Positions 1 through 59,313 of a stretch of DNA of 59,313 bases are shown here, piece by piece. The position numbers were made by a program, and so were the translations under genes. The DNA is from an uncultured Bacteroidales bacterium. GTDB lineage: Bacteria > Bacteroidota > Bacteroidia > Bacteroidales > P3. Location of the stretch: contig ONQD01000023.1 in NCBI GenBank assembly GCA_900319865.1, positions 1-59,313 on the forward strand. The letters run 5' to 3'. The notes under the pieces were generated by a model, which saw only the letters and a list, made by a program, of their open reading frames with translations, made no database searches and was not told the DNA's origin. How positions within the stretch are numbered: position 1 is the first letter of the stretch; each line of letters begins with the position of its first letter.

Positions 1-1138
1 GCGAATACACCAGCACGCCCGCCGTGATGGCAAAAATAGGCAATGCCACAAACAGACGGTTCTTTATCGGCTTCTGCTCGTAATGCAGAAAATCGGCCAC
101 AATAAGGCGGGCCGACCGCAACGCTGTGTCGCCCGACGTCACTGCCGCCGAAATCACGCCCAGCACACATATCACCGATATCACCTTGGGGAACCACGTG
201 TTGGCTATCACACCCACCATCGCGGGACCGCCCTTGCCTGCCGTGTCCACCGGACTGTCGGGACCGAAGAAATAACTGGCCGCCGCCGCCCACACCAGGG
301 CCACGATGCCCTCAGTAATCATGGCTCCGTAAAACACCGGCCGCGACTGCTTCTCGTTGGTCATGCAACGCGCCATCAAGGGGCTCTGCGTGGCGTGGAA
401 TCCGCTGATGGCTCCGCAGGCTATCGATATAAACATCATGGGGAAGATAGGATTATGCGCCGCGTCGGGATGACGGTTCTCCAGCCCGTCCCACACCTCG
501 GGAATAGGCGGCTGATACACCACAAACGCCACCACAATGGCCACCGCCATCGCCAGCAGCAGGAACCCGAACACCGGGTATATCTTACCAATCAGCTTGT
601 CGATAGGCAGCAGTGTGGCAACAAGATAGTATGCAAAAATAATACCCACCCAGATGAAAATATTCCAGTCGGGAGTGAAGTTATTGTTCAGCAGCACCGC
701 GGGCGTATTCACAAACACCGCACCCACCAATATCATCAACAGCACCGTGAAATAGCGCATCACCTGCTTCGCCCCGTTGCCCAGATAGGCACCGTGTATC
801 TCAGGCAGCGACGCCCCGTCGCGCCTCAAAGAGATAAAACCCGCTATAAAGTCGTGCACTGCGCCGGCAAAAATACTGCCGAACACAATCCACAAAAACG
901 ACGCCGTGCCGAACTGCGCCCCCATAATGGCGCCGCATATAGGCCCCACCCCAGCAATATTCAAAAACTGGATAAGGTACACGCGCCAAGGCTTCATCGG
1001 CACATAGTCCACCCCGTCGGGATGCGCCACAGCGGGAGTCGTCCGCTTGGGGTCAACCTCGAGGATGCGTTCCACCACCTTCGAATACAACAGATACCCA
1101 AGCAGTAACAATACAACAGCAATGATAAACGATAACAT
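1..1138 (-). CDS. cstA: Carbon starvation protein CstA-type transporter (partial, C-terminus beyond window)
   Basis: Reading the minus strand from the ATG at 1138 gives a hydrophobic protein open to the window edge, about 379 codons seen. It starts MLSFIIAVVLLLLGYLLYS and contains IAGVGPICGAIMGAQFG, typical of the CstA N-terminus, then FGSIFAGAVHDFIAGFISLR and later SGFHATQSPLMARC, another CstA hallmark. CstA proteins are multi-pass inner-membrane importers of peptides or pyruvate induced by carbon limitation; the substrate here cannot be told. A -7 box lies 24 bases upstream of the start. The long + strand open frame over the same bases is His/Arg-rich and is its shadow. Confidence 0.9.
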   Translation of the reverse strand, partial: MLSFIIAVVLLLLGYLLYSKVVERILEVDPKRTTPAVAHPDGVDYVPMKPWRVYLIQFLNIAGVGPICGAIMGAQFGTASFLWIVFGSIFAGAVHDFIAGFISLRRDGASLPEIHGAYLGNGAKQVMRYFTVLLMILVGAVFVNTPAVLLNNNFTPDWNIFIWVGIIFAYYLVATLLPIDKLIGKIYPVFGFLLLAMAVAIVVAFVVYQPPIPEVWDGLENRHPDAAHNPIFPMMFISIACGAISGFHATQSPLMARCMTNEKQSRPVFYGAMITEGIVALVWAAAASYFFGPDSPVDTAGKGGPAMVGVIANTWFPKVISVICVLGVISAAVTSGDTALRSARLIVADFLHYEQKPIKNRLFVALPIFAITAGVLVYS

Positions 1139-1161
1139 AATACTTTACTTTTTTGGATTTG

Positions 1162-1169
1162 CAAATTTA
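1162..1169 (-). promoter_or_regulatory. Promoter -7 box for cstA
   Basis: The minus strand reads TAAATTTG, matching the Bacteroidota -7 consensus TAnnTTTG, 24 bases upstream of the cstA ATG. No clear -33 TTTG at the usual 19-20 base spacing. Confidence 0.5.
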
Positions 1170-1430
1170 CACAAATTTCCCGACATAAAAACCCGTCCGC
1201 GAAAAAAAAGACATACATCGCAAATTATCACCCCCTTACCGCCAAACGCCCTCAACAGCCGCTCCCGCCAAACGCGCTTTTCCCTACCGCCGCCCCGCAC
1301 TTTTTCGTCCCTCACACCCGCCTCGCCCTGCCGCCGCAACCCCTCGCCCTTCCTGCATTCGCCCCCGCCACTAACCAACCTTGTGTGAAAAAAAATGCAC
1401 CCCACTCCCCTCTGTTTACAAAAAATTAGT

Positions 1431-1438
1431 TATCTTTG
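1431..1438 (+). promoter_or_regulatory. Promoter -7 box for the 1468 gene
   Basis: TATCTTTG followed by CA, a perfect TAnnTTTG, 29 bases before the ATG at 1468. It lies inside the longer open frame that begins at 1381, which argues against that upstream start. Confidence 0.6.
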
Positions 1439-1467
1439 CACCTCGAACATTAAAAACGTACAATCCT

Positions 1468-2220
1468 ATGAAGAAATCATTATTCATTGCAATTCTGGCA
1501 GTTATACTGTCGTGCAACGTCTTCGCGCAAGACACCAAAAGACAATTCTCCATCAACACCAACGCCTGGACAACCAACTACTGGAACGACATCATCTACT
1601 CCACCGCCCGCGGATTGGTGACCCATTTCGCCTTCAAAGGCAACACGCACGACTCAATCATCGTCGAGAGCATCCTCCCCTACTGCGGCACCGTCTTCCC
1701 CATCGGCCTGGCCAAAGAGGGATTCTACGCTCCCAACGACATCTACGGCCCCTACCACCGCGCCTTCAGCACCCCGTTTAAACAACTCGGCGACTACGGC
1801 ATCGGCATCGACCTCGCCTGGACCCCCAGCGCCATAGGCCTCTATCTGGGCGGCTACTTCAAAAGCCAGGAAGTCTGCTTCATGCCCAACGACCTCAACA
1901 TGCGTGCCAACTACTTCCAGCCCCGCGCCGGTCTCCTCATCGGAAAGAACACCCTCGGATTCGAAGTCGGCACCTTCTACGACAAAGTAGTGGGCTGCAG
2001 CGGCTCCTACCGTCCTACATCCAAAGACATGTTCCTCGACGGCTGGGGTCTCGACCTCGCCCTCTCCTTCGGCTCCACACGTCGCAGCTACTCACGCACC
2101 ATCCTCCGCTTCTCCATGCCCTTCCACAACTTCTTCAACGAAGCCTATGCCGACGGCTCACTGAATGGCATGAAACGCCGTGTGGGCTACATCATGTTCA
2201 GCCACCGCATATTCTTCTAA
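1468..2220 (+). CDS. Secreted protein, probably outer-membrane barrel, function unknown
   Basis: 250 codons from the ATG at 1468. The first about 20 residues (MKKSLFIAILAVILSCNVFA, cut before QDTK) form a signal peptide. The rest alternates polar and aromatic residues, is rich in G/Y/F, and ends HRIFF, a terminal aromatic typical of outer-membrane barrels. No enzymatic motif is visible. The frame is open to 1381, but that start would include the promoter box, so the signal-peptide ATG is preferred. It stands alone, with a hairpin terminator about 80 bases downstream. Surface localisation is inferred; the family is not recognised. Confidence 0.75.
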   Translation: MKKSLFIAILAVILSCNVFAQDTKRQFSINTNAWTTNYWNDIIYSTARGLVTHFAFKGNTHDSIIVESILPYCGTVFPIGLAKEGFYAPNDIYGPYHRAFSTPFKQLGDYGIGIDLAWTPSAIGLYLGGYFKSQEVCFMPNDLNMRANYFQPRAGLLIGKNTLGFEVGTFYDKVVGCSGSYRPTSKDMFLDGWGLDLALSFGSTRRSYSRTILRFSMPFHNFFNEAYADGSLNGMKRRVGYIMFSHRIFF

Positions 2221-2299
2221 TCCCCTCCCGCGACCAACATCGCGGCATAACAAGTGGCAGCCCGGCCAACCACACCACAGCCCCGCTACCATCCACCCA

Positions 2300-2337
2300 C
2301 GGGTCCCTGCCCACCAACGGCAAGGACCCGTTTCCTT
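2300..2337 (+). terminator. Rho-independent terminator after the 1468 gene
   Basis: Inverted repeat CGGGTCC (2300-2306) with AGGACCCG (2323-2330), extended inward by TGCC/GGCA, then a T/C-rich run (TTTCCTTTCC). Confidence 0.55.
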
Positions 2338-2526
2338 TCCTCCGCCCCAACCGCACCCACTTCCCATCCCTCCAACCCCACCCATCAATAACTCGTCCCA
2401 ACCCCATCCATCAACCACACTCCTAAACCCCTGTCCAGCAAACCACACCTCCCCACAACCCCCTCCCCCGGCCACCCACAGCATCCCCGTTCCTCCTCCC
2501 GTGCAACATCGCCCCAGCCCCGCCAC

Positions 2527-2581
2527 TTCAACACTATTCCAACACTATTTCAACAGTACTTCAACACTATTTCAACGCTTT
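2527..2581. repeat. 11-bp tandem repeat, five units
   Basis: Five adjacent 11-base units with consensus TTCAACACTAT: TTCAACACTAT, TCCAACACTAT, TTCAACAGTAC, TTCAACACTAT, TTCAACGCTTT. Unit length is exact throughout. Confidence 0.85.
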
Positions 2582-2630
2582 TAAAGCGTCGAAATACAGC
2601 CATAGTAGCGATAAAACACTGAAACAGAAG

Positions 2631-2652
2631 CGAACCCACACCGAACCCACAC
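2631..2652. repeat. 11-bp tandem repeat, two units (CGAACC family)
   Basis: Two perfect copies of CGAACCCACAC preceded by AG. The same CGAACC-type 11-mer recurs at 24356-24399 and, inverted, at 44092-44124. Confidence 0.7.
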
Positions 2653-2759
2653 CGCCCGCACAACATTTTAACACCCCCAACGGCAACCAATCATCCCCAT
2701 CAAGCACCGCCCTTCGATAAAAAAAATCACAATCCACAAAAAAATCAGAAAAAAAATCT

Positions 2760-2767
2760 TATCTTTG
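2760..2767 (+). promoter_or_regulatory. Promoter -7 box for cas9-cas1-cas2
   Basis: TATCTTTG followed by CA, a perfect -7 box, 25 bases before the cas9 ATG, implying a leader of roughly 20 bases. The -33 region is A-rich with no clear TTTG. Confidence 0.65.
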
Positions 2768-2792
2768 CATTTTCAAAAACCTCTTTTTCACT

Positions 2793-5700
2793 ATGGCAAA
2801 AATAATCGGACTTGACTTGGGTACCAACAGCATTGGTTGGGCAGTTATCGACAATGAAAAGCAGATAATCGAATCTGCCGGATCTCGCATAATCCCCATG
2901 GATGCAGCACGTTTGGGTGACTTCGAAAAAGGCAACCCCGTTTCGTATACCAGTAAAAGAACTCAATACAGGGGAATGAGGAGACTGCGTGAACGCTTTT
3001 TATTGCGGCGCGAAAGGTTGCTGAGAATACTGAATATTTTAGGTTTCTTGCCCGAACATTTTGCCTCAACAGTATCAAGATACGGCAAAATAGTTTCGGA
3101 CGATGAACCAAAACTGGCTTGGAAAGAAGGAACTGAAGGTAAGAAAAAATTCTTGTTCCAATCGTCGTTCAATGAAATGGTGTCTGACTTCGTGAGAAAC
3201 GGGGTAGACCAGAAGATTCCTTACGACTGGACCATATACTATCTTCGCCAGAAAGCGCTAACTCAACCCATAAGCAAAGAAGAGCTGGCTTGGATACTGT
3301 TGCAATTCAACCAAAAGCGAGGTTACTACCAATTGCGGGGTAAAGCGGATGAAGGTTTGGATTCCACCGAGAACCAAAAAGAGGAGAAGTCATACCATGA
3401 GCTACAAATAGTAAAAGTAGAAAACACTGGTGAGAAGGATAAGAAAGGGGGAATATGGTACAATATCACACTTGAAAATGGATGGATTTACAGAAGGGCA
3501 TTCAAGATAGCACCCGATTGGGAAGGCAAGACCCGGGGATTCATAGCCACATTCAAATTGGACAAGAATGGCAAACACAAAACAGACACACCCTCCATCA
3601 GTTCGCCCAGTGAAGACGATTGGGGGCTGAGAAAAATAAAAACAGAGAACGATATAAAGCAATCTGGTTCTACAGTAGGGGCATATATTTACCAAAGTCT
3701 ACTGCGGCATCCCGACAGAAAAATAATAGGAGATTTGGTACAGACCATTGACCGAGAGCTATATGTTGATGAATTATGCCGGATTTTGGACAAACAGATA
3801 CAATACATTCCTGAACTGAACGACCAAGAGCTATATAACCGTTGTATCGCTGAACTCTATCCTTCCAATCATTCTTACCGTAAAAGCATAGCTCATCGCG
3901 GCTTCAAATATCTATTTATAGACAATATACTTTTCTATCAACGACCGCTGAAAAGCAAACGGGGGCTGATTGACGATTGCCCATTTGAAGAGAGAAACGG
4001 AAAAGCAATCAAATGTATTGCAAAATCACATCCGCTGTATCAAGAATTCCGTATATGGCAATTCGTGACCAATTTGAGAATTTACCAAAATGACGAAGAT
4101 ATCACAGCCACCCTGCTGCCCGATGCTGAGGCATACGCAAACCTATATCAATACCTCTCAACGCAAAAGGAGGTTGACCAATCGGAGATACTACATTATT
4201 TCAAAATCGGCAAAAAAGAGCTGCCTTCCTACCGCTGGAATTATGTGGAAGACAGGAAATATCCTGTTGGCGAAACCCGTGCCATCCTGTTGGGCGGATT
4301 ACACAAGGCTGGCATTGCTGAAGATTTTCTGACACAAGAGAAAGAACTGCAGCTATGGCATATCCTCTACTCGGTTGATGACCAGAAGCAATATCGCAAA
4401 GCATTGAGAACCTATGCCCACCGCCAGAGTTGGGACGCGGAAAAGACAGAAGCCTTTGCCCAAGCATTCGACAAACTTACTATTTATAAAGAAAAAGACT
4501 ATGGGTCCTATTCGGCAAAGGCAATAGGCCGACTGCTACCACTGATGCGGCAAGGCCGGTATTGGAAAGCGGACAATATTGATATGAAAACCCGCAATCG
4601 TATAGAACACATTGTCACCGGTGAGGAAGACGAAACCATTAAAGCCTCGTTGCGGGAACGCTTCAACTACATTAACAATATCGATCAATGCCAAGGAATG
4701 AACACATGGCAAGCATGCTATTTGGTATATGGCAGACACTCTGAAGCCATAGACGCACAAAAATGGAACACTCCTGAGGACATAAACAAGTATCTATCAC
4801 ATTTCCGCCACAACTCATTGAACAATCCGGTAGTTGAACAGGTAGTAACAGAGAGTCTTCGCGTTGTGCACGATATTTGGGAACAAACAGGTCATATTGA
4901 CGAAATACACATTGAGTTGGGCCGTGAATTGAAGAAAACCAAAAACGAGCGAGAACATATTGCTAAAGTTATTGCCGAGGGCGAAGCCACAAATCAGCGT
5001 ATACGACTACTGCTCAACGAGCTGATAAACCCCGAATATGAAATAGAAAAAGTACGTCCATTTTCCCCATCGCAGCAGGAACTATTAAAAATATACGAGG
5101 ACGGGGTCTTCAATAGCAATATAGAGATTCCCGACGACATTCGGGATATCCAAAAACGCTTTACTGCGATAAAAGACCAACCCACTGCAGCAGAAATAAA
5201 AAGATATAAGTTATGGCTTGACCAAAAATACATATCTCCATATACTGGAAAGCCAATCCCATTAGCCAAACTGTTCACCCCTGCCTATGAGATAGAACAC
5301 GTTATACCACAAAGTCTTTGGTTCGATGATTCCATGTCGAACAAAGTTATTTGTGAAGCTGAGGTCAACAGAATGAAAGGAAAAGAATTAGGGCATGAAT
5401 TCATTGCCAATCATCATGGCGAAAAAGTTCATCTGACACTTGGAGGAGATGTGGAAATATTATCATTGGAGGCATATGAGAGACATGTAAAGACAACTTT
5501 TGCAAGCAAGAAGAAACGTGAAATACTCATGATGGATGAAATACCTGATGATTTCACATCCAGACAGATGAACGACAGCCGTTATATAAGTCGGCTGATG
5601 ATGCATCTACTGTCAAACATTGTGCGTACTGAAGATGAAAAAGGGAACCTTGAAGAGAGTACCACTTCCAAAAACGTCATTCCGTGTAACGGATCCATTA

Positions 5701-7256
5701 CCGACAGGCTGAAAAAAGACTGGGGAATAAACGATGTGTGGAACCGGATTGTGCTACCCCGATTTGAACGGTTGAACACAATAACCGGCACAAGGGATTA
5801 CACCACCCGAACCGAAAACAACAACACCATTCCTTCTGTACCTCTCAGCATGCGTCAAGGATTTAACAAAAAGCGCATAGACCACCGACATCATGCAATG
5901 GATGCCATAGTCATAGCGTGTACTACCCGCGACCATATAAACTTGCTCAATAACGAAGCGGCCAAAAGCAAAAACCGTTATGACTTACAAAACAAACTGA
6001 GGACAATAGAATACCATAATGACAAGAACGGCCAACAACAACCCCATTTTGGCGATTTCAAAAAGCCTTGGCCTACATTCACCGAAGAGGTGTACCGGAC
6101 ACTTGAAAGGATTATTGTCAGTTTCAAGCATCAACAACGCGTCATCAACAAAACTTCCAACTTCTATAAAGTAATACATGAAGGAAAACATATTGCCATA
6201 AAACAAACGAGAGGTGACAGTTGGGCAATACGGGAACCCCTTCACAAAGAAACAGTATTTGGAGAGGTAAACCTGCAATTGAAGAAAAGAATAAGGATTA
6301 AGGATGCTATCGCCAATCCAAACAGCATAGTCAACCGAGAGTTGAAAGAGAAAATAAAGAATTTCAAATCACTTCATCACACCGAAAAACAAATCATAAA
6401 ATACTTTGACGACAATAAGGACATCTGGAGTGAGACTGCTGACGGGAAGGTTGAAGTGTACTATTACACCAAGGACACAAAAGAACGGTATTACGCCACC
6501 CGCAAGGACTTGATAGATATAATGAAAGATGACACAACCATTGCTGCTGCCCAAAAGACCATAGACAGCATTACCGATAGTGGTATCCGTTCTATATTAC
6601 AGGCACATCTGGCGGCCGAAGGGAATAATGCAGCAGAAGCTTTCTCTGCCGACGGGATTGAGAGGATGAACCGAAATATAATGGCTTTGAACGGAGGCCA
6701 TAAACATCAACCCATAAAAAAGGTCAGAGTATATGAGCAAGCCAACAAATACAGCATTGGAAACACGGGGCAAAAAGCCACAAAATTTGTTGAGGCGGCT
6801 AAAGGTACTAACCTTTTCTTTGTGATATACAAGAACAAAAAAGGTACTCGAGGGTTTGCCACAATTCCACTTAATATAGTAATTGAGCTACAAAAGAAAT
6901 ACGAAAAGAAATGGAAAGAGCATCTTTCCGATAGATTACAACAAGACGACCTCATGTTGATGCCGACCGATGCTGATATTCTCTACATACTATCGCCCAA
7001 CGATTTGGTGTATGTTCCGTTGGAAGATGAACGCGTAGATATCGACCATATTGACCCCAAAAGAATATATAAATGCATTTCTTTCACGGGAAGACAATGT
7101 CTCTTTTTGCCCTATTCCACTGCATCCGTAATTCTACAAAAAGTAGAGTTTGAAGCACTAAACAAGATGGAACGGGCCATCACTGGAGAGATGATTAAAG
7201 AAATTTGCATCCCTGTGACCGTAGACCGTTTAGGAAATGTAAAACAAATAGGATAA
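2793..7256 (+). CDS. cas9: CRISPR-associated endonuclease Cas9, type II-C
   Basis: 1487-residue RNA-guided DNA endonuclease, the effector of this locus. RuvC-I is at the extreme N-terminus (IGLDLGTNSIGWAVID, Asp8). The arginine-rich bridge helix spans about 55-84. RuvC-II carries IHIELGRELKK with Glu708. The HNH domain has YEIEHVIPQS with catalytic His836 and the downstream asparagine of MSNK. RuvC-III has DHRHHAMDA (residues 1030-1038). All catalytic positions are present. The C-terminal about 400 residues would hold the tracrRNA-binding and PAM-reading parts. It is long for type II-C in general but in the range known for Bacteroidota. The gene looks more AT-rich than cas1/cas2 and the flanks. 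It is separated from cas1 by two bases and with cas1 and cas2 forms one operon without csn2 or cas4, hence II-C. Confidence 0.98.
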   Translation: MAKIIGLDLGTNSIGWAVIDNEKQIIESAGSRIIPMDAARLGDFEKGNPVSYTSKRTQYRGMRRLRERFLLRRERLLRILNILGFLPEHFASTVSRYGKIVSDDEPKLAWKEGTEGKKKFLFQSSFNEMVSDFVRNGVDQKIPYDWTIYYLRQKALTQPISKEELAWILLQFNQKRGYYQLRGKADEGLDSTENQKEEKSYHELQIVKVENTGEKDKKGGIWYNITLENGWIYRRAFKIAPDWEGKTRGFIATFKLDKNGKHKTDTPSISSPSEDDWGLRKIKTENDIKQSGSTVGAYIYQSLLRHPDRKIIGDLVQTIDRELYVDELCRILDKQIQYIPELNDQELYNRCIAELYPSNHSYRKSIAHRGFKYLFIDNILFYQRPLKSKRGLIDDCPFEERNGKAIKCIAKSHPLYQEFRIWQFVTNLRIYQNDEDITATLLPDAEAYANLYQYLSTQKEVDQSEILHYFKIGKKELPSYRWNYVEDRKYPVGETRAILLGGLHKAGIAEDFLTQEKELQLWHILYSVDDQKQYRKALRTYAHRQSWDAEKTEAFAQAFDKLTIYKEKDYGSYSAKAIGRLLPLMRQGRYWKADNIDMKTRNRIEHIVTGEEDETIKASLRERFNYINNIDQCQGMNTWQACYLVYGRHSEAIDAQKWNTPEDINKYLSHFRHNSLNNPVVEQVVTESLRVVHDIWEQTGHIDEIHIELGRELKKTKNEREHIAKVIAEGEATNQRIRLLLNELINPEYEIEKVRPFSPSQQELLKIYEDGVFNSNIEIPDDIRDIQKRFTAIKDQPTAAEIKRYKLWLDQKYISPYTGKPIPLAKLFTPAYEIEHVIPQSLWFDDSMSNKVICEAEVNRMKGKELGHEFIANHHGEKVHLTLGGDVEILSLEAYERHVKTTFASKKKREILMMDEIPDDFTSRQMNDSRYISRLMMHLLSNIVRTEDEKGNLEESTTSKNVIPCNGSITDRLKKDWGINDVWNRIVLPRFERLNTITGTRDYTTRTENNNTIPSVPLSMRQGFNKKRIDHRHHAMDAIVIACTTRDHINLLNNEAAKSKNRYDLQNKLRTIEYHNDKNGQQQPHFGDFKKPWPTFTEEVYRTLERIIVSFKHQQRVINKTSNFYKVIHEGKHIAIKQTRGDSWAIREPLHKETVFGEVNLQLKKRIRIKDAIANPNSIVNRELKEKIKNFKSLHHTEKQIIKYFDDNKDIWSETADGKVEVYYYTKDTKERYYATRKDLIDIMKDDTTIAAAQKTIDSITDSGIRSILQAHLAAEGNNAAEAFSADGIERMNRNIMALNGGHKHQPIKKVRVYEQANKYSIGNTGQKATKFVEAAKGTNLFFVIYKNKKGTRGFATIPLNIVIELQKKYEKKWKEHLSDRLQQDDLMLMPTDADILYILSPNDLVYVPLEDERVDIDHIDPKRIYKCISFTGRQCLFLPYSTASVILQKVEFEALNKMERAITGEMIKEICIPVTVDRLGNVKQIG

Positions 7257-7258
7257 AC

Positions 7259-8170
7259 ATGATAAAAAAGACGCTCTGTTTCTCCAACCCAGCCTATCTG
7301 TCGATGAAGAACGGGCAGCTGGTGGTGCGACTTGAACGGCAAGGCGACATGCCAGAACGGCAAACCACTATTCCCATCGAGGATATCGGCATGGTGGTGA
7401 TAGACTGCCAACAAATCACACTTACCCACGGCTTGATGGCCGCACTGCTTGACAACAATGCTTCTGTCATCACATGCAATGTACGCCACATGCCTGTGGG
7501 GTTAATGCTGCCCCTGGAAGGCCACACAGTGCAGAGCGAGCGTTTTCAAGACCAGCTATCGGCATCGTTACCACTACGCAAACAGCTGTGGCAACAAACA
7601 GTGCAACAGAAGATACTGAATCAGGCTGCAGTGCTACGGGAAATGCGTCATGCCGAGACAGGCAATATGCAGCAATGGGCCACAGCGGTGAAGTCGGGCG
7701 ACAGTAGCAATCTTGAGGGGCGTGCAGCTGCCTACTACTGGAGTCAGATGTTTCCAGACAACGAAGAAACCTTTACACGCGACCGGGAAGGTGTATACCC
7801 CAACAGCCTTTTCAATTATGGCTATGCGGTGTTGCGGGCAGTGATAGCGCGGGCGCTGGTGAGCAGCGGGCTGCTTCCAACCCTGGGCATACACCACCAC
7901 AACCGATATAACGCCTATTGCCTGGCCGACGACATTATGGAGCCCTACCGCCCGTATGTGGACAAGCTCGTGGTGCAAACCATTGAAAGATATCCAAACA
8001 ACGACGAAATCACTACCGACATAAAACGCTCCCTACTCACAATACCCACACTCGAAGTGCATATCAATGGCCAGCGAAGCCCGCTCATGGTGGCGGCAAG
8101 CCAGACCACAGCCTCGCTGGCACGCTGCTTTGCCGGGGAAGCGCGCAAAATAACGTATCCAGAGATGTGA
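7259..8170 (+). CDS. cas1: CRISPR-associated endonuclease/integrase Cas1
   Basis: 303-residue Cas1, which with Cas2 inserts new spacers at the leader end of the array. The metal-binding triad is visible: Glu153 in SSNLEGRAAAYYW, a histidine in GIHHHNRYN (about 212-213), and the acidic pair in LADDIMEPYRP (about 224-225). The frame is open to 7205 inside cas9, but the ATG at 7259, two bases after the cas9 stop, begins the typical type II sequence MIKKTLCFSNPAYLS. The stop overlaps the cas2 start. Confidence 0.97.
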   Translation: MIKKTLCFSNPAYLSMKNGQLVVRLERQGDMPERQTTIPIEDIGMVVIDCQQITLTHGLMAALLDNNASVITCNVRHMPVGLMLPLEGHTVQSERFQDQLSASLPLRKQLWQQTVQQKILNQAAVLREMRHAETGNMQQWATAVKSGDSSNLEGRAAAYYWSQMFPDNEETFTRDREGVYPNSLFNYGYAVLRAVIARALVSSGLLPTLGIHHHNRYNAYCLADDIMEPYRPYVDKLVVQTIERYPNNDEITTDIKRSLLTIPTLEVHINGQRSPLMVAASQTTASLARCFAGEARKITYPEM

Positions 8171-8502
8171 TGGACCGCTTTAGCGAATACCGAATCATGT
8201 GGCTGCTTGTGTTCTTCGACCTGCCTACCGACACAAAGAAAGAGCGCAAGGCGGCATCTGATTTCCGGAAGCATCTGCTGGCCGACGGCTTTACTATGTT
8301 CCAGTTTTCTATCTATGTGAGACATTGTGCGAGCAGGGAGAATGCGGACGTGCACCTGAAACGTGTGCGAACCATGATTCCCCAATACGGGCAAGTAGGA
8401 TGCCTCACCATCACCGACAAGCAGTTTGCCGACATCGAATTATATAACTGTCAGAAAGAGGTAGCACCTAACGCACCAGGACAACAATTGGAGTTATTTT
8501 AA
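8170..8502 (+). CDS. cas2: CRISPR-associated protein Cas2
   Basis: 110-residue partner of Cas1 in spacer acquisition. It shows the beta1 signature MWLLVFFDLPTDTKKERK and the type II Cas2 segment GFTMFQFSIYVRHC. The ATG at 8170 overlaps the cas1 TGA by one base (TGATG), indicating translational coupling; a GTG at 8167 would add one residue. It is the last gene of the cas operon, 33 bases before a strong hairpin terminator. Confidence 0.96.
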   Translation: MDRFSEYRIMWLLVFFDLPTDTKKERKAASDFRKHLLADGFTMFQFSIYVRHCASRENADVHLKRVRTMIPQYGQVGCLTITDKQFADIELYNCQKEVAPNAPGQQLELF

Positions 8503-8535
8503 CACCCATAGAATAGAAAAAACATAGGACATAAT

Positions 8536-8568
8536 AAAAAATCCCGCCCAAAAGAGCGGGATTTTTTT
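8536..8568. terminator. Bidirectional terminator between cas2 and the CRISPR array
   Basis: Near-perfect stem AATCCCGC / GCGGGATT with loop CCAAAAGA, a run of A before and seven T after. It can end the cas operon on the + strand and leftward CRISPR transcripts on the minus strand. Confidence 0.85.
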
Positions 8569-8619
8569 AGTTCATGACACGTTTTGAAACATTGTATTCC
8601 ATATAGTTACTGACATCGT
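8569..8619. other. Putative CRISPR leader
   Basis: 51-base AT-rich stretch directly abutting the most intact end of the array and next to cas2. Repeats here are identical while the opposite end is degenerate, so this is the likely site of new spacer insertion. No promoter box reading into the array is evident in it. Confidence 0.5.
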
Positions 8620-10952
8620 AATGTCAAAGAACTAATATCGAACTAACTTTTTAAGCAATTCACAACTCCTTGGCGACAAAAACTTCCAAGTGCCACAATG
8701 TCAAAGAACTAATATCGAACTAACTTTTTAAGCAATTCACAACGCTTTCAAGGTTACTAATTAATGTAAGAAAATGTCAAAGAACTAATATCGAACTAAC
8801 TTTTTAAGCAATTCACAACACAGCCCGGTTTTCGCGTTTTTGCGCCCAAAATGTCAAAGAACTAATATCGAACTAACTTTTTAAGCAATTCACAACATGA
8901 GTTACTATTTTTATTCTTTTAAAAAAATGTCAAAGAACTAATATCGAACTAACTTTTTAAGCAATTCACAACTGTTTCTGTTTCTATTAGTTTCATAGGT
9001 TTAATGTCAAAGAACTAATATCGAACTAACTTTTTAAGCAATTCACAACCAATTATGTACTTCATTGTAATGTTTATTTAATGTCAAAGAACTAATATCG
9101 AACTAACTTTTTAAGCAATTCACAACGTGTTTTCGGTTGATATTCCGTCATTGACAAATGTCAAAGAACTAATATCGAACTAACTTTTTAAGCAATTCAC
9201 AACCCAACCGGGTTGGAGTATACACCCCGGTATAATGTCAAAGAACTAATATCGAACTAACTTTTTAAGCAATTCACAACGAAGACACCAGCAACAATGT
9301 CTATGAGATAATGTCAAAGAACTAATATCGAACTAACTTTTTAAGCAATTCACAACTATTTGACCACATTATATAACTTTGATTTAATGTCAAAGAACTA
9401 ATATCGAACTAACTTTTTAAGCAATTCACAACGGGAATGTGTGTCAAGGCCCAACTTTTGAAATGTCAAAGAACTAATATCGAACTAACTTTTTAAGCAA
9501 TTCACAACATCGCAAGGGTCTCCATTCACCTTGTTAAAATGTCAAAGAACTAATATCGAACTAACTTTTTAAGCAATTCACAACAGGCTCTCAATTTCAC
9601 CACGCACACGCACTAATGTCAAAGAACTAATATCGAACTAACTTTTTAAGCAATTCACAACACATGTGGCTCCACATGAACTTTCCCCAACAATGTCAAA
9701 GAACTAATATCGAACTAACTTTTTAAGCAATTCACAACCTAACTGCATTACGTATATCGTTTTCGGTTAATGTCAAAGAACTAATATCGAACTAACTTTT
9801 TAAGCAATTCACAACGGTATCGAGTTCAACCTTGAACCCCTGCATAATGTCAAAGAACTAATATCGAACTAACTTTTTAAGCAATTCACAACGGTACGAC
9901 TGCGACACATACACGGCGCGCAAATGTCAAAGAACTAATATCGAACTAACTTTTTAAGCAATTCACAACCCCCATCGGACAACACAAACCTCGCCGACTA
10001 ATGTCAAAGAACTAATATCGAACTAACTTTTTAAGCAATTCACAACACCAACTTACTGTTGCTATTCACTGCCATTAATGTCAAAGAACTAATATCGAAC
10101 TAACTTTTTAAGCAATTCACAACAGAGGCTGGTTTGTAGTTTCAAGTCCGCATAATGTCAAAGAACTAATATCGAACTAACTTTTTAAGCAATTCACAAC
10201 TGCTGTCGGCGGTGGGGTTGTATCGGTTGAATGTCAAAGAACTAATATCGAACTAACTTTTTAAGCAATTCACAACAGCAGTCGATGAACGTTCCCGGCT
10301 CAGCAAATGTCAAAGAACTAATATCGAACTAACTTTTTAAGCAATTCACAACACACAATGGGGTCTGACTTATGGCTCTCAAAATGTCAAAGAACTAATA
10401 TCGAACTAACTTTTTAAGCAATTCACAACATAAAGTCATTCACAAAGTCGGTGGTGGAAATGTCAAAGAACTAATATCGAAAGCAATTCACAACAGAGAA
10501 CACATTTTACGTCAGCGAAGATTGAATGTCAAAGAACTAATATCGAACTAACTTTTTAAGCAATTCACAACCGTATGAGTCTGGCGGTTACTATGCGTCA
10601 AAATGTCAAAGAACTAATATCGAACTAACTTTTTAAGCAATTCACAGCGCCGGTGCTAGTGCTGCCGGTTCCGCCATAAATGTCAAAGAACTAATATCGA
10701 ATGAACTTTTTAAGCAATTCACAGCCGCCTTCGGCGTATACCTTGCTGCACCGAGATGTCAAAGAACTAATATCGAATGAACTTTTTAAGCAATTCACAG
10801 CACAGCCAGAATGGTTGTTGGGTCGAGCTGAATGTCAAAGAACTAATATCGAACTAACTTTTTAAGCAATTCACAGCCTATTAAGCGGAACCGACACCAT
10901 TCATTGAATGTCAAAGAACTAATATCGAATGAACTTTTTAGCAATTCAGAGT
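8620..10952 (-). CRISPR. Type II-C CRISPR array, 31 repeats and 30 spacers
   Basis: Repeats are 47 bases, spacers mostly 29-30, unit 76-77. On the + strand each repeat begins AATGTCAAAG and ends GCAATTCACAAC; read from the minus strand it begins GTTGTGAATTGC, as type II crRNA repeats do, so crRNAs are assigned to the minus strand. Repeats 1-24 are identical by eye. Repeat 25 (10459-10494) has an 11-base internal deletion. Repeat 27 (10602) onward end CACAGC; those at 10679 and 10754 have GAATGAAC for GAACTAAC; the last (10907) is the most diverged. This decay marks the right end as the old end. Confidence 0.98.
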
Positions 10953-11003
10953 GCTATCCAAAGCCAATAGATTCCGGTGCTTGTTAGAGTCGGTTTTTTA
11001 TCT

Positions 11004-11036
11004 AAAAAAAGGCGACGGAAGTTAATCGCTCCCGCC
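11004..11036 (-). terminator. tracrRNA terminator
   Basis: Minus-strand stem between GGCGGGAG and CTTCC-GTCGCC (11036 to 11011) with a small bulge, followed by TTTTTTT (11010-11004). Confidence 0.8.
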
Positions 11037-11090
11037 CCCTTGATAGTTTTCACAACGGAATAATCCTTATTGTGAATTGCTTAAAAAGCT
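11004..11090 (-). ncRNA. tracrRNA
   Basis: The minus strand carries a 19-base anti-repeat (11070-11088, CTTTTTAAGCAATTCACAA) complementary to the start of the crRNA repeat. It is followed by a short GGATTATTCC hairpin, TTGTGAAAAC, then a G/C-rich interrupted stem (11011-11036, GGCGGGAG...CCGTCGCC) and seven T. This is the order expected of a II-C tracrRNA: anti-repeat, nexus-like hairpin, terminator. About 87 bases. A full promoter places the start at or just before the anti-repeat. Ends are inferred, not mapped. Confidence 0.92.
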
Positions 11091-11094
11091 GTTG

Positions 11095-11126
11095 CAAAAA
11101 TACAACAAATTTTTCAATTGAGCAAA
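11095..11126 (-). promoter_or_regulatory. tracrRNA promoter
   Basis: Minus strand: TTTG (11126-11123), 20-base spacer, TATTTTTG (11102-11095). Both boxes match the Bacteroidota consensus TTTG-N19-20-TAnnTTTG exactly and predict a start near 11088-11090, at the anti-repeat. Confidence 0.85.
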
Positions 11127-11158
11127 TAAAAAATGTCACTCTCTGATATTCAAGTGCG

Positions 11159-12559
11159 TTACAGTTCTACTTCTTGGCGGAATTCGGGGATTTCGATGTT
11201 GCGCCAGCCGGCTTTGAGGAGGGTGTCGCGGAAGTTGAGCTGGGTTTGCTCTTCGCCGTGGACCAGGAAGAGGGTCTTCACTTTGCGTTTGTTTTGGCAG
11301 TCGATGTATTTCATCATTTCTTTGTAGTCGCCGTGACCGGAGAGAGATTCGATGCGGCGCAGTTCGGCTCTGACCTCATGGGGATGGCCAAAGATGGACA
11401 CTTCCTTGTCGCCGCGCATGATTTTGGCCCCAAGGGTTTTGGGTTCGCAGTAGCCGACACAGAGAATGGTGGTGGAGGGGTCTTCGATGTGGTTGGCGAG
11501 ATGGTGTTTGACTCGGCCGGCCTCCATCATGCCCGAGGCGGAGATGATGACACAGGGTTTGTGGCGTAGGTTGAGTTCCTTGGAGGCCTCGACGGACTGT
11601 ATGTACTGCAGGCGGTCGAATCCGAAGGGGTCGGGGTCTTTCTTCATGTAGTCGAGAATGGGCTGGCCGAAGCATTCGGTGTGGAGGCGCATGATGTTGG
11701 TGGCGGAGATGCTGAGAGGGCTGTCGACAAAGACATCGATGTCGGGCAGGAGTTCGGCATGCTCGAGGCGGTCGAGGGCATAGATGATTTCCTGTGCGCG
11801 GCCGACGGCGAAGGAGGGGATGATGAGTTTGCCTTTCTTCTTGGTGCAGGTGTCGAGCACGGCCATGAGGAGTTCCTGCTCGGCATCCTTGAGGGTGTCG
11901 TGGATGCGGTCGCCATAGGTGGATTCCATGATGAGGTAGTCGACCTGCGGGAAGGGTTCGGGGTCTTTGAGGATGTGTTTGCTGTATCGGCCTATGTCGC
12001 CGGTGTAGCCCAGCTTGATGATGCGGCGGCCGTCGCGTATTTTGAGGTACACACAGCTGCTGCCCAGGATGTGGCCGGCATCGTAGAACTCGACAGTCAC
12101 TTCGCCCTCGATGTTGAAGGGTTTGTGGTAGGGGACACTGATGAAACAGTGCATACACTCCTGTGCCTCTTTCTCGGTGTAGATGGGTTCGACGGGGTCT
12201 TTATGTTGCTCCTTGAGTTTTTTGTTGAAGGTGTGGACATCGGCCTCCTGTATGCGGCCTGCATCGGCCAGCATGATGGCGCAGAGGTCGCGGGTGGCGG
12301 GGGTGCAGAGGACGGTGCCGCGGAATCCCAGCTTGTAGATGTAGGGGATGAGACCGGAGTGGTCGATATGGGCGTGGGAGAGGATGAGGTAATCGATTTC
12401 GGTGGGGTCGAAACCAAGGTCGCGGTTCATGGCGTCGGTTTCGAGGCCTTTGCCTTGATACATTCCACAGTCGAGCAGGATTTTCAAGCCCTTCTTGGTG
12501 GTGATGAGGTGTTTGCTGCCAGTCACTTCGCGGGCAGCACCCATAAATTGCAGTTTCAT
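11159..12559 (-). CDS. MBL-fold beta-CASP ribonuclease-like protein
   Basis: 466 residues. The metallo-beta-lactamase motif HAHIDH (62-67) lies in ILSHAHIDHSGLIPY. Further metal-ligand segments are DAGHILGSS and YTGDIGR, and the beta-CASP region contains MESTYGDR, IPSFAVGRAQEI, SASGMMEAGRV and a C-terminal SLSGHGD. Proteins of this YsdC/CPSF73-like group are zinc-dependent RNA-processing nucleases; the substrate here is unknown. Length fits the family. It is monocistronic, starts at the ATG at 12559, and converges on the CRISPR array, ending 33 bases from the tracrRNA promoter. Confidence 0.92.
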   Translation of the reverse strand: MKLQFMGAAREVTGSKHLITTKKGLKILLDCGMYQGKGLETDAMNRDLGFDPTEIDYLILSHAHIDHSGLIPYIYKLGFRGTVLCTPATRDLCAIMLADAGRIQEADVHTFNKKLKEQHKDPVEPIYTEKEAQECMHCFISVPYHKPFNIEGEVTVEFYDAGHILGSSCVYLKIRDGRRIIKLGYTGDIGRYSKHILKDPEPFPQVDYLIMESTYGDRIHDTLKDAEQELLMAVLDTCTKKKGKLIIPSFAVGRAQEIIYALDRLEHAELLPDIDVFVDSPLSISATNIMRLHTECFGQPILDYMKKDPDPFGFDRLQYIQSVEASKELNLRHKPCVIISASGMMEAGRVKHHLANHIEDPSTTILCVGYCEPKTLGAKIMRGDKEVSIFGHPHEVRAELRRIESLSGHGDYKEMMKYIDCQNKRKVKTLFLVHGEEQTQLNFRDTLLKAGWRNIEIPEFRQEVEL

Positions 12560-12686
12560 ATAGCCAATTGCATTAATTACACATTACCACGGCCACCAAC
12601 AACGGGGACAACTGTTTGCACGACGGGGCATTAAACGTTTCACCGTCAACAATTGAATGTGCGGCAGGCGGCCGACAACTGAGCAG

Positions 12687-12694
12687 CAAAGATA
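12687..12694 (-). promoter_or_regulatory. Promoter -7 box for the beta-CASP gene
   Basis: Minus strand TATCTTTG, 128 bases upstream of the ATG at 12559. A 14-bp palindrome lies just upstream of it (12703-12716). Confidence 0.5.
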
Positions 12695-12702
12695 CATCTT
12701 TT

Positions 12703-12716
12703 TTTCCAATTGGAAA
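12703..12716. promoter_or_regulatory. 14-bp perfect palindrome, possible operator
   Basis: TTTCCAATTGGAAA, a perfect palindrome, 8 bases upstream of the -7 box of the beta-CASP gene, where a regulator could contact the promoter. Confidence 0.3.
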
Positions 12717-12917
12717 GAAAAGTATAGCGAAAAATGTTTGCAAAGAGAGCAAAGGGCAAAGGTCTCAGGCATTTGCGACCGGAGGCGTAAGGGAATATAG
12801 GACGGTTGGCGGTGCGGGAAATGGAGGCAGGGAGCCGCTTGCGAGGGGATGGGAAAGAGGATTATTGTCTCTGGGAGGGTGAAAGAGTTTTTTTTGTGAT
12901 GAATGGGAAAATATGAG

Positions 12918-12925
12918 TATATTTG
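12918..12925 (+). promoter_or_regulatory. Promoter for the Y-family polymerase gene
   Basis: TATATTTG followed by CA, with a TTTG 21 bases upstream. Transcription would start near 12930, after the first ATG of the open frame (12903), so translation must begin later. Confidence 0.6.
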
Positions 12926-12962
12926 CAGCGGGAATATAACACCCTACAAAACATTTAACCCC

Positions 12963-14474
12963 TTGGAAGATAAACAACGGACATATATAGCCATAGACTT
13001 GAAGTCGTTTTACGCCTCGGTGGAGTGCGTGGAGCGGGGACTGGACCCACTGACGACCAACTTGGTGGTGGCCGACGCGAGCCGGACGGAGAAGACGATA
13101 TGCCTGGCCGTGTCGCCGTCGTTGAAGCAATATGGCATAGGGGGACGGGCAAGGCTGTTTGAGGTGGTGCAACGGCTGCGTGAGGTGAACTACAGCCGCC
13201 GTATGGCCTTGGGGATGCGGGCATTTGAGGGGAAGTCGGTTTCGGACACAGAGCTGAAGGCACGTCCGGAACTGGAGGTGGACTATATTGCCGCAGTGCC
13301 GCGAATGGCCTACTATATAGAGTACAGCACACGGATATACAAGATTTATTTGAAGTACCTGTCGCCAGAGGATATACATGTGTATTCGATAGACGAGGTG
13401 CTGATGAATGTGACGGACTACCTGACCCTGTATCACACTACCGCCCACCAACTGGCTATGACCATGATACGCGACGTGCTGCGGCAGACGGGCATCACCG
13501 CCACCGCTGGCATTGGGAGTAACCTGTATCTGTGCAAGGTGGCAATGGACATTATGGCCAAGAAACAACCCGCCGACAAGGACGGGGTGCGGATAGCGGA
13601 ACTGGACGAGATGAGCTACCGCCGCCAACTGTGGGACCACCGACCGCTGACCGACTTTTGGCGCGTGGGGCGCGGGATTGCCAACCAGCTGGCCGCCTAC
13701 GGCATAGACACCATGGGGAAGGTGGCGCGCTGCTCGGTGGAGAACGAAGAGCTGCTGTACCGACTTTTCGGCGTGAACGCCGAATTGCTGATAGACCATG
13801 CATGGGGTTGGGAGCCTTGCACCATAGACCTGATAAAGGCCTACCGCCCCGAGAGCAACTCGTTCAGCCATGGACAGGTGCTGAGCTGCCCCTACACCTG
13901 GGAGAAAGCGCGAGTGGTGGTGCAAGAAATGGCCGACACGATGGTGCTGGAGCTGGTGGAGAAACGGCTGGTGACCGACCAACTGGTGCTGACCATAAGC
14001 TACGACGCCGAGAGCCTGACCAATCCCGCCATAAGCAGAAAATACACGGGGCCGCGGACCACAGACTATTATGGCCGCTCGGTGCCCAAGGCGGCACACG
14101 GCACAGCCAAGCTGAAGAGTGCGGGGTCGTCGTCGAAAGTGATAATAGAAGCCGTGATGCAGCTGTATGACAATATAACGAACCCCGATTTGCTGATACG
14201 CTACATCAACCTGACCACCAACCACATTATGGACGAGCAGGTGGCCAAGCAACAAGCAGAGCCGCAACAGCTGGACCTCTTTACCGACTACGAGGCACTG
14301 GAACGGCAGCGGCAGGCCGAAGAGGCCGAGAGGGACAAGGAACGCAAGATACAGGAAGTGCAGATACAGATAAAGAAACGCTTTGGCAAAAACGCCATAC
14401 TGAAAGGATTGAACTTTGAGGAAGGCGCCACCGCGCGTGACCGCAACAACCAGATAGGAGGACACAAAGCATGA
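12963..14474 (+). CDS. Y-family DNA polymerase (UmuC/ImpB/DinP-like), translesion synthesis
   Basis: About 503 residues from TTG. It copies damaged DNA in an error-prone way. Visible motifs: YIAIDLKSFYASVE at the N-terminus (first catalytic aspartate and the YAS steric region), VYSIDEVLMNV (catalytic Asp-Glu), a helix-hairpin-helix-like stretch FWRVGRGIANQLAAYGI, a clamp-binding pentapeptide QLDLF about 85 residues before the end, and a C-terminus GKNAILKG...NNQIGGHKA characteristic of this subgroup. The frame is open from an ATG at 12903, but the promoter box lies inside that extension; the TTG at 12963 gives MEDKQRTYIAIDLKS. It overlaps the next gene by four bases (ATGA). Confidence 0.9.
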   Translation: MEDKQRTYIAIDLKSFYASVECVERGLDPLTTNLVVADASRTEKTICLAVSPSLKQYGIGGRARLFEVVQRLREVNYSRRMALGMRAFEGKSVSDTELKARPELEVDYIAAVPRMAYYIEYSTRIYKIYLKYLSPEDIHVYSIDEVLMNVTDYLTLYHTTAHQLAMTMIRDVLRQTGITATAGIGSNLYLCKVAMDIMAKKQPADKDGVRIAELDEMSYRRQLWDHRPLTDFWRVGRGIANQLAAYGIDTMGKVARCSVENEELLYRLFGVNAELLIDHAWGWEPCTIDLIKAYRPESNSFSHGQVLSCPYTWEKARVVVQEMADTMVLELVEKRLVTDQLVLTISYDAESLTNPAISRKYTGPRTTDYYGRSVPKAAHGTAKLKSAGSSSKVIIEAVMQLYDNITNPDLLIRYINLTTNHIMDEQVAKQQAEPQQLDLFTDYEALERQRQAEEAERDKERKIQEVQIQIKKRFGKNAILKGLNFEEGATARDRNNQIGGHKA

Positions 14475-14641
14475 CAGACGAATATGACGACATAATAGAC
14501 CTACCGCACCACGTGTCGCAACGGCACGCACCAATGCCGCTCGAGGCGCGGGCCGCCCAGTTTGCACCCTTTGCCGCACTGACCGGTCACAACAACGCCA
14601 TAGAAGAAACCGCACGTCAGGCCGCCAAGGACAACGAATAG
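14471..14641 (+). CDS. Small YolD-like partner of the Y-family polymerase
   Basis: 56 residues starting MTDEYDDIIDLPHHVS and containing AAQFAPFAALTGHNNAIEET. The DDII.LPHHVS and RAAQFAPFAALTG segments match the short protein that commonly follows this type of polymerase gene. Its ATG overlaps the polymerase stop (ATGA), so the two are translationally coupled. It ends soon after the conserved core (QAAKDNE), shorter than relatives that carry a charged tail. Its biochemical role is not known; a part in damage tolerance is inferred from context. Confidence 0.75.
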   Translation: MTDEYDDIIDLPHHVSQRHAPMPLEARAAQFAPFAALTGHNNAIEETARQAAKDNE

Positions 14642-14815
14642 CAGCACGACTCACCACGGAACGAGGACGAAACCACGCCCACCCAACCGGCACACGGCAT
14701 ACGGATGGCCACACAGCCAGCCACATGCATGACCGGAAATCCGGATGACTGTGGAAAACGGGAATGAGGGAAAGAAAAAAACCTTTGTTTTTCCTTTCAT
14801 GTGTCATATTTTTTG

Positions 14816-14823
14816 TATCTTTG
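14816..14823 (+). promoter_or_regulatory. Promoter -7 box for pfkA
   Basis: TATCTTTG, 69 bases before the ATG at 14893. A small hairpin, CCCCT-AATA-AGGGG (14827-14840), sits at the predicted 5' end of the mRNA. Confidence 0.6.
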
Positions 14824-14892
14824 TATCCCCTAATAAGGGGAGCCTACGGGATATAACCCCACTATTAGTCAATTATTTAAAGGAGAAATAAC

Positions 14893-15993
14893 ATGGCATT
14901 GAAAAGAGTTATGGTCCTCACGGGAGGCGGCGACTGTCCCGGCCTGAACGCAGTGATACGCGGCATAGTGAAACGTGCGTCGCAAGAAAAAGACTGGGAA
15001 GTGATAGGCTGCATCGAGTCGTTCAACGGCGTGCTACGTGAGCCCACCGAGATAATGGAGCTGACCGAGAAGACAGTAGAAGGTCTTCAGATACAAGGCG
15101 GAACCATATTGGGCACCACCAACAAGGGAGGCCCATTTGCATGGCCCGTGAAACAACAGGACGGCACTTGGACCACCGTGGACCGCAGCGACGAGATGAT
15201 CCGCAAACTGCAGTATCTAGGCGTGGACGCCGTGATTAATATTGGTGGTGACGGCTCGCAACGCATCTCTTTGGGGCTGGCCCAGAAGGGACTGAACATT
15301 GTGGGCGTGCCCAAGACTATAGACAACGACCTGTCGTCGACCGACTACACTTTCGGGTTCCAGACCGCCGTGCAGATATGCACCGAGGCCATCGACAAGC
15401 TGGTGACCACCGCCGCCAGCCACAACCGAGTGTTCATCATGGAAGTGATGGGACGCGATGCCGGATGGATTGCCCTGCACAGCGCCATAGCCGGCGGGGC
15501 TGATGTATGCATCATTCCCGAAATACCTTATGACATCAACAAGATTAAAAACAAGATAGAGCAGCGGTACAACAAACGGCACGGATACTGCATCATTGTG
15601 GTGGCCGAAGGGGCCAAGGCCAAGGGTGGGTCCGCTGTAGGTTCGCAAGCCACCGAGGTGGGCTATCAGCACATCCGTTTGGGCGGCATATGCCACCAGC
15701 TGGCAGCAGATTTGAAAGAAGCCGGCGTGGAGCACGACATCCGCTGCACCATTCTGGGGCACCTGCAACGCGGTGGCACACCCATCGCCTTCGACCGCGT
15801 GCTGGCCTCACAGTTTGGCGTGCGCGCTATGGAAGAGGTCATCAACGGTAACTATGGCAAAATGGTGGCCTACCGCCACCCCGACATCGTGGCCGTGTCG
15901 CTGGAAGAGGCCGTCCGTGCACAGAACCTCGTAGACCCCAACGGCGCACTGGTCCACACAGCCAAAGGCCTCGGCATAGAATTTGGTGAGTAA
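14893..15993 (+). CDS. pfkA: 6-phosphofructokinase
   Basis: 366 residues; phosphorylates fructose 6-phosphate, the committing step of glycolysis. The phosphoryl-donor loop GGGDCPGLN lies at 11-19, GGDGS at 118-122, the catalytic motif TIDND at 142-146, and MEVMGRDAGWIA and LGHLQRGG follow. The donor-specificity residues are mixed: Gly121 (position 104 in E. coli numbering, typical of ATP users) with Lys141 (position 124, typical of pyrophosphate enzymes), a combination known in ATP-dependent group III enzymes. It is monocistronic between its own promoter and a perfect terminator. Confidence 0.95.
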   Translation: MALKRVMVLTGGGDCPGLNAVIRGIVKRASQEKDWEVIGCIESFNGVLREPTEIMELTEKTVEGLQIQGGTILGTTNKGGPFAWPVKQQDGTWTTVDRSDEMIRKLQYLGVDAVINIGGDGSQRISLGLAQKGLNIVGVPKTIDNDLSSTDYTFGFQTAVQICTEAIDKLVTTAASHNRVFIMEVMGRDAGWIALHSAIAGGADVCIIPEIPYDINKIKNKIEQRYNKRHGYCIIVVAEGAKAKGGSAVGSQATEVGYQHIRLGGICHQLAADLKEAGVEHDIRCTILGHLQRGGTPIAFDRVLASQFGVRAMEEVINGNYGKMVAYRHPDIVAVSLEEAVRAQNLVDPNGALVHTAKGLGIEFGE

Positions 15994-16044
15994 CACGGAA
16001 AGGACTTGTTGCTCACCCCCAGCATATAATGCACAATACCCCAC

Positions 16045-16074
16045 AGAGCTGCAAGGCATCCCCCTTGCAGCTCT
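16045..16074 (+). terminator. Hairpin terminator after pfkA
   Basis: Perfect 12-bp stem AGAGCTGCAAGG / CCTTGCAGCTCT with a 6-base loop, followed by an AT-rich run (AATTTATT). Confidence 0.75.
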
Positions 16075-16349
16075 AATTTATTAAAACAGGTTGACCGTGG
16101 GGAAACCTTTTTGTCAAACATTATGGGGCATCTCACATTCAATGTGCTTACTGGCTGAAAACACTATGGAGAAATAGGCAACACCCATGTAATACTCCAA
16201 GTGACAGAATAAACACTTACGCATTTCCGAAAGAAAAGTCTCACAACGAAAGAGAAAAAGCCACAAGGGACTGCCCTGAGGTGTTTTTCTTTTTGTGGCA
16301 TGCGGTATGAAGAACAAATAAAAAAGTTGACTGAATAAGAAAAATATTG

Positions 16350-16357
16350 TATATTTG
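16350..16357 (+). promoter_or_regulatory. Promoter -7 box for purH
   Basis: TATATTTG followed by CA, 88 bases before the purH ATG, giving an AT-rich leader of about 80 bases. Confidence 0.65.
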
Positions 16358-16379
16358 CATTTTGCAAGTACAAATGCAA
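16355..16379 (+). promoter_or_regulatory. Inverted repeat at the purH transcription start
   Basis: TTGCATTT (16355-16362) and AAATGCAA (16372-16379), perfect 8-bp arms with a 9-base centre, overlapping the -7 box and the predicted start. It could be an operator or a 5'-end hairpin; purine control is only a guess from the gene served. Confidence 0.4.
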
Positions 16380-16445
16380 TATATCGCGCAAGTGATGTAT
16401 TGTCAGTATTTTATATGGATATATAGCATATAATATATAGTAATA

Positions 16446-17972
16446 ATGGAACTAAAAAAAATAAAATCAGCCCTCATCTCCGTCTACTACAAGGACGGGC
16501 TGGAAGACATCGTGAGAGCCCTCGACCGTCAGGGGGTTACCATTTATTCTACCGGCGGAACATATAAGTTTATCAACGACCTCGGCATCACCCCTGTGGC
16601 CGTGGAGTCGCTGACGGGCTATCCATCCATCTTGGGCGGCAGAGTGAAAACACTTCACCCCAAAGTGTTTGGCGGCATACTGAGCCGTCGCGACATGTAT
16701 TCGGACGGCGAGCAACTGGCTCAATATGAAATACCCGAAATTGACCTCGTGATAGTGGATCTCTATCCCTTCGAAGCCACCGTGGCCAGCAACGCTCCCG
16801 AGCAGGATATCATTGAAAAGATTGATATTGGAGGCATCTCGCTGATTCGTGCAGCTGCCAAGAATTACAAAGACGTGGTGATAGTGCCCGCCGTGAACCA
16901 CTATGCTGAGTTTCTCAATATATACAACGAGCAAGAGGGCAGCACCACCTTGGAGCAACGCAGACATTTCGCTGCCTGCGCCTTTGCCGTAAGCTCCCAC
17001 TACGACACGGCCATCTTCAACTACTTCAACCAGCAGGAACAAATACCCGCATTCCGACAGAGCTGCAATCATGCCAACATATTGCGCTATGGCGAGAACC
17101 CCCACCAAAAGGGATACTACTATGGCGACCTTGAAGCCTGCTTCACAAAACTCAACGGCAAGGAAATATCATACAACAATTTGGGCGACATCGATGCCGC
17201 CTGCGCACTGATTGACGACTACAGTGCCACCACATTTGCCATTCTGAAACACAACAACGCCTGCGGTCTGGCCTGCCGTCCCACGCTGCTCGAAGCCTGG
17301 ACCGATGCTCTGGCCGGAGACCCCGTGTCGGCTTTCGGCGGCATACTTATCACCAACCGCACCATCACCAAGGATGTGGCCGAAGAGATGCACAAAATCT
17401 TCTTCGAAGTGTGCATCGCTCCCGACTACGAAGATGACGCCCTTGCCATACTGAAAGGCAAAAAGAACCGCATAATTCTGAAACGTCACAACTTCAAGAT
17501 GTCCAACCCCATGTTCCGCAGTGTGCTGAACGGTGTGTTGGTTCAGGACCGCGACACTGTAGTGCCCACCGCTGCCGACATGCAGAAGAGCGTTACCTCC
17601 ACACCCATCACTCCCCAGCAGGCCGAAGACCTGGCATTTGCCACCATCCTGGTGAAACACACCAAGAGCAATGCCATTGTGCTGGCCAAGAACGGACAGC
17701 TGTGTGCCAGTGGTACTGGCCAAACATCCCGCGTGGATGCACTGAAACAGGCCATCGCCAAGGCAAAGTCGTTTGGGTTCGACCTCAATGGAGCCGTAAT
17801 GGCCAGCGACGCCTTCTTCCCCTTCGCCGACTGTGTGGAGATTGCCCACGAAGCAGGCATTGTGGCTGTGGCACACCCCGGCGGCTCTATCCACGACCAA
17901 GACTCGATAGACTACTGCGAGAAAAACCACATGGGTATGGCTATTACCGGTTTCAGACATTTTAAACACTAA
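16446..17972 (+). CDS. purH: Bifunctional AICAR formyltransferase / IMP cyclohydrolase
   Basis: 508 residues; catalyses the last two steps of purine synthesis to IMP. The N-terminal MGS-like cyclohydrolase domain shows SALISVYYKDGL, STGGTYKFI, GGRVKTLHPKVFGGIL and the IDIGG segment. The transformylase domain contains RYGENPHQKGYYY, the catalytic Lys-His in ILKHNNACG, GDPVSAFGGI and a C-terminal SDAFFPFADCVE...HPGGSIHDQ. Length and ends fit the family. mreB follows after 69 bases on the same strand. Confidence 0.97.
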   Translation: MELKKIKSALISVYYKDGLEDIVRALDRQGVTIYSTGGTYKFINDLGITPVAVESLTGYPSILGGRVKTLHPKVFGGILSRRDMYSDGEQLAQYEIPEIDLVIVDLYPFEATVASNAPEQDIIEKIDIGGISLIRAAAKNYKDVVIVPAVNHYAEFLNIYNEQEGSTTLEQRRHFAACAFAVSSHYDTAIFNYFNQQEQIPAFRQSCNHANILRYGENPHQKGYYYGDLEACFTKLNGKEISYNNLGDIDAACALIDDYSATTFAILKHNNACGLACRPTLLEAWTDALAGDPVSAFGGILITNRTITKDVAEEMHKIFFEVCIAPDYEDDALAILKGKKNRIILKRHNFKMSNPMFRSVLNGVLVQDRDTVVPTAADMQKSVTSTPITPQQAEDLAFATILVKHTKSNAIVLAKNGQLCASGTGQTSRVDALKQAIAKAKSFGFDLNGAVMASDAFFPFADCVEIAHEAGIVAVAHPGGSIHDQDSIDYCEKNHMGMAITGFRHFKH

Positions 17973-18041
17973 ATGAAACTTTTTTCATTAATTTGCGTAT
18001 AAGTATTATCAATCCCTTTTCGAATAAAAAATAATAACATA

Positions 18042-19067
18042 ATGGGTTTATTTTCTTTCTTCAACAAAGAGGTCGCAATGGACTTGGGAACCGCCAACTC
18101 CATTGTCATTTACAATGACCAGGTAGTAATTGACGAGCCCTCGATTGTGGCCGTTGACCGCAACAACAACCGTATCATCGCCGTCGGTAAACGCGCCCAA
18201 ATGATGGCCGGAAAGACCGACAACAAGAATGTTGAAACCATCCGCCCCTTGCGCGGTGGTGTGATAGCCGACTTCGAGATGGCCCAGCATCTGATTCGCG
18301 AGCTTATTGGAATGACCAACATCAACCGTTCGTTCATGCCCCCGTCGCTCCGCATGGTCATCTGCATTCCCTCCGGCATCACCAATGTGGAAGAGCGTGC
18401 CGTGCGTGAGTCGGCCGAGCAGGCAGGTGCCAAGGAGATACGCATGATTCACGAGCCTATGGCTGCCGCCATCGGTATTGGCATCGACGTGCTCGAACCC
18501 GAAGGCCACATGATTGTGGACATCGGAGGTGGCACCGCCGAAATTGCCGTTATCTCGCTGGGTGGCATTGTGTGCAACAACTCCATCCGTGTGGCCGGTG
18601 ACGAATTCAACGAGAACGTAGTGGAATACATGCGCAAACAGCACAACATGGTGATTGGCGAACGTACCGCCGAGCAGGTGAAAATCAAAGTGGGTGCCGC
18701 TGTCAGCGAACTGGACGAGCCGCCAGAGGACTACCCCACCCTGGGCCGCGACCTCCTGACCGGTCTGCCCAAAGAGATTTCCGTCAACTACAAAGAAATT
18801 GCCCATGCCCTCGACAAGTCTATCGCTCGTATCGAGCAGGCCATTCTCGACACCCTCTCCGCTACACCGCCCGAGTTGGCTGCCGACATCTACCGCACCG
18901 GTATCTATCTGGCCGGCGGCGGCTCGCTGCTGCGTGGCCTCGACCAGCGCATTTCGTCCAAGACCAAACTACAGGTCCACATTGCCGAAGACCCCCTTCG
19001 TGCTGTGGCTCGCGGAACAGGCATTGCACTCAAGAACTTCTCCAAGTTCTCCTTCCTTATCCGATAG
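18042..19067 (+). CDS. mreB: Rod shape-determining protein MreB
   Basis: 341-residue bacterial actin that guides lateral wall synthesis at the inner membrane. Phosphate-binding motifs are present: AMDLGTANSIVI, then HMIVDIGGGTAEIAVISL, and adenosine-site motif YLAGGGSLLRGLD; it ends ARGTGIALKNFSKFSFL. The N-terminal MGLFSFFNKE could serve as a membrane anchor. It follows purH, as in other Bacteroidota, but the usual mreC, mreD, pbp2 and rodA genes do not follow; instead a terminator and a convergent gene do. Confidence 0.97.
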   Translation: MGLFSFFNKEVAMDLGTANSIVIYNDQVVIDEPSIVAVDRNNNRIIAVGKRAQMMAGKTDNKNVETIRPLRGGVIADFEMAQHLIRELIGMTNINRSFMPPSLRMVICIPSGITNVEERAVRESAEQAGAKEIRMIHEPMAAAIGIGIDVLEPEGHMIVDIGGGTAEIAVISLGGIVCNNSIRVAGDEFNENVVEYMRKQHNMVIGERTAEQVKIKVGAAVSELDEPPEDYPTLGRDLLTGLPKEISVNYKEIAHALDKSIARIEQAILDTLSATPPELAADIYRTGIYLAGGGSLLRGLDQRISSKTKLQVHIAEDPLRAVARGTGIALKNFSKFSFLIR

Positions 19068-19084
19068 TTGTAACAGACACCACA

Positions 19085-19120
19085 ATAAAGCCCCAGCCAA
19101 ACGGTCGGGGCTTATTTTTT
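19085..19120. terminator. Bidirectional terminator between mreB and dacB
   Basis: Stem AAGCCCC / GGGGCTT with inner GCC/GGT pairing, A-rich on the left and TTATTTTTT on the right; it serves the two convergent genes. Confidence 0.75.
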
Positions 19121-19150
19121 GTTCACTCCTCAACGTTACAGGAGCTATAG

Positions 19151-20587
19151 TTATAACCGTATTATCTCTTCGATAATATCCTTTATCAGGCGGTTCATCG
19201 TGGCGTCGTCGCAGTCGTAGTTGTTGCACATAATGGCAAAGCTGAACATCTGGTCGTCCTCGTTGGTGAAATAGCCCACAAAGTTGCGCACACCTGTCAT
19301 CACGCCACTCTTTATTTTCAACGAGCAATCGTCCGACACCTCGGGGATAATGTCATATTCCGGTATTTTCTCGCTGATGCCCATAGCACGGGCGAAATCG
19401 GGGAAGAAAGGCTGGCGGGCCACTGCATCCAGGAACTGACAAACGAAATAGGCCGTAACATGATTGTCGCGCGAAAGGCCGCTACCATCCACCATGTTGA
19501 TTTCGGTGCCGTCAAGCCCCAGCTCGTTAAAGTATTCGTACATGAATTTGCGCCCCGATTCATAATTACCATGACCGTCGCGCAGATAGCCCATCAACTT
19601 AAACAGGCTCTCGGCCGCAAGGTTGTTGTTGGTTTGGGTGGTCAGGGCCGCATTCATAAAGAGGTTGAACGCCGTGTCCACATGCAGTTTCTTGTAGTGG
19701 GTGGGCATAGTGAAGTGCACCGAAGGCTCGCCCGATACTTTCACGCCCCTACTGTCGAGATAGGCTGTGAAATCCTTGGCCATCTGGTAGGCCGGATTGG
19801 GCAACGAAGCGCGGAAATGGGTGTCGGCAGTACCCAAAGGCACCACACCGCGACATACACGCCCGTTCTCGTAGGGTGCACCGTAGAAGCAGACATCGAA
19901 CACCGTGTCCCTCGGGCCGGTCACCACATGGTTCACTATCGGGATATCGGGATGCGTGCTGGTAATCACAGCGGGGTCGCCCACCCGGCGGCCTGCACGG
20001 AAATGCACATCTACCGAATTCTCATTATAGTTCAATCCGTAGGCACCACTGCCAAAGTAATTGCCGATGTCGCTCCATCGCCAGGTGGGGTTGATGTTGT
20101 CGCCCACGAAAATAGAAGTGTCGGCATACACATGGCCGTTCACCCTGCGGATGCCCTTCTTGCGGATGCTCTCCAGCATACGGTGGAACGTGGAATCGGT
20201 GTGGGGGAAACGGTCGGAGCAGAAGAATGGGTCGCCCGTGCCCGTCACTATCAAGTCGCCCTGTAGCGTTCCCTTGCTGTCGATAGAACCGCTATAATAA
20301 AGATAGTTCTCAAAGTTGAACCTCGGCCCCAAGCGGCTGTAGGCAGCGGCGGTGGTAAACAGCTTGTTGATGGCAGCCGGCACCATTGCCATATCGTCAT
20401 TGCGCGAATAGATGGTGCTGTCCTTCGAAATGTTGTGCACACACACCGAGAACGATGCATGTTTCACAGCCGCCTTGCGCGACACATGCCTCACCACAAA
20501 GTCTATCCGGTCTGTATTCTGTGCAACCGAAGAGCCGCACACCATTGTAAGCAACAATATCAATAGAATCTTCCTGTTCCTCTTCAT
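19151..20587 (-). CDS. dacB: PBP4-type D-Ala-D-Ala carboxypeptidase/endopeptidase homologue with substituted nucleophile
   Basis: 478 residues with a signal peptide (about 1-22, ending SSVAQ), so periplasmic. The fold and two of three penicillin-binding motifs are recognisable: SRDN in DGSGLSRDNHVT and KSG in LKIKSGVMTG. The nucleophile motif SxxK, expected as PAS-x-x-K, reads VPAAINKLFTTAAA: alanine (codon GCC at 20372-20374) stands where the catalytic serine belongs, while the lysine is kept. One base change would restore serine. If real, the protein cannot acylate peptidoglycan and may act structurally. It overlaps engB by one base and is the last gene of the minus-strand operon from glsA. 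Confidence 0.85.
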   Translation of the reverse strand: MKRNRKILLILLLTMVCGSSVAQNTDRIDFVVRHVSRKAAVKHASFSVCVHNISKDSTIYSRNDDMAMVPAAINKLFTTAAAYSRLGPRFNFENYLYYSGSIDSKGTLQGDLIVTGTGDPFFCSDRFPHTDSTFHRMLESIRKKGIRRVNGHVYADTSIFVGDNINPTWRWSDIGNYFGSGAYGLNYNENSVDVHFRAGRRVGDPAVITSTHPDIPIVNHVVTGPRDTVFDVCFYGAPYENGRVCRGVVPLGTADTHFRASLPNPAYQMAKDFTAYLDSRGVKVSGEPSVHFTMPTHYKKLHVDTAFNLFMNAALTTQTNNNLAAESLFKLMGYLRDGHGNYESGRKFMYEYFNELGLDGTEINMVDGSGLSRDNHVTAYFVCQFLDAVARQPFFPDFARAMGISEKIPEYDIIPEVSDDCSLKIKSGVMTGVRNFVGYFTNEDDQMFSFAIMCNNYDCDDATMNRLIKDIIEEIIRL

Positions 20588-21210
20588 TATTGTTTCGATT
20601 GCGTTTTGTTTTCCTTTAAATGTTTGTTTATCTCCTCTATCCGGTTCAATATATCATCTTTACCATAGCGGGTAACCGAGGATGTCAGCATCATTTCGGG
20701 CAGCTCCTCCCACGTTTCGGAGAGCACACGTTTAAACTGGTTCACCGTTGCTGCCACCTCACGCTGTTTCTGCTTGTCAATCTTGGTAAACACCAAGCTC
20801 AGCGGCACCCCGTTGGTGCCCAGAAAGTCTATAAACCTCAGGTCTATCTCCTGCGGCGGAATGCGTGAATCTATCAGCACAAACACATTCACCAGCGCCT
20901 CGCGCTTAAGCATATAGTCGCTTATCATCTTTTGCCACAAGGCCCGTGACGACTTGGAGGTACGCGCATACCCGTAGCCCGGGAGGTCCACCAGATACCA
21001 CTCCCCGTTGATAAGGAAATGGTTTATCAGTTGTGTCTTGCCCGGCCGCACACTGGTCTTGGCCAACCCCTTGTTGTTTGTGAGCATATTGATAAGCGAC
21101 GACTTCCCCACATTGCTCCTGCCGATAAAGGCATACTCCGGCAAACCCGTATCGGGGCATTTACGATAGTCGCTGTTGCTAACCACAAACATTGCCTTCT
21201 TTATCTCCAT
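20587..21210 (-). CDS. engB: Ribosome biogenesis GTPase EngB/YsxC
   Basis: 207-residue TRAFAC GTPase needed for large-subunit assembly. G1 is GRSNVGKSS (30-38), the G2 region contains SVRPGKTQ, G3 is DLPGYG (75-80), G4 is TKID and G5 lies near MMLTSSVTRYG. YGYARTSKSSRALWQ is typical of this subfamily. It sits 41 bases downstream of glsB, and its TAA overlaps the dacB ATG by one base. Confidence 0.96.
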   Translation of the reverse strand: MEIKKAMFVVSNSDYRKCPDTGLPEYAFIGRSNVGKSSLINMLTNNKGLAKTSVRPGKTQLINHFLINGEWYLVDLPGYGYARTSKSSRALWQKMISDYMLKREALVNVFVLIDSRIPPQEIDLRFIDFLGTNGVPLSLVFTKIDKQKQREVAATVNQFKRVLSETWEELPEMMLTSSVTRYGKDDILNRIEEINKHLKENKTQSKQ

Positions 21211-21251
21211 TGCGCTCTGATAGTCTGTCCCCCGGAAGGGATGTTTTGCTA

Positions 21252-22382
21252 CTAACGTGCTTTCTTCCTTCCCTTACGGTTAAACCTATACCGCAGGCCC
21301 TCGCCCTTATCCTTGGCATCCTCCTTCAGTTTCTTCAGTCGGGTCAACTCGGTCTTCTCCGTCTCGTTCATCCGTTTCCACCAAGGCATATTCTTCATAT
21401 TGATGCGGAAAAGGTTCAGCCTGTCGAACAATCTGTTCTTTATCTCATACGACTCCACATAGCGTTTCCGCTTCTCGGGCAGCAGGTCGCGCAGCGACAC
21501 CAGAATACCCGTCTCGTCGGTGTTGCCGAATTCCACATTCATGGCCGTACCGAACGACCGCATGCTGGGCGAAAGGTTCATATAGGCATTAATCATGGCC
21601 GGCACCTGGCTGCCCAGCGCACGCACACTGCGCAACAGTATCTGGTAGTCCTCCTTGTAGTTGTGGCCGTTGAACAGCTCGTGCAGCTCGTTGAAATCGG
21701 TCTCTATCTTCATGGGCTCGATAGGCCACACCAAACCATCCTTGTCGGGGAAATGCTTCTGATAGAAATAAAGAATCATATCCTTGGCCTTGCGGTTCAT
21801 CTGCGAATACATGGTAATCTTGCCGAAGAAGTATGACGACTCCGGAATCTCCAACGCGATTCCGCCCAGGCCGTCCCACAGGTTGTCGAGCGAGTACATA
21901 CCCTTCCTCAGATTGTTGGAAGGCTGGAACTCTGGCTGCACAAACGCCCTGCCCAACTCTATGGTATAAGGCAGGTAATGCTCTATAAACTCGTCGGAAT
22001 AATGGAACAGCTCAGCCGTCGGGGTGGCAAAAGTACCGTCCTCATTACGTTTCATATTGCTACCGTGAATAAAGCGGTAACCTCCCACAATAGCCTCATC
22101 TTCGGGGCTCCACACAAACAATTGCTTAAAGCAATATGGCTCGGGCAGTGTGTCGAACTCGTCTATGTCGCAGTCCTTTCCCGTGCCGCCGCCCTCCAGT
22201 GCGAAACTCAGCTCGCGCAAACGGCCTATCTCGCGCATCAAATTGGGCGATTCGTGGGCGGTAGTGATATAAATCTCCTTGTTGCCGCAATTGGTCTTGC
22301 GGAGGAAGTACTTATGTTTCAACTCTGCCTTGAGCAACTCCCGCGACACTGGGGGTATAATATACGATGTATCTATGTCCAT
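21252..22382 (-). CDS. glsB: Glycine N-acyltransferase (GNAT-type), glycine lipid synthesis
   Basis: 376 residues. The N-terminal about 250 residues resemble the OlsB/GlsB N-acyltransferases: RELSFALEGGGTG, then EAIVGGYRFIHG, YTIELGRAFVQPEFQP and LDNLWDGLGGIAL. In Bacteroides this enzyme joins a 3-hydroxy fatty acid to glycine as the first step of glycine lipid synthesis. The C-terminus is very basic (RYRFNRKGRKKAR). It is preceded after 44 bases by the PlsC-like partner on the same strand, the arrangement known for glsB/glsA. The acceptor amino acid is inferred from this pairing. Confidence 0.85.
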   Translation of the reverse strand: MDIDTSYIIPPVSRELLKAELKHKYFLRKTNCGNKEIYITTAHESPNLMREIGRLRELSFALEGGGTGKDCDIDEFDTLPEPYCFKQLFVWSPEDEAIVGGYRFIHGSNMKRNEDGTFATPTAELFHYSDEFIEHYLPYTIELGRAFVQPEFQPSNNLRKGMYSLDNLWDGLGGIALEIPESSYFFGKITMYSQMNRKAKDMILYFYQKHFPDKDGLVWPIEPMKIETDFNELHELFNGHNYKEDYQILLRSVRALGSQVPAMINAYMNLSPSMRSFGTAMNVEFGNTDETGILVSLRDLLPEKRKRYVESYEIKNRLFDRLNLFRINMKNMPWWKRMNETEKTELTRLKKLKEDAKDKGEGLRYRFNRKGRKKAR

Positions 22383-22426
22383 AACTCAATCGGATAATAA
22401 CTGTTTCAAATAACACATGTCCCCGC

Positions 22427-23299
22427 TCAGACCTCGAACACAGCCTGCGGGTCATCTTTCAGCTTATAGCAATAGCTCTTCACCATATCCGCCCACTCGC
22501 GGGCGCTGTGACGGTTATCGAACGTGCTGTAGGGTATCGGTTTACCCACAATAAGGCGCAGCGTCTTCCCTCTCTGGGCAAACATCTCGGCAGGCAACAA
22601 AGCCATCTCGAAATTGAACTTTATGCCCAGCCGCTCGCGCAAACGGGCCAGATTGTAGAACCTTTCGCGGTTACGCGCGTCAAAAAAGAACGGCACAATA
22701 TCACGATGATACCTGACCGCCTTCTTGATAAAGGTGGGTTTCCACTCCAGGTCGCGTATCTCGCCGCCCTTCTGCTTGCGCGAACACAGTCCGGCAGGGA
22801 AATAGAGCAACGCATTCTCGCCGGCGAAAGCCTCCTCCAACGCGTTCACATTGGACGTGTTCCGGTTCACCTTGTCGATAGGCACAAACAGCGGCGCAGG
22901 CCCCGGCAGATACATCAGGAAGTCATTGACCGGAAACTTGATATCCTCACGATACCGGCCAATGGCACCCATCAAAGCCAAGCCGTCAGGCCCGCCCAAC
23001 GGATGGTTGCCCGCTATGATGGGATACCCATCAACGGGTATATTCTCCGGATTTTCCACTACCATGCGAACATTCAGGTCGTGCTCGCCGTCGCCTTCCA
23101 AAAAGGCATGCACAAAGTCGAGGCCGAATTTATCACGATACTGGTAAATAACACTATTCACCTCGTCCAAGTGAAGCAACCGTTCCATCCAGCTCACCAT
23201 CCAATTTGGCAACTTTACCTTCTTGTTCGCCAAAACCTTTTGTATATCAACATGTTTAGGCCCTATATCTTTCGGGTCGAGATGCTTTATTTCTGCCAT
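22427..23299 (-). CDS. glsA: PlsC-like O-acyltransferase, glycine lipid synthesis
   Basis: 290 residues. The acyltransferase motif NHPLGGPDG (98-106) is the family version of the histidine-aspartate catalytic motif, followed by APLFVPIDKVNRN and an ALLYFPAGLCSRK block corresponding to the FPEG-type motif. By analogy with Bacteroides GlsA it adds the second fatty acid to the N-acyl glycine hydroxyl group at the cytoplasmic membrane. It is the first gene of a minus-strand operon glsA-glsB-engB-dacB with a strong promoter about 20 bases upstream. Confidence 0.85.
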   Translation of the reverse strand: MAEIKHLDPKDIGPKHVDIQKVLANKKVKLPNWMVSWMERLLHLDEVNSVIYQYRDKFGLDFVHAFLEGDGEHDLNVRMVVENPENIPVDGYPIIAGNHPLGGPDGLALMGAIGRYREDIKFPVNDFLMYLPGPAPLFVPIDKVNRNTSNVNALEEAFAGENALLYFPAGLCSRKQKGGEIRDLEWKPTFIKKAVRYHRDIVPFFFDARNRERFYNLARLRERLGIKFNFEMALLPAEMFAQRGKTLRLIVGKPIPYSTFDNRHSAREWADMVKSYCYKLKDDPQAVFEV

Positions 23300-23321
23300 T
23301 TCTACACTATTTACGATTTTG

Positions 23322-23353
23322 CAAAAATACGAATTTTATTTTATACGTACAAA
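23322..23353 (-). promoter_or_regulatory. Promoter of the glsA-glsB-engB-dacB operon
   Basis: Minus strand: TTTG (23353-23350), 20-base spacer, TATTTTTG (23329-23322). Both boxes are exact; the ATG follows at 23299. Confidence 0.8.
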
Positions 23354-23365
23354 TATTATAAATAA

Positions 23366-23403
23366 AAAAGGGACAACCTTAGTGGTTATCCCTTGTTTTT
23401 TAG
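23366..23403 (-). terminator. Terminator after the small heat shock gene
   Basis: Stem AAGGGA-C-AACC / GGTT-A-TCCCTT with T runs on both ends; on the minus strand it closes the hsp20 gene just before the glsA promoter. Confidence 0.75.
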
Positions 23404-23486
23404 TTAGTTTCCAAGCCTTCAAACCATCCGTGCATTCCTCTCGCCGTTTCACCCTCGCCGCTCACGGAAGGTGGCTCTTTTTGGCC

Positions 23487-23927
23487 TTAGCAGATGGTAA
23501 TCTTCTGCGACAATGCTTTTTTCTCCTCGTCGGTGACTTTAGGCAGGGTCACATAGAGTATGCCGTGTTCCACCTTGGCGCTGATGGCCTCTTTCTTAAC
23601 ATTCTCAGGCAGACTGAAGAGCTGTTTGAACTGCATGGTGCTGAATTCGTGGCGAAGATAATGGCGATCTTTCTTCTCCTCTTTCTTCTCCTCGTGCTGC
23701 ACCATCTCAATCACAAGGTTGTTATCGCTGTCGACACTCAAACTCAGGTCTTCTTTCGAGAGTCCGGGAACCGAAAGCTCCAGTTCGTAGTTGGTGTCTG
23801 TCTCGCTCACATTCATCTTGGGCATTGCTTTCTGCTCTTCGTACGAGCAGTTGTTCCAATTGTTCCAGTTCAGCAATTCGTTGAACAACGTGGGCATGAA
23901 ATCTTGATTTCTTGATGCGAGTAACAT
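23487..23927 (-). CDS. Small heat shock protein, Hsp20/alpha-crystallin family
   Basis: 146 residues; an ATP-independent chaperone that binds unfolding proteins in the cytoplasm. The alpha-crystallin domain spans about 38-135, with YELELSVPGLSKEDLSLSV and the closing beta strand GILYVTLPK. The short Asn/Trp-rich N-terminus (LLNWNNWNN) and the C-terminal ITIC tail, where relatives have an IxI motif, are as expected. Monocistronic, with its own terminator. No TAnnTTTG box was found upstream; a sigma-54-like element is present instead. Confidence 0.93.
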   Translation of the reverse strand: MLLASRNQDFMPTLFNELLNWNNWNNCSYEEQKAMPKMNVSETDTNYELELSVPGLSKEDLSLSVDSDNNLVIEMVQHEEKKEEKKDRHYLRHEFSTMQFKQLFSLPENVKKEAISAKVEHGILYVTLPKVTDEEKKALSQKITIC

Positions 23928-24040
23928 AATTTTAATCTCCTATTTTTTAATTGTTTTACTTATCTTGTTTTTGTTTTGCCTTTCGGCTTTTTTTTCTTTC
24001 TGCCTGCGGTTCCTTTTCGTCCGCAGACACCTCTATAATA

Positions 24041-24055
24041 TCAATCCCTGTGCCA
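24041..24055 (-). promoter_or_regulatory. Sigma-54-like -24/-12 element upstream of hsp20
   Basis: Minus strand TGGCAC-N5-TTGA, one base from the sigma-54 consensus TGGCAC-N5-TTGC, about 115 bases upstream of the hsp20 ATG. A 25-base inverted repeat lies upstream of it (24072-24096), where an activator could bind. Suggestive only. Confidence 0.3.
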
Positions 24056-24071
24056 AACTCCAAATTATGCC

Positions 24072-24096
24072 AAAATTTCCGAAATACGGAATTTTT
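24072..24096. repeat. Inverted repeat upstream of hsp20
   Basis: Arms AAAA-T-TTCCG and CGGAA-T-TTTT around the centre AAATA, with one T-T mismatch; no other obvious use than a protein-binding site. Confidence 0.4.
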
Positions 24097-24355
24097 TGTC
24101 CATTTCAATATGTCAAATTTTCCGAACCAATACACTACACAAAACACAACTCATTGATAAATTGCCTATTAATGCAACAATCAACACATACACATCACAC
24201 ACACATTTTCTCCACCTTTCCCCTTCAAACAACAACCGCCACAATCCATCATCAAATCAACGTCATACAGCACCCCAACCCAACCAATGCCGATACTCCC
24301 TGATGTCCCAAGTGCGATAGTTCAGCGATAGTCCACCCATTGTTCTCCCTGCAAG

Positions 24356-24399
24356 CGAACCCACACCGAACCTATACCGAACCCACTCCGGACCCACAC
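24356..24399. repeat. 11-bp tandem repeat, four units (CGAACC family)
   Basis: CGAACCCACAC, CGAACCTATAC, CGAACCCACTC, CGGACCCACAC, exactly adjacent. Same family as 2631-2652 and 44092-44144. Confidence 0.8.
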
Positions 24400-24705
24400 C
24401 CCACGTCCAGACAAAGAAAAACGCCCTCCCCCAACCCACCAAATACACATAAAACACCGCCACCCATTCCATTCGCTTCACTCGAATTCTCGGTTCCAAT
24501 CATCTCCATTGCCCCTCCCTTCACTTCTCACTATGTAACAACCACTTACCAAACACCTTTTTACCGCCGAGGTTAAGAATGGCTCAAGAAGAGATGAGGA
24601 AGAGCTTAACAAATAGCGAAGGCAGTATGGTAACCAAAAGATATCCCATTCTTGGAAAAGCATGCCGACATTGGAGGCCAAGCAGACCAGAACAAATAAC
24701 CATCT

Positions 24706-24761
24706 GGAACAAAAAGAACCCTTCGCGGGTGCCGCGAGAAAGCGGCTCGCCCGCGAAGGGT
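24706..24761 (-). terminator. Large hairpin terminator of the GntR/ABC operon
   Basis: A 12-bp perfect outer stem (ACCCTTCGCGGG / CCCGCGAAGGGT) and 5-bp inner stem (GCCGC/GCGGC) with loop GAGAAA; on the minus strand TTCTTTTTGTTCC follows. It lies 59 bases past the gntR stop. Confidence 0.65.
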
Positions 24762-24819
24762 ATTGAACAACTAGCGTGCCTCAAAACTCAGCACAGTGAG
24801 AGACAAACCACAATCGGCA

Positions 24820-25188
24820 TTACATCTTTTGCTGTCCGTTTTCGTTCTGATGGTCCTTCAAGTCGTCCCACGAAAGACCCAACATGTTCATGCGCTGGAC
24901 AATGTATGGCAGTTCGTCCTCGAAGAAGTAGCGTCTGTTCAGCTCCACAATCTTCTCCTTGGCTTTAGGCGAGACGTAGTAGCCCATCCCACGACGATTG
25001 TATATAATCTCAGCATTTTGAAGGTATTCGAATGTGCGCATAACGGTGTTTGGGTTCACCCCCAATTCGGCGGCGACCTCGCGCACCGACGGCACACGTT
25101 CGTCCTCCAACCATTCGCCAGCCACAATGCGCTCGCTCATCCGGTCGACTATCTGCAAGTATATCGGTTTCTGTTTTCTAAAGTCCAT
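24820..25188 (-). CDS. GntR-family transcriptional regulator, YtrA subfamily
   Basis: 122 residues from MDFRKQKPIYLQIVDRM. A single winged-helix DNA-binding domain: IVAGEWLEDERVPSVREVAAELGVNPNTVMRTFEYL is the GntR helix-turn-helix, followed by a wing (IIYNRRGMGYYV) and a short C-terminal helical tail (about 75-122). This short tail without an effector domain is the YtrA type, which usually represses a linked ABC transporter. It is the last gene of the operon it probably controls. The frame is open to 25296, but that extension runs into the upstream gene. Confidence 0.88.
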   Translation of the reverse strand: MDFRKQKPIYLQIVDRMSERIVAGEWLEDERVPSVREVAAELGVNPNTVMRTFEYLQNAEIIYNRRGMGYYVSPKAKEKIVELNRRYFFEDELPYIVQRMNMLGLSWDDLKDHQNENGQQKM

Positions 25189-25225
25189 AACTGTTCGCTT
25201 TAATAAATAGCAACTACTGCAGGGC

Positions 25226-26050
25226 TTACTTCTTGACCTTAACATCCAACTGCCTGCATACAGAATTGCATTCAATCTTGCATTCCCCGTTGCCAATCAC
25301 CCGTTTTTGCCCTTTTCTGACAACCGGCAACTCGCTATGGAAGTCGCTCGACAATCCGTTAACCTCCAGCTCAATGCCAGCATCCTCAGGGACATAAAGA
25401 GTTGCCGAACTGCCAACACTGTTTATTTCCATTTCCCGAGGCAACTTGCTGAACGAGGCCACAAACTCGAGGCTGTTCACCGTATTGATGGTGACATTGT
25501 CCTCCACCTCGCATTCATTCAGTATCAGATAATTCGACACACTATTCAACTCTATGTCACCGCACACGACACTATCAATACCGATATACTGGCCTAAACC
25601 GTTAATTTCGATTTCGTCCAACCGATGGCCACGGGGCACACGGACAAAGAGATGCTTGCTGGGAACGCTCCCGCTCCTCAATGCAGCTCCGGACTTGCTG
25701 AACTTCACGCTTAACAGGCCATCGGGGGTTAAACGGTAATACATAGTAGTTGTGTCGTTAAGCGGGTCGGCAGAAATTTCACTGATTTCCACCGTGCTGC
25801 CATCGTACGAGACAACAGAGACAGTATCATTCAACCAGTCGATGTTCAATCCTTTAACCAAGGACGGGTCAAGCGAAGCACCACCCATAGTGTAGGTTCC
25901 ATCCTTATCATAGTCGCCGATACTCTGTTCCCCCATTTTGTTCGTATATTTTGCAAACACATCCTCTGGGTCCGTGTGTCGGCTCAGTTTGCAACCGGGC
26001 AGGAGCATTGCCACCAATGCCATCGTTGCCAATAATGTTATATTCTTCAT
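25226..26050 (-). CDS. Lipoprotein with putative adhesin-type beta-helix domain (DUF2807/DUF4097-like)
   Basis: 274 residues. A lipoprotein signal ends in MLLPGC (Cys about 20). From about 100 on, short repeated strands such as LDEIEINGLGQYIGIDSV, ELNSVSNYLIL, TINTVNSLEFVA and MEINSVGSSATLYV give the ladder pattern of GIN/DUF4097-like domains. Its place between the ABC permease and the GntR gene suggests an envelope-stress or envelope-maintenance role, but no activity can be assigned. Confidence 0.7.
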   Translation of the reverse strand: MKNITLLATMALVAMLLPGCKLSRHTDPEDVFAKYTNKMGEQSIGDYDKDGTYTMGGASLDPSLVKGLNIDWLNDTVSVVSYDGSTVEISEISADPLNDTTTMYYRLTPDGLLSVKFSKSGAALRSGSVPSKHLFVRVPRGHRLDEIEINGLGQYIGIDSVVCGDIELNSVSNYLILNECEVEDNVTINTVNSLEFVASFSKLPREMEINSVGSSATLYVPEDAGIELEVNGLSSDFHSELPVVRKGQKRVIGNGECKIECNSVCRQLDVKVKK

Positions 26051-26077
26051 GACAATTTATATATTAGTATTCAACAT

Positions 26078-26956
26078 TTAATATTTCATTTGTTTCAATC
26101 TGTAGCCAGCCCACCAGAAGAGCCCGACGGCGAATACTGCATACAAAGTATTATTCACCCAGAGCACCACATTAACCATTTTCAACGGGTCGGAGGTCTC
26201 AACCAAACGCATCCACCAACCGCTATCGGACATAGCAGCTCCCAAAATGATGGGGGCTGCAACCATTTGCAGCACGAAACTGATGAGCCAAGTCCAGAGC
26301 AGAGTCTGCAGCACCTTATGCTTTTTGAAGATGGTAGTGGTGAACAGAAAGAGCGCCACCGTACTGAGATATGTCAGCAAGCAAGTCCACACCACGCGCC
26401 AAGGGGTAAGAACATCTCTGAACAATAGCACGCTTTCCTCACTTACATTGGGGAATCTTCCATCAACCGTTGCACGGTAGCCGTCCAAGAGGTCGGCCAG
26501 ATGGTCAGTCTGCCACAGCCATCTGCGGTAGGGGCCGAACGGCAGAAGCGCCAATAGATAATCGAGCACTATTCCCCCAAGAAAGCACAGCAACGGGCAA
26601 ACGACGATGGAGAAAAGCATCATGCTCAGATACTTTTCCAACTTGGAAGCCGGCAGCATGGCAAAGTAGATGCCCTCTTTCTGGATGTTGCAAGTGCGGT
26701 ACATGCGTGAGGGGGTCACCATTGCAGCAAGCATCACCGAACCGAATATAAAAAACCAGCGAATCTCGGGCGCGATGGGTTCCATATCCCCAAATCCGCT
26801 GACGACCCACCAAAGGAGCCAAGCCAATATGGGCAGCAATGTAATGATTAACAAAGTGGTTCCGGCGTTTTGCCAGATGCTCTGAAAGTCCTTGCGGACA
26901 ACTTTCCCGAATCGGGTCCAATCAAATGTATTATTCATATTGTTTGCTTTTTTCAA
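26078..26956 (-). CDS. ABC transporter permease
   Basis: 292 residues with about six membrane spans (for example TLLIITLLPILAWLLWW, WFFIFGSVMLAAMV, FSIVVCPLLCFLGGIVLDYLLAL, LLTYLSTVALFLF, VNNTLYAVFAVGLFWWAGY). The sequence VTPSRMYRTCNIQKEGIYFAMLPAS is typical of permeases partnered with YtrA-regulated ATPases. An internal ATG at 26938 (MNNTFDW) is an alternative start. The substrate is unknown. Confidence 0.75.
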   Translation of the reverse strand: MKKANNMNNTFDWTRFGKVVRKDFQSIWQNAGTTLLIITLLPILAWLLWWVVSGFGDMEPIAPEIRWFFIFGSVMLAAMVTPSRMYRTCNIQKEGIYFAMLPASKLEKYLSMMLFSIVVCPLLCFLGGIVLDYLLALLPFGPYRRWLWQTDHLADLLDGYRATVDGRFPNVSEESVLLFRDVLTPWRVVWTCLLTYLSTVALFLFTTTIFKKHKVLQTLLWTWLISFVLQMVAAPIILGAAMSDSGWWMRLVETSDPLKMVNVVLWVNNTLYAVFAVGLFWWAGYRLKQMKY

Positions 26957-27103
26957 GATTTGATATTAACACTTATTTGCCAGAAACGACGCTTACATTT
27001 CTTTGGGTTCTACAATCATGGGAGCTTTTGCCTGTATGCATTTCATTTTCCATAACGATGGTTCCATTCATTAAGATTACGTCTCCGGCATCGGGCTATT
27101 TTA

Positions 27104-27931
27104 TTATTTGAACAGCTCTTTGATTTTCTCCTTGTTGCGCAACACGGCATTGAACAATCCTTCTATGTTCACTTTACTCTCTGTGCCATCATGGTTGACA
27201 CACACATTCATATAGCCGCCCGGCACAGGCTCGCTGTAGAGAGATTCGGGCAAAGCAGAGCTATCGTAGGTGAATGAGAGAACACGCGTCACCTCTTCCA
27301 TAGTCGCATTGAGGAGCACATCATCGTGGGTGAGAATAATGATGGGATCAATCAGATTTTCGACATCTTTCACCTGATGGGTGGAGATAATGATGGTTGA
27401 GCCCTCGGTGGCACGTTTGGAGAGCAGTGTGCGGAAATCGGCTTTTGAAGGAATGTCCAGCCCATTGGTAGGCTCATCCAGCAAGACATATTCTGTACCC
27501 AACGAAAGAGCGCAGGCGATGAGCGACTTTTTCTGCTGGCCAAACGACATCTCACGGAATTTGCGCTCGGGGTCAACACCCAGTTCCTGCATCAAATGCA
27601 GGAAGGTGCCATAAGCATAATTGGGATAAAAAGGTTCCAAAGACTTTACATATTTCATAGGTGTGTCATTTTCCGGCACAACGACTTCGTCCGGCAGAAA
27701 AACGATATTCTGCAGAAACTGCGGCTCACGGTTAAAACAGACACTACCGTCAACCATACAGCTGCCGCTTTGCGGCTTCTGAAGCCCGCATATCAATTTC
27801 AGTAAGGTGGTTTTGCCAACCCCATTCTCTCCCAACAACCCATAAATATTATTAGGTTTGAAGTCGAGTGAGATGTTGTGGAACACCGGCGTACTTTTGT
27901 ACGAGAAATCCAAATTTCTAATTTCAATCAT
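27104..27931 (-). CDS. ABC transporter ATP-binding protein
   Basis: 275 residues. Walker A GENGVGKTT (34-42), Q-loop near the FLPDEVVVPEN segment, signature MSFGQQKKS, Walker B YVLLDEPTNGLD and the switch histidine in IIISTHQVKDVE are all present. It is the first gene of a four-gene minus-strand operon with the permease, lipoprotein and GntR regulator, and powers that transporter. A promoter with an overlapping inverted repeat lies about 110 bases upstream. Confidence 0.92.
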   Translation of the reverse strand: MIEIRNLDFSYKSTPVFHNISLDFKPNNIYGLLGENGVGKTTLLKLICGLQKPQSGSCMVDGSVCFNREPQFLQNIVFLPDEVVVPENDTPMKYVKSLEPFYPNYAYGTFLHLMQELGVDPERKFREMSFGQQKKSLIACALSLGTEYVLLDEPTNGLDIPSKADFRTLLSKRATEGSTIIISTHQVKDVENLIDPIIILTHDDVLLNATMEEVTRVLSFTYDSSALPESLYSEPVPGGYMNVCVNHDGTESKVNIEGLFNAVLRNKEKIKELFK

Positions 27932-28018
27932 AATATTTTGACTTTTGATACTTTATTAAACAATCGTATTAAATAACATAACATACTAACTATCTACATT
28001 TTGAACCGAACATATATC

Positions 28019-28042
28019 GGTGTATTAGCTTAGTAGTACACT
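28019..28042. promoter_or_regulatory. Putative YtrA-type operator
   Basis: GGTGTA-N12-TACACT, a near-palindrome immediately downstream of the -7 box and covering the expected transcription start of the ABC operon. It resembles the AGTGTA...TACACT operator known for Bacillus YtrA, and the operon encodes a YtrA-type regulator. Confidence 0.6.
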
Positions 28043-28043
28043 G

Positions 28044-28074
28044 CAAAAGTACACCATTTTCTCAAACTAGCAAA
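28044..28074 (-). promoter_or_regulatory. Promoter of the ABC/GntR operon
   Basis: Minus strand TTTG (28074-28071), 19-base spacer, TACTTTTG (28051-28044): both boxes match the Bacteroidota consensus. Confidence 0.75.
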
Positions 28075-28158
28075 CAATTACTAGTGGATTTAATAATATT
28101 TAACAATACAGGTATACAAAACACGGGGGTTGTACGTTAAAAAAGAAAATAATGTATT

Positions 28159-28650
28159 ATGTCTAAAAACACTAAAACAAATGCAGCTCGTATTCTAGAC
28201 CAAAAGAAGATAGAGTATGAAATAATACCATATATAGTGGACGAAAACGACCTTAGTACCAAACATATCGCCTCACAATTGGGAGAAGAGATTTGTAGGG
28301 TATTCAAGACATTAGTACTCAAAGGGGATAGAACAGATTATTTTGTATGTGTGGTTCCGGGAAACGCAGAAGTCGACCTAAAAAAAGTAGCAAAAATCAC
28401 AGGCAACAAGAAATGCGATTTGATTCCGATGAAGGAACTATTTCCGCTAACAGGGTACATAAGAGGCGGGTGCAGTCCTATCGGGATGAAAAAGGCATTC
28501 CCTACGTATATTCACAAAACCGCAATTGAATTTGATCATATTTACATAAGTGCTGGTGTACGGGGGCAACAATTCAAATTGAAACCAACCGACCTGGTTC
28601 AGCTAGTGCAAGCCCGAGTAGATGATTTAACAACTACGATGATGTCGTAG
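28159..28650 (+). CDS. ybaK: Cys-tRNA(Pro) deacylase YbaK/EbsC type
   Basis: 163 residues; hydrolyses cysteine mischarged on tRNA-Pro. Family landmarks are TNAARILDQKKIEYE at the N-terminus, VFKTLVLKGD with the catalytic-site lysine region, FVCVVPGNAEVDLKKVAK, and the GYIRGGCSPIGMKK loop. Its composition is AT-rich compared with most genes here. It is divergent from the ABC operon and stands alone. Confidence 0.93.
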   Translation: MSKNTKTNAARILDQKKIEYEIIPYIVDENDLSTKHIASQLGEEICRVFKTLVLKGDRTDYFVCVVPGNAEVDLKKVAKITGNKKCDLIPMKELFPLTGYIRGGCSPIGMKKAFPTYIHKTAIEFDHIYISAGVRGQQFKLKPTDLVQLVQARVDDLTTTMMS

Positions 28651-28684
28651 AAAAGTTGTGAATAAAAAAAATTGAAAAAAAAAA

Positions 28685-28714
28685 TTGCCGAATAAAAAAA
28701 AGTGTGTATATTTG
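28685..28714 (+). promoter_or_regulatory. Promoter of the peptide/lipoprotein unit
   Basis: TTG (28685-28687), 19-base spacer, TATATTTG (28707-28714) followed by CA. Confidence 0.65.
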
Positions 28715-28862
28715 CAATGATAAAACAATACGAACGAAGCATCCAATAATACAAATAAGTATTTGGTTGTGAAATGAGTATGTATTAAGTATAAACATTA
28801 GCAAGTTGATAAAAACAGAAAAAGTATGAGAAAAAATAGAGTAATTAAAGGAGTTTTTTTAG

Positions 28863-28893
28863 GCCAGCAGTGGTCATAAATAACATTGCTGGC
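28863..28893 (+). promoter_or_regulatory. Leader hairpin
   Basis: GCCAGCA (28863-28869) pairs with TGCTGGC (28887-28893), flanked by T and A runs but without a downstream T tract, so not a terminator for the + strand. It overlaps the end of a 17-codon frame, MRKNRVIKGVFLGQQWS. Confidence 0.45.
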
Positions 28894-28967
28894 AAAAAAA
28901 TAACTTGAAAAAGAAAACAAAATAATTAACAAATAGATTTAATAACAAAATCAAAAGTCAAAACACA

Positions 28968-29102
28968 ATGAAACAAATTCAGAAGAAACAGGTCTATTTG
29001 ACTCCTGCAGTTCAAGTCAAAGTCGTGGCCGTCGAAAACGGTTTTCAACTCAGCATGGGTGACGCTGAGGCTATCATCGGTAACACCCACATCGATTTCT
29101 AA
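28968..29102 (+). CDS. Small 44-residue protein preceding a lipoprotein gene
   Basis: 44 codons, starting MKQIQKKQVYLTPAVQVKVV and containing ENGFQLS before a short acidic tail ending HIDF. Short proteins with a KKxVYxxP...E.gf..S pattern are common in Bacteroidales just upstream of surface lipoprotein or fimbrillin-like genes; their role is not known. It is 12 bases before the next start and uses the same T-rich, favoured codons as that gene. Translation is inferred from codon use, spacing and the family-like pattern. Confidence 0.6.
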   Translation: MKQIQKKQVYLTPAVQVKVVAVENGFQLSMGDAEAIIGNTHIDF

Positions 29103-29114
29103 CCTTAAAACAGT

Positions 29115-30185
29115 ATGATGAAAATGAAAAAGTATTCAATTCTCGTAGCTGCCTTCGCAGTTCTTGCTTTCGTTGGCTGTAAAAAAGATAATAACGGAAG
29201 CCTTGTTGCCGATCAAAACGGTATGATTACTCTCGAAATGTCTGGCGAAACCCATCAGGATAACGGCAAGCAGTCTTTCTATGGTACTGCTAACCGTATC
29301 TTCTTCAACGAAGGTGACCAGATGATTGTCAATGGTTCTGTTTGCAATGTAACTCCTCAGGCTGTAGCTGGCGATGAACTCGCTACTGAATTCCTCAGCT
29401 ACAAAGCTAAAGTTTCTATTCTCGCTGAATATGCATACACTCCTCTTTATGCAATGTATCCTGCAGATGTTTTCACACTTGGTACCGCTGCTGATTATAG
29501 CGATATGACTGTTACAATGTACGATACTGTTGATTTGTTCACAGTAGCTGACGAAGCTGTTAGATTAGGTGCCGAAACCTTTTATCAGCCCTGGCCTATG
29601 ACCGCTTATCTTGAGAACCTGAATACCCCCCGTATTCAGCTGAAGAACAACATCGCTTTGGTCACTCCCTCTGTAAAATTCGGATATCCTTTTGTTAACC
29701 AATTCGTTCAGGACAACCATCTCAACATCACTGTTGACCCCAATAATCTTCCCACTCTGAATGTTGAGAAGGTGGTCATCAGCTCTTCCGACCAGAACCT
29801 TTATGGTAGCAATGGTTACATCGAAGGTCTTAACACCCAAGAACCCAAACTGGTATTCCCTGGCACCCCCACCACTCCTAGTGCTTTAGTCTGCAATGTT
29901 CCTGTTGATCGCGGTTATGGCATCATTGCTACCGGTACTTCCGAATGGCTGCTCGGTAATGTCGCTGTTCCTCCTATGGCTGCTGGCAAACACGTCAAGA
30001 TGGACGTTTACTTCACCCTGGTATTTGCTGGTACTGACGAGGCTGCTGGAACCACTATCGATTGCCTCTACGAAGGTGATGAGGTCGTTCTCCCCAACGA
30101 CCGTGCTATCGGACGTAGCCGTCGTGCCACTTTCGTCTGCAACCTGTTCGATGCCGACATTGATCATAAAGTTAGCCTTCAATAA
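29115..30185 (+). CDS. Surface lipoprotein, possibly fimbrillin-like, probably highly expressed
   Basis: 356 residues (an ATG at 29118 would give 355). A lipoprotein signal ends in LAFVGCKKD (Cys about 22). The mature part is beta-rich, with FNEGDQMIVNGSVCNV and LYAMYPAD segments reminiscent of fimbrillin-like lipoproteins, in which an N-terminal domain binds a preceding subunit. Codons are strongly biased toward GCT, GGT, ACT and AAC, unlike the C-ending usage of the neighbours, suggesting high expression. It is preceded by a 44-residue protein and closed by a strong terminator. Fimbrial function is not established. Confidence 0.7.
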   Translation: MMKMKKYSILVAAFAVLAFVGCKKDNNGSLVADQNGMITLEMSGETHQDNGKQSFYGTANRIFFNEGDQMIVNGSVCNVTPQAVAGDELATEFLSYKAKVSILAEYAYTPLYAMYPADVFTLGTAADYSDMTVTMYDTVDLFTVADEAVRLGAETFYQPWPMTAYLENLNTPRIQLKNNIALVTPSVKFGYPFVNQFVQDNHLNITVDPNNLPTLNVEKVVISSSDQNLYGSNGYIEGLNTQEPKLVFPGTPTTPSALVCNVPVDRGYGIIATGTSEWLLGNVAVPPMAAGKHVKMDVYFTLVFAGTDEAAGTTIDCLYEGDEVVLPNDRAIGRSRRATFVCNLFDADIDHKVSLQ

Positions 30186-30234
30186 TCGAAGTCAAATTTA
30201 TGAAAGCCGTATAGGTTAGTAATAGATAACTCTA

Positions 30235-30275
30235 TAAAAAGACTGGTTCGAATATCGAGCCAGTCTTTTTTATAT
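30235..30275 (+). terminator. Terminator after the lipoprotein gene
   Basis: Stem AAAAAGACTGG-T-TCGA / TCGA-G-CCAGTCTTTTT followed by more T. Confidence 0.85.
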
Positions 30276-30282
30276 ATTATCA

Positions 30283-30335
30283 AACAAAAAAAAAGAATCC
30301 CTTTTTAACAAACTTCAAGTCAATAAGGGATTCTT
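30283..30335 (-). terminator. Terminator after the nucleotidyltransferase-like gene
   Basis: Minus strand stem AAGAATCCCTT / AAGGGATTCTT followed by a run of T; it lies 18 bases past the stop at 30353. Confidence 0.75.
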
Positions 30336-30352
30336 AATTAGGCAAAGGAGAT

Positions 30353-31381
30353 TCAATCCCTTTTGAATATCCTGATAATGATACCGAGAACACGCTCTAT
30401 TCGAGTAGACGGAAGGTAACGGTACAACCAGCGGCGTTCTCGATTACGCAGATAGCGAGCTTTAATATAATGAGGAAGAGAAAGATTCTTAGGGACTGGC
30501 TCTAAATATTTCTTAGTGAGAATCAGGTCTCGAAGACGAGTTACATCATCCTGACGAATATCGCCGATTACAAAGGACGAAAGATCTGTACCAATAAATT
30601 CGCCCGAAATGCAGGTTAAAATATTGAAGGAGTCAACCATTCCGATTTTACGCATTACCTTATGACACTCGGCTGGGTTGAGATTATTGATGTTAGCCTT
30701 AAGAAACATTCCCCAATCAAGAATATTGCGCAGAGGTAGTTTATACTTTGCTGTGAGGTGACACACGGTATGCATCAGTAGATACACCATATTTGCCATC
30801 GGTGGAAGAAATCCATCATCAGGGAGCGTTCGAATTGATTTCCAAATAAAACGCTCCGCTCGAAGTTGACTAATGAAGTGGTCGTCCAAGAAATGCAAAT
30901 GATTCTCAATGGAAACTCCATCAATCACAATTTCCGCATGTTTACCATCCATAGTAGCATTCGGATTACCCAGGAGAACATTTCCCTTCTCATAGTTATT
31001 CGGAAAACAGATATCAATATCTCCACATGCCCGGGAACTGGGCACAGGATAAAGCCGAGCCAACGACATGCCTTTTATCAATATCCACCGCAGTCCTTCT
31101 TCATCGGCTTTAGCAGTAATACTATTAAGAACTTCTGCCTGATGGTTGAAGTGGAAACGTGTTCTTTCTGCTGAAAGTGTCCAGCTAATAGCTATGTCAC
31201 CTTGTGGCTGTTGTTCCGCAGGAAGCATTTCGATAGCATCGTTAATAATGGTCACGACACCATGTTTGCGCGAAAGCCAATATAGGCCTTCCCACTCCTT
31301 GTACGAAATCTGCGGGAGGTTCGGAACTGTACTGTTCAGCGAGCCCCGTATGAGGGCAAGCATTAATTCTATTATATCCAT
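30353..31381 (-). CDS. Nucleotidyltransferase-like protein (NTP_transf_5 type)
   Basis: 342 residues. The core motif is ILIKGMSLARLYPVPSSRACGDIDI (about 100-124), where KG and the GDID acidic pair correspond to the substrate loop and metal-binding aspartates of minimal nucleotidyltransferases. Family members often sit in polysaccharide or peptide-modification loci; the substrate is unknown. A further conserved-looking block is MANMVYLLMHTVCHL. The C-terminus is very basic. Its start overlaps the stop of the preceding lipoprotein gene by ten bases. Confidence 0.78.
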   Translation of the reverse strand: MDIIELMLALIRGSLNSTVPNLPQISYKEWEGLYWLSRKHGVVTIINDAIEMLPAEQQPQGDIAISWTLSAERTRFHFNHQAEVLNSITAKADEEGLRWILIKGMSLARLYPVPSSRACGDIDICFPNNYEKGNVLLGNPNATMDGKHAEIVIDGVSIENHLHFLDDHFISQLRAERFIWKSIRTLPDDGFLPPMANMVYLLMHTVCHLTAKYKLPLRNILDWGMFLKANINNLNPAECHKVMRKIGMVDSFNILTCISGEFIGTDLSSFVIGDIRQDDVTRLRDLILTKKYLEPVPKNLSLPHYIKARYLRNRERRWLYRYLPSTRIERVLGIIIRIFKRD

Positions 31382-31752
31382 TGTGGGATATCTACTTTCC
31401 AGTCATTCTTTATCTTCTTGCAAGGGACAATAATATCCCTACTGATACTATCGGGATGTTTTGCATTAGAGGAACAGATGTGAATCGTAACCAGTGCCAA
31501 AGAATCACCATCCTCAATATCAGTATTGATTACTTCAAAATGATGAATTACCATCCCCATATTCTCCAGTATCTGAATAGTAACCTCCGACATTTTAGGA
31601 CTTGAAGTTGTAAAAGTCATGGCTTTAGCATAATCATTTTGCTGTGTTGCCGTATAGAAATCATTTACCACAGATTCAGGCGTATTTCCTTTACAACCAC
31701 ACGCCATAAACAAAGCAATCAAGGCAGTAACAAGTATTGTTGTTTTCTTCAT
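31372..31752 (-). CDS. DUF4878-like lipoprotein
   Basis: 126 residues from MKKTTILVTALIALFMACGC, a lipoprotein signal with Cys about 18-20. The following TPESVVNDFYTATQQNDYAKAMTF and C-terminal NDWKVDIPQW match the pattern of NTF2-like DUF4878 proteins, whose function is unknown. The frame is open to 31833, but the promoter box at 31783-31790 lies inside that extension. It overlaps the nucleotidyltransferase-like gene by ten bases, so the two are likely co-translated. Confidence 0.75.
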   Translation of the reverse strand: MKKTTILVTALIALFMACGCKGNTPESVVNDFYTATQQNDYAKAMTFTTSSPKMSEVTIQILENMGMVIHHFEVINTDIEDGDSLALVTIHICSSNAKHPDSISRDIIVPCKKIKNDWKVDIPQWI

Positions 31753-31782
31753 AGTATAATTGTTATACGATATTTTGAAATG

Positions 31783-31790
31783 CAAAAATA
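31783..31790 (-). promoter_or_regulatory. Promoter -7 box for the DUF4878/nucleotidyltransferase pair
   Basis: Minus strand TATTTTTG, 31 bases before the ATG at 31752. A divergent box for the next gene lies about 55 bases away. Confidence 0.6.
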
Positions 31791-31843
31791 CAAAAAATAA
31801 TCCTAATAATGTCTTTTTTTTATCATATGTCAATTTTTATTGT

Positions 31844-31851
31844 TAATTTTG
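31844..31851 (+). promoter_or_regulatory. Promoter -7 box for the LysE-type gene
   Basis: TAATTTTG followed by CA. It overlaps the first codons of the longest open frame (31840), so translation should begin at the ATG at 31867. Confidence 0.6.
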
Positions 31852-31866
31852 CACGCTTTTAGAACT

Positions 31867-32664
31867 ATGATAGAACTCATATTAGGAATCGTCTGCGGTA
31901 TAGCTTTATCGCTGTTTTTCAGTTTCGGACCTGCTTTTTTCTCTCAGATTCGGACCAGTATTCAATATGGCTATAGAAAGTCATATCCCTTTGCTTTTGG
32001 TGTCAGTGCGGGCGATGTATTGATAGTTTTTCTCATGCTCACCGTTCTCAAAAATGTTAATCTTTACGAATTACTACACAATGTCTGGGTTGCCTCCATC
32101 GGTGGTGCTGTTCTAATCATAATGGGTATTTACTATCTAAAAAAAGAGGTCTCCAGTCTGGAGGGCAAAGAATCCCGCATCAAATTCAAAAGCATCGGCT
32201 CCGATCCGCGCAGAAGAACCATCTTCATGCAAGGGTTCATCATCAACTTCGTCAATCCATCCATTTGGATATATTGGGTCTCTGTCATTGCACTGCTGAC
32301 CGGCGAACTCAACCTCTCCGTCACTGAACGCTATATATTCTTCTTCGGAGTCCTTGGCACAACATTGGGCCTCGATATCCTTAAATGCAAACTGGCTTCC
32401 CTGCTGCAACGTATCGTTACGGCGAAACTACTCAATATAACAAATAAAGTGTGTGCCGTCATCATGTTCGCATTTGCTGGCTACCTTATTATTTCCATGA
32501 TCGTTTATCAAGTCAGCCCCAAAGCCCGCGAGCGTGAGCAGCAGCCCGCCAACTCCACCCAGATGATAAAAAAAATACACAATCTACAACGAATGGACAC
32601 AACCACCTGGTTCATCCATTCGGGACACCATAAAAACGACACTGCAAAATACCATAAACATTAA
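31867..32664 (+). CDS. LysE/RhtB-family amino acid exporter
   Basis: 265 residues with about six membrane spans. The N-terminal MIELILGIVCGIALSLFFSFGPAFFSQI is the LysE-type start with its G-x-x-x-GP motif, and FMQGFIINFVNPSIWIYW is the central conserved segment. Members export amino acids or similar metabolites; the substrate is not predictable. The C-terminal 40 residues are hydrophilic and His-rich. It is followed after 28 bases by the nitroreductase gene. Confidence 0.85.
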   Translation: MIELILGIVCGIALSLFFSFGPAFFSQIRTSIQYGYRKSYPFAFGVSAGDVLIVFLMLTVLKNVNLYELLHNVWVASIGGAVLIIMGIYYLKKEVSSLEGKESRIKFKSIGSDPRRRTIFMQGFIINFVNPSIWIYWVSVIALLTGELNLSVTERYIFFFGVLGTTLGLDILKCKLASLLQRIVTAKLLNITNKVCAVIMFAFAGYLIISMIVYQVSPKAREREQQPANSTQMIKKIHNLQRMDTTTWFIHSGHHKNDTAKYHKH

Positions 32665-32692
32665 ACACATATTATCCTATTACCATCCCATC

Positions 32693-33217
32693 ATGAATCA
32701 GACCATTCACGACCTCACAACCCGCCGAAGTGTACGTGCATACACCAACCAAATGCCTTCCGACGAAGACATAGAAACCATCTGCAAAGCTGGTTCCTAC
32801 GCTCCCAGCGGCCACGGCACACAATGCCCCATCGTTCTTGCTGTCACCAACAAAGCCATGCGTGACCGCATGAGTCGGCTGAATGCCCAAGTCATGGGTA
32901 CAGATAGCGACCCCTTCTATGGTGCTCCTGTGGTTCTTGTAGTACTCGTTGATATGGACTCCGGCCTCACACCCATCGAAGACGGATGTCTCGCCATGGG
33001 CAACATGCTCAATGCCGCCCATGCGTTGGGATTGGCATCATGCTGGATTAATCGTGCACGCGAAGTGTTCAACAGCCCCGAAGGAAAAACAATCCTTAAA
33101 GAATTAGGCATCGAAGGCAATTATCGCGGCATTGGCAACTGCATCGTCGGTTACCCCGCCCAACAACTACCCAACCCCAAACCTCGAAAAGAGGGCTTTA
33201 TCCATTGGGTAAAATAA
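32693..33217 (+). CDS. Nitroreductase-family FMN oxidoreductase
   Basis: 174 residues. TRRSVRAYTNQMP at the N-terminus and SYAPSGHGTQ give the FMN-binding arginines and serine typical of the family; AMGNMLNAAHALGLASCWIN is the conserved helix, and GYPAQQ near the end is the usual closing motif. Such proteins reduce nitro compounds or quinones with NAD(P)H. The physiological substrate is unknown. Likely co-transcribed with the flanking exporter and radical SAM genes. Confidence 0.9.
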   Translation: MNQTIHDLTTRRSVRAYTNQMPSDEDIETICKAGSYAPSGHGTQCPIVLAVTNKAMRDRMSRLNAQVMGTDSDPFYGAPVVLVVLVDMDSGLTPIEDGCLAMGNMLNAAHALGLASCWINRAREVFNSPEGKTILKELGIEGNYRGIGNCIVGYPAQQLPNPKPRKEGFIHWVK

Positions 33218-33237
33218 ACTATCTTACCTGAGCTATT

Positions 33238-34014
33238 ATGATTCGAGAAGAAACCGTATTCGGTCCCATATTCAGCCGCCGCCTAGGGACTTCCTTAGGC
33301 ATCAACCTCCTACCCGAAAAGGGCAAGATTTGCAATTTCGACTGCATCTATTGTGAATGTGGTTGGAATAGAGACGGGCGAAACGACACCGTCCTTCCGT
33401 CCGCCGAGAAAGTGAAAAACGATTTGGAACGGATGCTCTGCCTTCAAAAAGACAAAGGTGTAAAGATAGACTCTATCACCTTCTCCGGTGACGGCGAATC
33501 CACCCTGAACCCCGAATTCCCAACTATTATTAGAAACACCCTTGCCCAGCGCGACCGGCTTGCCCCCGAAGCGAAAGTCTCCGTGCTCTCCAATGCCACA
33601 CGCGTCCATATTCCCGAGGTATTTCAAGCTCTCACCCTCGTCGACAATCCCATCATGAAAATCGACGCCCCAACCAACGAGCTGATTGCCCGCATCAACA
33701 AACCAGCTCCCGGTTACGATATTTCCCGTGTGATAGAATCATTGAAACAGTTTCAGGGCAACTTCATATTGCAAACCTGCATGTTGCGCAGCAAAGAATA
33801 CAACTTCGATTCTTCCTGGCCCGAAGTCCTAGACGGATGGATGGCCATTGTGCGTGAACTCAAACCCCGCCAGATAATGGTATACACCATCGACCGCCCC
33901 ACACCTGCCCAAGGACTACAACTCTTCACCCCCGAGGAGATGACCCGCCTGGTGCAGCCCCTGATCGATGAAGGCTTCAACATCCAAATCAAGGGAGCGC
34001 TGACGTCCCAATAA
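33238..34014 (+). CDS. Radical SAM protein
   Basis: 258 residues. The cluster-binding motif CNFDCIYC (Cys32, Cys36, Cys39; CX3CX2C) is followed by further radical SAM features: ITFSGDGESTLNPEF as the GGE-like SAM-binding motif, and MKIDAPTNELIARINKP. VFGPIFSRRLGTSLGINLLP before the cysteines is typical of a widespread, functionally unassigned radical SAM group. It follows the nitroreductase by 20 bases. The reaction is unknown. Confidence 0.9.
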   Translation: MIREETVFGPIFSRRLGTSLGINLLPEKGKICNFDCIYCECGWNRDGRNDTVLPSAEKVKNDLERMLCLQKDKGVKIDSITFSGDGESTLNPEFPTIIRNTLAQRDRLAPEAKVSVLSNATRVHIPEVFQALTLVDNPIMKIDAPTNELIARINKPAPGYDISRVIESLKQFQGNFILQTCMLRSKEYNFDSSWPEVLDGWMAIVRELKPRQIMVYTIDRPTPAQGLQLFTPEEMTRLVQPLIDEGFNIQIKGALTSQ

Positions 34015-34447
34015 TGTCCAGCCCCTTCTCCCTGGCTGCCACATTATCCTACCCATTTACACAAGAATCCCCTCCCCTACCCGCACCAAGGCTTTCCACA
34101 ACTGCGGAATATATCACCATACCCGGCAACAAAAGATGGGTTCGTGTGTCATCTATTAACCCTACATCCTTCTATTGCCTAAAGAGCTGACGGCACATAG
34201 AGCCACATACATTGACAGTCATCCGCATACATCAGCACCGTTATCTCCTCCTATACCAGAACTACTTCACCCCTTCCGCGGCGAAACAATCCCACAAAGG
34301 CCAATAATCGGTACAATAAACAGGGTGTAACCTCCATTACACAGCATTTTTTCGCCCTCGGGCAATAATATCACACAATCGGCGTTAATAAAGAATTATT
34401 AAAATAACGGCGCAAGCCAATTACAGTATATAGAAAAATATATCACT
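34015..34447. other. Gene-free intergenic region
   Basis: About 430 bases without a credible gene. One small inverted repeat, GTGTAA-N6-TTACAC (34326-34343), and an AT-rich stretch just before the polysaccharide cluster. No clear -7 box was seen. Confidence 0.45.
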
Positions 34448-35335
34448 ATGTCCGACAAATCATTTGGCAACGACTACGACCACAACACAACCATACTCTT
34501 TTTCAAGAAATGGTGGAAACTGCTGATGTGGGTATTTATCATCGCCTTAGCGGCTTCTATTGTGGTTTCACTTCTTATCACACCCCGCTACAAATCCACC
34601 GCCACACTGTTCCCCACCAATTCGAACAGACTGAGCAAAGCCATCATGGACTACCACTACAGTCTCGACTTTATGGACTATGGTATCGAGCGCGACTGCG
34701 AATACTGCATTCAGATATTGTCGTCCGAGTCGATGGAACGCGATGTGTGCAAACGTTTCAATCTTATTGAACACTATGGCATCAACCCTAACGACCCCCA
34801 CAAGATGTTCAAACTACACGAACAATACCGCGGCAACGTGAATGTGCGGCGCACCGAATTCCTTGGTGTGGAGGTGTCCGTGCTTGATGTCGACCCCCAA
34901 TGGGCTGCCGACATGGCCAATTTCATTGCTGCCAACTACGATACCGTATGCCACCGCATCCACCACGCCCGTGCCTGCAATGCCGCCGATATCATGCAAG
35001 GGGTTTGCGCACAGATGGAACAGGAAATACGCGACCTCCAGGACAGCCTTCGCCGCACCCCGCAATACCAACTCGGTATAACCCAACTCATCAGCGAGAA
35101 ATGCCACGAACTGGCCGACCTTCAAACCCGTGCCGCCCAAACAAAGGTGGACATGGATGAGAACGTAAGCTATAAGTTTATGTTGGACGAAGCCGTTCCC
35201 GCCGACAAAAAGGCCTACCCCAAACGCATCATTATCGTAGCCCTCGGCACCCTGGGAGCCGTTGTAATGTGCATTCTGGTTCTGCTGCTGGTCGGCTCTT
35301 CTAAAAAAGAGAAAGACTTCGTACACCAAAACTAA
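34448..35335 (+). CDS. Wzz-like polysaccharide chain-length determinant
   Basis: 295 residues. A membrane span near 25-45 (LLMWVFIIALAASIVVSLLI) is followed by TPRYKSTATLFP, the usual start of the periplasmic Wzz domain; a helical, coiled-coil-like part (about 165-235) and a second span (IIIVALGTLGAVVMCILVLLLV, about 262-284) complete the two-TM topology. It would set polymer length together with the polymerase/ligase gene 11 bases downstream. Closest to the short Bacteroidota type without a kinase domain. Confidence 0.8.
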   Translation: MSDKSFGNDYDHNTTILFFKKWWKLLMWVFIIALAASIVVSLLITPRYKSTATLFPTNSNRLSKAIMDYHYSLDFMDYGIERDCEYCIQILSSESMERDVCKRFNLIEHYGINPNDPHKMFKLHEQYRGNVNVRRTEFLGVEVSVLDVDPQWAADMANFIAANYDTVCHRIHHARACNAADIMQGVCAQMEQEIRDLQDSLRRTPQYQLGITQLISEKCHELADLQTRAAQTKVDMDENVSYKFMLDEAVPADKKAYPKRIIIVALGTLGAVVMCILVLLLVGSSKKEKDFVHQN

Positions 35336-35346
35336 CCCTTTCCCCC

Positions 35347-36828
35347 ATGTCCTTGAGCGATTGGCTTAGAAACAACAAGGCCGCTGTCACAGCAGTGGCT
35401 GTCACCCTATTGTTTGCCATAGCCAACTCCATTCTCTTATTAAAGGATTTCTACTACCTCTCCCTCCTCCCCTTGGCAGGTCTCGTGCTGCTCCTTTTTG
35501 TCGTCCGCTTCGAGACCGGCCTGCTCTGCATGGCCCTGCTCACGCCCTTTGCTGTAAACATGGCCCTCATGCCCAAAATGGAACTCTCCATGCCGGTAGA
35601 GCCCATGATGATACTTTTCTCCCTGATGTTCTTCTTCCGCGTGTTGGCAAGCCGGAGCTACGACATGCGGTTGCTCAAACATCCTGTATCCATCGCTCTG
35701 CTTGCCTCCGTGGCCTGGATGCTCATCACCAGCTGCACTTCCGAACTACCTCTCGTATCCTTCAAATACTGGCTGGCCCGCCTATGGTTCATCGTGCCCT
35801 TCTTCTTTGCCGCCGCTCAGATTTTCCGCGACAAGAAGAGAATCCGCCAGTTCTTCTGGTGCTATGCCATAGGGCTGATTGCCGTTATCTGCATCGCCAC
35901 CGCCAAGACCGTTGGCAACTTCAGCGACCTCCAAACGCTCCACCGTGTAATGAAACCCTTCTACAACGACCACACCGCCTACGGATGCGTCATTGCGCTC
36001 TTCCTCCCGGCAGCCTTCTACTTCATCTTCAGCCGCAACAGCAAAGGGTGGTCCCGTTTCCTGTTTCTTGCCATTTTCGCCCTCCTGATAGTAGGTTTGT
36101 TCTTCTCCTACTGCCGTGCCGCTTGGCTCAGCGTACTGGGAGCCATAGGCGTGTATGTACTCATCCGTCTTGGACTTAAAGTAAAGTGGATGGTGCTCCT
36201 GTTCGGCATCGGTGTCGGCGTATTTTTCGTATACCAGAACGACGTGCTCTATCAATTGGGCAAAAACCACCAGGACAGCTCATACGACCTTGCAGGTCAA
36301 ATCAAGTCCATATCAAACATCTCCACCGATGCCAGCAACCTGGAACGCCTCAACCGATGGGCTTCGGCCATCCGCATGTGGAAAGAAAGACCCATCATGG
36401 GATGCGGCCCCGGCACCTACCAGTTCCTCTATGCCAGCTACCAACGCAGCTACCAACTCTCCACCATCAGCACCAATGCCGGCAATCTGGGCAACGCCCA
36501 CAGCGAATACATCGGCCCCATGACCGAACAAGGTCTCCCGGGGGTAGCCCTGGTAGTATGCATCTTCATGACCACTTTCGCCACCGGTGTCCGTGTCTAC
36601 CGCACCGCCAAAGACAAACAAGTGGCCGATATGGCACTGGCCTTCACGCTTAGCCTGCTCACCTACTACATCCACGGAGTGTTCAACAACTTCCTCGACA
36701 CCGACAAACTCTCCGTTCCCTTCTGGGCCTTCACTGCCGTAGTGGTGGCGCTCGATGTATATAGTGAGAAGAAAGAACCGCAACTCACCCAACCCCAAAC
36801 GTCATGCGAAAAGCACGACATACAATAG
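35347..36828 (+). CDS. O-antigen ligase/polymerase-like membrane protein (Wzy/WaaL superfamily)
   Basis: 493 residues with about 11-12 membrane spans. The Wzy_C-type segment includes FFSYCRAAWLSVLGAIGVYVLI and a large periplasmic loop (about 310-385) with NAHSEYIGPMTEQGLPG, where the His of NxHxxYxxxxxExGxxG is the signature. It joins or transfers polysaccharide chains on the periplasmic side of the inner membrane. It is the middle gene of a three-gene cluster and overlaps the NlpC/P60 gene by 25 bases. Confidence 0.88.
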   Translation: MSLSDWLRNNKAAVTAVAVTLLFAIANSILLLKDFYYLSLLPLAGLVLLLFVVRFETGLLCMALLTPFAVNMALMPKMELSMPVEPMMILFSLMFFFRVLASRSYDMRLLKHPVSIALLASVAWMLITSCTSELPLVSFKYWLARLWFIVPFFFAAAQIFRDKKRIRQFFWCYAIGLIAVICIATAKTVGNFSDLQTLHRVMKPFYNDHTAYGCVIALFLPAAFYFIFSRNSKGWSRFLFLAIFALLIVGLFFSYCRAAWLSVLGAIGVYVLIRLGLKVKWMVLLFGIGVGVFFVYQNDVLYQLGKNHQDSSYDLAGQIKSISNISTDASNLERLNRWASAIRMWKERPIMGCGPGTYQFLYASYQRSYQLSTISTNAGNLGNAHSEYIGPMTEQGLPGVALVVCIFMTTFATGVRVYRTAKDKQVADMALAFTLSLLTYYIHGVFNNFLDTDKLSVPFWAFTAVVVALDVYSEKKEPQLTQPQTSCEKHDIQ

Positions 36829-37418
36829 CAATCCTGGCACTCATGTGCTGCCGCGGATGGGCTTGGGGGCAAACCGATAGTTCCCTTGCCCGTATGGAAC
36901 GCAGCATCTATACCACCATCTTCGGCATGCCCGACAGCCTCTACCGTCCCTCCCCTCTTGTGGCCAAAGCTGTGCCCGACACCGCCGACCTCCTCATCGA
37001 GGAGGCCAAGCTGCATCTTGGCAAACCCTACCGCTATGGAGGCAAAGGCCCTTCCGTATTCGACTGTGCCGGATTTGCCCGCTATGTTTATATGAAATTC
37101 GGTTTCACGCTCCCCGGCGGCTCCGCTCCGCAATACCGGCTGGGGAAGGAGGTAAAAGACCGTAAAAAACTCCAAAAAGGCGACCTCGTATTCTTTCAGG
37201 GCCGCTCGGGCAAAGGCGGCGTAGGCCATACCGGTATCGTATGCGAGGCCGACACCACCACCGGAGTTTTCCGTTTCATCCACGCCGCAACCTCTACCGG
37301 TGTAATCTTTTCCTACTCCACCGAAGCCTATTACGCCAAACGCTATATCGGCGCCCGCCGGTTGCTCGGCAAACGCCTCAAAAGCGAAGACCCTCTCCCC
37401 AACCGCCGCAGGCGATAG
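36804..37418 (+). CDS. NlpC/P60 (C40) family peptidoglycan endopeptidase
   Basis: 204 residues with a signal peptide (about 1-23, ending GWAWGQ). The NlpC/P60 domain has the catalytic cysteine in GPSVFDCAGFARYVY, the histidine in VGHTGIVCEADTT, and a polar residue in FRFIHAATSTGV. It would cleave stem-peptide bonds in the periplasm or envelope. The C-terminus is basic (NRRRR). Overlap with the ligase-like gene suggests co-expression with polysaccharide export. Confidence 0.9.
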   Translation: MRKARHTIAILALMCCRGWAWGQTDSSLARMERSIYTTIFGMPDSLYRPSPLVAKAVPDTADLLIEEAKLHLGKPYRYGGKGPSVFDCAGFARYVYMKFGFTLPGGSAPQYRLGKEVKDRKKLQKGDLVFFQGRSGKGGVGHTGIVCEADTTTGVFRFIHAATSTGVIFSYSTEAYYAKRYIGARRLLGKRLKSEDPLPNRRRR

Positions 37419-37819
37419 CCATTTCCCTCCCATCCCCCACCCTCCATACCCCCCTTTCACTTCACCTTCCCCGCCTATCGGCCACAGGATAGTTTATCCT
37501 CGCTCCAAAATAACAAAGAATCTGCCTTTCAAACAAAGTTCATTTCTCTCCATTGCCAGCAATTTAGGGCAACGCACCCCAAAACATCACAAATCACACC
37601 AAACGGGATAGTGTTATACAAAAACAAAACCCCACAGTCCCAACGGACATCTCGTTCCCTCGACCGTTGCTGTGTTCATCCAATTCCCGTATTGTTTCGT
37701 TTTCCGACAGAGATTCCCCTCACCTCAATTCCATTCACCTTCCCCTTTTCTTCCACCTCCACTACCCCTTCAGTTTTTCCTCACCACATCATCAATTCTT
37801 CTTCACTGCAGAGGTTTAT

Positions 37820-37852
37820 ACAAGCTTACTACGGGCTTAATACAAGCTGAAT
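37820..37852. repeat. 11-bp tandem repeat, three units
   Basis: ACAAGCTTACT, ACGGGCTTAAT, ACAAGCTGAAT, exactly adjacent. Same period as blocks at 2527, 2631, 24356 and 44092 but a different sequence. Confidence 0.6.
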
Positions 37853-38099
37853 AGGAAAGGGAGCTGGGAAAAAAGTAGAAACAATTTGGCAGCATCTTCA
37901 AAAACTTGACATCGCAGCACAGCATAATCCCTAGCATCTCTATTCTGAAAGGGAACAGAGTAGAATATCACCTTATGGCAAACACCATGGATATCTAGTG
38001 TCGCGACTATATATCCATTCAATTATAGAGAGCCGATCGGTGTTTAACGCGATATGCTTACAATGGAAAGCGCAACTGGCAAACACCCTTATAACAGAA

Positions 38100-38126
38100 G
38101 TGCGGGTTGAACAGAGCAACCCGCAC
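38100..38126 (-). terminator. Hairpin downstream of the envelope-protein gene
   Basis: GTGCGGGTTG / CAACCCGCAC, a perfect 10-bp stem with a 7-base loop, 66 bases past the stop at 38192 on the minus strand; only a weak T-rich tail (TTCTGTTAT). Confidence 0.4.
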
Positions 38127-38191
38127 CGTGATGGAACGTTCCGTGATGGAGCATACCGACATATTTTACCTAAAAGAGTTATGAAGCGAAA

Positions 38192-39535
38192 TCAATCGTC
38201 CGAGATATTAATCATAAAGCCAACTTTGATTGGGTATACTTTGCGGTCCATCTCGTTGAAAACGGGCAGCGCGGCAATCTGTGCAAAAACCGAGAAGTGA
38301 GAATAGGTAAGGGTGAGCCGTGCATCGACTTTGAATGGATTCATAACGTTCGAGACAGGTTGGCGGTCGCGAATCTGACCATTATACAGGAACTCGCCCT
38401 TATGCTTAAGTCCTGTGTAGTCGCTGGAGTAGTTGATGCCCGGAATAACACTGAGGCCGACATAGAAGTCGCCGACCGGGTCCCAACGCAGGGTGATGGG
38501 CAGAGTGATATAGCGCGTCACCAGTCGGCTAGTCCAGTTGGCGTCCTGCCGGTCTGAACCTTCAAAAGTGTATGAGAACGCCTGCTGGGCATTGGGCACT
38601 ACCGAGACATAGGGAGTGGTGAAATGGTACACATCCGACTCATAGCCCAATCCGATGCCGAAACGCCAATGGCTCACACACCAAGGATAGTAAATACCTT
38701 CCAATTGATAGGATGAGAATGTGGTGCCCAAGGAATAGGCTCCACCCATCTTGGATAGTCCGTTGTAAGGTTGGCTACCCCAGTTGGTAAATGCCCAACC
38801 GAAGTTCAATGAGAAGTCGTCCCAGTAATACTTTGATTCTGATTCCTTGTCTGTACTACTGGTCTTTGTTTCTTCGTCCACACTCGTGTAATTGGTGTTG
38901 GTGACAGCTGCGTTGGGCTTGCGGACATCCACTTTGGCAAAGTCGGAGATAGTATAATTCATCGTGGTGCATTTGCAATAACCGGCATTCACTATTGCGT
39001 AGTCCGATGCAACGAAATCCATTCTGTCTGCCACGCAGGGCGATTCAATACGCACTTTGGAATAATCATCTGCCTTGACTTTCATTCTACGGACACGGAG
39101 GGTATCACCATTGCCGATTTGACGGATAGTCACTTCACTATAGTCATTTGCCGAGACATCCAAAGAGGCTAATTGCTCTACAAGTTGATAGGTCACCGAG
39201 CTCCAGTCGTTGGTCTCAATCTTGCAAGAGCCCCTATTACTAAGATGAAGCTCTAACTGAGGAAACCCCGGACCGACACTGATTGTAAGATGATCCTTGC
39301 CAATCTTTGTTTTTAATCCATACAGGTTTTTATCCCCAATTCGAGACGTTGTTGTGGTAAGGAAATCGGCCGTGTCGGGAACAACGACAATGTTGCAGTA
39401 GTCTTCAAAAACATACCGACTGACATCGCCATTCAAAAGGACTTTGTACACTTTGATTGTGTCATCATTTGTTTCTGCAAAGGCGAAAAATGCCGACAGC
39501 AGGAAAACCATGAAAGGGATTGTTTTGCTTTTCAT
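38192..39535 (-). CDS. Envelope protein: N-terminal GIN-like ladder, C-terminal outer-membrane barrel
   Basis: 447 residues with a signal peptide (about 1-20, ending FAFAET). Residues about 25-215 contain short repeated strands (SLDVSANDYSEVTIRQ, MKVKADDYSKVRIESP, DFVASDYAIVNAG, YTISDFAKVDV) like GIN/DUF2807 domains. After a Ser/Thr/Glu/Lys linker (about 220-240), the C-terminal part is aromatic and glycine-rich (DFSLNFGWAFTNWGS, HWRFGIGLGYESD), as in outer-membrane barrels, ending MINISDD. It lies 69 bases downstream of the anti-sigma gene and is probably in its operon. Function unknown. Confidence 0.65.
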   Translation of the reverse strand: MKSKTIPFMVFLLSAFFAFAETNDDTIKVYKVLLNGDVSRYVFEDYCNIVVVPDTADFLTTTTSRIGDKNLYGLKTKIGKDHLTISVGPGFPQLELHLSNRGSCKIETNDWSSVTYQLVEQLASLDVSANDYSEVTIRQIGNGDTLRVRRMKVKADDYSKVRIESPCVADRMDFVASDYAIVNAGYCKCTTMNYTISDFAKVDVRKPNAAVTNTNYTSVDEETKTSSTDKESESKYYWDDFSLNFGWAFTNWGSQPYNGLSKMGGAYSLGTTFSSYQLEGIYYPWCVSHWRFGIGLGYESDVYHFTTPYVSVVPNAQQAFSYTFEGSDRQDANWTSRLVTRYITLPITLRWDPVGDFYVGLSVIPGINYSSDYTGLKHKGEFLYNGQIRDRQPVSNVMNPFKVDARLTLTYSHFSVFAQIAALPVFNEMDRKVYPIKVGFMINISDD

Positions 39536-39604
39536 ATAGCTAACAGTTTAAATGTTGATTAATTATATTTCTTGTGTTCAGTTCCTAAATTTTACATTTG
39601 CTTT

Positions 39605-40348
39605 TTATAGCGAGGCGAGGAATAGGCGTGCACTGGCTTCAGCACGCAGCCACCCTGCACGCAGTTGTCCCCTCAATTCGCGTTGATACCTGCTCAACGG
39701 CAGCGATGGCTGGGGAAGGGTGAAACTATCTAGCACTTCCTGGTCTTCTTCCTCGGGATAGGCATTGATGATAGTGTAATAGATATACACCGTTGTGTCT
39801 TCTTCCATAGGAGCGGCCTCGGCCAATACGTAATCCATCGGTCTCTCCGCAGCTGGTTCCACAAGTGGCACCAGCGCTTCGGCCTCACGGAGTGCATCGG
39901 GCACACGCGGTTCCGGCACATAAATAGCATCGGGGGTCTGGGATTGAGCGAGACGGGGAGCTGCCGGACGTGAAACGGTCTGCAATTCCTCGCGTGTGAC
40001 AGTAGTATGCACTTCGGCGGTCAATGGCTGCGATGCAGCAGGAGACTTGGTTTCAGAAGTCGACCTATACAGAATTACCCCCGTAGTCAACAACGCAGCT
40101 ACCGCAGCGGCAGCAGCCCAACGCACCAAGGGCACAACTACCGGCCGACGCCTGATGAGCTCCTCCTTCCCCTCGAATACCTCTTGTTGCTGCGGCATCT
40201 TGAGGTTGGAATCGTATAGCATCATCTCCTCGGCCAATTCGGGATGGAGACTTAAAAACTTCTCCACCTCCGCCCGCTGACTCTCGGGCAGGATACCTTC
40301 TTGATATTGGTAGAAAAAGGCTTCGTAGTTATCTGTTGTTATTGTCAT
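39605..40348 (-). CDS. Anti-sigma factor-like membrane protein
   Basis: 247 residues. An N-terminal cytoplasmic helical part (about 1-75; FFYQYQEGILPESQRAEVEKFLSLHPELAEEM, a zinc-finger-less anti-sigma start) is followed by a single membrane span near 82-98 (WAAAAAVAALLTTGVIL) and a Pro/Ala/Glu-rich periplasmic part. It overlaps the ECF sigma gene by 20 bases, the usual pairing; it would hold the sigma factor until an envelope signal releases it. Confidence 0.78.
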   Translation of the reverse strand: MTITTDNYEAFFYQYQEGILPESQRAEVEKFLSLHPELAEEMMLYDSNLKMPQQQEVFEGKEELIRRRPVVVPLVRWAAAAAVAALLTTGVILYRSTSETKSPAASQPLTAEVHTTVTREELQTVSRPAAPRLAQSQTPDAIYVPEPRVPDALREAEALVPLVEPAAERPMDYVLAEAAPMEEDTTVYIYYTIINAYPEEEDQEVLDSFTLPQPSLPLSRYQRELRGQLRAGWLRAEASARLFLASL

Positions 40349-40826
40349 ATCCTAATGCTATTAAATATCTTTTCATCGTTACACGCGCCCGGTATAGATA
40401 GACTGTCACCTGTGTCTCGCTGATGGCTAAGATTTCGGCTATCTCTTGACACGAATAGCCTTCCACATCTTTCAACTGCAGCGCTTCACGTTGTATTTGG
40501 GGCAGTTGGCTCAATGCCTGCTGGAGGGCTTCCCGAAGGTCGAACCGTTCATCGGGATGGGCCTGAATTTCTTGGGGCATTTCGGCCATCACGCTCTCAT
40601 GCACTACCGCGTGGCGCAGAAGACTCATGGATTTGTTATGAACAACCGATAAGAGGAATGACTTTCCTTTAGGTCCCTCCACTCGGCTCCGGTTCTTCCA
40701 CAGGGCCTCGAAAGCATCCTGCACAAGGTCTTTCGACTGTTCCCTGTCGCCGCAACACTGCACCGCGTAGCGGTACACATCGTCGGCCCAAAGCCTCACT
40801 CCGTTGTTATATTCCTTTTGAGTCAT
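40329..40826 (-). CDS. ECF-family RNA polymerase sigma factor
   Basis: 165 residues. Region 2 (about 8-75) contains DREQSKDLVQDAFEALWKNR, the core-binding and -10 recognition helix; region 4 (about 105-160) contains LPQIQREALQLKDVEGYSCQEIAEILAISETQVTVYLYRAR, the -35 helix-turn-helix. No extra C-terminal domain. It heads a minus-strand unit with its anti-sigma factor and an envelope protein. The regulon is unknown. Confidence 0.93.
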   Translation of the reverse strand: MTQKEYNNGVRLWADDVYRYAVQCCGDREQSKDLVQDAFEALWKNRSRVEGPKGKSFLLSVVHNKSMSLLRHAVVHESVMAEMPQEIQAHPDERFDLREALQQALSQLPQIQREALQLKDVEGYSCQEIAEILAISETQVTVYLYRARVTMKRYLIALGYDNNNR

Positions 40827-40881
40827 CTGCTATATAATCGCACGAGAGGCCAAAATACTACAACCGAATGAAAATATTTTT

Positions 40882-40906
40882 TGAAAAAAACTTGCTCCCA
40901 GAGCAA
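40882..40906 (-). terminator. Terminator after the OmpA-family gene
   Basis: Minus strand TTGCTC-TGG-GAGCAA followed by G and TTTTTTT, about 90 bases past the stop at 40997. Confidence 0.75.
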
Positions 40907-40996
40907 ATAGGCGATACACCCAACTAATAATCAACACTCTCCATCATAATTAAAGAATTGGCGGAAAAGAGGCTCTTTCCCGCATTTTCTGACCGA

Positions 40997-42007
40997 TTAT
41001 TGTCCCACCATCTTGATAATGTCATTAAGACGGGGCGTAAGGATAATCTCTGTACGGCGGTTGGAAGCTTTGTTTGCCGCCGAGTTGTTTGGTACACGGG
41101 GCGAATACTCGGCATGTCCGGCAGCCTCAACCCTTGAAGGATTGATGCGTGGTCCCTGCTTGAGCAGCAGTTTCACTATCGCGGTGGCACGCATCACACT
41201 GAGGTCCCAATTGTCGGCCACAGCCCCCGACCCTCTGAACACATCGTTGTCGGTATGGCCCTCGACCATTATGTTGAGGTCGGTATTCTCCTCCAACACC
41301 TTGGCCAAACTCTTTATGGCCTGAACCCCCTGAGTCGACACCTGCCAGCTGCCCGAGGCGAAGAGCAACTTGTCCGCCACCGAGACATATACCTTCCCGT
41401 CCTTGATGTCCACATCAAGGCCCTTGTCCGCGAAACCCACAAGCGCCTGCGACACCGCAAGCCGCAAGGTTTCCAGTTCCTTTTGTTTTGCCTGAAGTGC
41501 ATCGCTCACGGCTCGCTGGTTCTGCTCCATCAGTGCCTGCTGCTCCTCCAGTTGTTTCTGCTGGGCAAGCATGTTCTTCTCACGTGCCTGAAAAGCCACC
41601 TCTTTCTCGTTAAGTTCCCGGGTGCGCTGGGCCAGCATCTTGTTGGCTTTGGAGAGGTCGCGGTTTTTGCCGGTAAGCTGTTGCATATAGTTTTCCACCG
41701 TAGTGTCGTACCGCAACTGGAGAGCCGCATAGGAACGGTTGATGGCCGTCACCGTCGCCTCGCATTCGCTGCGGGCAGCCGACATATCGCTCAGCGCAAC
41801 GGTCATAGCCTGTCCCTGTCGCACCAATTCGGCATTCTCTTCCCGCAACTCCTGCAACTCCTGTTTGGTCACATTCCAACCTTTCACCGCTTGGCTGTAC
41901 TGCGACTGTAGCGATTCATATTCCTTCAGCGATACGCAGGAGGAAAAAAACGTCGACGACAATGCCACCAACAGGGTGGCCAAGGTGGTAAGAAGGGGGT
42001 GTTTCAT
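40997..42007 (-). CDS. OmpA-family lipoprotein with coiled coil
   Basis: 336 residues from MKHPLLTTLATLLVALSSTF, a lipoprotein signal with Cys about 23 (FSSC). A long coiled coil follows (about 28-190, heptads rich in E/Q/L/A). The C-terminal OmpA domain (about 205-330) has the peptidoglycan-binding motif MVEGHTDND...NWDLSVMRA and ends ASNRRTEIILTPRL. It anchors the outer membrane to the wall. The frame is open to 42058, but the ATG at 42007 directly precedes the signal sequence. Confidence 0.9.
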   Translation of the reverse strand: MKHPLLTTLATLLVALSSTFFSSCVSLKEYESLQSQYSQAVKGWNVTKQELQELREENAELVRQGQAMTVALSDMSAARSECEATVTAINRSYAALQLRYDTTVENYMQQLTGKNRDLSKANKMLAQRTRELNEKEVAFQAREKNMLAQQKQLEEQQALMEQNQRAVSDALQAKQKELETLRLAVSQALVGFADKGLDVDIKDGKVYVSVADKLLFASGSWQVSTQGVQAIKSLAKVLEENTDLNIMVEGHTDNDVFRGSGAVADNWDLSVMRATAIVKLLLKQGPRINPSRVEAAGHAEYSPRVPNNSAANKASNRRTEIILTPRLNDIIKMVGQ

Positions 42008-42145
42008 ATCAAATAACTTATTATTATTACACATACCATCAAGAAGTGACTGATTCATACATCACTGCAGCCATGCAGAGGGTCGGCCACTTCTCAAAAT
42101 CTATTGTTTTTAGTAAGGTATATAACGCAAATTAAAAATAATTCG

Positions 42146-42153
42146 TATCTTTG
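42146..42153 (+). promoter_or_regulatory. Promoter -7 box for the ClC gene
   Basis: TATCTTTG, 22 bases before the ATG at 42175. Confidence 0.65.
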
Positions 42154-42174
42154 TAGGCTCACTTTTTTACTAAA

Positions 42175-43974
42175 ATGACATTTATAGAGATTTATAAAAG
42201 ATTGCACACTTGGCGATTGCAGCACATCACCGAGGGTACCTATTTATTGCTTTTAAGTGTGATTGTGGGCATTTTCAGCGGTCTTGCGGCTGTACTTTTG
42301 AAGACCGTTGTCCACCTCTCAGGTCAGGCCGTCATGCGATTTGGCGAACGCCTCTCGCTCACAGGCGAAGGCAATGTCCTTATTTTTATCGCACCTCTCA
42401 TCGGCATCCTGCTCACCGTCATCTTCGTCCGCTTCATCATCAAAGGTGACATCGGTCACGGAATACCCAGCGTACTGCTTTCCATTTCACGCCACAACGG
42501 GGCTCTGCCCCCACGCAATATGTACACTTCGCTGGTGGCATCCACACTCACCGTAGCATTTGGTGGAAGTGTCGGACTGGAGGCCCCCATTGCTTCCACA
42601 GGCAGCGCCATAGGCTCCAACATCGGCCGATTCTTCCGCGTAAGCCGACGGGGTGTGAAACTCTTGCTGGGATGTGGAGCAGCCGGGGCCATTGCCGGAA
42701 TCTTCAAAGCACCATTGGCGGGCGTTCTGTTCACTCTGGAAGTACTCATGTTCGACATGACGATGACAACCGCTGTACCCCTTTTGATTTCAGCCCTTTC
42801 CGCCTCCACTGTGGCATACTTCCTTATGGGCAACAAGGTGCAGTTTGCCTTCCACGTTATGGAGGACTTCAGTCTTGGGCAAATCCCCTTCCTCATCGTG
42901 TTGGGAATCTTCTGCGCCCTCTCCTCCGTCTACTTCCTCCGGTGCACCGACCGCGTCGAATCCTGGTTTGCTCAACGCAGAAGCTGGGTCAGCAAATGGA
43001 TTATAGGCGGACTGCTACTCGGACTAATGATATTCCTTTTCCCTCCGCTCTATGGCGAAGGCTACTGGGCTCTGACCGAACTGCTCAACGGTAGCAACGA
43101 CGACCCCCTGTTTGCCAACAGCGTCTTCAACGCATTCCGAGACAACCCTTGGGTGGCATCCATCATCCTGCTGCTGCTCATTCTGCTCAAACCCGTTGCC
43201 ACCGCAACAACCATCGGCAGCGGAGGTGTCGGCGGCACCTTCGGCCCCTCGCTTGTTCTGGGCGGCCTCAGCGGCTTCTTTATCGCCACCGTGAGCAACC
43301 AGTTGGGTTTGCCCCACCAGTCTACAGCCAACTTCGCCCTCGTGGGTATGGCGGCCGTGATGACCGGAGTGATGCACGCACCCTTCATGGGTGTTTTCCT
43401 CATTGCCGAAATCACCGGCGGATACGCACTGATGATACCTCTGCTAATCACTGCCACAGTTACCTATATCTGCGTCCAGCCATTCGAGAAACATTCTATC
43501 TACGCCCGCAAACTGGCCGAAAAAGGCGACCTCATGACCCACAACAAGGACGCCTCAGCTTGGCACCTGATGGACCTCAACAAACTGATAGAAACCAACT
43601 TCGCAACCGTTCACGAAAAAGACACTCTGCGCAATGTGGTCGAGGCCATCAAAAACTCCAAACGCAACCTGTTCCCCGTGCTGGACGATAAAAGGCATTT
43701 CGTCGGCCTGATTGTGATGGACGATATCCGAAAACAGATTTTCGACACAGAACTATACGACAAGGTGTCGGTCAGAGACCTAATGCTAACCTTCGACGAC
43801 AAAGACATTGTGCATACCTCCGACTCGCTGAGCGATGTGGTCAAAAAGTTCCAACTCGGCAACCGATACAACCTCATCGTGGTGGACGAGAATAATGTCT
43901 ATCAAGGTTTCCTCTCACGGGCAAACACCTTCTCTGCCTATCGGCGATTCATCTCACAATCCTCCGAGGAATAA
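42175..43974 (+). CDS. ClC-type chloride channel/antiporter with CBS domains
   Basis: 599 residues. The ClC core (about 20-440) shows the anion-path motifs GHGIP (94-98, for GSGIP), GLEAP in FGGSVGLEAPIAS (for GxEGP; the gating glutamate is kept) and GGTFGPSLVLGG (GxFxP). The C-terminus carries two CBS domains (about 455-590; FPVLDDKRHFVGLIVMDDI and YNLIVVDENNVYQGFLSR), which usually bind adenine nucleotides. Monocistronic. Confidence 0.95.
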   Translation: MTFIEIYKRLHTWRLQHITEGTYLLLLSVIVGIFSGLAAVLLKTVVHLSGQAVMRFGERLSLTGEGNVLIFIAPLIGILLTVIFVRFIIKGDIGHGIPSVLLSISRHNGALPPRNMYTSLVASTLTVAFGGSVGLEAPIASTGSAIGSNIGRFFRVSRRGVKLLLGCGAAGAIAGIFKAPLAGVLFTLEVLMFDMTMTTAVPLLISALSASTVAYFLMGNKVQFAFHVMEDFSLGQIPFLIVLGIFCALSSVYFLRCTDRVESWFAQRRSWVSKWIIGGLLLGLMIFLFPPLYGEGYWALTELLNGSNDDPLFANSVFNAFRDNPWVASIILLLLILLKPVATATTIGSGGVGGTFGPSLVLGGLSGFFIATVSNQLGLPHQSTANFALVGMAAVMTGVMHAPFMGVFLIAEITGGYALMIPLLITATVTYICVQPFEKHSIYARKLAEKGDLMTHNKDASAWHLMDLNKLIETNFATVHEKDTLRNVVEAIKNSKRNLFPVLDDKRHFVGLIVMDDIRKQIFDTELYDKVSVRDLMLTFDDKDIVHTSDSLSDVVKKFQLGNRYNLIVVDENNVYQGFLSRANTFSAYRRFISQSSEE

Positions 43975-44091
43975 ACCGTTCTCCCCAACCGCCTATCTGG
44001 TTCGGTAGCCTGTCGGGGCTCGGTTATTTCATATCCTTTCTCCTCCCATCCCGGCATTATTTACCCGATGGGAGAAGTCAAAGAAGCTTCG

Positions 44092-44144
44092 GTGTAGGTT
44101 CGCTGTAGGTTCGTTGTAGGTTCGCTTGCATAGCGAACCTACAC
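44092..44144. repeat. 11-bp tandem repeats with an inverted copy (CGAACC family)
   Basis: On the minus strand three adjacent 11-mers of the CGAACCTACAC type (44092-44102, 44103-44113, 44114-44124), then a + strand copy CGAACCTACAC (44134-44144). The facing copies form a perfect 11-bp stem, GTAGGTTCGCT / AGCGAACCTAC, with loop TGCAT (44116-44142). Confidence 0.85.
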
Positions 44145-44365
44145 CCCAGCAACCCCCAACCATCACTGATGGATGATTGACCGAAGGGAGAGAGAATTGA
44201 TGTGTCCCGTTGGAGGAAAAATGTCGGAAGAACCTCTTATCAAGAAACTCCTTGTTCTGAAAGGCTCACGCCACAAGTGTGCCAACTCTACAATCCTGCT
44301 CTGAGGCGGGATATCCTTAAACAAAAAGTGATACAAGGCATTGATGGCCTCAAACTAGTTTTTTT

Positions 44366-44396
44366 CTTGTTGTATCATCTTTTTTTCGTATCTTTG
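44366..44396 (+). promoter_or_regulatory. Promoter of the 44476-56204 gene run
   Basis: CTTG (44366-44369), 19-base spacer, TATCTTTG (44389-44396). Confidence 0.6.
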
Positions 44397-44475
44397 CGTA
44401 GTGATATTGTGTGCAAAACACACAACAAATAGTTTATTGTCAAACAAATAGAAATACATAATAATATAAAAGCTA

Positions 44476-45873
44476 ATGAAAATGAAGAAGCTTTTTGCTA
44501 TGATGGCCCTTATGGCTGGATTGTTGCCCGTAATGGTATGCGCCCAAGAGAGCATCACCAAAGACACCCTCCTACGCGCCAACACAGACACCCTCATGAA
44601 GCACATCCGCATTCTCTCCTCCTCCGAATATGAGGGAAGAATGGCCGGTTCGCAAGCTTACCTCGATGCCGCCAACTACTGTGCCAGCGTCCTCTCCTCC
44701 TATGGCATAAAGCCCTATCAGGACGAATGGGGGCAGTACTTTCAAGTTGAGTATAACGAGATTGAGAACTGCAATTTCGACACCTATGTGAACGACAACG
44801 ACACCCGCACCCGCTATGTGTTGGGTCGTGACTATGTGTGCGCCAGCATGACCGGCCGTGGCTACACCAACGCTCCCGCCGTGTTCTGTGGATGGGGCAT
44901 CGACCACAACGCCTTCAACGAGTATGAGAAAGTGGACGTGAAAGGCAAAATAGTGCTATGCCTTTCGGGAGTGCCCGATTTCCTGCCCCACAAGGTGACC
45001 CAGAAGTATGCCACCATGCGCGACAAAATGGAAGTGGCACGCAAACACGGAGCAGTGGGTCTGGTCTGCATCAATATGTCCGAGACCTGCCTCCCATACG
45101 AGGTGCAACATCAAGCATTCTGCGGCAACGGCAACTACTATCCCACCTTCCCCATCGTCCAACCCACCCGTGTGATGGGTGCCGACCTGCTGGCCGATGA
45201 GCAGATGACACTCGACTCGGTAGTCAATGCACTGAAGACCCTCCTCACCCCCCAGTCTTTCCATTTGCGCAAAAACTTTGAAATCAACATTAACGCAAAA
45301 TACCACCCCACTGCCACAACCGCCAATGTGATAGGTTATTTGCCCGGCAGGGACGACAAGATGAGAAATGAAATCATCGTGGTGGGCGCCCACCTCGACC
45401 ATGTGGGTGTGCAGGGTAGCACCTGCCTCTTCCCCGGTGCCAACGACAATGCCAGCGGAGTGGCCGCAGTACTCGAAACAGCACGACTCCTCACCACATA
45501 CGCCCCAAACGAGATTGAATACAACAAACGCTCCATCATTTTCGTCCTCTTTTCGGGCGGTGAATTGGAGGAATTGGGATCCCGTATCTTTGTCTCCAAC
45601 TTCCCGAAACTGCGCAATGTAGAATGCTTCATCAACCACACTGCTCCCCGTGGTGATGCAGCTGCTTTCGCCCAAATTGGCATCCCCTCGCTGGTGTTCA
45701 CCGGCAATATGGAAACGCCCAATGACCATGTGCCCAGCGATATTTCTGAGAACATTGACCGCGAGATACTGACCCTCAACGCCAGCCTTATGGCCGAAGT
45801 GATTTATGAACTTTCGCTCGGCGACTACCAAGGACGCTCCCTGCGTTCAAAACGTTTTAAATTCAGCGAATAA
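44476..45873 (+). CDS. M28-family peptidase homologue with substituted active-site residues
   Basis: 465 residues with a signal peptide (about 1-24, ending VMVCAQ). A PA-like insert (about 120-250) precedes the M28 zinc domain. VVGAHLDHVG and GANDNASGVAAVLE keep the first histidine and bridging aspartate. Where relatives have a GEE-x-G motif (general base and zinc ligand), this protein reads LFSGGELEELGS, so the general-base glutamate is glycine. The C-terminal YHTPxD-type histidine reads METPNDH, and the NxD segment reads FINHTAP. The aminopeptidase fold is likely; activity is doubtful. First gene of a long run. Confidence 0.8.
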   Translation: MKMKKLFAMMALMAGLLPVMVCAQESITKDTLLRANTDTLMKHIRILSSSEYEGRMAGSQAYLDAANYCASVLSSYGIKPYQDEWGQYFQVEYNEIENCNFDTYVNDNDTRTRYVLGRDYVCASMTGRGYTNAPAVFCGWGIDHNAFNEYEKVDVKGKIVLCLSGVPDFLPHKVTQKYATMRDKMEVARKHGAVGLVCINMSETCLPYEVQHQAFCGNGNYYPTFPIVQPTRVMGADLLADEQMTLDSVVNALKTLLTPQSFHLRKNFEININAKYHPTATTANVIGYLPGRDDKMRNEIIVVGAHLDHVGVQGSTCLFPGANDNASGVAAVLETARLLTTYAPNEIEYNKRSIIFVLFSGGELEELGSRIFVSNFPKLRNVECFINHTAPRGDAAAFAQIGIPSLVFTGNMETPNDHVPSDISENIDREILTLNASLMAEVIYELSLGDYQGRSLRSKRFKFSE

Positions 45874-45910
45874 CAACCCATATACTTAACTCTTCGCCAA
45901 GTCTAACAAA

Positions 45911-48394
45911 ATGCTAACATTGTTCAAAAAAGAACTTGCCAGTTTCTTCTCTTCCCTCATCGGATATCTCACCATTATTGTGTTCCTGGTTCTTACAGGA
46001 CTGATGTTGTGGGTATTCAAATCCGACTTTAACATCCTGGACTACGGCTATGCCGGCATCGATGGTCTTTTCGTCATTGGTCCCTTCCTCTATCTCTTCC
46101 TCATCCCTGCCATCACCATGCGCATGTTTGCCGAGGAGAAGAAGAATGGCACGATGGAACTTCTCCTCACCAAGCCGCTGAGCGAAATGAAACTGATTTG
46201 GGCCAAATTCCTGGCCGGTTTCACACTCGTATTCATCTCCCTGCTGCCAACTCTGGTTTGCTATTTCAGCGTCTTCGCATTGGGTGACCCTGTAGGCAAT
46301 ATTGACACCGGCAGCGTCATCGGCTCCTATATCGGGCTATTGCTTCTGGGTGCCGCCTTTGTTGCCATAGGCCTCTTTGCCAGCGCCATTACAAACAACC
46401 AGATTGTTGCATTCATCCTCGCCGCCCTCATGTGTGCATTCATGCAACTGGGGTTCGAGGCCATCTACCGCATGGGATTCCTCGGCAACGCGGACCTCTT
46501 TGTGCGCTCGCTTGGCATGAGCTACCACTACGACTCCATCAGCCGGGGCGTGGTCGACAGCCGTGACGTAATCTACTTCGCCAGCATCATCGCCATATTC
46601 ATGATGGCCACCCGCATCGTTCTGCAAAGCCGCAAATGGCATGGATGGCGCAACAAGAAAGACCTCCGCCGCAACCACTGGATTGAATTGGCCGCCGGTG
46701 TTCTGATTGTCATATTCGTCAATGTTATCGGCTACTATGTCTTCTGCCGCCTCGACCTCACCGCCGAAAAGCGGTACACCCTATCCAAGTCGACCAAGAG
46801 CCTGCTCAAAAAAATCGATGAGCCCGTACTCTACCGCGTCTATCTGGAAGGCGAATTCCCAGCCGATTTCAAGCGTCTCCAGAACGAAACGAAGGAGATG
46901 TTGAACCAGTTCAGGGCATACAACAAAAATATCCAATACGAATTTGTCAATCCCAATAACTTTGACGACCCACAAGAACGGCAGGTTTTTTACCAAAAAC
47001 TGGCTCAGAAAGGCATACAACCTACACAAATCCAGGTAAACACCCCCAACGGGGTTACTTCCCAGGTATTGATTCCCGCCGCCGATGTAATCTACAAAGG
47101 GAGCGAGACCTCTATCCAACTGCTTCAAAGTCAGAAATACGTTGACCAAGCCCAACTGCTCAACAACTCGGTCCAGAGCCTTGAATATGTTCTCTCCAAT
47201 GCCATCCGTGCCCTTTCCCGCACACAGAAACCCATGGTGGCTTTCATGAGGGGACACGGTGAGTTGCCTCTACCCAACATGTCCGACATCATCGGGACCC
47301 TCTACGAATACTACAACCTCGACACCGCCGTGTTGAACGAGAATATCAACTCGTTGACCACACGGTCGCTCAATCCCAAAGACTCCACATACCACTTCCA
47401 CAACAAATACGACCTCATCATTATTGCCAAGCCCACTCGCATGTTCAGTGAGCGCGACCTTTATATTCTTGACCAATATGTGATGTATGGCGGCAAACTG
47501 TTGTGGCTTGTCGACCCCCTCGATGCTGACCTCGACTCACTTCAGAATGCCGGCCAGACTGTTGCCACCCGGTTCAACCTCAACCTCGACGAACTACTCT
47601 TCACTTATGGTGTCCGCATCAATCCGGACCTGGTAATGGATATCCGCTGCCGACCCATACCCATGAAAGTGGGCATGGTGGGCGACCAACCTCAAATCCA
47701 ATTCCAACCTTGGATGTATTTCCCGGAAATTGTACCCCTCTCTCCCCATCCCATCGTACGTAACCTTGACCTTATCAAAACCGACTTTGTCAGCAGCATG
47801 GACCCCATCGACAACGGGGTGGACAAAACCGTCCTGCTGGCCACATCCGAGTTTTCGCGCGTCAAGAACGCCCCAGCCATCTACGACCTCAACGAGGCCA
47901 AGGTCGAGCCCGACCGTAGACTTTTCAACCGCAAGCAAATCCCTATCGCCATTCTGCTTGAAGGCAACTTCAAGTCGCTGTTCCGCAACCGACTCACTCC
48001 CGACTTCATGGACATCCCCCAAATGGGCTACCGTGAGGTCAGCGACAGCACTCGCATGATTGTCTTCTCCGACGGCGACATCATCAAAAACCGCTTCAAC
48101 TACCAAGATGGCATGGGCTATCCTCTAGGCTACGACTTCTATACCGAAACCATGTATGCCAACAAGGAATTGCTGCTCAACTGCATCGATTATCTTGTGG
48201 GCGACGAAGGCTCTATTGCCAGCCGCTCGCGCGATATCAAGATACGCAAACTTAATGTCATGAAGATGAAAGAGGACCGCCTGGGCTATCAATTACTCAA
48301 CATCCTGCTTCCCTCTGGCATTATCATTATCGCCGGCATTGTCATCGTTATCCTTCGCCGTCGAAAATACCGCAAACACATTGCTCAACAATAG
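45911..48394 (+). CDS. GldF-GldG fusion: ABC permease joined to substrate-binding-like protein
   Basis: 827 residues. Residues about 1-240 are an ABC-2 permease with six membrane spans (MLTLFKKELASFFSSLIGYL, FAEEKKNGTMELLLTKPLSE, typical of GldF). A span near 255-275 (ELAAGVLIVIFVNVIGYYVF) then leads into a GldG/IFT52-like periplasmic region: LTAEKRYTLSKSTKSLL, PNNFDD, FMRGHGELPLP, DLIIIAKP and a C-terminal span (about 800-820). These are normally two proteins, GldF and GldG, which work with ATPase GldA. No ATPase is nearby. In non-gliding Bacteroidota the role of such proteins is unknown. Confidence 0.88.
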   Translation: MLTLFKKELASFFSSLIGYLTIIVFLVLTGLMLWVFKSDFNILDYGYAGIDGLFVIGPFLYLFLIPAITMRMFAEEKKNGTMELLLTKPLSEMKLIWAKFLAGFTLVFISLLPTLVCYFSVFALGDPVGNIDTGSVIGSYIGLLLLGAAFVAIGLFASAITNNQIVAFILAALMCAFMQLGFEAIYRMGFLGNADLFVRSLGMSYHYDSISRGVVDSRDVIYFASIIAIFMMATRIVLQSRKWHGWRNKKDLRRNHWIELAAGVLIVIFVNVIGYYVFCRLDLTAEKRYTLSKSTKSLLKKIDEPVLYRVYLEGEFPADFKRLQNETKEMLNQFRAYNKNIQYEFVNPNNFDDPQERQVFYQKLAQKGIQPTQIQVNTPNGVTSQVLIPAADVIYKGSETSIQLLQSQKYVDQAQLLNNSVQSLEYVLSNAIRALSRTQKPMVAFMRGHGELPLPNMSDIIGTLYEYYNLDTAVLNENINSLTTRSLNPKDSTYHFHNKYDLIIIAKPTRMFSERDLYILDQYVMYGGKLLWLVDPLDADLDSLQNAGQTVATRFNLNLDELLFTYGVRINPDLVMDIRCRPIPMKVGMVGDQPQIQFQPWMYFPEIVPLSPHPIVRNLDLIKTDFVSSMDPIDNGVDKTVLLATSEFSRVKNAPAIYDLNEAKVEPDRRLFNRKQIPIAILLEGNFKSLFRNRLTPDFMDIPQMGYREVSDSTRMIVFSDGDIIKNRFNYQDGMGYPLGYDFYTETMYANKELLLNCIDYLVGDEGSIASRSRDIKIRKLNVMKMKEDRLGYQLLNILLPSGIIIIAGIVIVILRRRKYRKHIAQQ

Positions 48395-48441
48395 AATATA
48401 CACAAACAGACAACATAGAATCATCAAACAACGCACACTGA

Positions 48442-49554
48442 ATGAAAAAGAAAAAAAATCTCATCATACTCCTGGCCGTCATCCTTATCGGCCTCATCGC
48501 TTTCTTCATCGCCAAAGGGGGCTCCCGTGATGCAACCTTCGACCAAGACTTCCACATAGAAGACGTCAACTCTATCACCAAGGTTTTCATGGCCGACAAA
48601 CAGGACAACAACGTCCTTCTTCAGCGTGTCGCCGACAGCACTCACGACACCATGTGGACTGTCAACGGCTCTTTCCCCGCCAACCAACACATGGTCGACC
48701 TCCTTCTCGAAACCCTTCACGACATGCGCATTCGGCAGCAGGTAAACAAGAATGCTGTACCTCAAACTATCAAATTGCTCTCAGCTCGCGCAATCAAAGT
48801 CGAAGTGTATCAACGGCGCTACTTCATCAACTGGTTCAACGGCAAATTCCGCCTCTTCCCGCATGAGAAACTAACCGTCACCTATTATGTCGGACACGAA
48901 ACCCAGGACATGATGGCCTGCCACATGTTCCGCAAAGGCGACAAAGTGCCCTACATCATCCACATACCCGGCTTCCGCGGCTACCTCACCCCTCGCTTCA
49001 ACACCGACCCCTATGCCTGGCGCAGCCACAACATCGTCCACTGGGATATCCATCACCTCCAAAGTGTTGAACTGGACATCCCCTCTACTCCCGAAGAGTC
49101 GTTCGCCGTTCGCCGTCAGGGTGATGGATTTATCTTCGAACTCACCCAGAACCATACTATTGTAAACACTTTCGACACTGCCCGCGTGGCTCAGATGCTC
49201 TCCTGCTTCGCCAATCTCAACTTCGACGAGTTTGCCGCGCTTGTGCCCAACAGCAATATGGACACATCCTTCAACTCCTCTCCGCGCACCATTCTCCGTA
49301 TCACCAACACAGACGGCGTCACCCGCGAAGTGAAGACCTACCTCAAATACATCAATCCCGATGACACTCTCGCTATGCCCGACACCGGCCTCTACCAGAT
49401 GTTCGACCTCAACCGACTCTACGCCATTATCGACAACAAGGATAGCGTCCTCATCCAATACTATGTCTTCGACAACATCCTCCAACCGGCTTCCTACTTT
49501 ATCGGAACAGCCAATCCTTCCTCCCACATCGCCATCGCTGCTAAAAAGGATTAA
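48442..49554 (+). CDS. DUF4340-like single-span protein
   Basis: 370 residues. One membrane span at about 6-24 (LIILLAVILIGLIAFFIA), then a beta-rich periplasmic part: FHIEDVNSITKVFMADKQ, then WTVNGSFPANQHMVDLLLETLHDMRI. This layout matches DUF4340-type proteins commonly encoded after GldG-like genes. It follows the fusion gene by 47 bases and probably works with it. No catalytic motif seen. Confidence 0.7.
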   Translation: MKKKKNLIILLAVILIGLIAFFIAKGGSRDATFDQDFHIEDVNSITKVFMADKQDNNVLLQRVADSTHDTMWTVNGSFPANQHMVDLLLETLHDMRIRQQVNKNAVPQTIKLLSARAIKVEVYQRRYFINWFNGKFRLFPHEKLTVTYYVGHETQDMMACHMFRKGDKVPYIIHIPGFRGYLTPRFNTDPYAWRSHNIVHWDIHHLQSVELDIPSTPEESFAVRRQGDGFIFELTQNHTIVNTFDTARVAQMLSCFANLNFDEFAALVPNSNMDTSFNSSPRTILRITNTDGVTREVKTYLKYINPDDTLAMPDTGLYQMFDLNRLYAIIDNKDSVLIQYYVFDNILQPASYFIGTANPSSHIAIAAKKD

Positions 49555-49569
49555 TATACAATAAAGACT

Positions 49570-50331
49570 ATGCCCCCCCTCATACTCATCACCAACGACG
49601 ACGGATACCAATCGCGCGGACTGCACCAACTGGTTGCCATTGCCAGCGAGCTGGGCGAAGTGGTCGTGATGGCTCCTGAGCACAATTCTTCGGGGCTTAG
49701 CACCTCTATCACATGCACCCGCCCCATGCGCGTGCACTCTACCAAAGGACCCTCCGGTATCGAATATCACTACTGCGACGGCACTCCCGCCGACTGTGTC
49801 AAAATGGGCATCGAGTATTTCTGCCCACGACCCCCCGACCTCGTTCTCTCGGGCATAAACTATGGCAGCAACGCTTCTATCAACATTGCCTATAGCGGCA
49901 CTATGGGCGCAGTGCTCGAAGCCTGCCTCGATGGCTGCCAATCCATCGGGTTCTCCCTACTCAACCACAGCCCCGAGGCCGATTTCGAAGCAGCCTCATC
50001 ATTCATCCGCCACATCATCGACTCCGTTCTGCATCATCCACTGCCCGACTACACCGCACTCAATGTCAATATCCCCCGCCTCGATGCCTCTCAAATCAAA
50101 GGCATCCGTGTCTGCCGACAGGCTCGAGCCTCTTGGGTCGACAGTCTCGAAAAACGAATCGACCCCATCGGCCGCCCCTACTGGTGGATGACGGGTAAGT
50201 TTGTTTGCGATAACCCCGGCGAGGACTCCGACGAATACGCTTTGGCCAACGGCTACATCTCTGTCGTACCCGTAAGCCCCGACTTCACCAACCACTCCGC
50301 AATCAACATTCTCAAACACCTCGAATCATGA
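49570..50331 (+). CDS. surE: 5'/3'-nucleotidase SurE
   Basis: 253 residues; metal-dependent nucleoside monophosphatase involved in survival and RNA turnover. The signature LITNDDGYQSRGL contains metal ligands Asp10 and Asp11; Ser40 lies in APEHNSSGLS and the asparagine in LSGINYGSNAS. Length and ends fit the family. The gene sits 15 bases after the preceding one and overlaps the next by four bases (ATGA). The surE-lpxB neighbourhood is usual in Bacteroidota. Confidence 0.97.
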   Translation: MPPLILITNDDGYQSRGLHQLVAIASELGEVVVMAPEHNSSGLSTSITCTRPMRVHSTKGPSGIEYHYCDGTPADCVKMGIEYFCPRPPDLVLSGINYGSNASINIAYSGTMGAVLEACLDGCQSIGFSLLNHSPEADFEAASSFIRHIIDSVLHHPLPDYTALNVNIPRLDASQIKGIRVCRQARASWVDSLEKRIDPIGRPYWWMTGKFVCDNPGEDSDEYALANGYISVVPVSPDFTNHSAINILKHLES

Positions 50332-50618
50332 AGAAATTGCTCAATACTGACAGCTATCTGGTGGGCGCAATCGCCACCCTGGTGTCCGAATTGCTCTGCG
50401 CCGGACTTCTCTGGATAGTTCTTCTGGCCACCGGTACTCCCCTTGCCGACCACGTGCGCTGGTTTGTCATTGCCTTTGTCCCTCCCGTTCTGCTTCTTCG
50501 CTACTATGCCAAGGAGAAAGCCTATCCTGCCACCCTCCGTGCCACAATCACCACCTTTTTCATCACAATCGTGATATTCATGTGGTTCTTGATTAAATAC
50601 AAGCACGTCACCTTCTGA
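50328..50618 (+). CDS. Small membrane protein, function unknown
   Basis: 96 residues with about three membrane spans (AIATLVSELLCAGLLWIVLL, VRWFVIAFVPPVLLLRYYA, ATITTFFITIVIFMWFLI). The start overlaps the surE stop (ATGA), so it is translationally coupled to surE. No known family is recognised; it may help in membrane or lipid A-related functions, judging only from its place between surE and lpxB. Confidence 0.7.
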   Translation: MKKLLNTDSYLVGAIATLVSELLCAGLLWIVLLATGTPLADHVRWFVIAFVPPVLLLRYYAKEKAYPATLRATITTFFITIVIFMWFLIKYKHVTF

Positions 50619-50689
50619 CCCCATCATTGTTGCCTGGATTCAACCCACTCCTGCAACTCTACTAACGACATACCTGTAATCTGCAAATT

Positions 50690-51829
50690 ATGAGATACTA
50701 CATCATAGCTGGCGAAGCCTCTGGCGACCTTCATGGAGCCAACCTCATGCGTGCCCTCCTGCGCAAAGACCCCGATGCCCAATTCCGTTTCTGGGGTGGT
50801 GATTCCATGCGGGAAGTGGCTGGTGAGCCTGTTCGCCATATAAGGGATCTCGCTATTATGGGTTTTGTCGAAGTTATGCTCCATCTACGCACTGTCTTGG
50901 GCAACATCCGTCTATGCAAACAGGACATCCTCCAGTATCGTCCCGACGCCATTGTCTTCATCGACTACCCCGGTTTTAATCTCCGCATTGCAAAGTTTAC
51001 CCACAAACACGGCTTCAAAAACATCCACTATATCTCCCCTCAACTCTGGGCCTGGAAGAAAGGGCGCATCAAAACCATGCGACGCGACCTCGACTGCCTC
51101 TGCTATATCCTACCGTTCGAACAGGACTTCTACGCCCACAATCATTTCCCCCAGGCCGTTTACGTGGGCCATCCTCTTCTCGATGCTGTTAGTCAATACC
51201 GGCAACACGCCTCAGAAAACAGCCCTATCGGTACCCACTCGCGCCCCATTATTGCCGTTCTCCCCGGCAGCCGTAAACAGGAGCTGAAACGGGTTTTCCC
51301 ACTCATGCTCCGCATTGCTGACGCCCATCCCGAATACGATTTCGTTGTGGCAGGCATGTCTCTGCTTGGCGAGAAACACTACCAACCGTTCATCGCCTCC
51401 CACTCAAATGTATCCGTTGTCTACGACCAAACCTACACCCTGCTTTCCTGTTCCTACGCCGCGCTTGTCTGTTCCGGCACCGCCACCCTCGAAACCGCCC
51501 TGTTCAACGTGCCGCAGGTGGTATGCTACAAAGCCAACCCCATCTCTGTGGCCATAGCCCGCCAGCTTGTAAGCAGCCGCATCAAATACATCTCACTGGT
51601 CAACCTCATTCTCGATGCCCCACTGGTCACCGAACTCATTCAGCAGGATCTTAACTTCGACCGTCTCAATCACGAGTTTGCCCTCATCACCGTCAATGCG
51701 TACAACCGTCAACGTATTGCCCAAGGCTACTCGCAACTCTATTCCATATTGGGCAACGCCGGTGCCTCAGACCACACCGCCGATGCCATTATCTCCACCA
51801 TCAAACAAAACCCCTTCCAACACAATTAA
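50690..51829 (+). CDS. lpxB: Lipid-A-disaccharide synthase
   Basis: 379 residues; joins UDP-diacylglucosamine and lipid X in lipid A synthesis at the inner-membrane face. Motifs: YYIIAGEASGDLHGANLM at the N-terminus, IVFIDYPGFNLRIAKF, HYISPQLWAWKKGR, VGHPLLD and VCSGTATLETALFNVPQVVCYK. Length fits. It lies 71 bases after the small membrane protein and eight bases before the SpoIID-like gene. Confidence 0.97.
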   Translation: MRYYIIAGEASGDLHGANLMRALLRKDPDAQFRFWGGDSMREVAGEPVRHIRDLAIMGFVEVMLHLRTVLGNIRLCKQDILQYRPDAIVFIDYPGFNLRIAKFTHKHGFKNIHYISPQLWAWKKGRIKTMRRDLDCLCYILPFEQDFYAHNHFPQAVYVGHPLLDAVSQYRQHASENSPIGTHSRPIIAVLPGSRKQELKRVFPLMLRIADAHPEYDFVVAGMSLLGEKHYQPFIASHSNVSVVYDQTYTLLSCSYAALVCSGTATLETALFNVPQVVCYKANPISVAIARQLVSSRIKYISLVNLILDAPLVTELIQQDLNFDRLNHEFALITVNAYNRQRIAQGYSQLYSILGNAGASDHTADAIISTIKQNPFQHN

Positions 51830-51837
51830 CCCGCACC

Positions 51838-53166
51838 TTGAAACGCCTTTTGCTCATAATCTGCCTCATCTCCATTGCTTTCGGTGCCCACGCCTACAGG
51901 GTCAAGGTACGTCTCTTTTCCAACAACAGCATCGACCAAATCAATATCTCTTTCGACCTCGGCACATACAACCTCTATTCCAACGACACTTCCATAATCG
52001 AAGCCGAAATGGGAGCCGGCAGGTCCGTTGAACTTACCCCCACCGATGGTAAAGTTCATGTCACTATCGACGGCTACGACTATGGCACCCACTCAAATAT
52101 CTCTTTCATCGCCAACGACACCGCCTGCATCCTCTGCCTCAACCCTCGCAAACTGAAACACCGCACCTACGAAGGCAACCTCTTAGTCTCCGTCAACCGC
52201 AACGGCAAACTTCTACTCATCAACGATGTGGAGTTCGAAACCTACATCGCCGGAGTGGTTCAATCCGAAATCTATGGCGACAAATCAGACATCTTCCGTG
52301 TCCAAGCCATCATTTCCCGCACCTGGGCTCTGAAAAACATCCGCAAACATGCCTCCGAAGGCTATAATTTTTGCGACCAAGTCCACTGCCAAGCCTATCT
52401 CAACCGCTGTGTGCGCCCCGACATTATGCTCGGCACCATGCAAAGCAGCGGTATGACCATTGTCGACGAAAACGGACAACTCATCGAAACCCCGTTCCAT
52501 GCCAACAGCGGTGGCGAAACCGCCAACTCCGAGGATGTTTGGCGTTCCGCTGTTCCCTATCTCCGCTCGGTCCCCGACACTTTCTCCTACCACATGAAAC
52601 AAAGCGAATGGGTCAAAGTACTTACGGAAGACAAATGGCTCAACTATTTCTCTTCAAAACACAAAATCGACACCAAGAACGATAGCATCCGCAACGAATT
52701 GCTCTCTTTTAGCCAATCCACCCGCAAGAAACGTATCTGCGGCATCCCCCTCACTCGCATCCGCACCGACTTCCAGTTGCGTTCCACCTTCTTCTCTGTC
52801 CTCTACGACAGCGCTTCCCACCGCATCACCCTTTCCGGTCACGGTTTCGGCCACGGTGTTGGCCTCAGTCAAGAGGGCACCATCCGTATGGTCAACCTCG
52901 GCATCAGCTACGACAGCATCATCCGACACTACTACTCCGGTGCTCTTATTCACTACGACGAGAATCATCCCAAAAACTATGTCGAAAACTACGTAAAACA
53001 AATCTCTCGCATCATCGAGGAGGACAAATCCTCCACCACACGCATTAAATCCAAGCAGGACGACTGGTTGGGACGCTTGTTCCGCATCCGCGACCGTGAG
53101 GAACGCGAGGAGGTCTACGACCCCAAAAGCGACGAACTCGACTCCGACTGGCAATACGACTGGTAG
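51838..53166 (+). CDS. SpoIID/LytB-domain protein
   Basis: 442 residues from a TTG start eight bases after the lpxB stop (MKRLLLIICLISIAFGAHA signal peptide). The SpoIID domain (about 130-385) shows VEFETYIAGVVQSEIYG, FRVQAIISRTWAL, FHANSGGETANSEDVW and SGHGFGHGVGLSQEGTIRM. SpoIID-type enzymes act on peptidoglycan glycan strands as lytic transglycosylases; here an envelope role outside sporulation is likely. The C-terminal about 60 residues are highly charged. No ATG suits the signal peptide. Confidence 0.9.
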   Translation: MKRLLLIICLISIAFGAHAYRVKVRLFSNNSIDQINISFDLGTYNLYSNDTSIIEAEMGAGRSVELTPTDGKVHVTIDGYDYGTHSNISFIANDTACILCLNPRKLKHRTYEGNLLVSVNRNGKLLLINDVEFETYIAGVVQSEIYGDKSDIFRVQAIISRTWALKNIRKHASEGYNFCDQVHCQAYLNRCVRPDIMLGTMQSSGMTIVDENGQLIETPFHANSGGETANSEDVWRSAVPYLRSVPDTFSYHMKQSEWVKVLTEDKWLNYFSSKHKIDTKNDSIRNELLSFSQSTRKKRICGIPLTRIRTDFQLRSTFFSVLYDSASHRITLSGHGFGHGVGLSQEGTIRMVNLGISYDSIIRHYYSGALIHYDENHPKNYVENYVKQISRIIEEDKSSTTRIKSKQDDWLGRLFRIRDREEREEVYDPKSDELDSDWQYDW

Positions 53167-53245
53167 CCCACTGTACTCCTTTACCTCGAACACATTTTTA
53201 TCCAATATATCCAACAACAATATTAACAAACATCAACAATAGAAT

Positions 53246-53812
53246 ATGACAAAAAAAATACTTTTTCCCCTTCTGCTGGCTGCTCTTTTTTCCGGCACCA
53301 TGCAGGCTCAGAATATCGAATGGAGAACCATCGAACAAGCCGCCAAAACCGATAGCAAAAGCAACACCAAGCTTTACTTCGTCGATTTCTACACCTCTTG
53401 GTGTGGCTGGTGCAAGAAGATGGACCGCGAAACATTCACCAACCCCGTAGTGGCCAAAATCCTCAACACCTACTACCTCCCTGTCAAGTTCGATGCAGAG
53501 GGCAACTCCGAATTCTCCTGGCACGGCACCAAATACAACAATCTCGAGGTAGCCCCGGGAGGTCGCCGCTCCACCCACAGCTTTGCCAAAGCCGTCCTCG
53601 GCGCTCAAATGGGTTTCCCCTCTTTCTGCATCTTCAACTCCGACCAGTCCAAACTCACCATCATACAAGGTTACCAAAGTGCCAACGACCTCATCGTCAT
53701 GCTTTGGTATTTTGCCTCTGGCGATAACAAACGGTATCCCTTCGACAAATACCGCCAAATCTTCGACAAGGATATACGCCCCTCTATGAATGCCAAACTC
53801 GGCATCAAGTAA
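53246..53812 (+). CDS. Secreted thioredoxin-like protein
   Basis: 188 residues with a signal peptide (about 1-22, ending GTMQAQ). The thioredoxin fold has YFVDFYTSWCGWCKKMDRETF with the redox pair Cys53/Cys56 (CGWC), then FPSFCIFNSD as the cis-proline region. The C-terminal helix region is longer than in plain thioredoxins. It is likely periplasmic, handling disulfides or haem-protein maturation; the partner is unknown. Confidence 0.87.
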   Translation: MTKKILFPLLLAALFSGTMQAQNIEWRTIEQAAKTDSKSNTKLYFVDFYTSWCGWCKKMDRETFTNPVVAKILNTYYLPVKFDAEGNSEFSWHGTKYNNLEVAPGGRRSTHSFAKAVLGAQMGFPSFCIFNSDQSKLTIIQGYQSANDLIVMLWYFASGDNKRYPFDKYRQIFDKDIRPSMNAKLGIK

Positions 53813-53862
53813 ACTCTCCTATCTTCTATGTTCATCGTTTCACCATTTAAACACACATCGCC

Positions 53863-54807
53863 ATGAGTCTGTTTAGTAGAAAAGAGAAAAAGGAGTCCCT
53901 CGACTCCGGTCTCAATAAAACCAAAGAGAGCCTGTTCGCCAAGATTTCCCGTTCCATTCTCGGCAAATCCACCGTCGACGACACCGTTCTCGACAATATC
54001 GAAGAGAGCCTGATTACCTCCGACGTCGGGGTCGAAACCACTCTCAAAATCATCGACAAACTGCAAGAACGCATCAAACGCGACAAATACATAAGCACCA
54101 GCGAGCTCAACTCTATCCTCCGGGCCGAAATCGCCACCCTGCTCCGCAAACACGACGGCCTTTTCCCCGAAGATTTCGACTCCCCTCTGCCACACAAACC
54201 CTATGTGGTTCTCGTGGTTGGGGTCAACGGTGTGGGCAAAACCACCACCATCGCCAAACTTGCCTATCAATACAAACTCGCAGGCAAGAAAGTCATGCTC
54301 GGTGCCGCCGACACCTTCCGCGCAGCCGCCGTCGAGCAGCTGCAACTCTGGGCCGACCGCGTGGATGTGCCCATCGTGCAACAAGGCATGAACGCCGACC
54401 CCGCCTCCGTGGCCTACGACACCCTCCAATCCGCCATCTCCAAGGATATGGATGTTGTTCTCATCGACACCGCCGGACGTCTCCACAATAAGGTGGGCCT
54501 GATGAACGAACTGGGCAAAATCAAGAAAGTGATGCAGAAACTCCTCCCCGATGCTCCTCACGAGATACTCCTTGTCCTCGATGCCAGCACCGGCCAGAAT
54601 GCAATCGAACAGGCCAAACAGTTCACCGCCGCCACCGATGTAAACGCCCTCGCCCTCACCAAACTCGACGGCACTGCCAAAGGCGGAGTCATCATCGGCA
54701 TAAGCGACCAATTCAAGATTCCCGTCCGCTATATCGGCTTGGGCGAGAAGATGACAGACCTCCAAGTATTCAATGCCGACGAGTTTGTAGCAAGCCTCTT
54801 CGATTAA
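53863..54807 (+). CDS. ftsY: Signal recognition particle receptor FtsY
   Basis: 314 residues. The NG domain is complete: helical N part (about 20-90), G1 GVNGVGKTTTIAKLA, DTFRAAAVEQLQLW, G3 DTAGRLHNK, G4 TKLDGTAKGG and the closing YIGLGEKMTDLQVF. The acidic A domain of E. coli FtsY is absent, as in many Bacteroidota. It docks ribosome-bound SRP at the inner membrane for co-translational insertion. Confidence 0.97.
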   Translation: MSLFSRKEKKESLDSGLNKTKESLFAKISRSILGKSTVDDTVLDNIEESLITSDVGVETTLKIIDKLQERIKRDKYISTSELNSILRAEIATLLRKHDGLFPEDFDSPLPHKPYVVLVVGVNGVGKTTTIAKLAYQYKLAGKKVMLGAADTFRAAAVEQLQLWADRVDVPIVQQGMNADPASVAYDTLQSAISKDMDVVLIDTAGRLHNKVGLMNELGKIKKVMQKLLPDAPHEILLVLDASTGQNAIEQAKQFTAATDVNALALTKLDGTAKGGVIIGISDQFKIPVRYIGLGEKMTDLQVFNADEFVASLFD

Positions 54808-54881
54808 GTCACTCCCCGTTTCCACACAAACGGATTCCACTTTAATGGACATCCTCCCATCCATTAACAACATCTTGATAC

Positions 54882-56204
54882 ATGAAAGTCAACATCATCA
54901 CCCTCGGCTGCAGCAAGAACACCGTCGACTCCGAGAATATGGCCGGCCTACTGCGCAACGCCGGACACCAAGTCTTTTTCGACCGCCAGCAAAACGATGC
55001 CGATATGGTCATCATTAATACCTGCGGCTTCATCGGTGACGCCAAAGAAGAGTCCGTCAACACCATTCTCGAGCAGATAGAATCCAAAAAGTTCTTCAAC
55101 CGCCGCCATTCCCGCGATGGTCGCCAGCGTCGTCTGGTAGTAATGGGCTGTCTGGCCCAACGCAACGGCGACGAGTTGCCCGACCTTCTGCCCGAAGTGG
55201 ACGAGTGGCACGGAGTGCCCGACCCCAAAGCCACCATCCCCTGTGCCGACATCCTCTCTAACCACCTCCCACACCATCCCATAAGCGTACCCCGCTGCAT
55301 CAGCACCCCTTCCCACTATGCCTATCTCAAAATAGCCGAAGGGTGCAACCGCAGCTGCTCCTATTGCGCCATCCCCAACATCCGCGGCCATCATGTCTCC
55401 CGCCCCATCGACCAATTGGTGGACGAAGCACGCTATCTCGTCAGCCAAGGTGTCAAGGAGCTGATTGTCATATCACAGGACACTACCTATTATGGTCTCG
55501 ACCTCTACGGCCGCCGCGCCCTCGGCCAACTGCTCGAACGGCTCGCCACCGAATCCGGTGCCCAGTGGATTCGCCTCCACTACACCTACCCCTCCTCTTT
55601 CCCCATCGACGCCATCCAGGTAATGCAGCGCTACGAAAACATCTGCAACTATATCGACATCCCCCTGCAACACATCAACAGCCGCATCCTCTCCTCCATG
55701 CAACGCGGCATCGACCGCGAAGGTACACTACAGTTGCTCAGCCAGTTCCGCACTCTCCTCCCCGATGCAGCCATCCGGACCACCCTTATTGTGGGCTACC
55801 CTGGCGAGTCTATTGAAGAGTTCAACGAACTGAAAGAATTTGTCCAACAGGCACGGTTCGACCGCATGGGCTGTTTCGCCTATTCGGCCGAAGAGGGCAC
55901 TCCAGCCGACAGTCTGGCCGACGACATCCCGCAAGAGGAGAAAGAACGCCGTGTCAGCGAACTCATGGCCATCCAGGAACAAATCTCTCTCGAAAAAAAC
56001 GAAGCCCGCGTGGGCAACAACTACCGTGTGCTCATCGACCGCCATGAAGGCGAATACTATATCGGCCGCACCGAATACGATAGCCCCGAAATCGACGACG
56101 AAGTCCTCATCCCCGACAACCACCGTCTCCTTATCGGCGAGTTCTATCAAGTTCACATCACCCAAGCCCTCGAGAACGACCTCTACGCCGAACTTATTGA
56201 TTAA
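54882..56204 (+). CDS. rimO: Ribosomal protein S12 methylthiotransferase RimO
   Basis: 440 residues; radical SAM enzyme that methylthiolates an aspartate of ribosomal protein S12. The N-terminal UPF0004 domain has cysteines in LGCSKNTVDSE, NTCGFI and VMGCLAQR; the radical SAM cluster motif is CNRSCSYCAIP; GYPGESIEEF follows and a C-terminal TRAM domain (about 370-440) ends the protein. LGCSKNTVDSE distinguishes RimO from MiaB. Last gene of the run, followed by a strong terminator. Confidence 0.96.
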   Translation: MKVNIITLGCSKNTVDSENMAGLLRNAGHQVFFDRQQNDADMVIINTCGFIGDAKEESVNTILEQIESKKFFNRRHSRDGRQRRLVVMGCLAQRNGDELPDLLPEVDEWHGVPDPKATIPCADILSNHLPHHPISVPRCISTPSHYAYLKIAEGCNRSCSYCAIPNIRGHHVSRPIDQLVDEARYLVSQGVKELIVISQDTTYYGLDLYGRRALGQLLERLATESGAQWIRLHYTYPSSFPIDAIQVMQRYENICNYIDIPLQHINSRILSSMQRGIDREGTLQLLSQFRTLLPDAAIRTTLIVGYPGESIEEFNELKEFVQQARFDRMGCFAYSAEEGTPADSLADDIPQEEKERRVSELMAIQEQISLEKNEARVGNNYRVLIDRHEGEYYIGRTEYDSPEIDDEVLIPDNHRLLIGEFYQVHITQALENDLYAELID

Positions 56205-56222
56205 GGTGACTTCTATTAAAAA

Positions 56223-56276
56223 CAGCAGCCCCGCACCACATTTCTATGGCACGGGGCTGCTTTCAGTTTTTGCATT
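56223..56276. terminator. Terminator between rimO and the convergent gene
   Basis: GCAGCCCCG / CGGGGCTGC stem (56225-56260) followed by TTTCAGTTTTT; lies between convergent genes. Confidence 0.8.
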
Positions 56277-56321
56277 TCATGAACTACCCGGCATCCGGGA
56301 GCCATCCGTCATGCACCAACC

Positions 56322-57206
56322 TTAAGGGTTGACATGGGCAACCTCAACGTCATTGCTCGTCGGGGTAAGGTACAGCTCCTTGATTGTTCCGCCATACGAG
56401 AGGATTGCCTCCTCCTTCTTGGTCTGGGTCTGGTACTGAGCCAAGATGCCATTACTCACCAAAAAGCGTTGTGAAGACACCTTGGTCATGCCAGCCTCAC
56501 GGCGGCTATGAATCCACACAATGGCGCCATCCACCATCCCCGAAGAGGCCAGACATCCGTCCACCGAGCTGAACCCGACAGCCTGAGCCGTGTCGCGCAG
56601 CAAAGTCACCTCGTCTTCGCGGTCCAGCACCAAGTCGGTAGCCTTAATCACCACACGGGGTATCGAGGTCACCGCATCCAGAATCTGGTGTGCCACAAAC
56701 ACCGTAATCTTGTCGCCGTTGAGGAAATCCTCGTTGTTGGCAAGCACAGCTGTTGAGAACTCCTTGACGGTGGTGTCGTTGCCGATAACCAGGTCACCCA
56801 ATTGTACACTGGTCTTACAAATGCCACCTTCTCCCATCTCTGCCGCAATGCTCGGCAGCGAGCCGCTGGTCACCTGATAGCCTGCCACAACACAACCGCC
56901 CTGTCGCGCCTCCTCCTTGGTCAAATAGACCTCGGGGTTGCCAACATTTACTCCGACAAACATCTGGTAGTCGGACACACAGCGTTCGCGGTTCTCGAAA
57001 CTCGGATGCAGATAGCCGGCAAAAGCCTGATACAGGTTCACCAGATTTGCCCATTGCACCCTGCGGCTCATCTGCGCATACGAACCCTTGCTGACCGACT
57101 TCTTTGCGGCCATCTGGCTCACCACGGTCATGCCGTCACGTTGTGAGTACTTCCAGTCGCCAACCTTTCCACTCATGCGAGTGTTGATTCCTGACAAAAT
57201 AGCCAT
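56322..57206 (-). CDS. Uncharacterised protein (N-terminus resembles DUF6266)
   Basis: 294 residues, no signal peptide. It begins MAILSGINTRMSGKVGDWKY with a later QMSRRVQWANLVNLYQAF, a pattern recalling DUF6266 proteins, in which a GxxSGKVG start precedes a helical region. The rest is mixed alpha/beta with no catalytic motif visible. It has its own promoter and is convergent with rimO. Function unknown; the family match is a by-eye resemblance. Confidence 0.6.
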   Translation of the reverse strand: MAILSGINTRMSGKVGDWKYSQRDGMTVVSQMAAKKSVSKGSYAQMSRRVQWANLVNLYQAFAGYLHPSFENRERCVSDYQMFVGVNVGNPEVYLTKEEARQGGCVVAGYQVTSGSLPSIAAEMGEGGICKTSVQLGDLVIGNDTTVKEFSTAVLANNEDFLNGDKITVFVAHQILDAVTSIPRVVIKATDLVLDREDEVTLLRDTAQAVGFSSVDGCLASSGMVDGAIVWIHSRREAGMTKVSSQRFLVSNGILAQYQTQTKKEEAILSYGGTIKELYLTPTSNDVEVAHVNP

Positions 57207-57297
57207 AATATTATACTCATCCTGTCCCGCCCGGTCCTTAGTCGGGTTTGTTAGTGGTCCAGGAGCCGCTCCGGGCTATTGTCTCTCCCGAATCGAC

Positions 57298-57314
57298 GGT
57301 GCAAAAATAGCACC
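57298..57314 (-). promoter_or_regulatory. Promoter -7 box inside an inverted repeat
   Basis: Minus strand TATTTTTG (57309-57302) flanked by GGTGC and GCACC arms, about 96 bases upstream of the ATG at 57206. The arms could form an operator over the promoter. Confidence 0.45.
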
Positions 57315-57472
57315 ATCATTCAAGACCCTCGCCCCAACCCTCCCCAACCGTAACATAACCCCTCCTAAAGTCGTTTTCCATCCCATAACTACATCTATTC
57401 TCTTCTGCACACCCTTCATTTCCGGCACAAAACAACACACTTTTACTCCCTCCACACCATTTTTCACTCACT

Positions 57473-57634
57473 GAGAAACCAGAAGAACCCGCAAATACTG
57501 GTTTTATTGATGCAATCTCTTTTGCGGATTTAGACTATCTTATGACCAATTATGATGGTGTTATTTCAGAAGACGGCTTTGTGGTGGTTTCTTTTCTTGA
57601 AAACAACGTCTATAAAGTCTGCGATCTTTTTTAG
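57473..57634 (+). pseudogene. Possible 3' fragment of a broken gene
   Basis: An open frame ending at TAG 57632-57634 reads like real protein: acidic EKPEEP, then GFIDAISFADLDYLMTNYDG and VVVSFLENNVYKVCDLF. It has no start codon with a promoter, and the sequence to its left is C-rich and non-coding in style. It lies about 140 bases left of the IS. Probably a remnant left by rearrangement; the parent family is not recognised. Confidence 0.35.
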
Positions 57635-57670
57635 GATGTTTCAAAAGTCCGAAGGACTGAAAGATAATAG

Positions 57671-57725
57671 GCGGGGGCGCAAGCCACCGTACTTTTGGGC
57701 GATAAAACAAAGCCCTGAAAGGGCG
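57671..57725. repeat. REP-like double hairpin
   Basis: Two short hairpins, GGCGGGGGC-GCAA-GCC (57671-57687) and GCCCT-GAAA-GGGC (about 57712-57724), a combination resembling dispersed extragenic palindromes of Bacteroidota. Only one copy is seen in this window. Confidence 0.4.
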
Positions 57726-57771
57726 ACAGATAACCGTCATTGCAGATGTTCCTGTCTGTGTTTGTTGTGTC

Positions 57772-59200
57772 GGATTTGCAATCATGAGCGGTCGATAGAT
57801 TCTTGATTAACAGTTGCCCGTTGATAATAAGGCGGTGTCGAGCATGCTTAAGATAGGGTAATGGCGTTATCAAAAGAAACGCCCTATAGCCGTGAAATTA
57901 GATGACATAAAATACCGAGCACCGGAGTTGGTGAGAATCATACCCGATGAAGTATTGTCGCGTCTTGCGACAGACACAAAAGTCGACTACTATAGCAAGG
58001 TCTTAAGCGGGGAACGGATGTTCCATCTGCTTCTGTACGCATTCTGCATGACGGACAGGATAAGCCAACGACGTGTCGAAACAATGTTCAACAGCCAGCA
58101 GTTCAAGACACTCTTCGATTATGCAGAAGGGATGACGGTTAGCCGTAGCTCCATCTCCACAAGGCTGTCGAAAATGAATGTGGAGTTCTTTGAGAAAGCC
58201 TATGAGTATGTGTATGCCGAGATGTCCGCGCTGTACACGGAAGAAGAGCTTGGGAAGAAACAGCTTGTGCGGGTGGACAGCTCGATGGTGGCGGAAGCAT
58301 GCAACAAACTCAAGAAAGGGTTTTCGGTCGGGAAAAAGCCGAACAAGGGAGCGAGCCGCAAGCGGGTAAAGCACACAATGGGGTATGACGGCTTCGCAGT
58401 GAAACTGGCCGACATCTTCTCTGACCCGACCTATCTCAGCGAGGACAGAGCAATGCCCGCCGTCGTCACAGAAATGATAAAGAAGGACAAAGACCACACG
58501 AACATCTACGTTCTTGACCGCGGCTTTGCGGCAGTATACAACTATGAAGGCATCACCGAGAGGAACGCAGTATTCATCGGCCGGCTCAAGACGGGATGCA
58601 AAATGGAAGTGGTACGCAGCCTGATGAGAGCAGGCACTGAGAAGAATCTCGGGAAACTGGAACTGACTGACGATTTGGAGGTGAAACTGTATGACAGGGG
58701 ATCCAAACAGTTTACGGAAAGGACGTACCGGGTTGTCAAAGCCAGATTCAAGGAGCCTCGCGACACCACGCGCAGCAGTGCCAAAGGGAAACACCCTCGG
58801 GTTGAGAACGACATATATTTCATCACCAATGACTTCGACCTGTCCACGCAAGAAATCGCGGAGGCCTATCGCAGACGTTGGGACATTGAGGTCTTCTTCC
58901 GTTTCCTGAAACAAGAACTCAATTTTTCGCATTTCCTTTCCGTGAGTGAGAACGGACTGCGCATCATCCTGTATATGACACTTATCACTGCGGTAATGAT
59001 AATGATATACAAACGCAGAAATGGAATGGGTTATTCGGAGGCCAGGTTCACGTTCCGCATAGAGATGTCAGACTACATCATGGTACTGGGCATATTCCTA
59101 TCCGGTGGTGATACCTCGAAATACGCCCATCGCTATAAGATTCGAGACAACGTACCCTCGGTACCTCACAAATCTTTCGACCGCTCATGATTGCAAATCC
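57772..59200 (+). mobile_element. Complete IS4-type insertion sequence, about 1.43 kb
   Basis: Terminal inverted repeats of 30 bases with one mismatch (57772-57801, starting GGATTTGCAATCATGAGCGG, and 59171-59200) bracket one transposase gene. The transposase stop lies inside the right repeat. No target-site duplication is evident: left flank GTGTC, right flank AGCCC. Confidence 0.9.
57892..59190 (+). CDS. IS4-family transposase
   Basis: 432 residues; DDE recombinase that moves the surrounding element. First Asp129 in VRVDSSMV, second Asp209 in YVLDRGFA, and Glu333 in the Y-(2)-R-(3)-E-(6)-K signature (Tyr326, Arg329, Glu333, Lys340) in YRRRWDIEVFFRFLKQ. Full length, no frameshift, so probably active. 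It starts at an ATG 91 bases inside the left repeat and ends within the right one. Confidence 0.95.
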   Translation: MKLDDIKYRAPELVRIIPDEVLSRLATDTKVDYYSKVLSGERMFHLLLYAFCMTDRISQRRVETMFNSQQFKTLFDYAEGMTVSRSSISTRLSKMNVEFFEKAYEYVYAEMSALYTEEELGKKQLVRVDSSMVAEACNKLKKGFSVGKKPNKGASRKRVKHTMGYDGFAVKLADIFSDPTYLSEDRAMPAVVTEMIKKDKDHTNIYVLDRGFAAVYNYEGITERNAVFIGRLKTGCKMEVVRSLMRAGTEKNLGKLELTDDLEVKLYDRGSKQFTERTYRVVKARFKEPRDTTRSSAKGKHPRVENDIYFITNDFDLSTQEIAEAYRRRWDIEVFFRFLKQELNFSHFLSVSENGLRIILYMTLITAVMIMIYKRRNGMGYSEARFTFRIEMSDYIMVLGIFLSGGDTSKYAHRYKIRDNVPSVPHKSFDRS

Positions 59201-59313
59201 AGCCCAACGAGAAAAACAAGGGGATAATGAGCATCAGCCACAACGGAAATTGAGGGAGTATTATACAACAAAGGGATACCGAACATCTGCCACGATGGAA
59301 AAAGCTTTTATGT
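59201..59313. other. Right edge, no gene seen
   Basis: 113 bases right of the IS; AT-moderate with no open frame or motif that can be supported. Confidence 0.5.

Follow-up and report, generated by a model that had tools for sequence, protein, structure and literature searches.

Polarity of a type II-C CRISPR array from an uncultured Bacteroidales bacterium and absence of the canonical promoter from its repeats

By the usual account, each repeat of a type II-C CRISPR array has its own promoter, and it is together with such a promoter that the reversed order of these arrays is usually described. In other CRISPR subtypes, promoters are carried by the leaders. The repeat promoters of Neisseria and Campylobacter are of the proteobacterial kind, and in this they differ from the window (the whole stretch of 59,313 nucleotides of DNA which was analysed here). 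In the literature, II-C spacers are stated to be added at the last repeat, mutations are reported in 60% of the oldest, extra repeats, and terminators and guide hairpins are described upstream of the arrays (PMC12080349). II-C arrays lie opposite to the cas genes as a rule (PMC6737040), II-C transcripts of F. columnare were reported to run toward the leader on the basis of eight reads (PMC8092290), and spacer insertion on the cas2 side was shown experimentally in Riemerella (PMC6008519). This reversed acquisition and reading is what makes II-C peculiar according to PMC12638026, which adds that orientation tools disagree on II-C and that subgroups with different acquisition ends may exist.

The II-C CRISPR1 locus of Riemerella anatipestifer resembles that of the window in its cas9-cas1-cas2-array order, its 47-bp repeats and 30-bp spacers, and in the A/T-rich leader which separates cas2 from the array and at which new spacers go in; its tracrRNA is located upstream of cas9, however, while that of the window is found at the distal end of the array (PMC6008519). 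The II-C arrays of Flavobacterium columnare and F. psychrophilum are, like the one described here, reportedly read toward the variable leader end, but their repeats are 36 and 46 nt long and were assigned a putative promoter by the authors from a TTG motif (PMC8092290, PMC10309648). Neisseria and Campylobacter share with the window the entry of spacers at the last repeat and an array opposite to cas (PMC12080349). Finally, Bacteroides-type II-C loci, such as that of B. faecis (L087), have the same polarity, a 47-nt repeat and the same tracrRNA nexus, but the L087-type repeat carries a full TTG-N19-TATCTTTG promoter, which is missing from the repeat of the window.

Table 1. Features of the CRISPR-Cas9 locus in the window.
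Feature	Position	Strand	Basis and remarks
cas9, 1487 aa	2793..7256	+	TIGR01865, 424.7 bits (cut-off 100); ORF
cas1 (type II)	7259..8170	+	TIGR03639, 317.7 bits (cut-off 120)
cas2, start GTG 8167 or ATG 8170	8167..8502	+	TIGR01573, 72.2 bits (cut-off 24.5)
Likely two-way terminator in the cas2/leader interval	8536..8568		G+C hairpin flanked by A and T runs
Leader, 51 nt, at the crRNA-strand 3' end; starts ACGAT beside the last repeat	8569..8619	-	ACGAT conservation
CRISPR array, 31 repeats and 30 spacers	8620..10952	-	crRNA-sense repeat GTTGTGAATTGCTTAAAAAGTTAGTTCGATATTAGTTCTTTGACATT; new end left, old end right
Spacer 7 from the new end	9127..9156	-	IMG/VR scan; perfect 30-nt match to an IMG/VR record
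Five degenerate old repeats	10602..10952	-	Repeat comparison
Stretch from tracrRNA terminator to array	10953..11003	-	TAnnTTTG box absent
tracrRNA, 5' end inferred	11004..11092	-	Anti-repeat, nexus, terminator
tracrRNA promoter TTG-N20-TATTTTTG, Bacteroidetes-type; possible sole promoter of the array	11095..11125	-	Sequence

Cas9, type II Cas1 and Cas2 all score above their NCBIfam cut-offs in profile searches (Table 1), with their genes spanning 2793-8502 on the plus strand. The ORF list leaves no space in this interval for another gene, e.g. csn2 or cas4, and at this locus cas9, cas1 and cas2 are the sole cas genes, as in type II-C. Among the best 80 of 469 Cas9 relatives, the named ones with at least 60% identity come from uncultured Bacteroidales or Bacteroidetes genomes, and the titles of two of these 80 (L052 and L059) name rumen samples. 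Rfam gave 12 matches, all of them under the gathering scores and near the cas2-side terminator, with no tracrRNA family among them. The tracrRNA gene is adjoined by a gene for an RNase of the beta-CASP metallo-beta-lactamase fold (11159-12559, minus strand), which scored 427.6 with the type VII Cas14 model; as this is below the cut-off of 800, it is most likely an ordinary RNase. The array itself has a repeat unit of 47 nt and spacers of 30 nt (19 of them) or 29 nt (11), and its right end was placed at 10950 by script and at 10952 by eye. All 31 occurrences of a 23-base piece of the repeat in the 84-contig assembly, allowing at most one mismatch, fall within this array.

The tracrRNA of the window contains an exact 19-nt anti-repeat (11070-11088), the nexus TAAGGATTATTCCGTTGTGA, a promoter and a terminator at about 11004-11036, in which a G+C hairpin (about 11011-11036) is followed by a T7 tract (11004-11010). 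Since this tracrRNA can pair with the minus-strand repeat only, the crRNA strand should be minus, and the array would be transcribed opposite to the cas genes. For comparison, we assembled 89 distinct oriented arrays, namely that of the window and those of its relatives. A non-CRISPR tandem repeat in L099, 4 duplicate arrays, further copies skipped by the finder and loci without an array were removed before counting, and L030, L040 and L041 were excluded because fewer than four units were walked or the array was lost by a second finder. The anti-repeat is complementary to the GTTGTG strand of the repeat in all 75 arrays with a nexus (14 of the 89 had none in the available sequence), and the stretches upstream of the tracrRNA of relatives carry TAnnTTTG in 90 of 93 cases, the TTG spacing being mostly 19 or 20. 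One could imagine that the array is read from its leader on the plus strand, as is usual in other subtypes, but the resulting crRNA could not pair with the tracrRNA and a likely terminator precedes the leader; we found no support for such a reading and consider it highly improbable.

Two curiosities were met among the relatives. At 9261-9570 of L036 there is a minimal unit consisting of a tracrRNA, one spacer flanked by two repeats, a leader and a terminator, and in the corresponding genome (G092) only a cas9 tail with a stop was matched. Spacer 16 from the old end of L138 resembles a tracrRNA promoter of the clade (7 mismatches in 30 to that of L036), a likeness due to chance or to the spacer being self-derived.

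The old end of the array is marked by wear of its repeats. Counting from the left, no differences are seen among the first 24 repeats; the 25th lacks 11 nt of its interior, the 26th is intact again, and the final five bear 1, 3, 4, 1 and 6 changes, respectively. The last, “extra” repeat (10907-10952) differs at 3 of its first 4 bases and in three other places. The shortened interior repeat (10459-10494) has intact neighbours, and its deletion cuts the part that pairs with tracrRNA. The same asymmetry is seen in relatives. In 65 arrays neither end is cut off by the contig (the other 24 of the 89, cut at an end, were left out); of these 65, 40 have a mutated end repeat solely on the crRNA 5' side, 1 has it solely on the 3' side and 24 have none, and the corresponding numbers for the Cas1 group of the window are 12, 0 and 6 (n=18). 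The exception is L140, an array of five repeats; two arrays cut by contig ends, L055 and L146, lean toward a mutated 3' end as well.

Flanking sequences tell a similar story. ACGAT opens the flank at the crRNA 3' (cas2-side) end in 25 of 87 arrays; the crRNA 5' (old-end) flank, compared in 67 arrays, has no common start. In L116 (15512-17742), L117 (15413-18970) and L120 (15743-17801), the segment made up of array and cas2 is inverted with respect to cas9-cas1, and still the crRNA 3' end of the array faces cas2; changed repeats occur at the far end in L116 and L120, and none is changed in L117. The leader-cas2 unit thus seems to have moved as one. Worn ends, the ACGAT flank and these inversions, taken together, argue that spacers are inserted beside cas2, at what would be the crRNA 3' end. 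It might be objected that the wear on the right is a product of recombination and that the array grows there, as the change counts are not strictly graded. However, copying of the leader-end repeat would then pass the worn form on to new units, and both the ratio of 40 to 1 among relatives and the experiment in Riemerella (PMC6008519) contradict this idea, to which we attach next to no credence. The sequence-only reading had put tracrRNA and crRNA repeat on the minus strand by the 19-base anti-repeat and terminator, the old end on the right by the degenerate repeats, and the entry of new spacers on the left, next to cas2, and on all three points it agrees with what we found in the window and its relatives.

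Several further observations concern the ends of arrays and their contents. An inverted repeat, imperfect in the window (about 8609-8626), spans the leader-repeat junction there and in L021, L024 and L046; in relatives it reads TTGACATCGT/GATGTCAA, and it is possibly an integration signal. Isolated old repeats are stranded past the old end, upstream of the arrays, in L020, L022 and probably L133. Comparison of spacers across arrays revealed no inherited spacers common to any two of them. Spacer 15 of L023 and spacer 1 of L028 (from the old end) overlap with a shift and share 20 nt, which would fit an origin from one and the same target.

As the crRNA strand is minus and the worn, right-hand end is the old one, crRNA should be read from old to new spacers, toward cas2. 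The parts, their strands and the worn end can be read off the sequence directly, and from them we infer how insertion at the leader, transcription, processing and function of this locus may proceed. Minus-strand transcription would come in from the side of the tracrRNA gene, through the oldest, degenerate repeat, and proceed toward the newest spacer and the likely two-way terminator, common to the array and the convergent cas operon, where both the cas transcript and the pre-crRNA would be stopped; in many relatives, the 3' flank of the array contains a terminator-like element similar to 8536-8568. In each repeat, the first 19-20 nt would pair with the tracrRNA. Wear of the extra repeat and a tracrRNA terminator immediately upstream would fit the published silencing of guide-less, extraneous crRNA, for which a mutated oldest repeat (here 10907-10952) and an upstream terminator (here 11004-11036) have been described (PMC12080349). 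Between terminator and array (10953-11003), a weak 5-bp hairpin covers the would-be extraneous guide in the lowest-energy fold only, being absent from the centroid.

Thus, the locus is very probably a Bacteroidales type II-C CRISPR-Cas9 locus with normal II-C polarity. The sequence-only reading was right that crRNA order runs from old to new spacers, toward the convergent cas operon, as tracrRNA strand and worn end indicate, and it set this against the usual leader-driven order, while the literature presents it as standard for II-C. Its remark that Neisseria and Campylobacter have similar II-C arrays holds in a broader sense, as the layout is treated as the II-C arrangement (PMC12080349, PMC8092290, PMC6737040). 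Because the published II-C layout is identical, the orientation is both correct and ordinary.

This orientation fixes the strands and the ages of the spacers. Scans of IMG/VR used the central 22 nt of spacers from the window and gave one match in 8 scans (spacer 7, Table 1), and the same record was matched with one mismatch by a spacer of L022. The record, L150, is 194 kb long and the two sites are G190:C1:30822-30855 and 148673-148701. Only these two of 1209 spacers match L150 at 0-1 mismatches, the next best having 6, and a reversed control gave none below 7 mismatches; the L017 array had no real match on this record. The genomes of the window and of L022, which belong to the same genus, would then share a target, and viral DNA is suggested as the source of spacers in the clade. 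The crRNA-sense 3' flanks of the two protospacers are ATAAGAACCC and ATAGTTTACT, two being too few to define a PAM from L150. Apparent protospacers in other loci were dismissed, as they had 7-11 mismatches or were old units of the arrays themselves. The whole array gave only weak or CRISPR-like matches with phages and plasmids (3 and 1 records, respectively). Against 120 genomes of the genus (E up to 10), it gave a match in each, repeat-driven ones being among the matches listed, and no strain with the repeat of the window appeared among these.

What seems less ordinary is the repeat itself. We defined the canonical repeat promoter as TTG-N17..22-TAnnTTTG in the crRNA-strand repeat; it is present in 53 of the 89 arrays and not in the window, and has the form that is also seen upstream of the related tracrRNAs. 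Its occurrence varies with Cas1 identity to the window, as it was found in 53 of 64 arrays below 70% and in 0 of 21 at 70% or above, and the four arrays without a Cas1 sequence to compare are also devoid of it. In the Cas1 tree, the window belongs to a 19-row group (100/93) in which no repeat promoter is found. L035 has the same repeat start as window-type repeats, yet it carries the promoter. Over the whole tree the label changes 7 times, at least 3 of them by well-supported branches, and the repeat promoter must therefore have been lost or gained more than once. Some modules appear to be mixed: L042 and L046 have Cas9 only about 26% identical to that of the window (best segment), together with Cas1 at 76-77% and a window-type repeat, an apparent exchange of Cas9 inside one adaptation module, and L027 is the converse, with Cas9 at 64%, Cas1 at 64% and a repeat with the promoter.

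One possible explanation is that repeat-borne promoters do exist in this clade in a shifted form, made of TTG at positions 9-11 and CTTTGACAT near the 3' end, which would start crRNA near the spacer. In fact, repeats ending in CTTTGACATC/T are present in the window and in L021-L025, L028, L046, L054, L133, L134, L137, L138 and L140, and this ending lies outside the part which pairs with tracrRNA. On the other hand, the window repeat does not outscore shuffled repeats in its best -7 match (p 0.78), only L046 in the clade reaching p 0.05; the spacing, counted manually, would be 23, compared to 19-20, and TTTG is wholly absent from the sister repeats of L017-L020, L032, L055 and L056. We thus regard a shifted promoter as conceivable, though somewhat doubtful.

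Another possibility, to which we are equally hesitant to commit ourselves, is that with the same polarity and no repeat promoter, the entire array is transcribed from a single promoter at its old end. For the window, the candidate is the tracrRNA promoter, from which transcription would read past the terminator and yield a single long pre-crRNA that ends with the newest spacer. The distribution of repeat promoters over Cas1 identity and the 19-row Cas1 group speaks in favour of this idea, as does the occurrence of TAnnTTTG on the crRNA strand up to 400 nt upstream of the old end, which was found in 22 of 30 arrays that lack a repeat promoter, against 8 of 35 that have one (Fisher 6e-5), counts that are independent of a grouping by repeat type. 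On the opposite strand the numbers are 8/30 vs 14/35 (p 0.3). Six of the 22 boxes are tracrRNA promoters (window, L017, L018, L019, L021 and L133), and when these are removed, the difference is 16/24 vs 8/35 (p 0.001). Moreover, L023, L028 and L046 have the box though their tracrRNA is upstream of cas9.

There are also arguments against an old-end promoter. The signal shrinks nearer to the array: with tree rows, it is 18/25 vs 8/35 at 400 nt (p 2e-4) and 11/25 vs 5/36 at 150 nt (p 0.016). The tree offers only 3 phylogenetically independent pairs, and the association is for this reason not significant on it. If TTG is required in addition, the crRNA strand gives 9/30 vs 3/35 and the opposite strand gives like counts, 6/30 vs 2/35, so that the stricter motif has no clear strand preference. 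The tracrRNA terminator of the window has a full T7 tract, which would have to be passed; by eye, the tracts are broken in L017, L018, L021, L022 and L036. Furthermore, Flavobacterium repeats have been credited with a promoter on TTG alone (PMC8092290, PMC10309648), and the repeat of the window also has TTG. The enrichment of old-end boxes in arrays without a repeat promoter is thus a lead, not proof.

As a tentative proposal, about which we keep considerable doubt, the repeats of this clade may have lost the Bacteroides-type promoter, and a single promoter at the oldest end may serve each array, in the window that of the tracrRNA itself, via terminator read-through. In the open-access texts consulted, we found no description of repeat-promoter loss with old-end transcription. 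If this proposal is true, tracrRNA and pre-crRNA would be transcribed together as a single unit, with the newest spacers lying at the greatest distance from the promoter, which would reverse the usual priority for fresh memories. A clade without a repeat promoter would then make it testable whether the newest spacers need strong expression.
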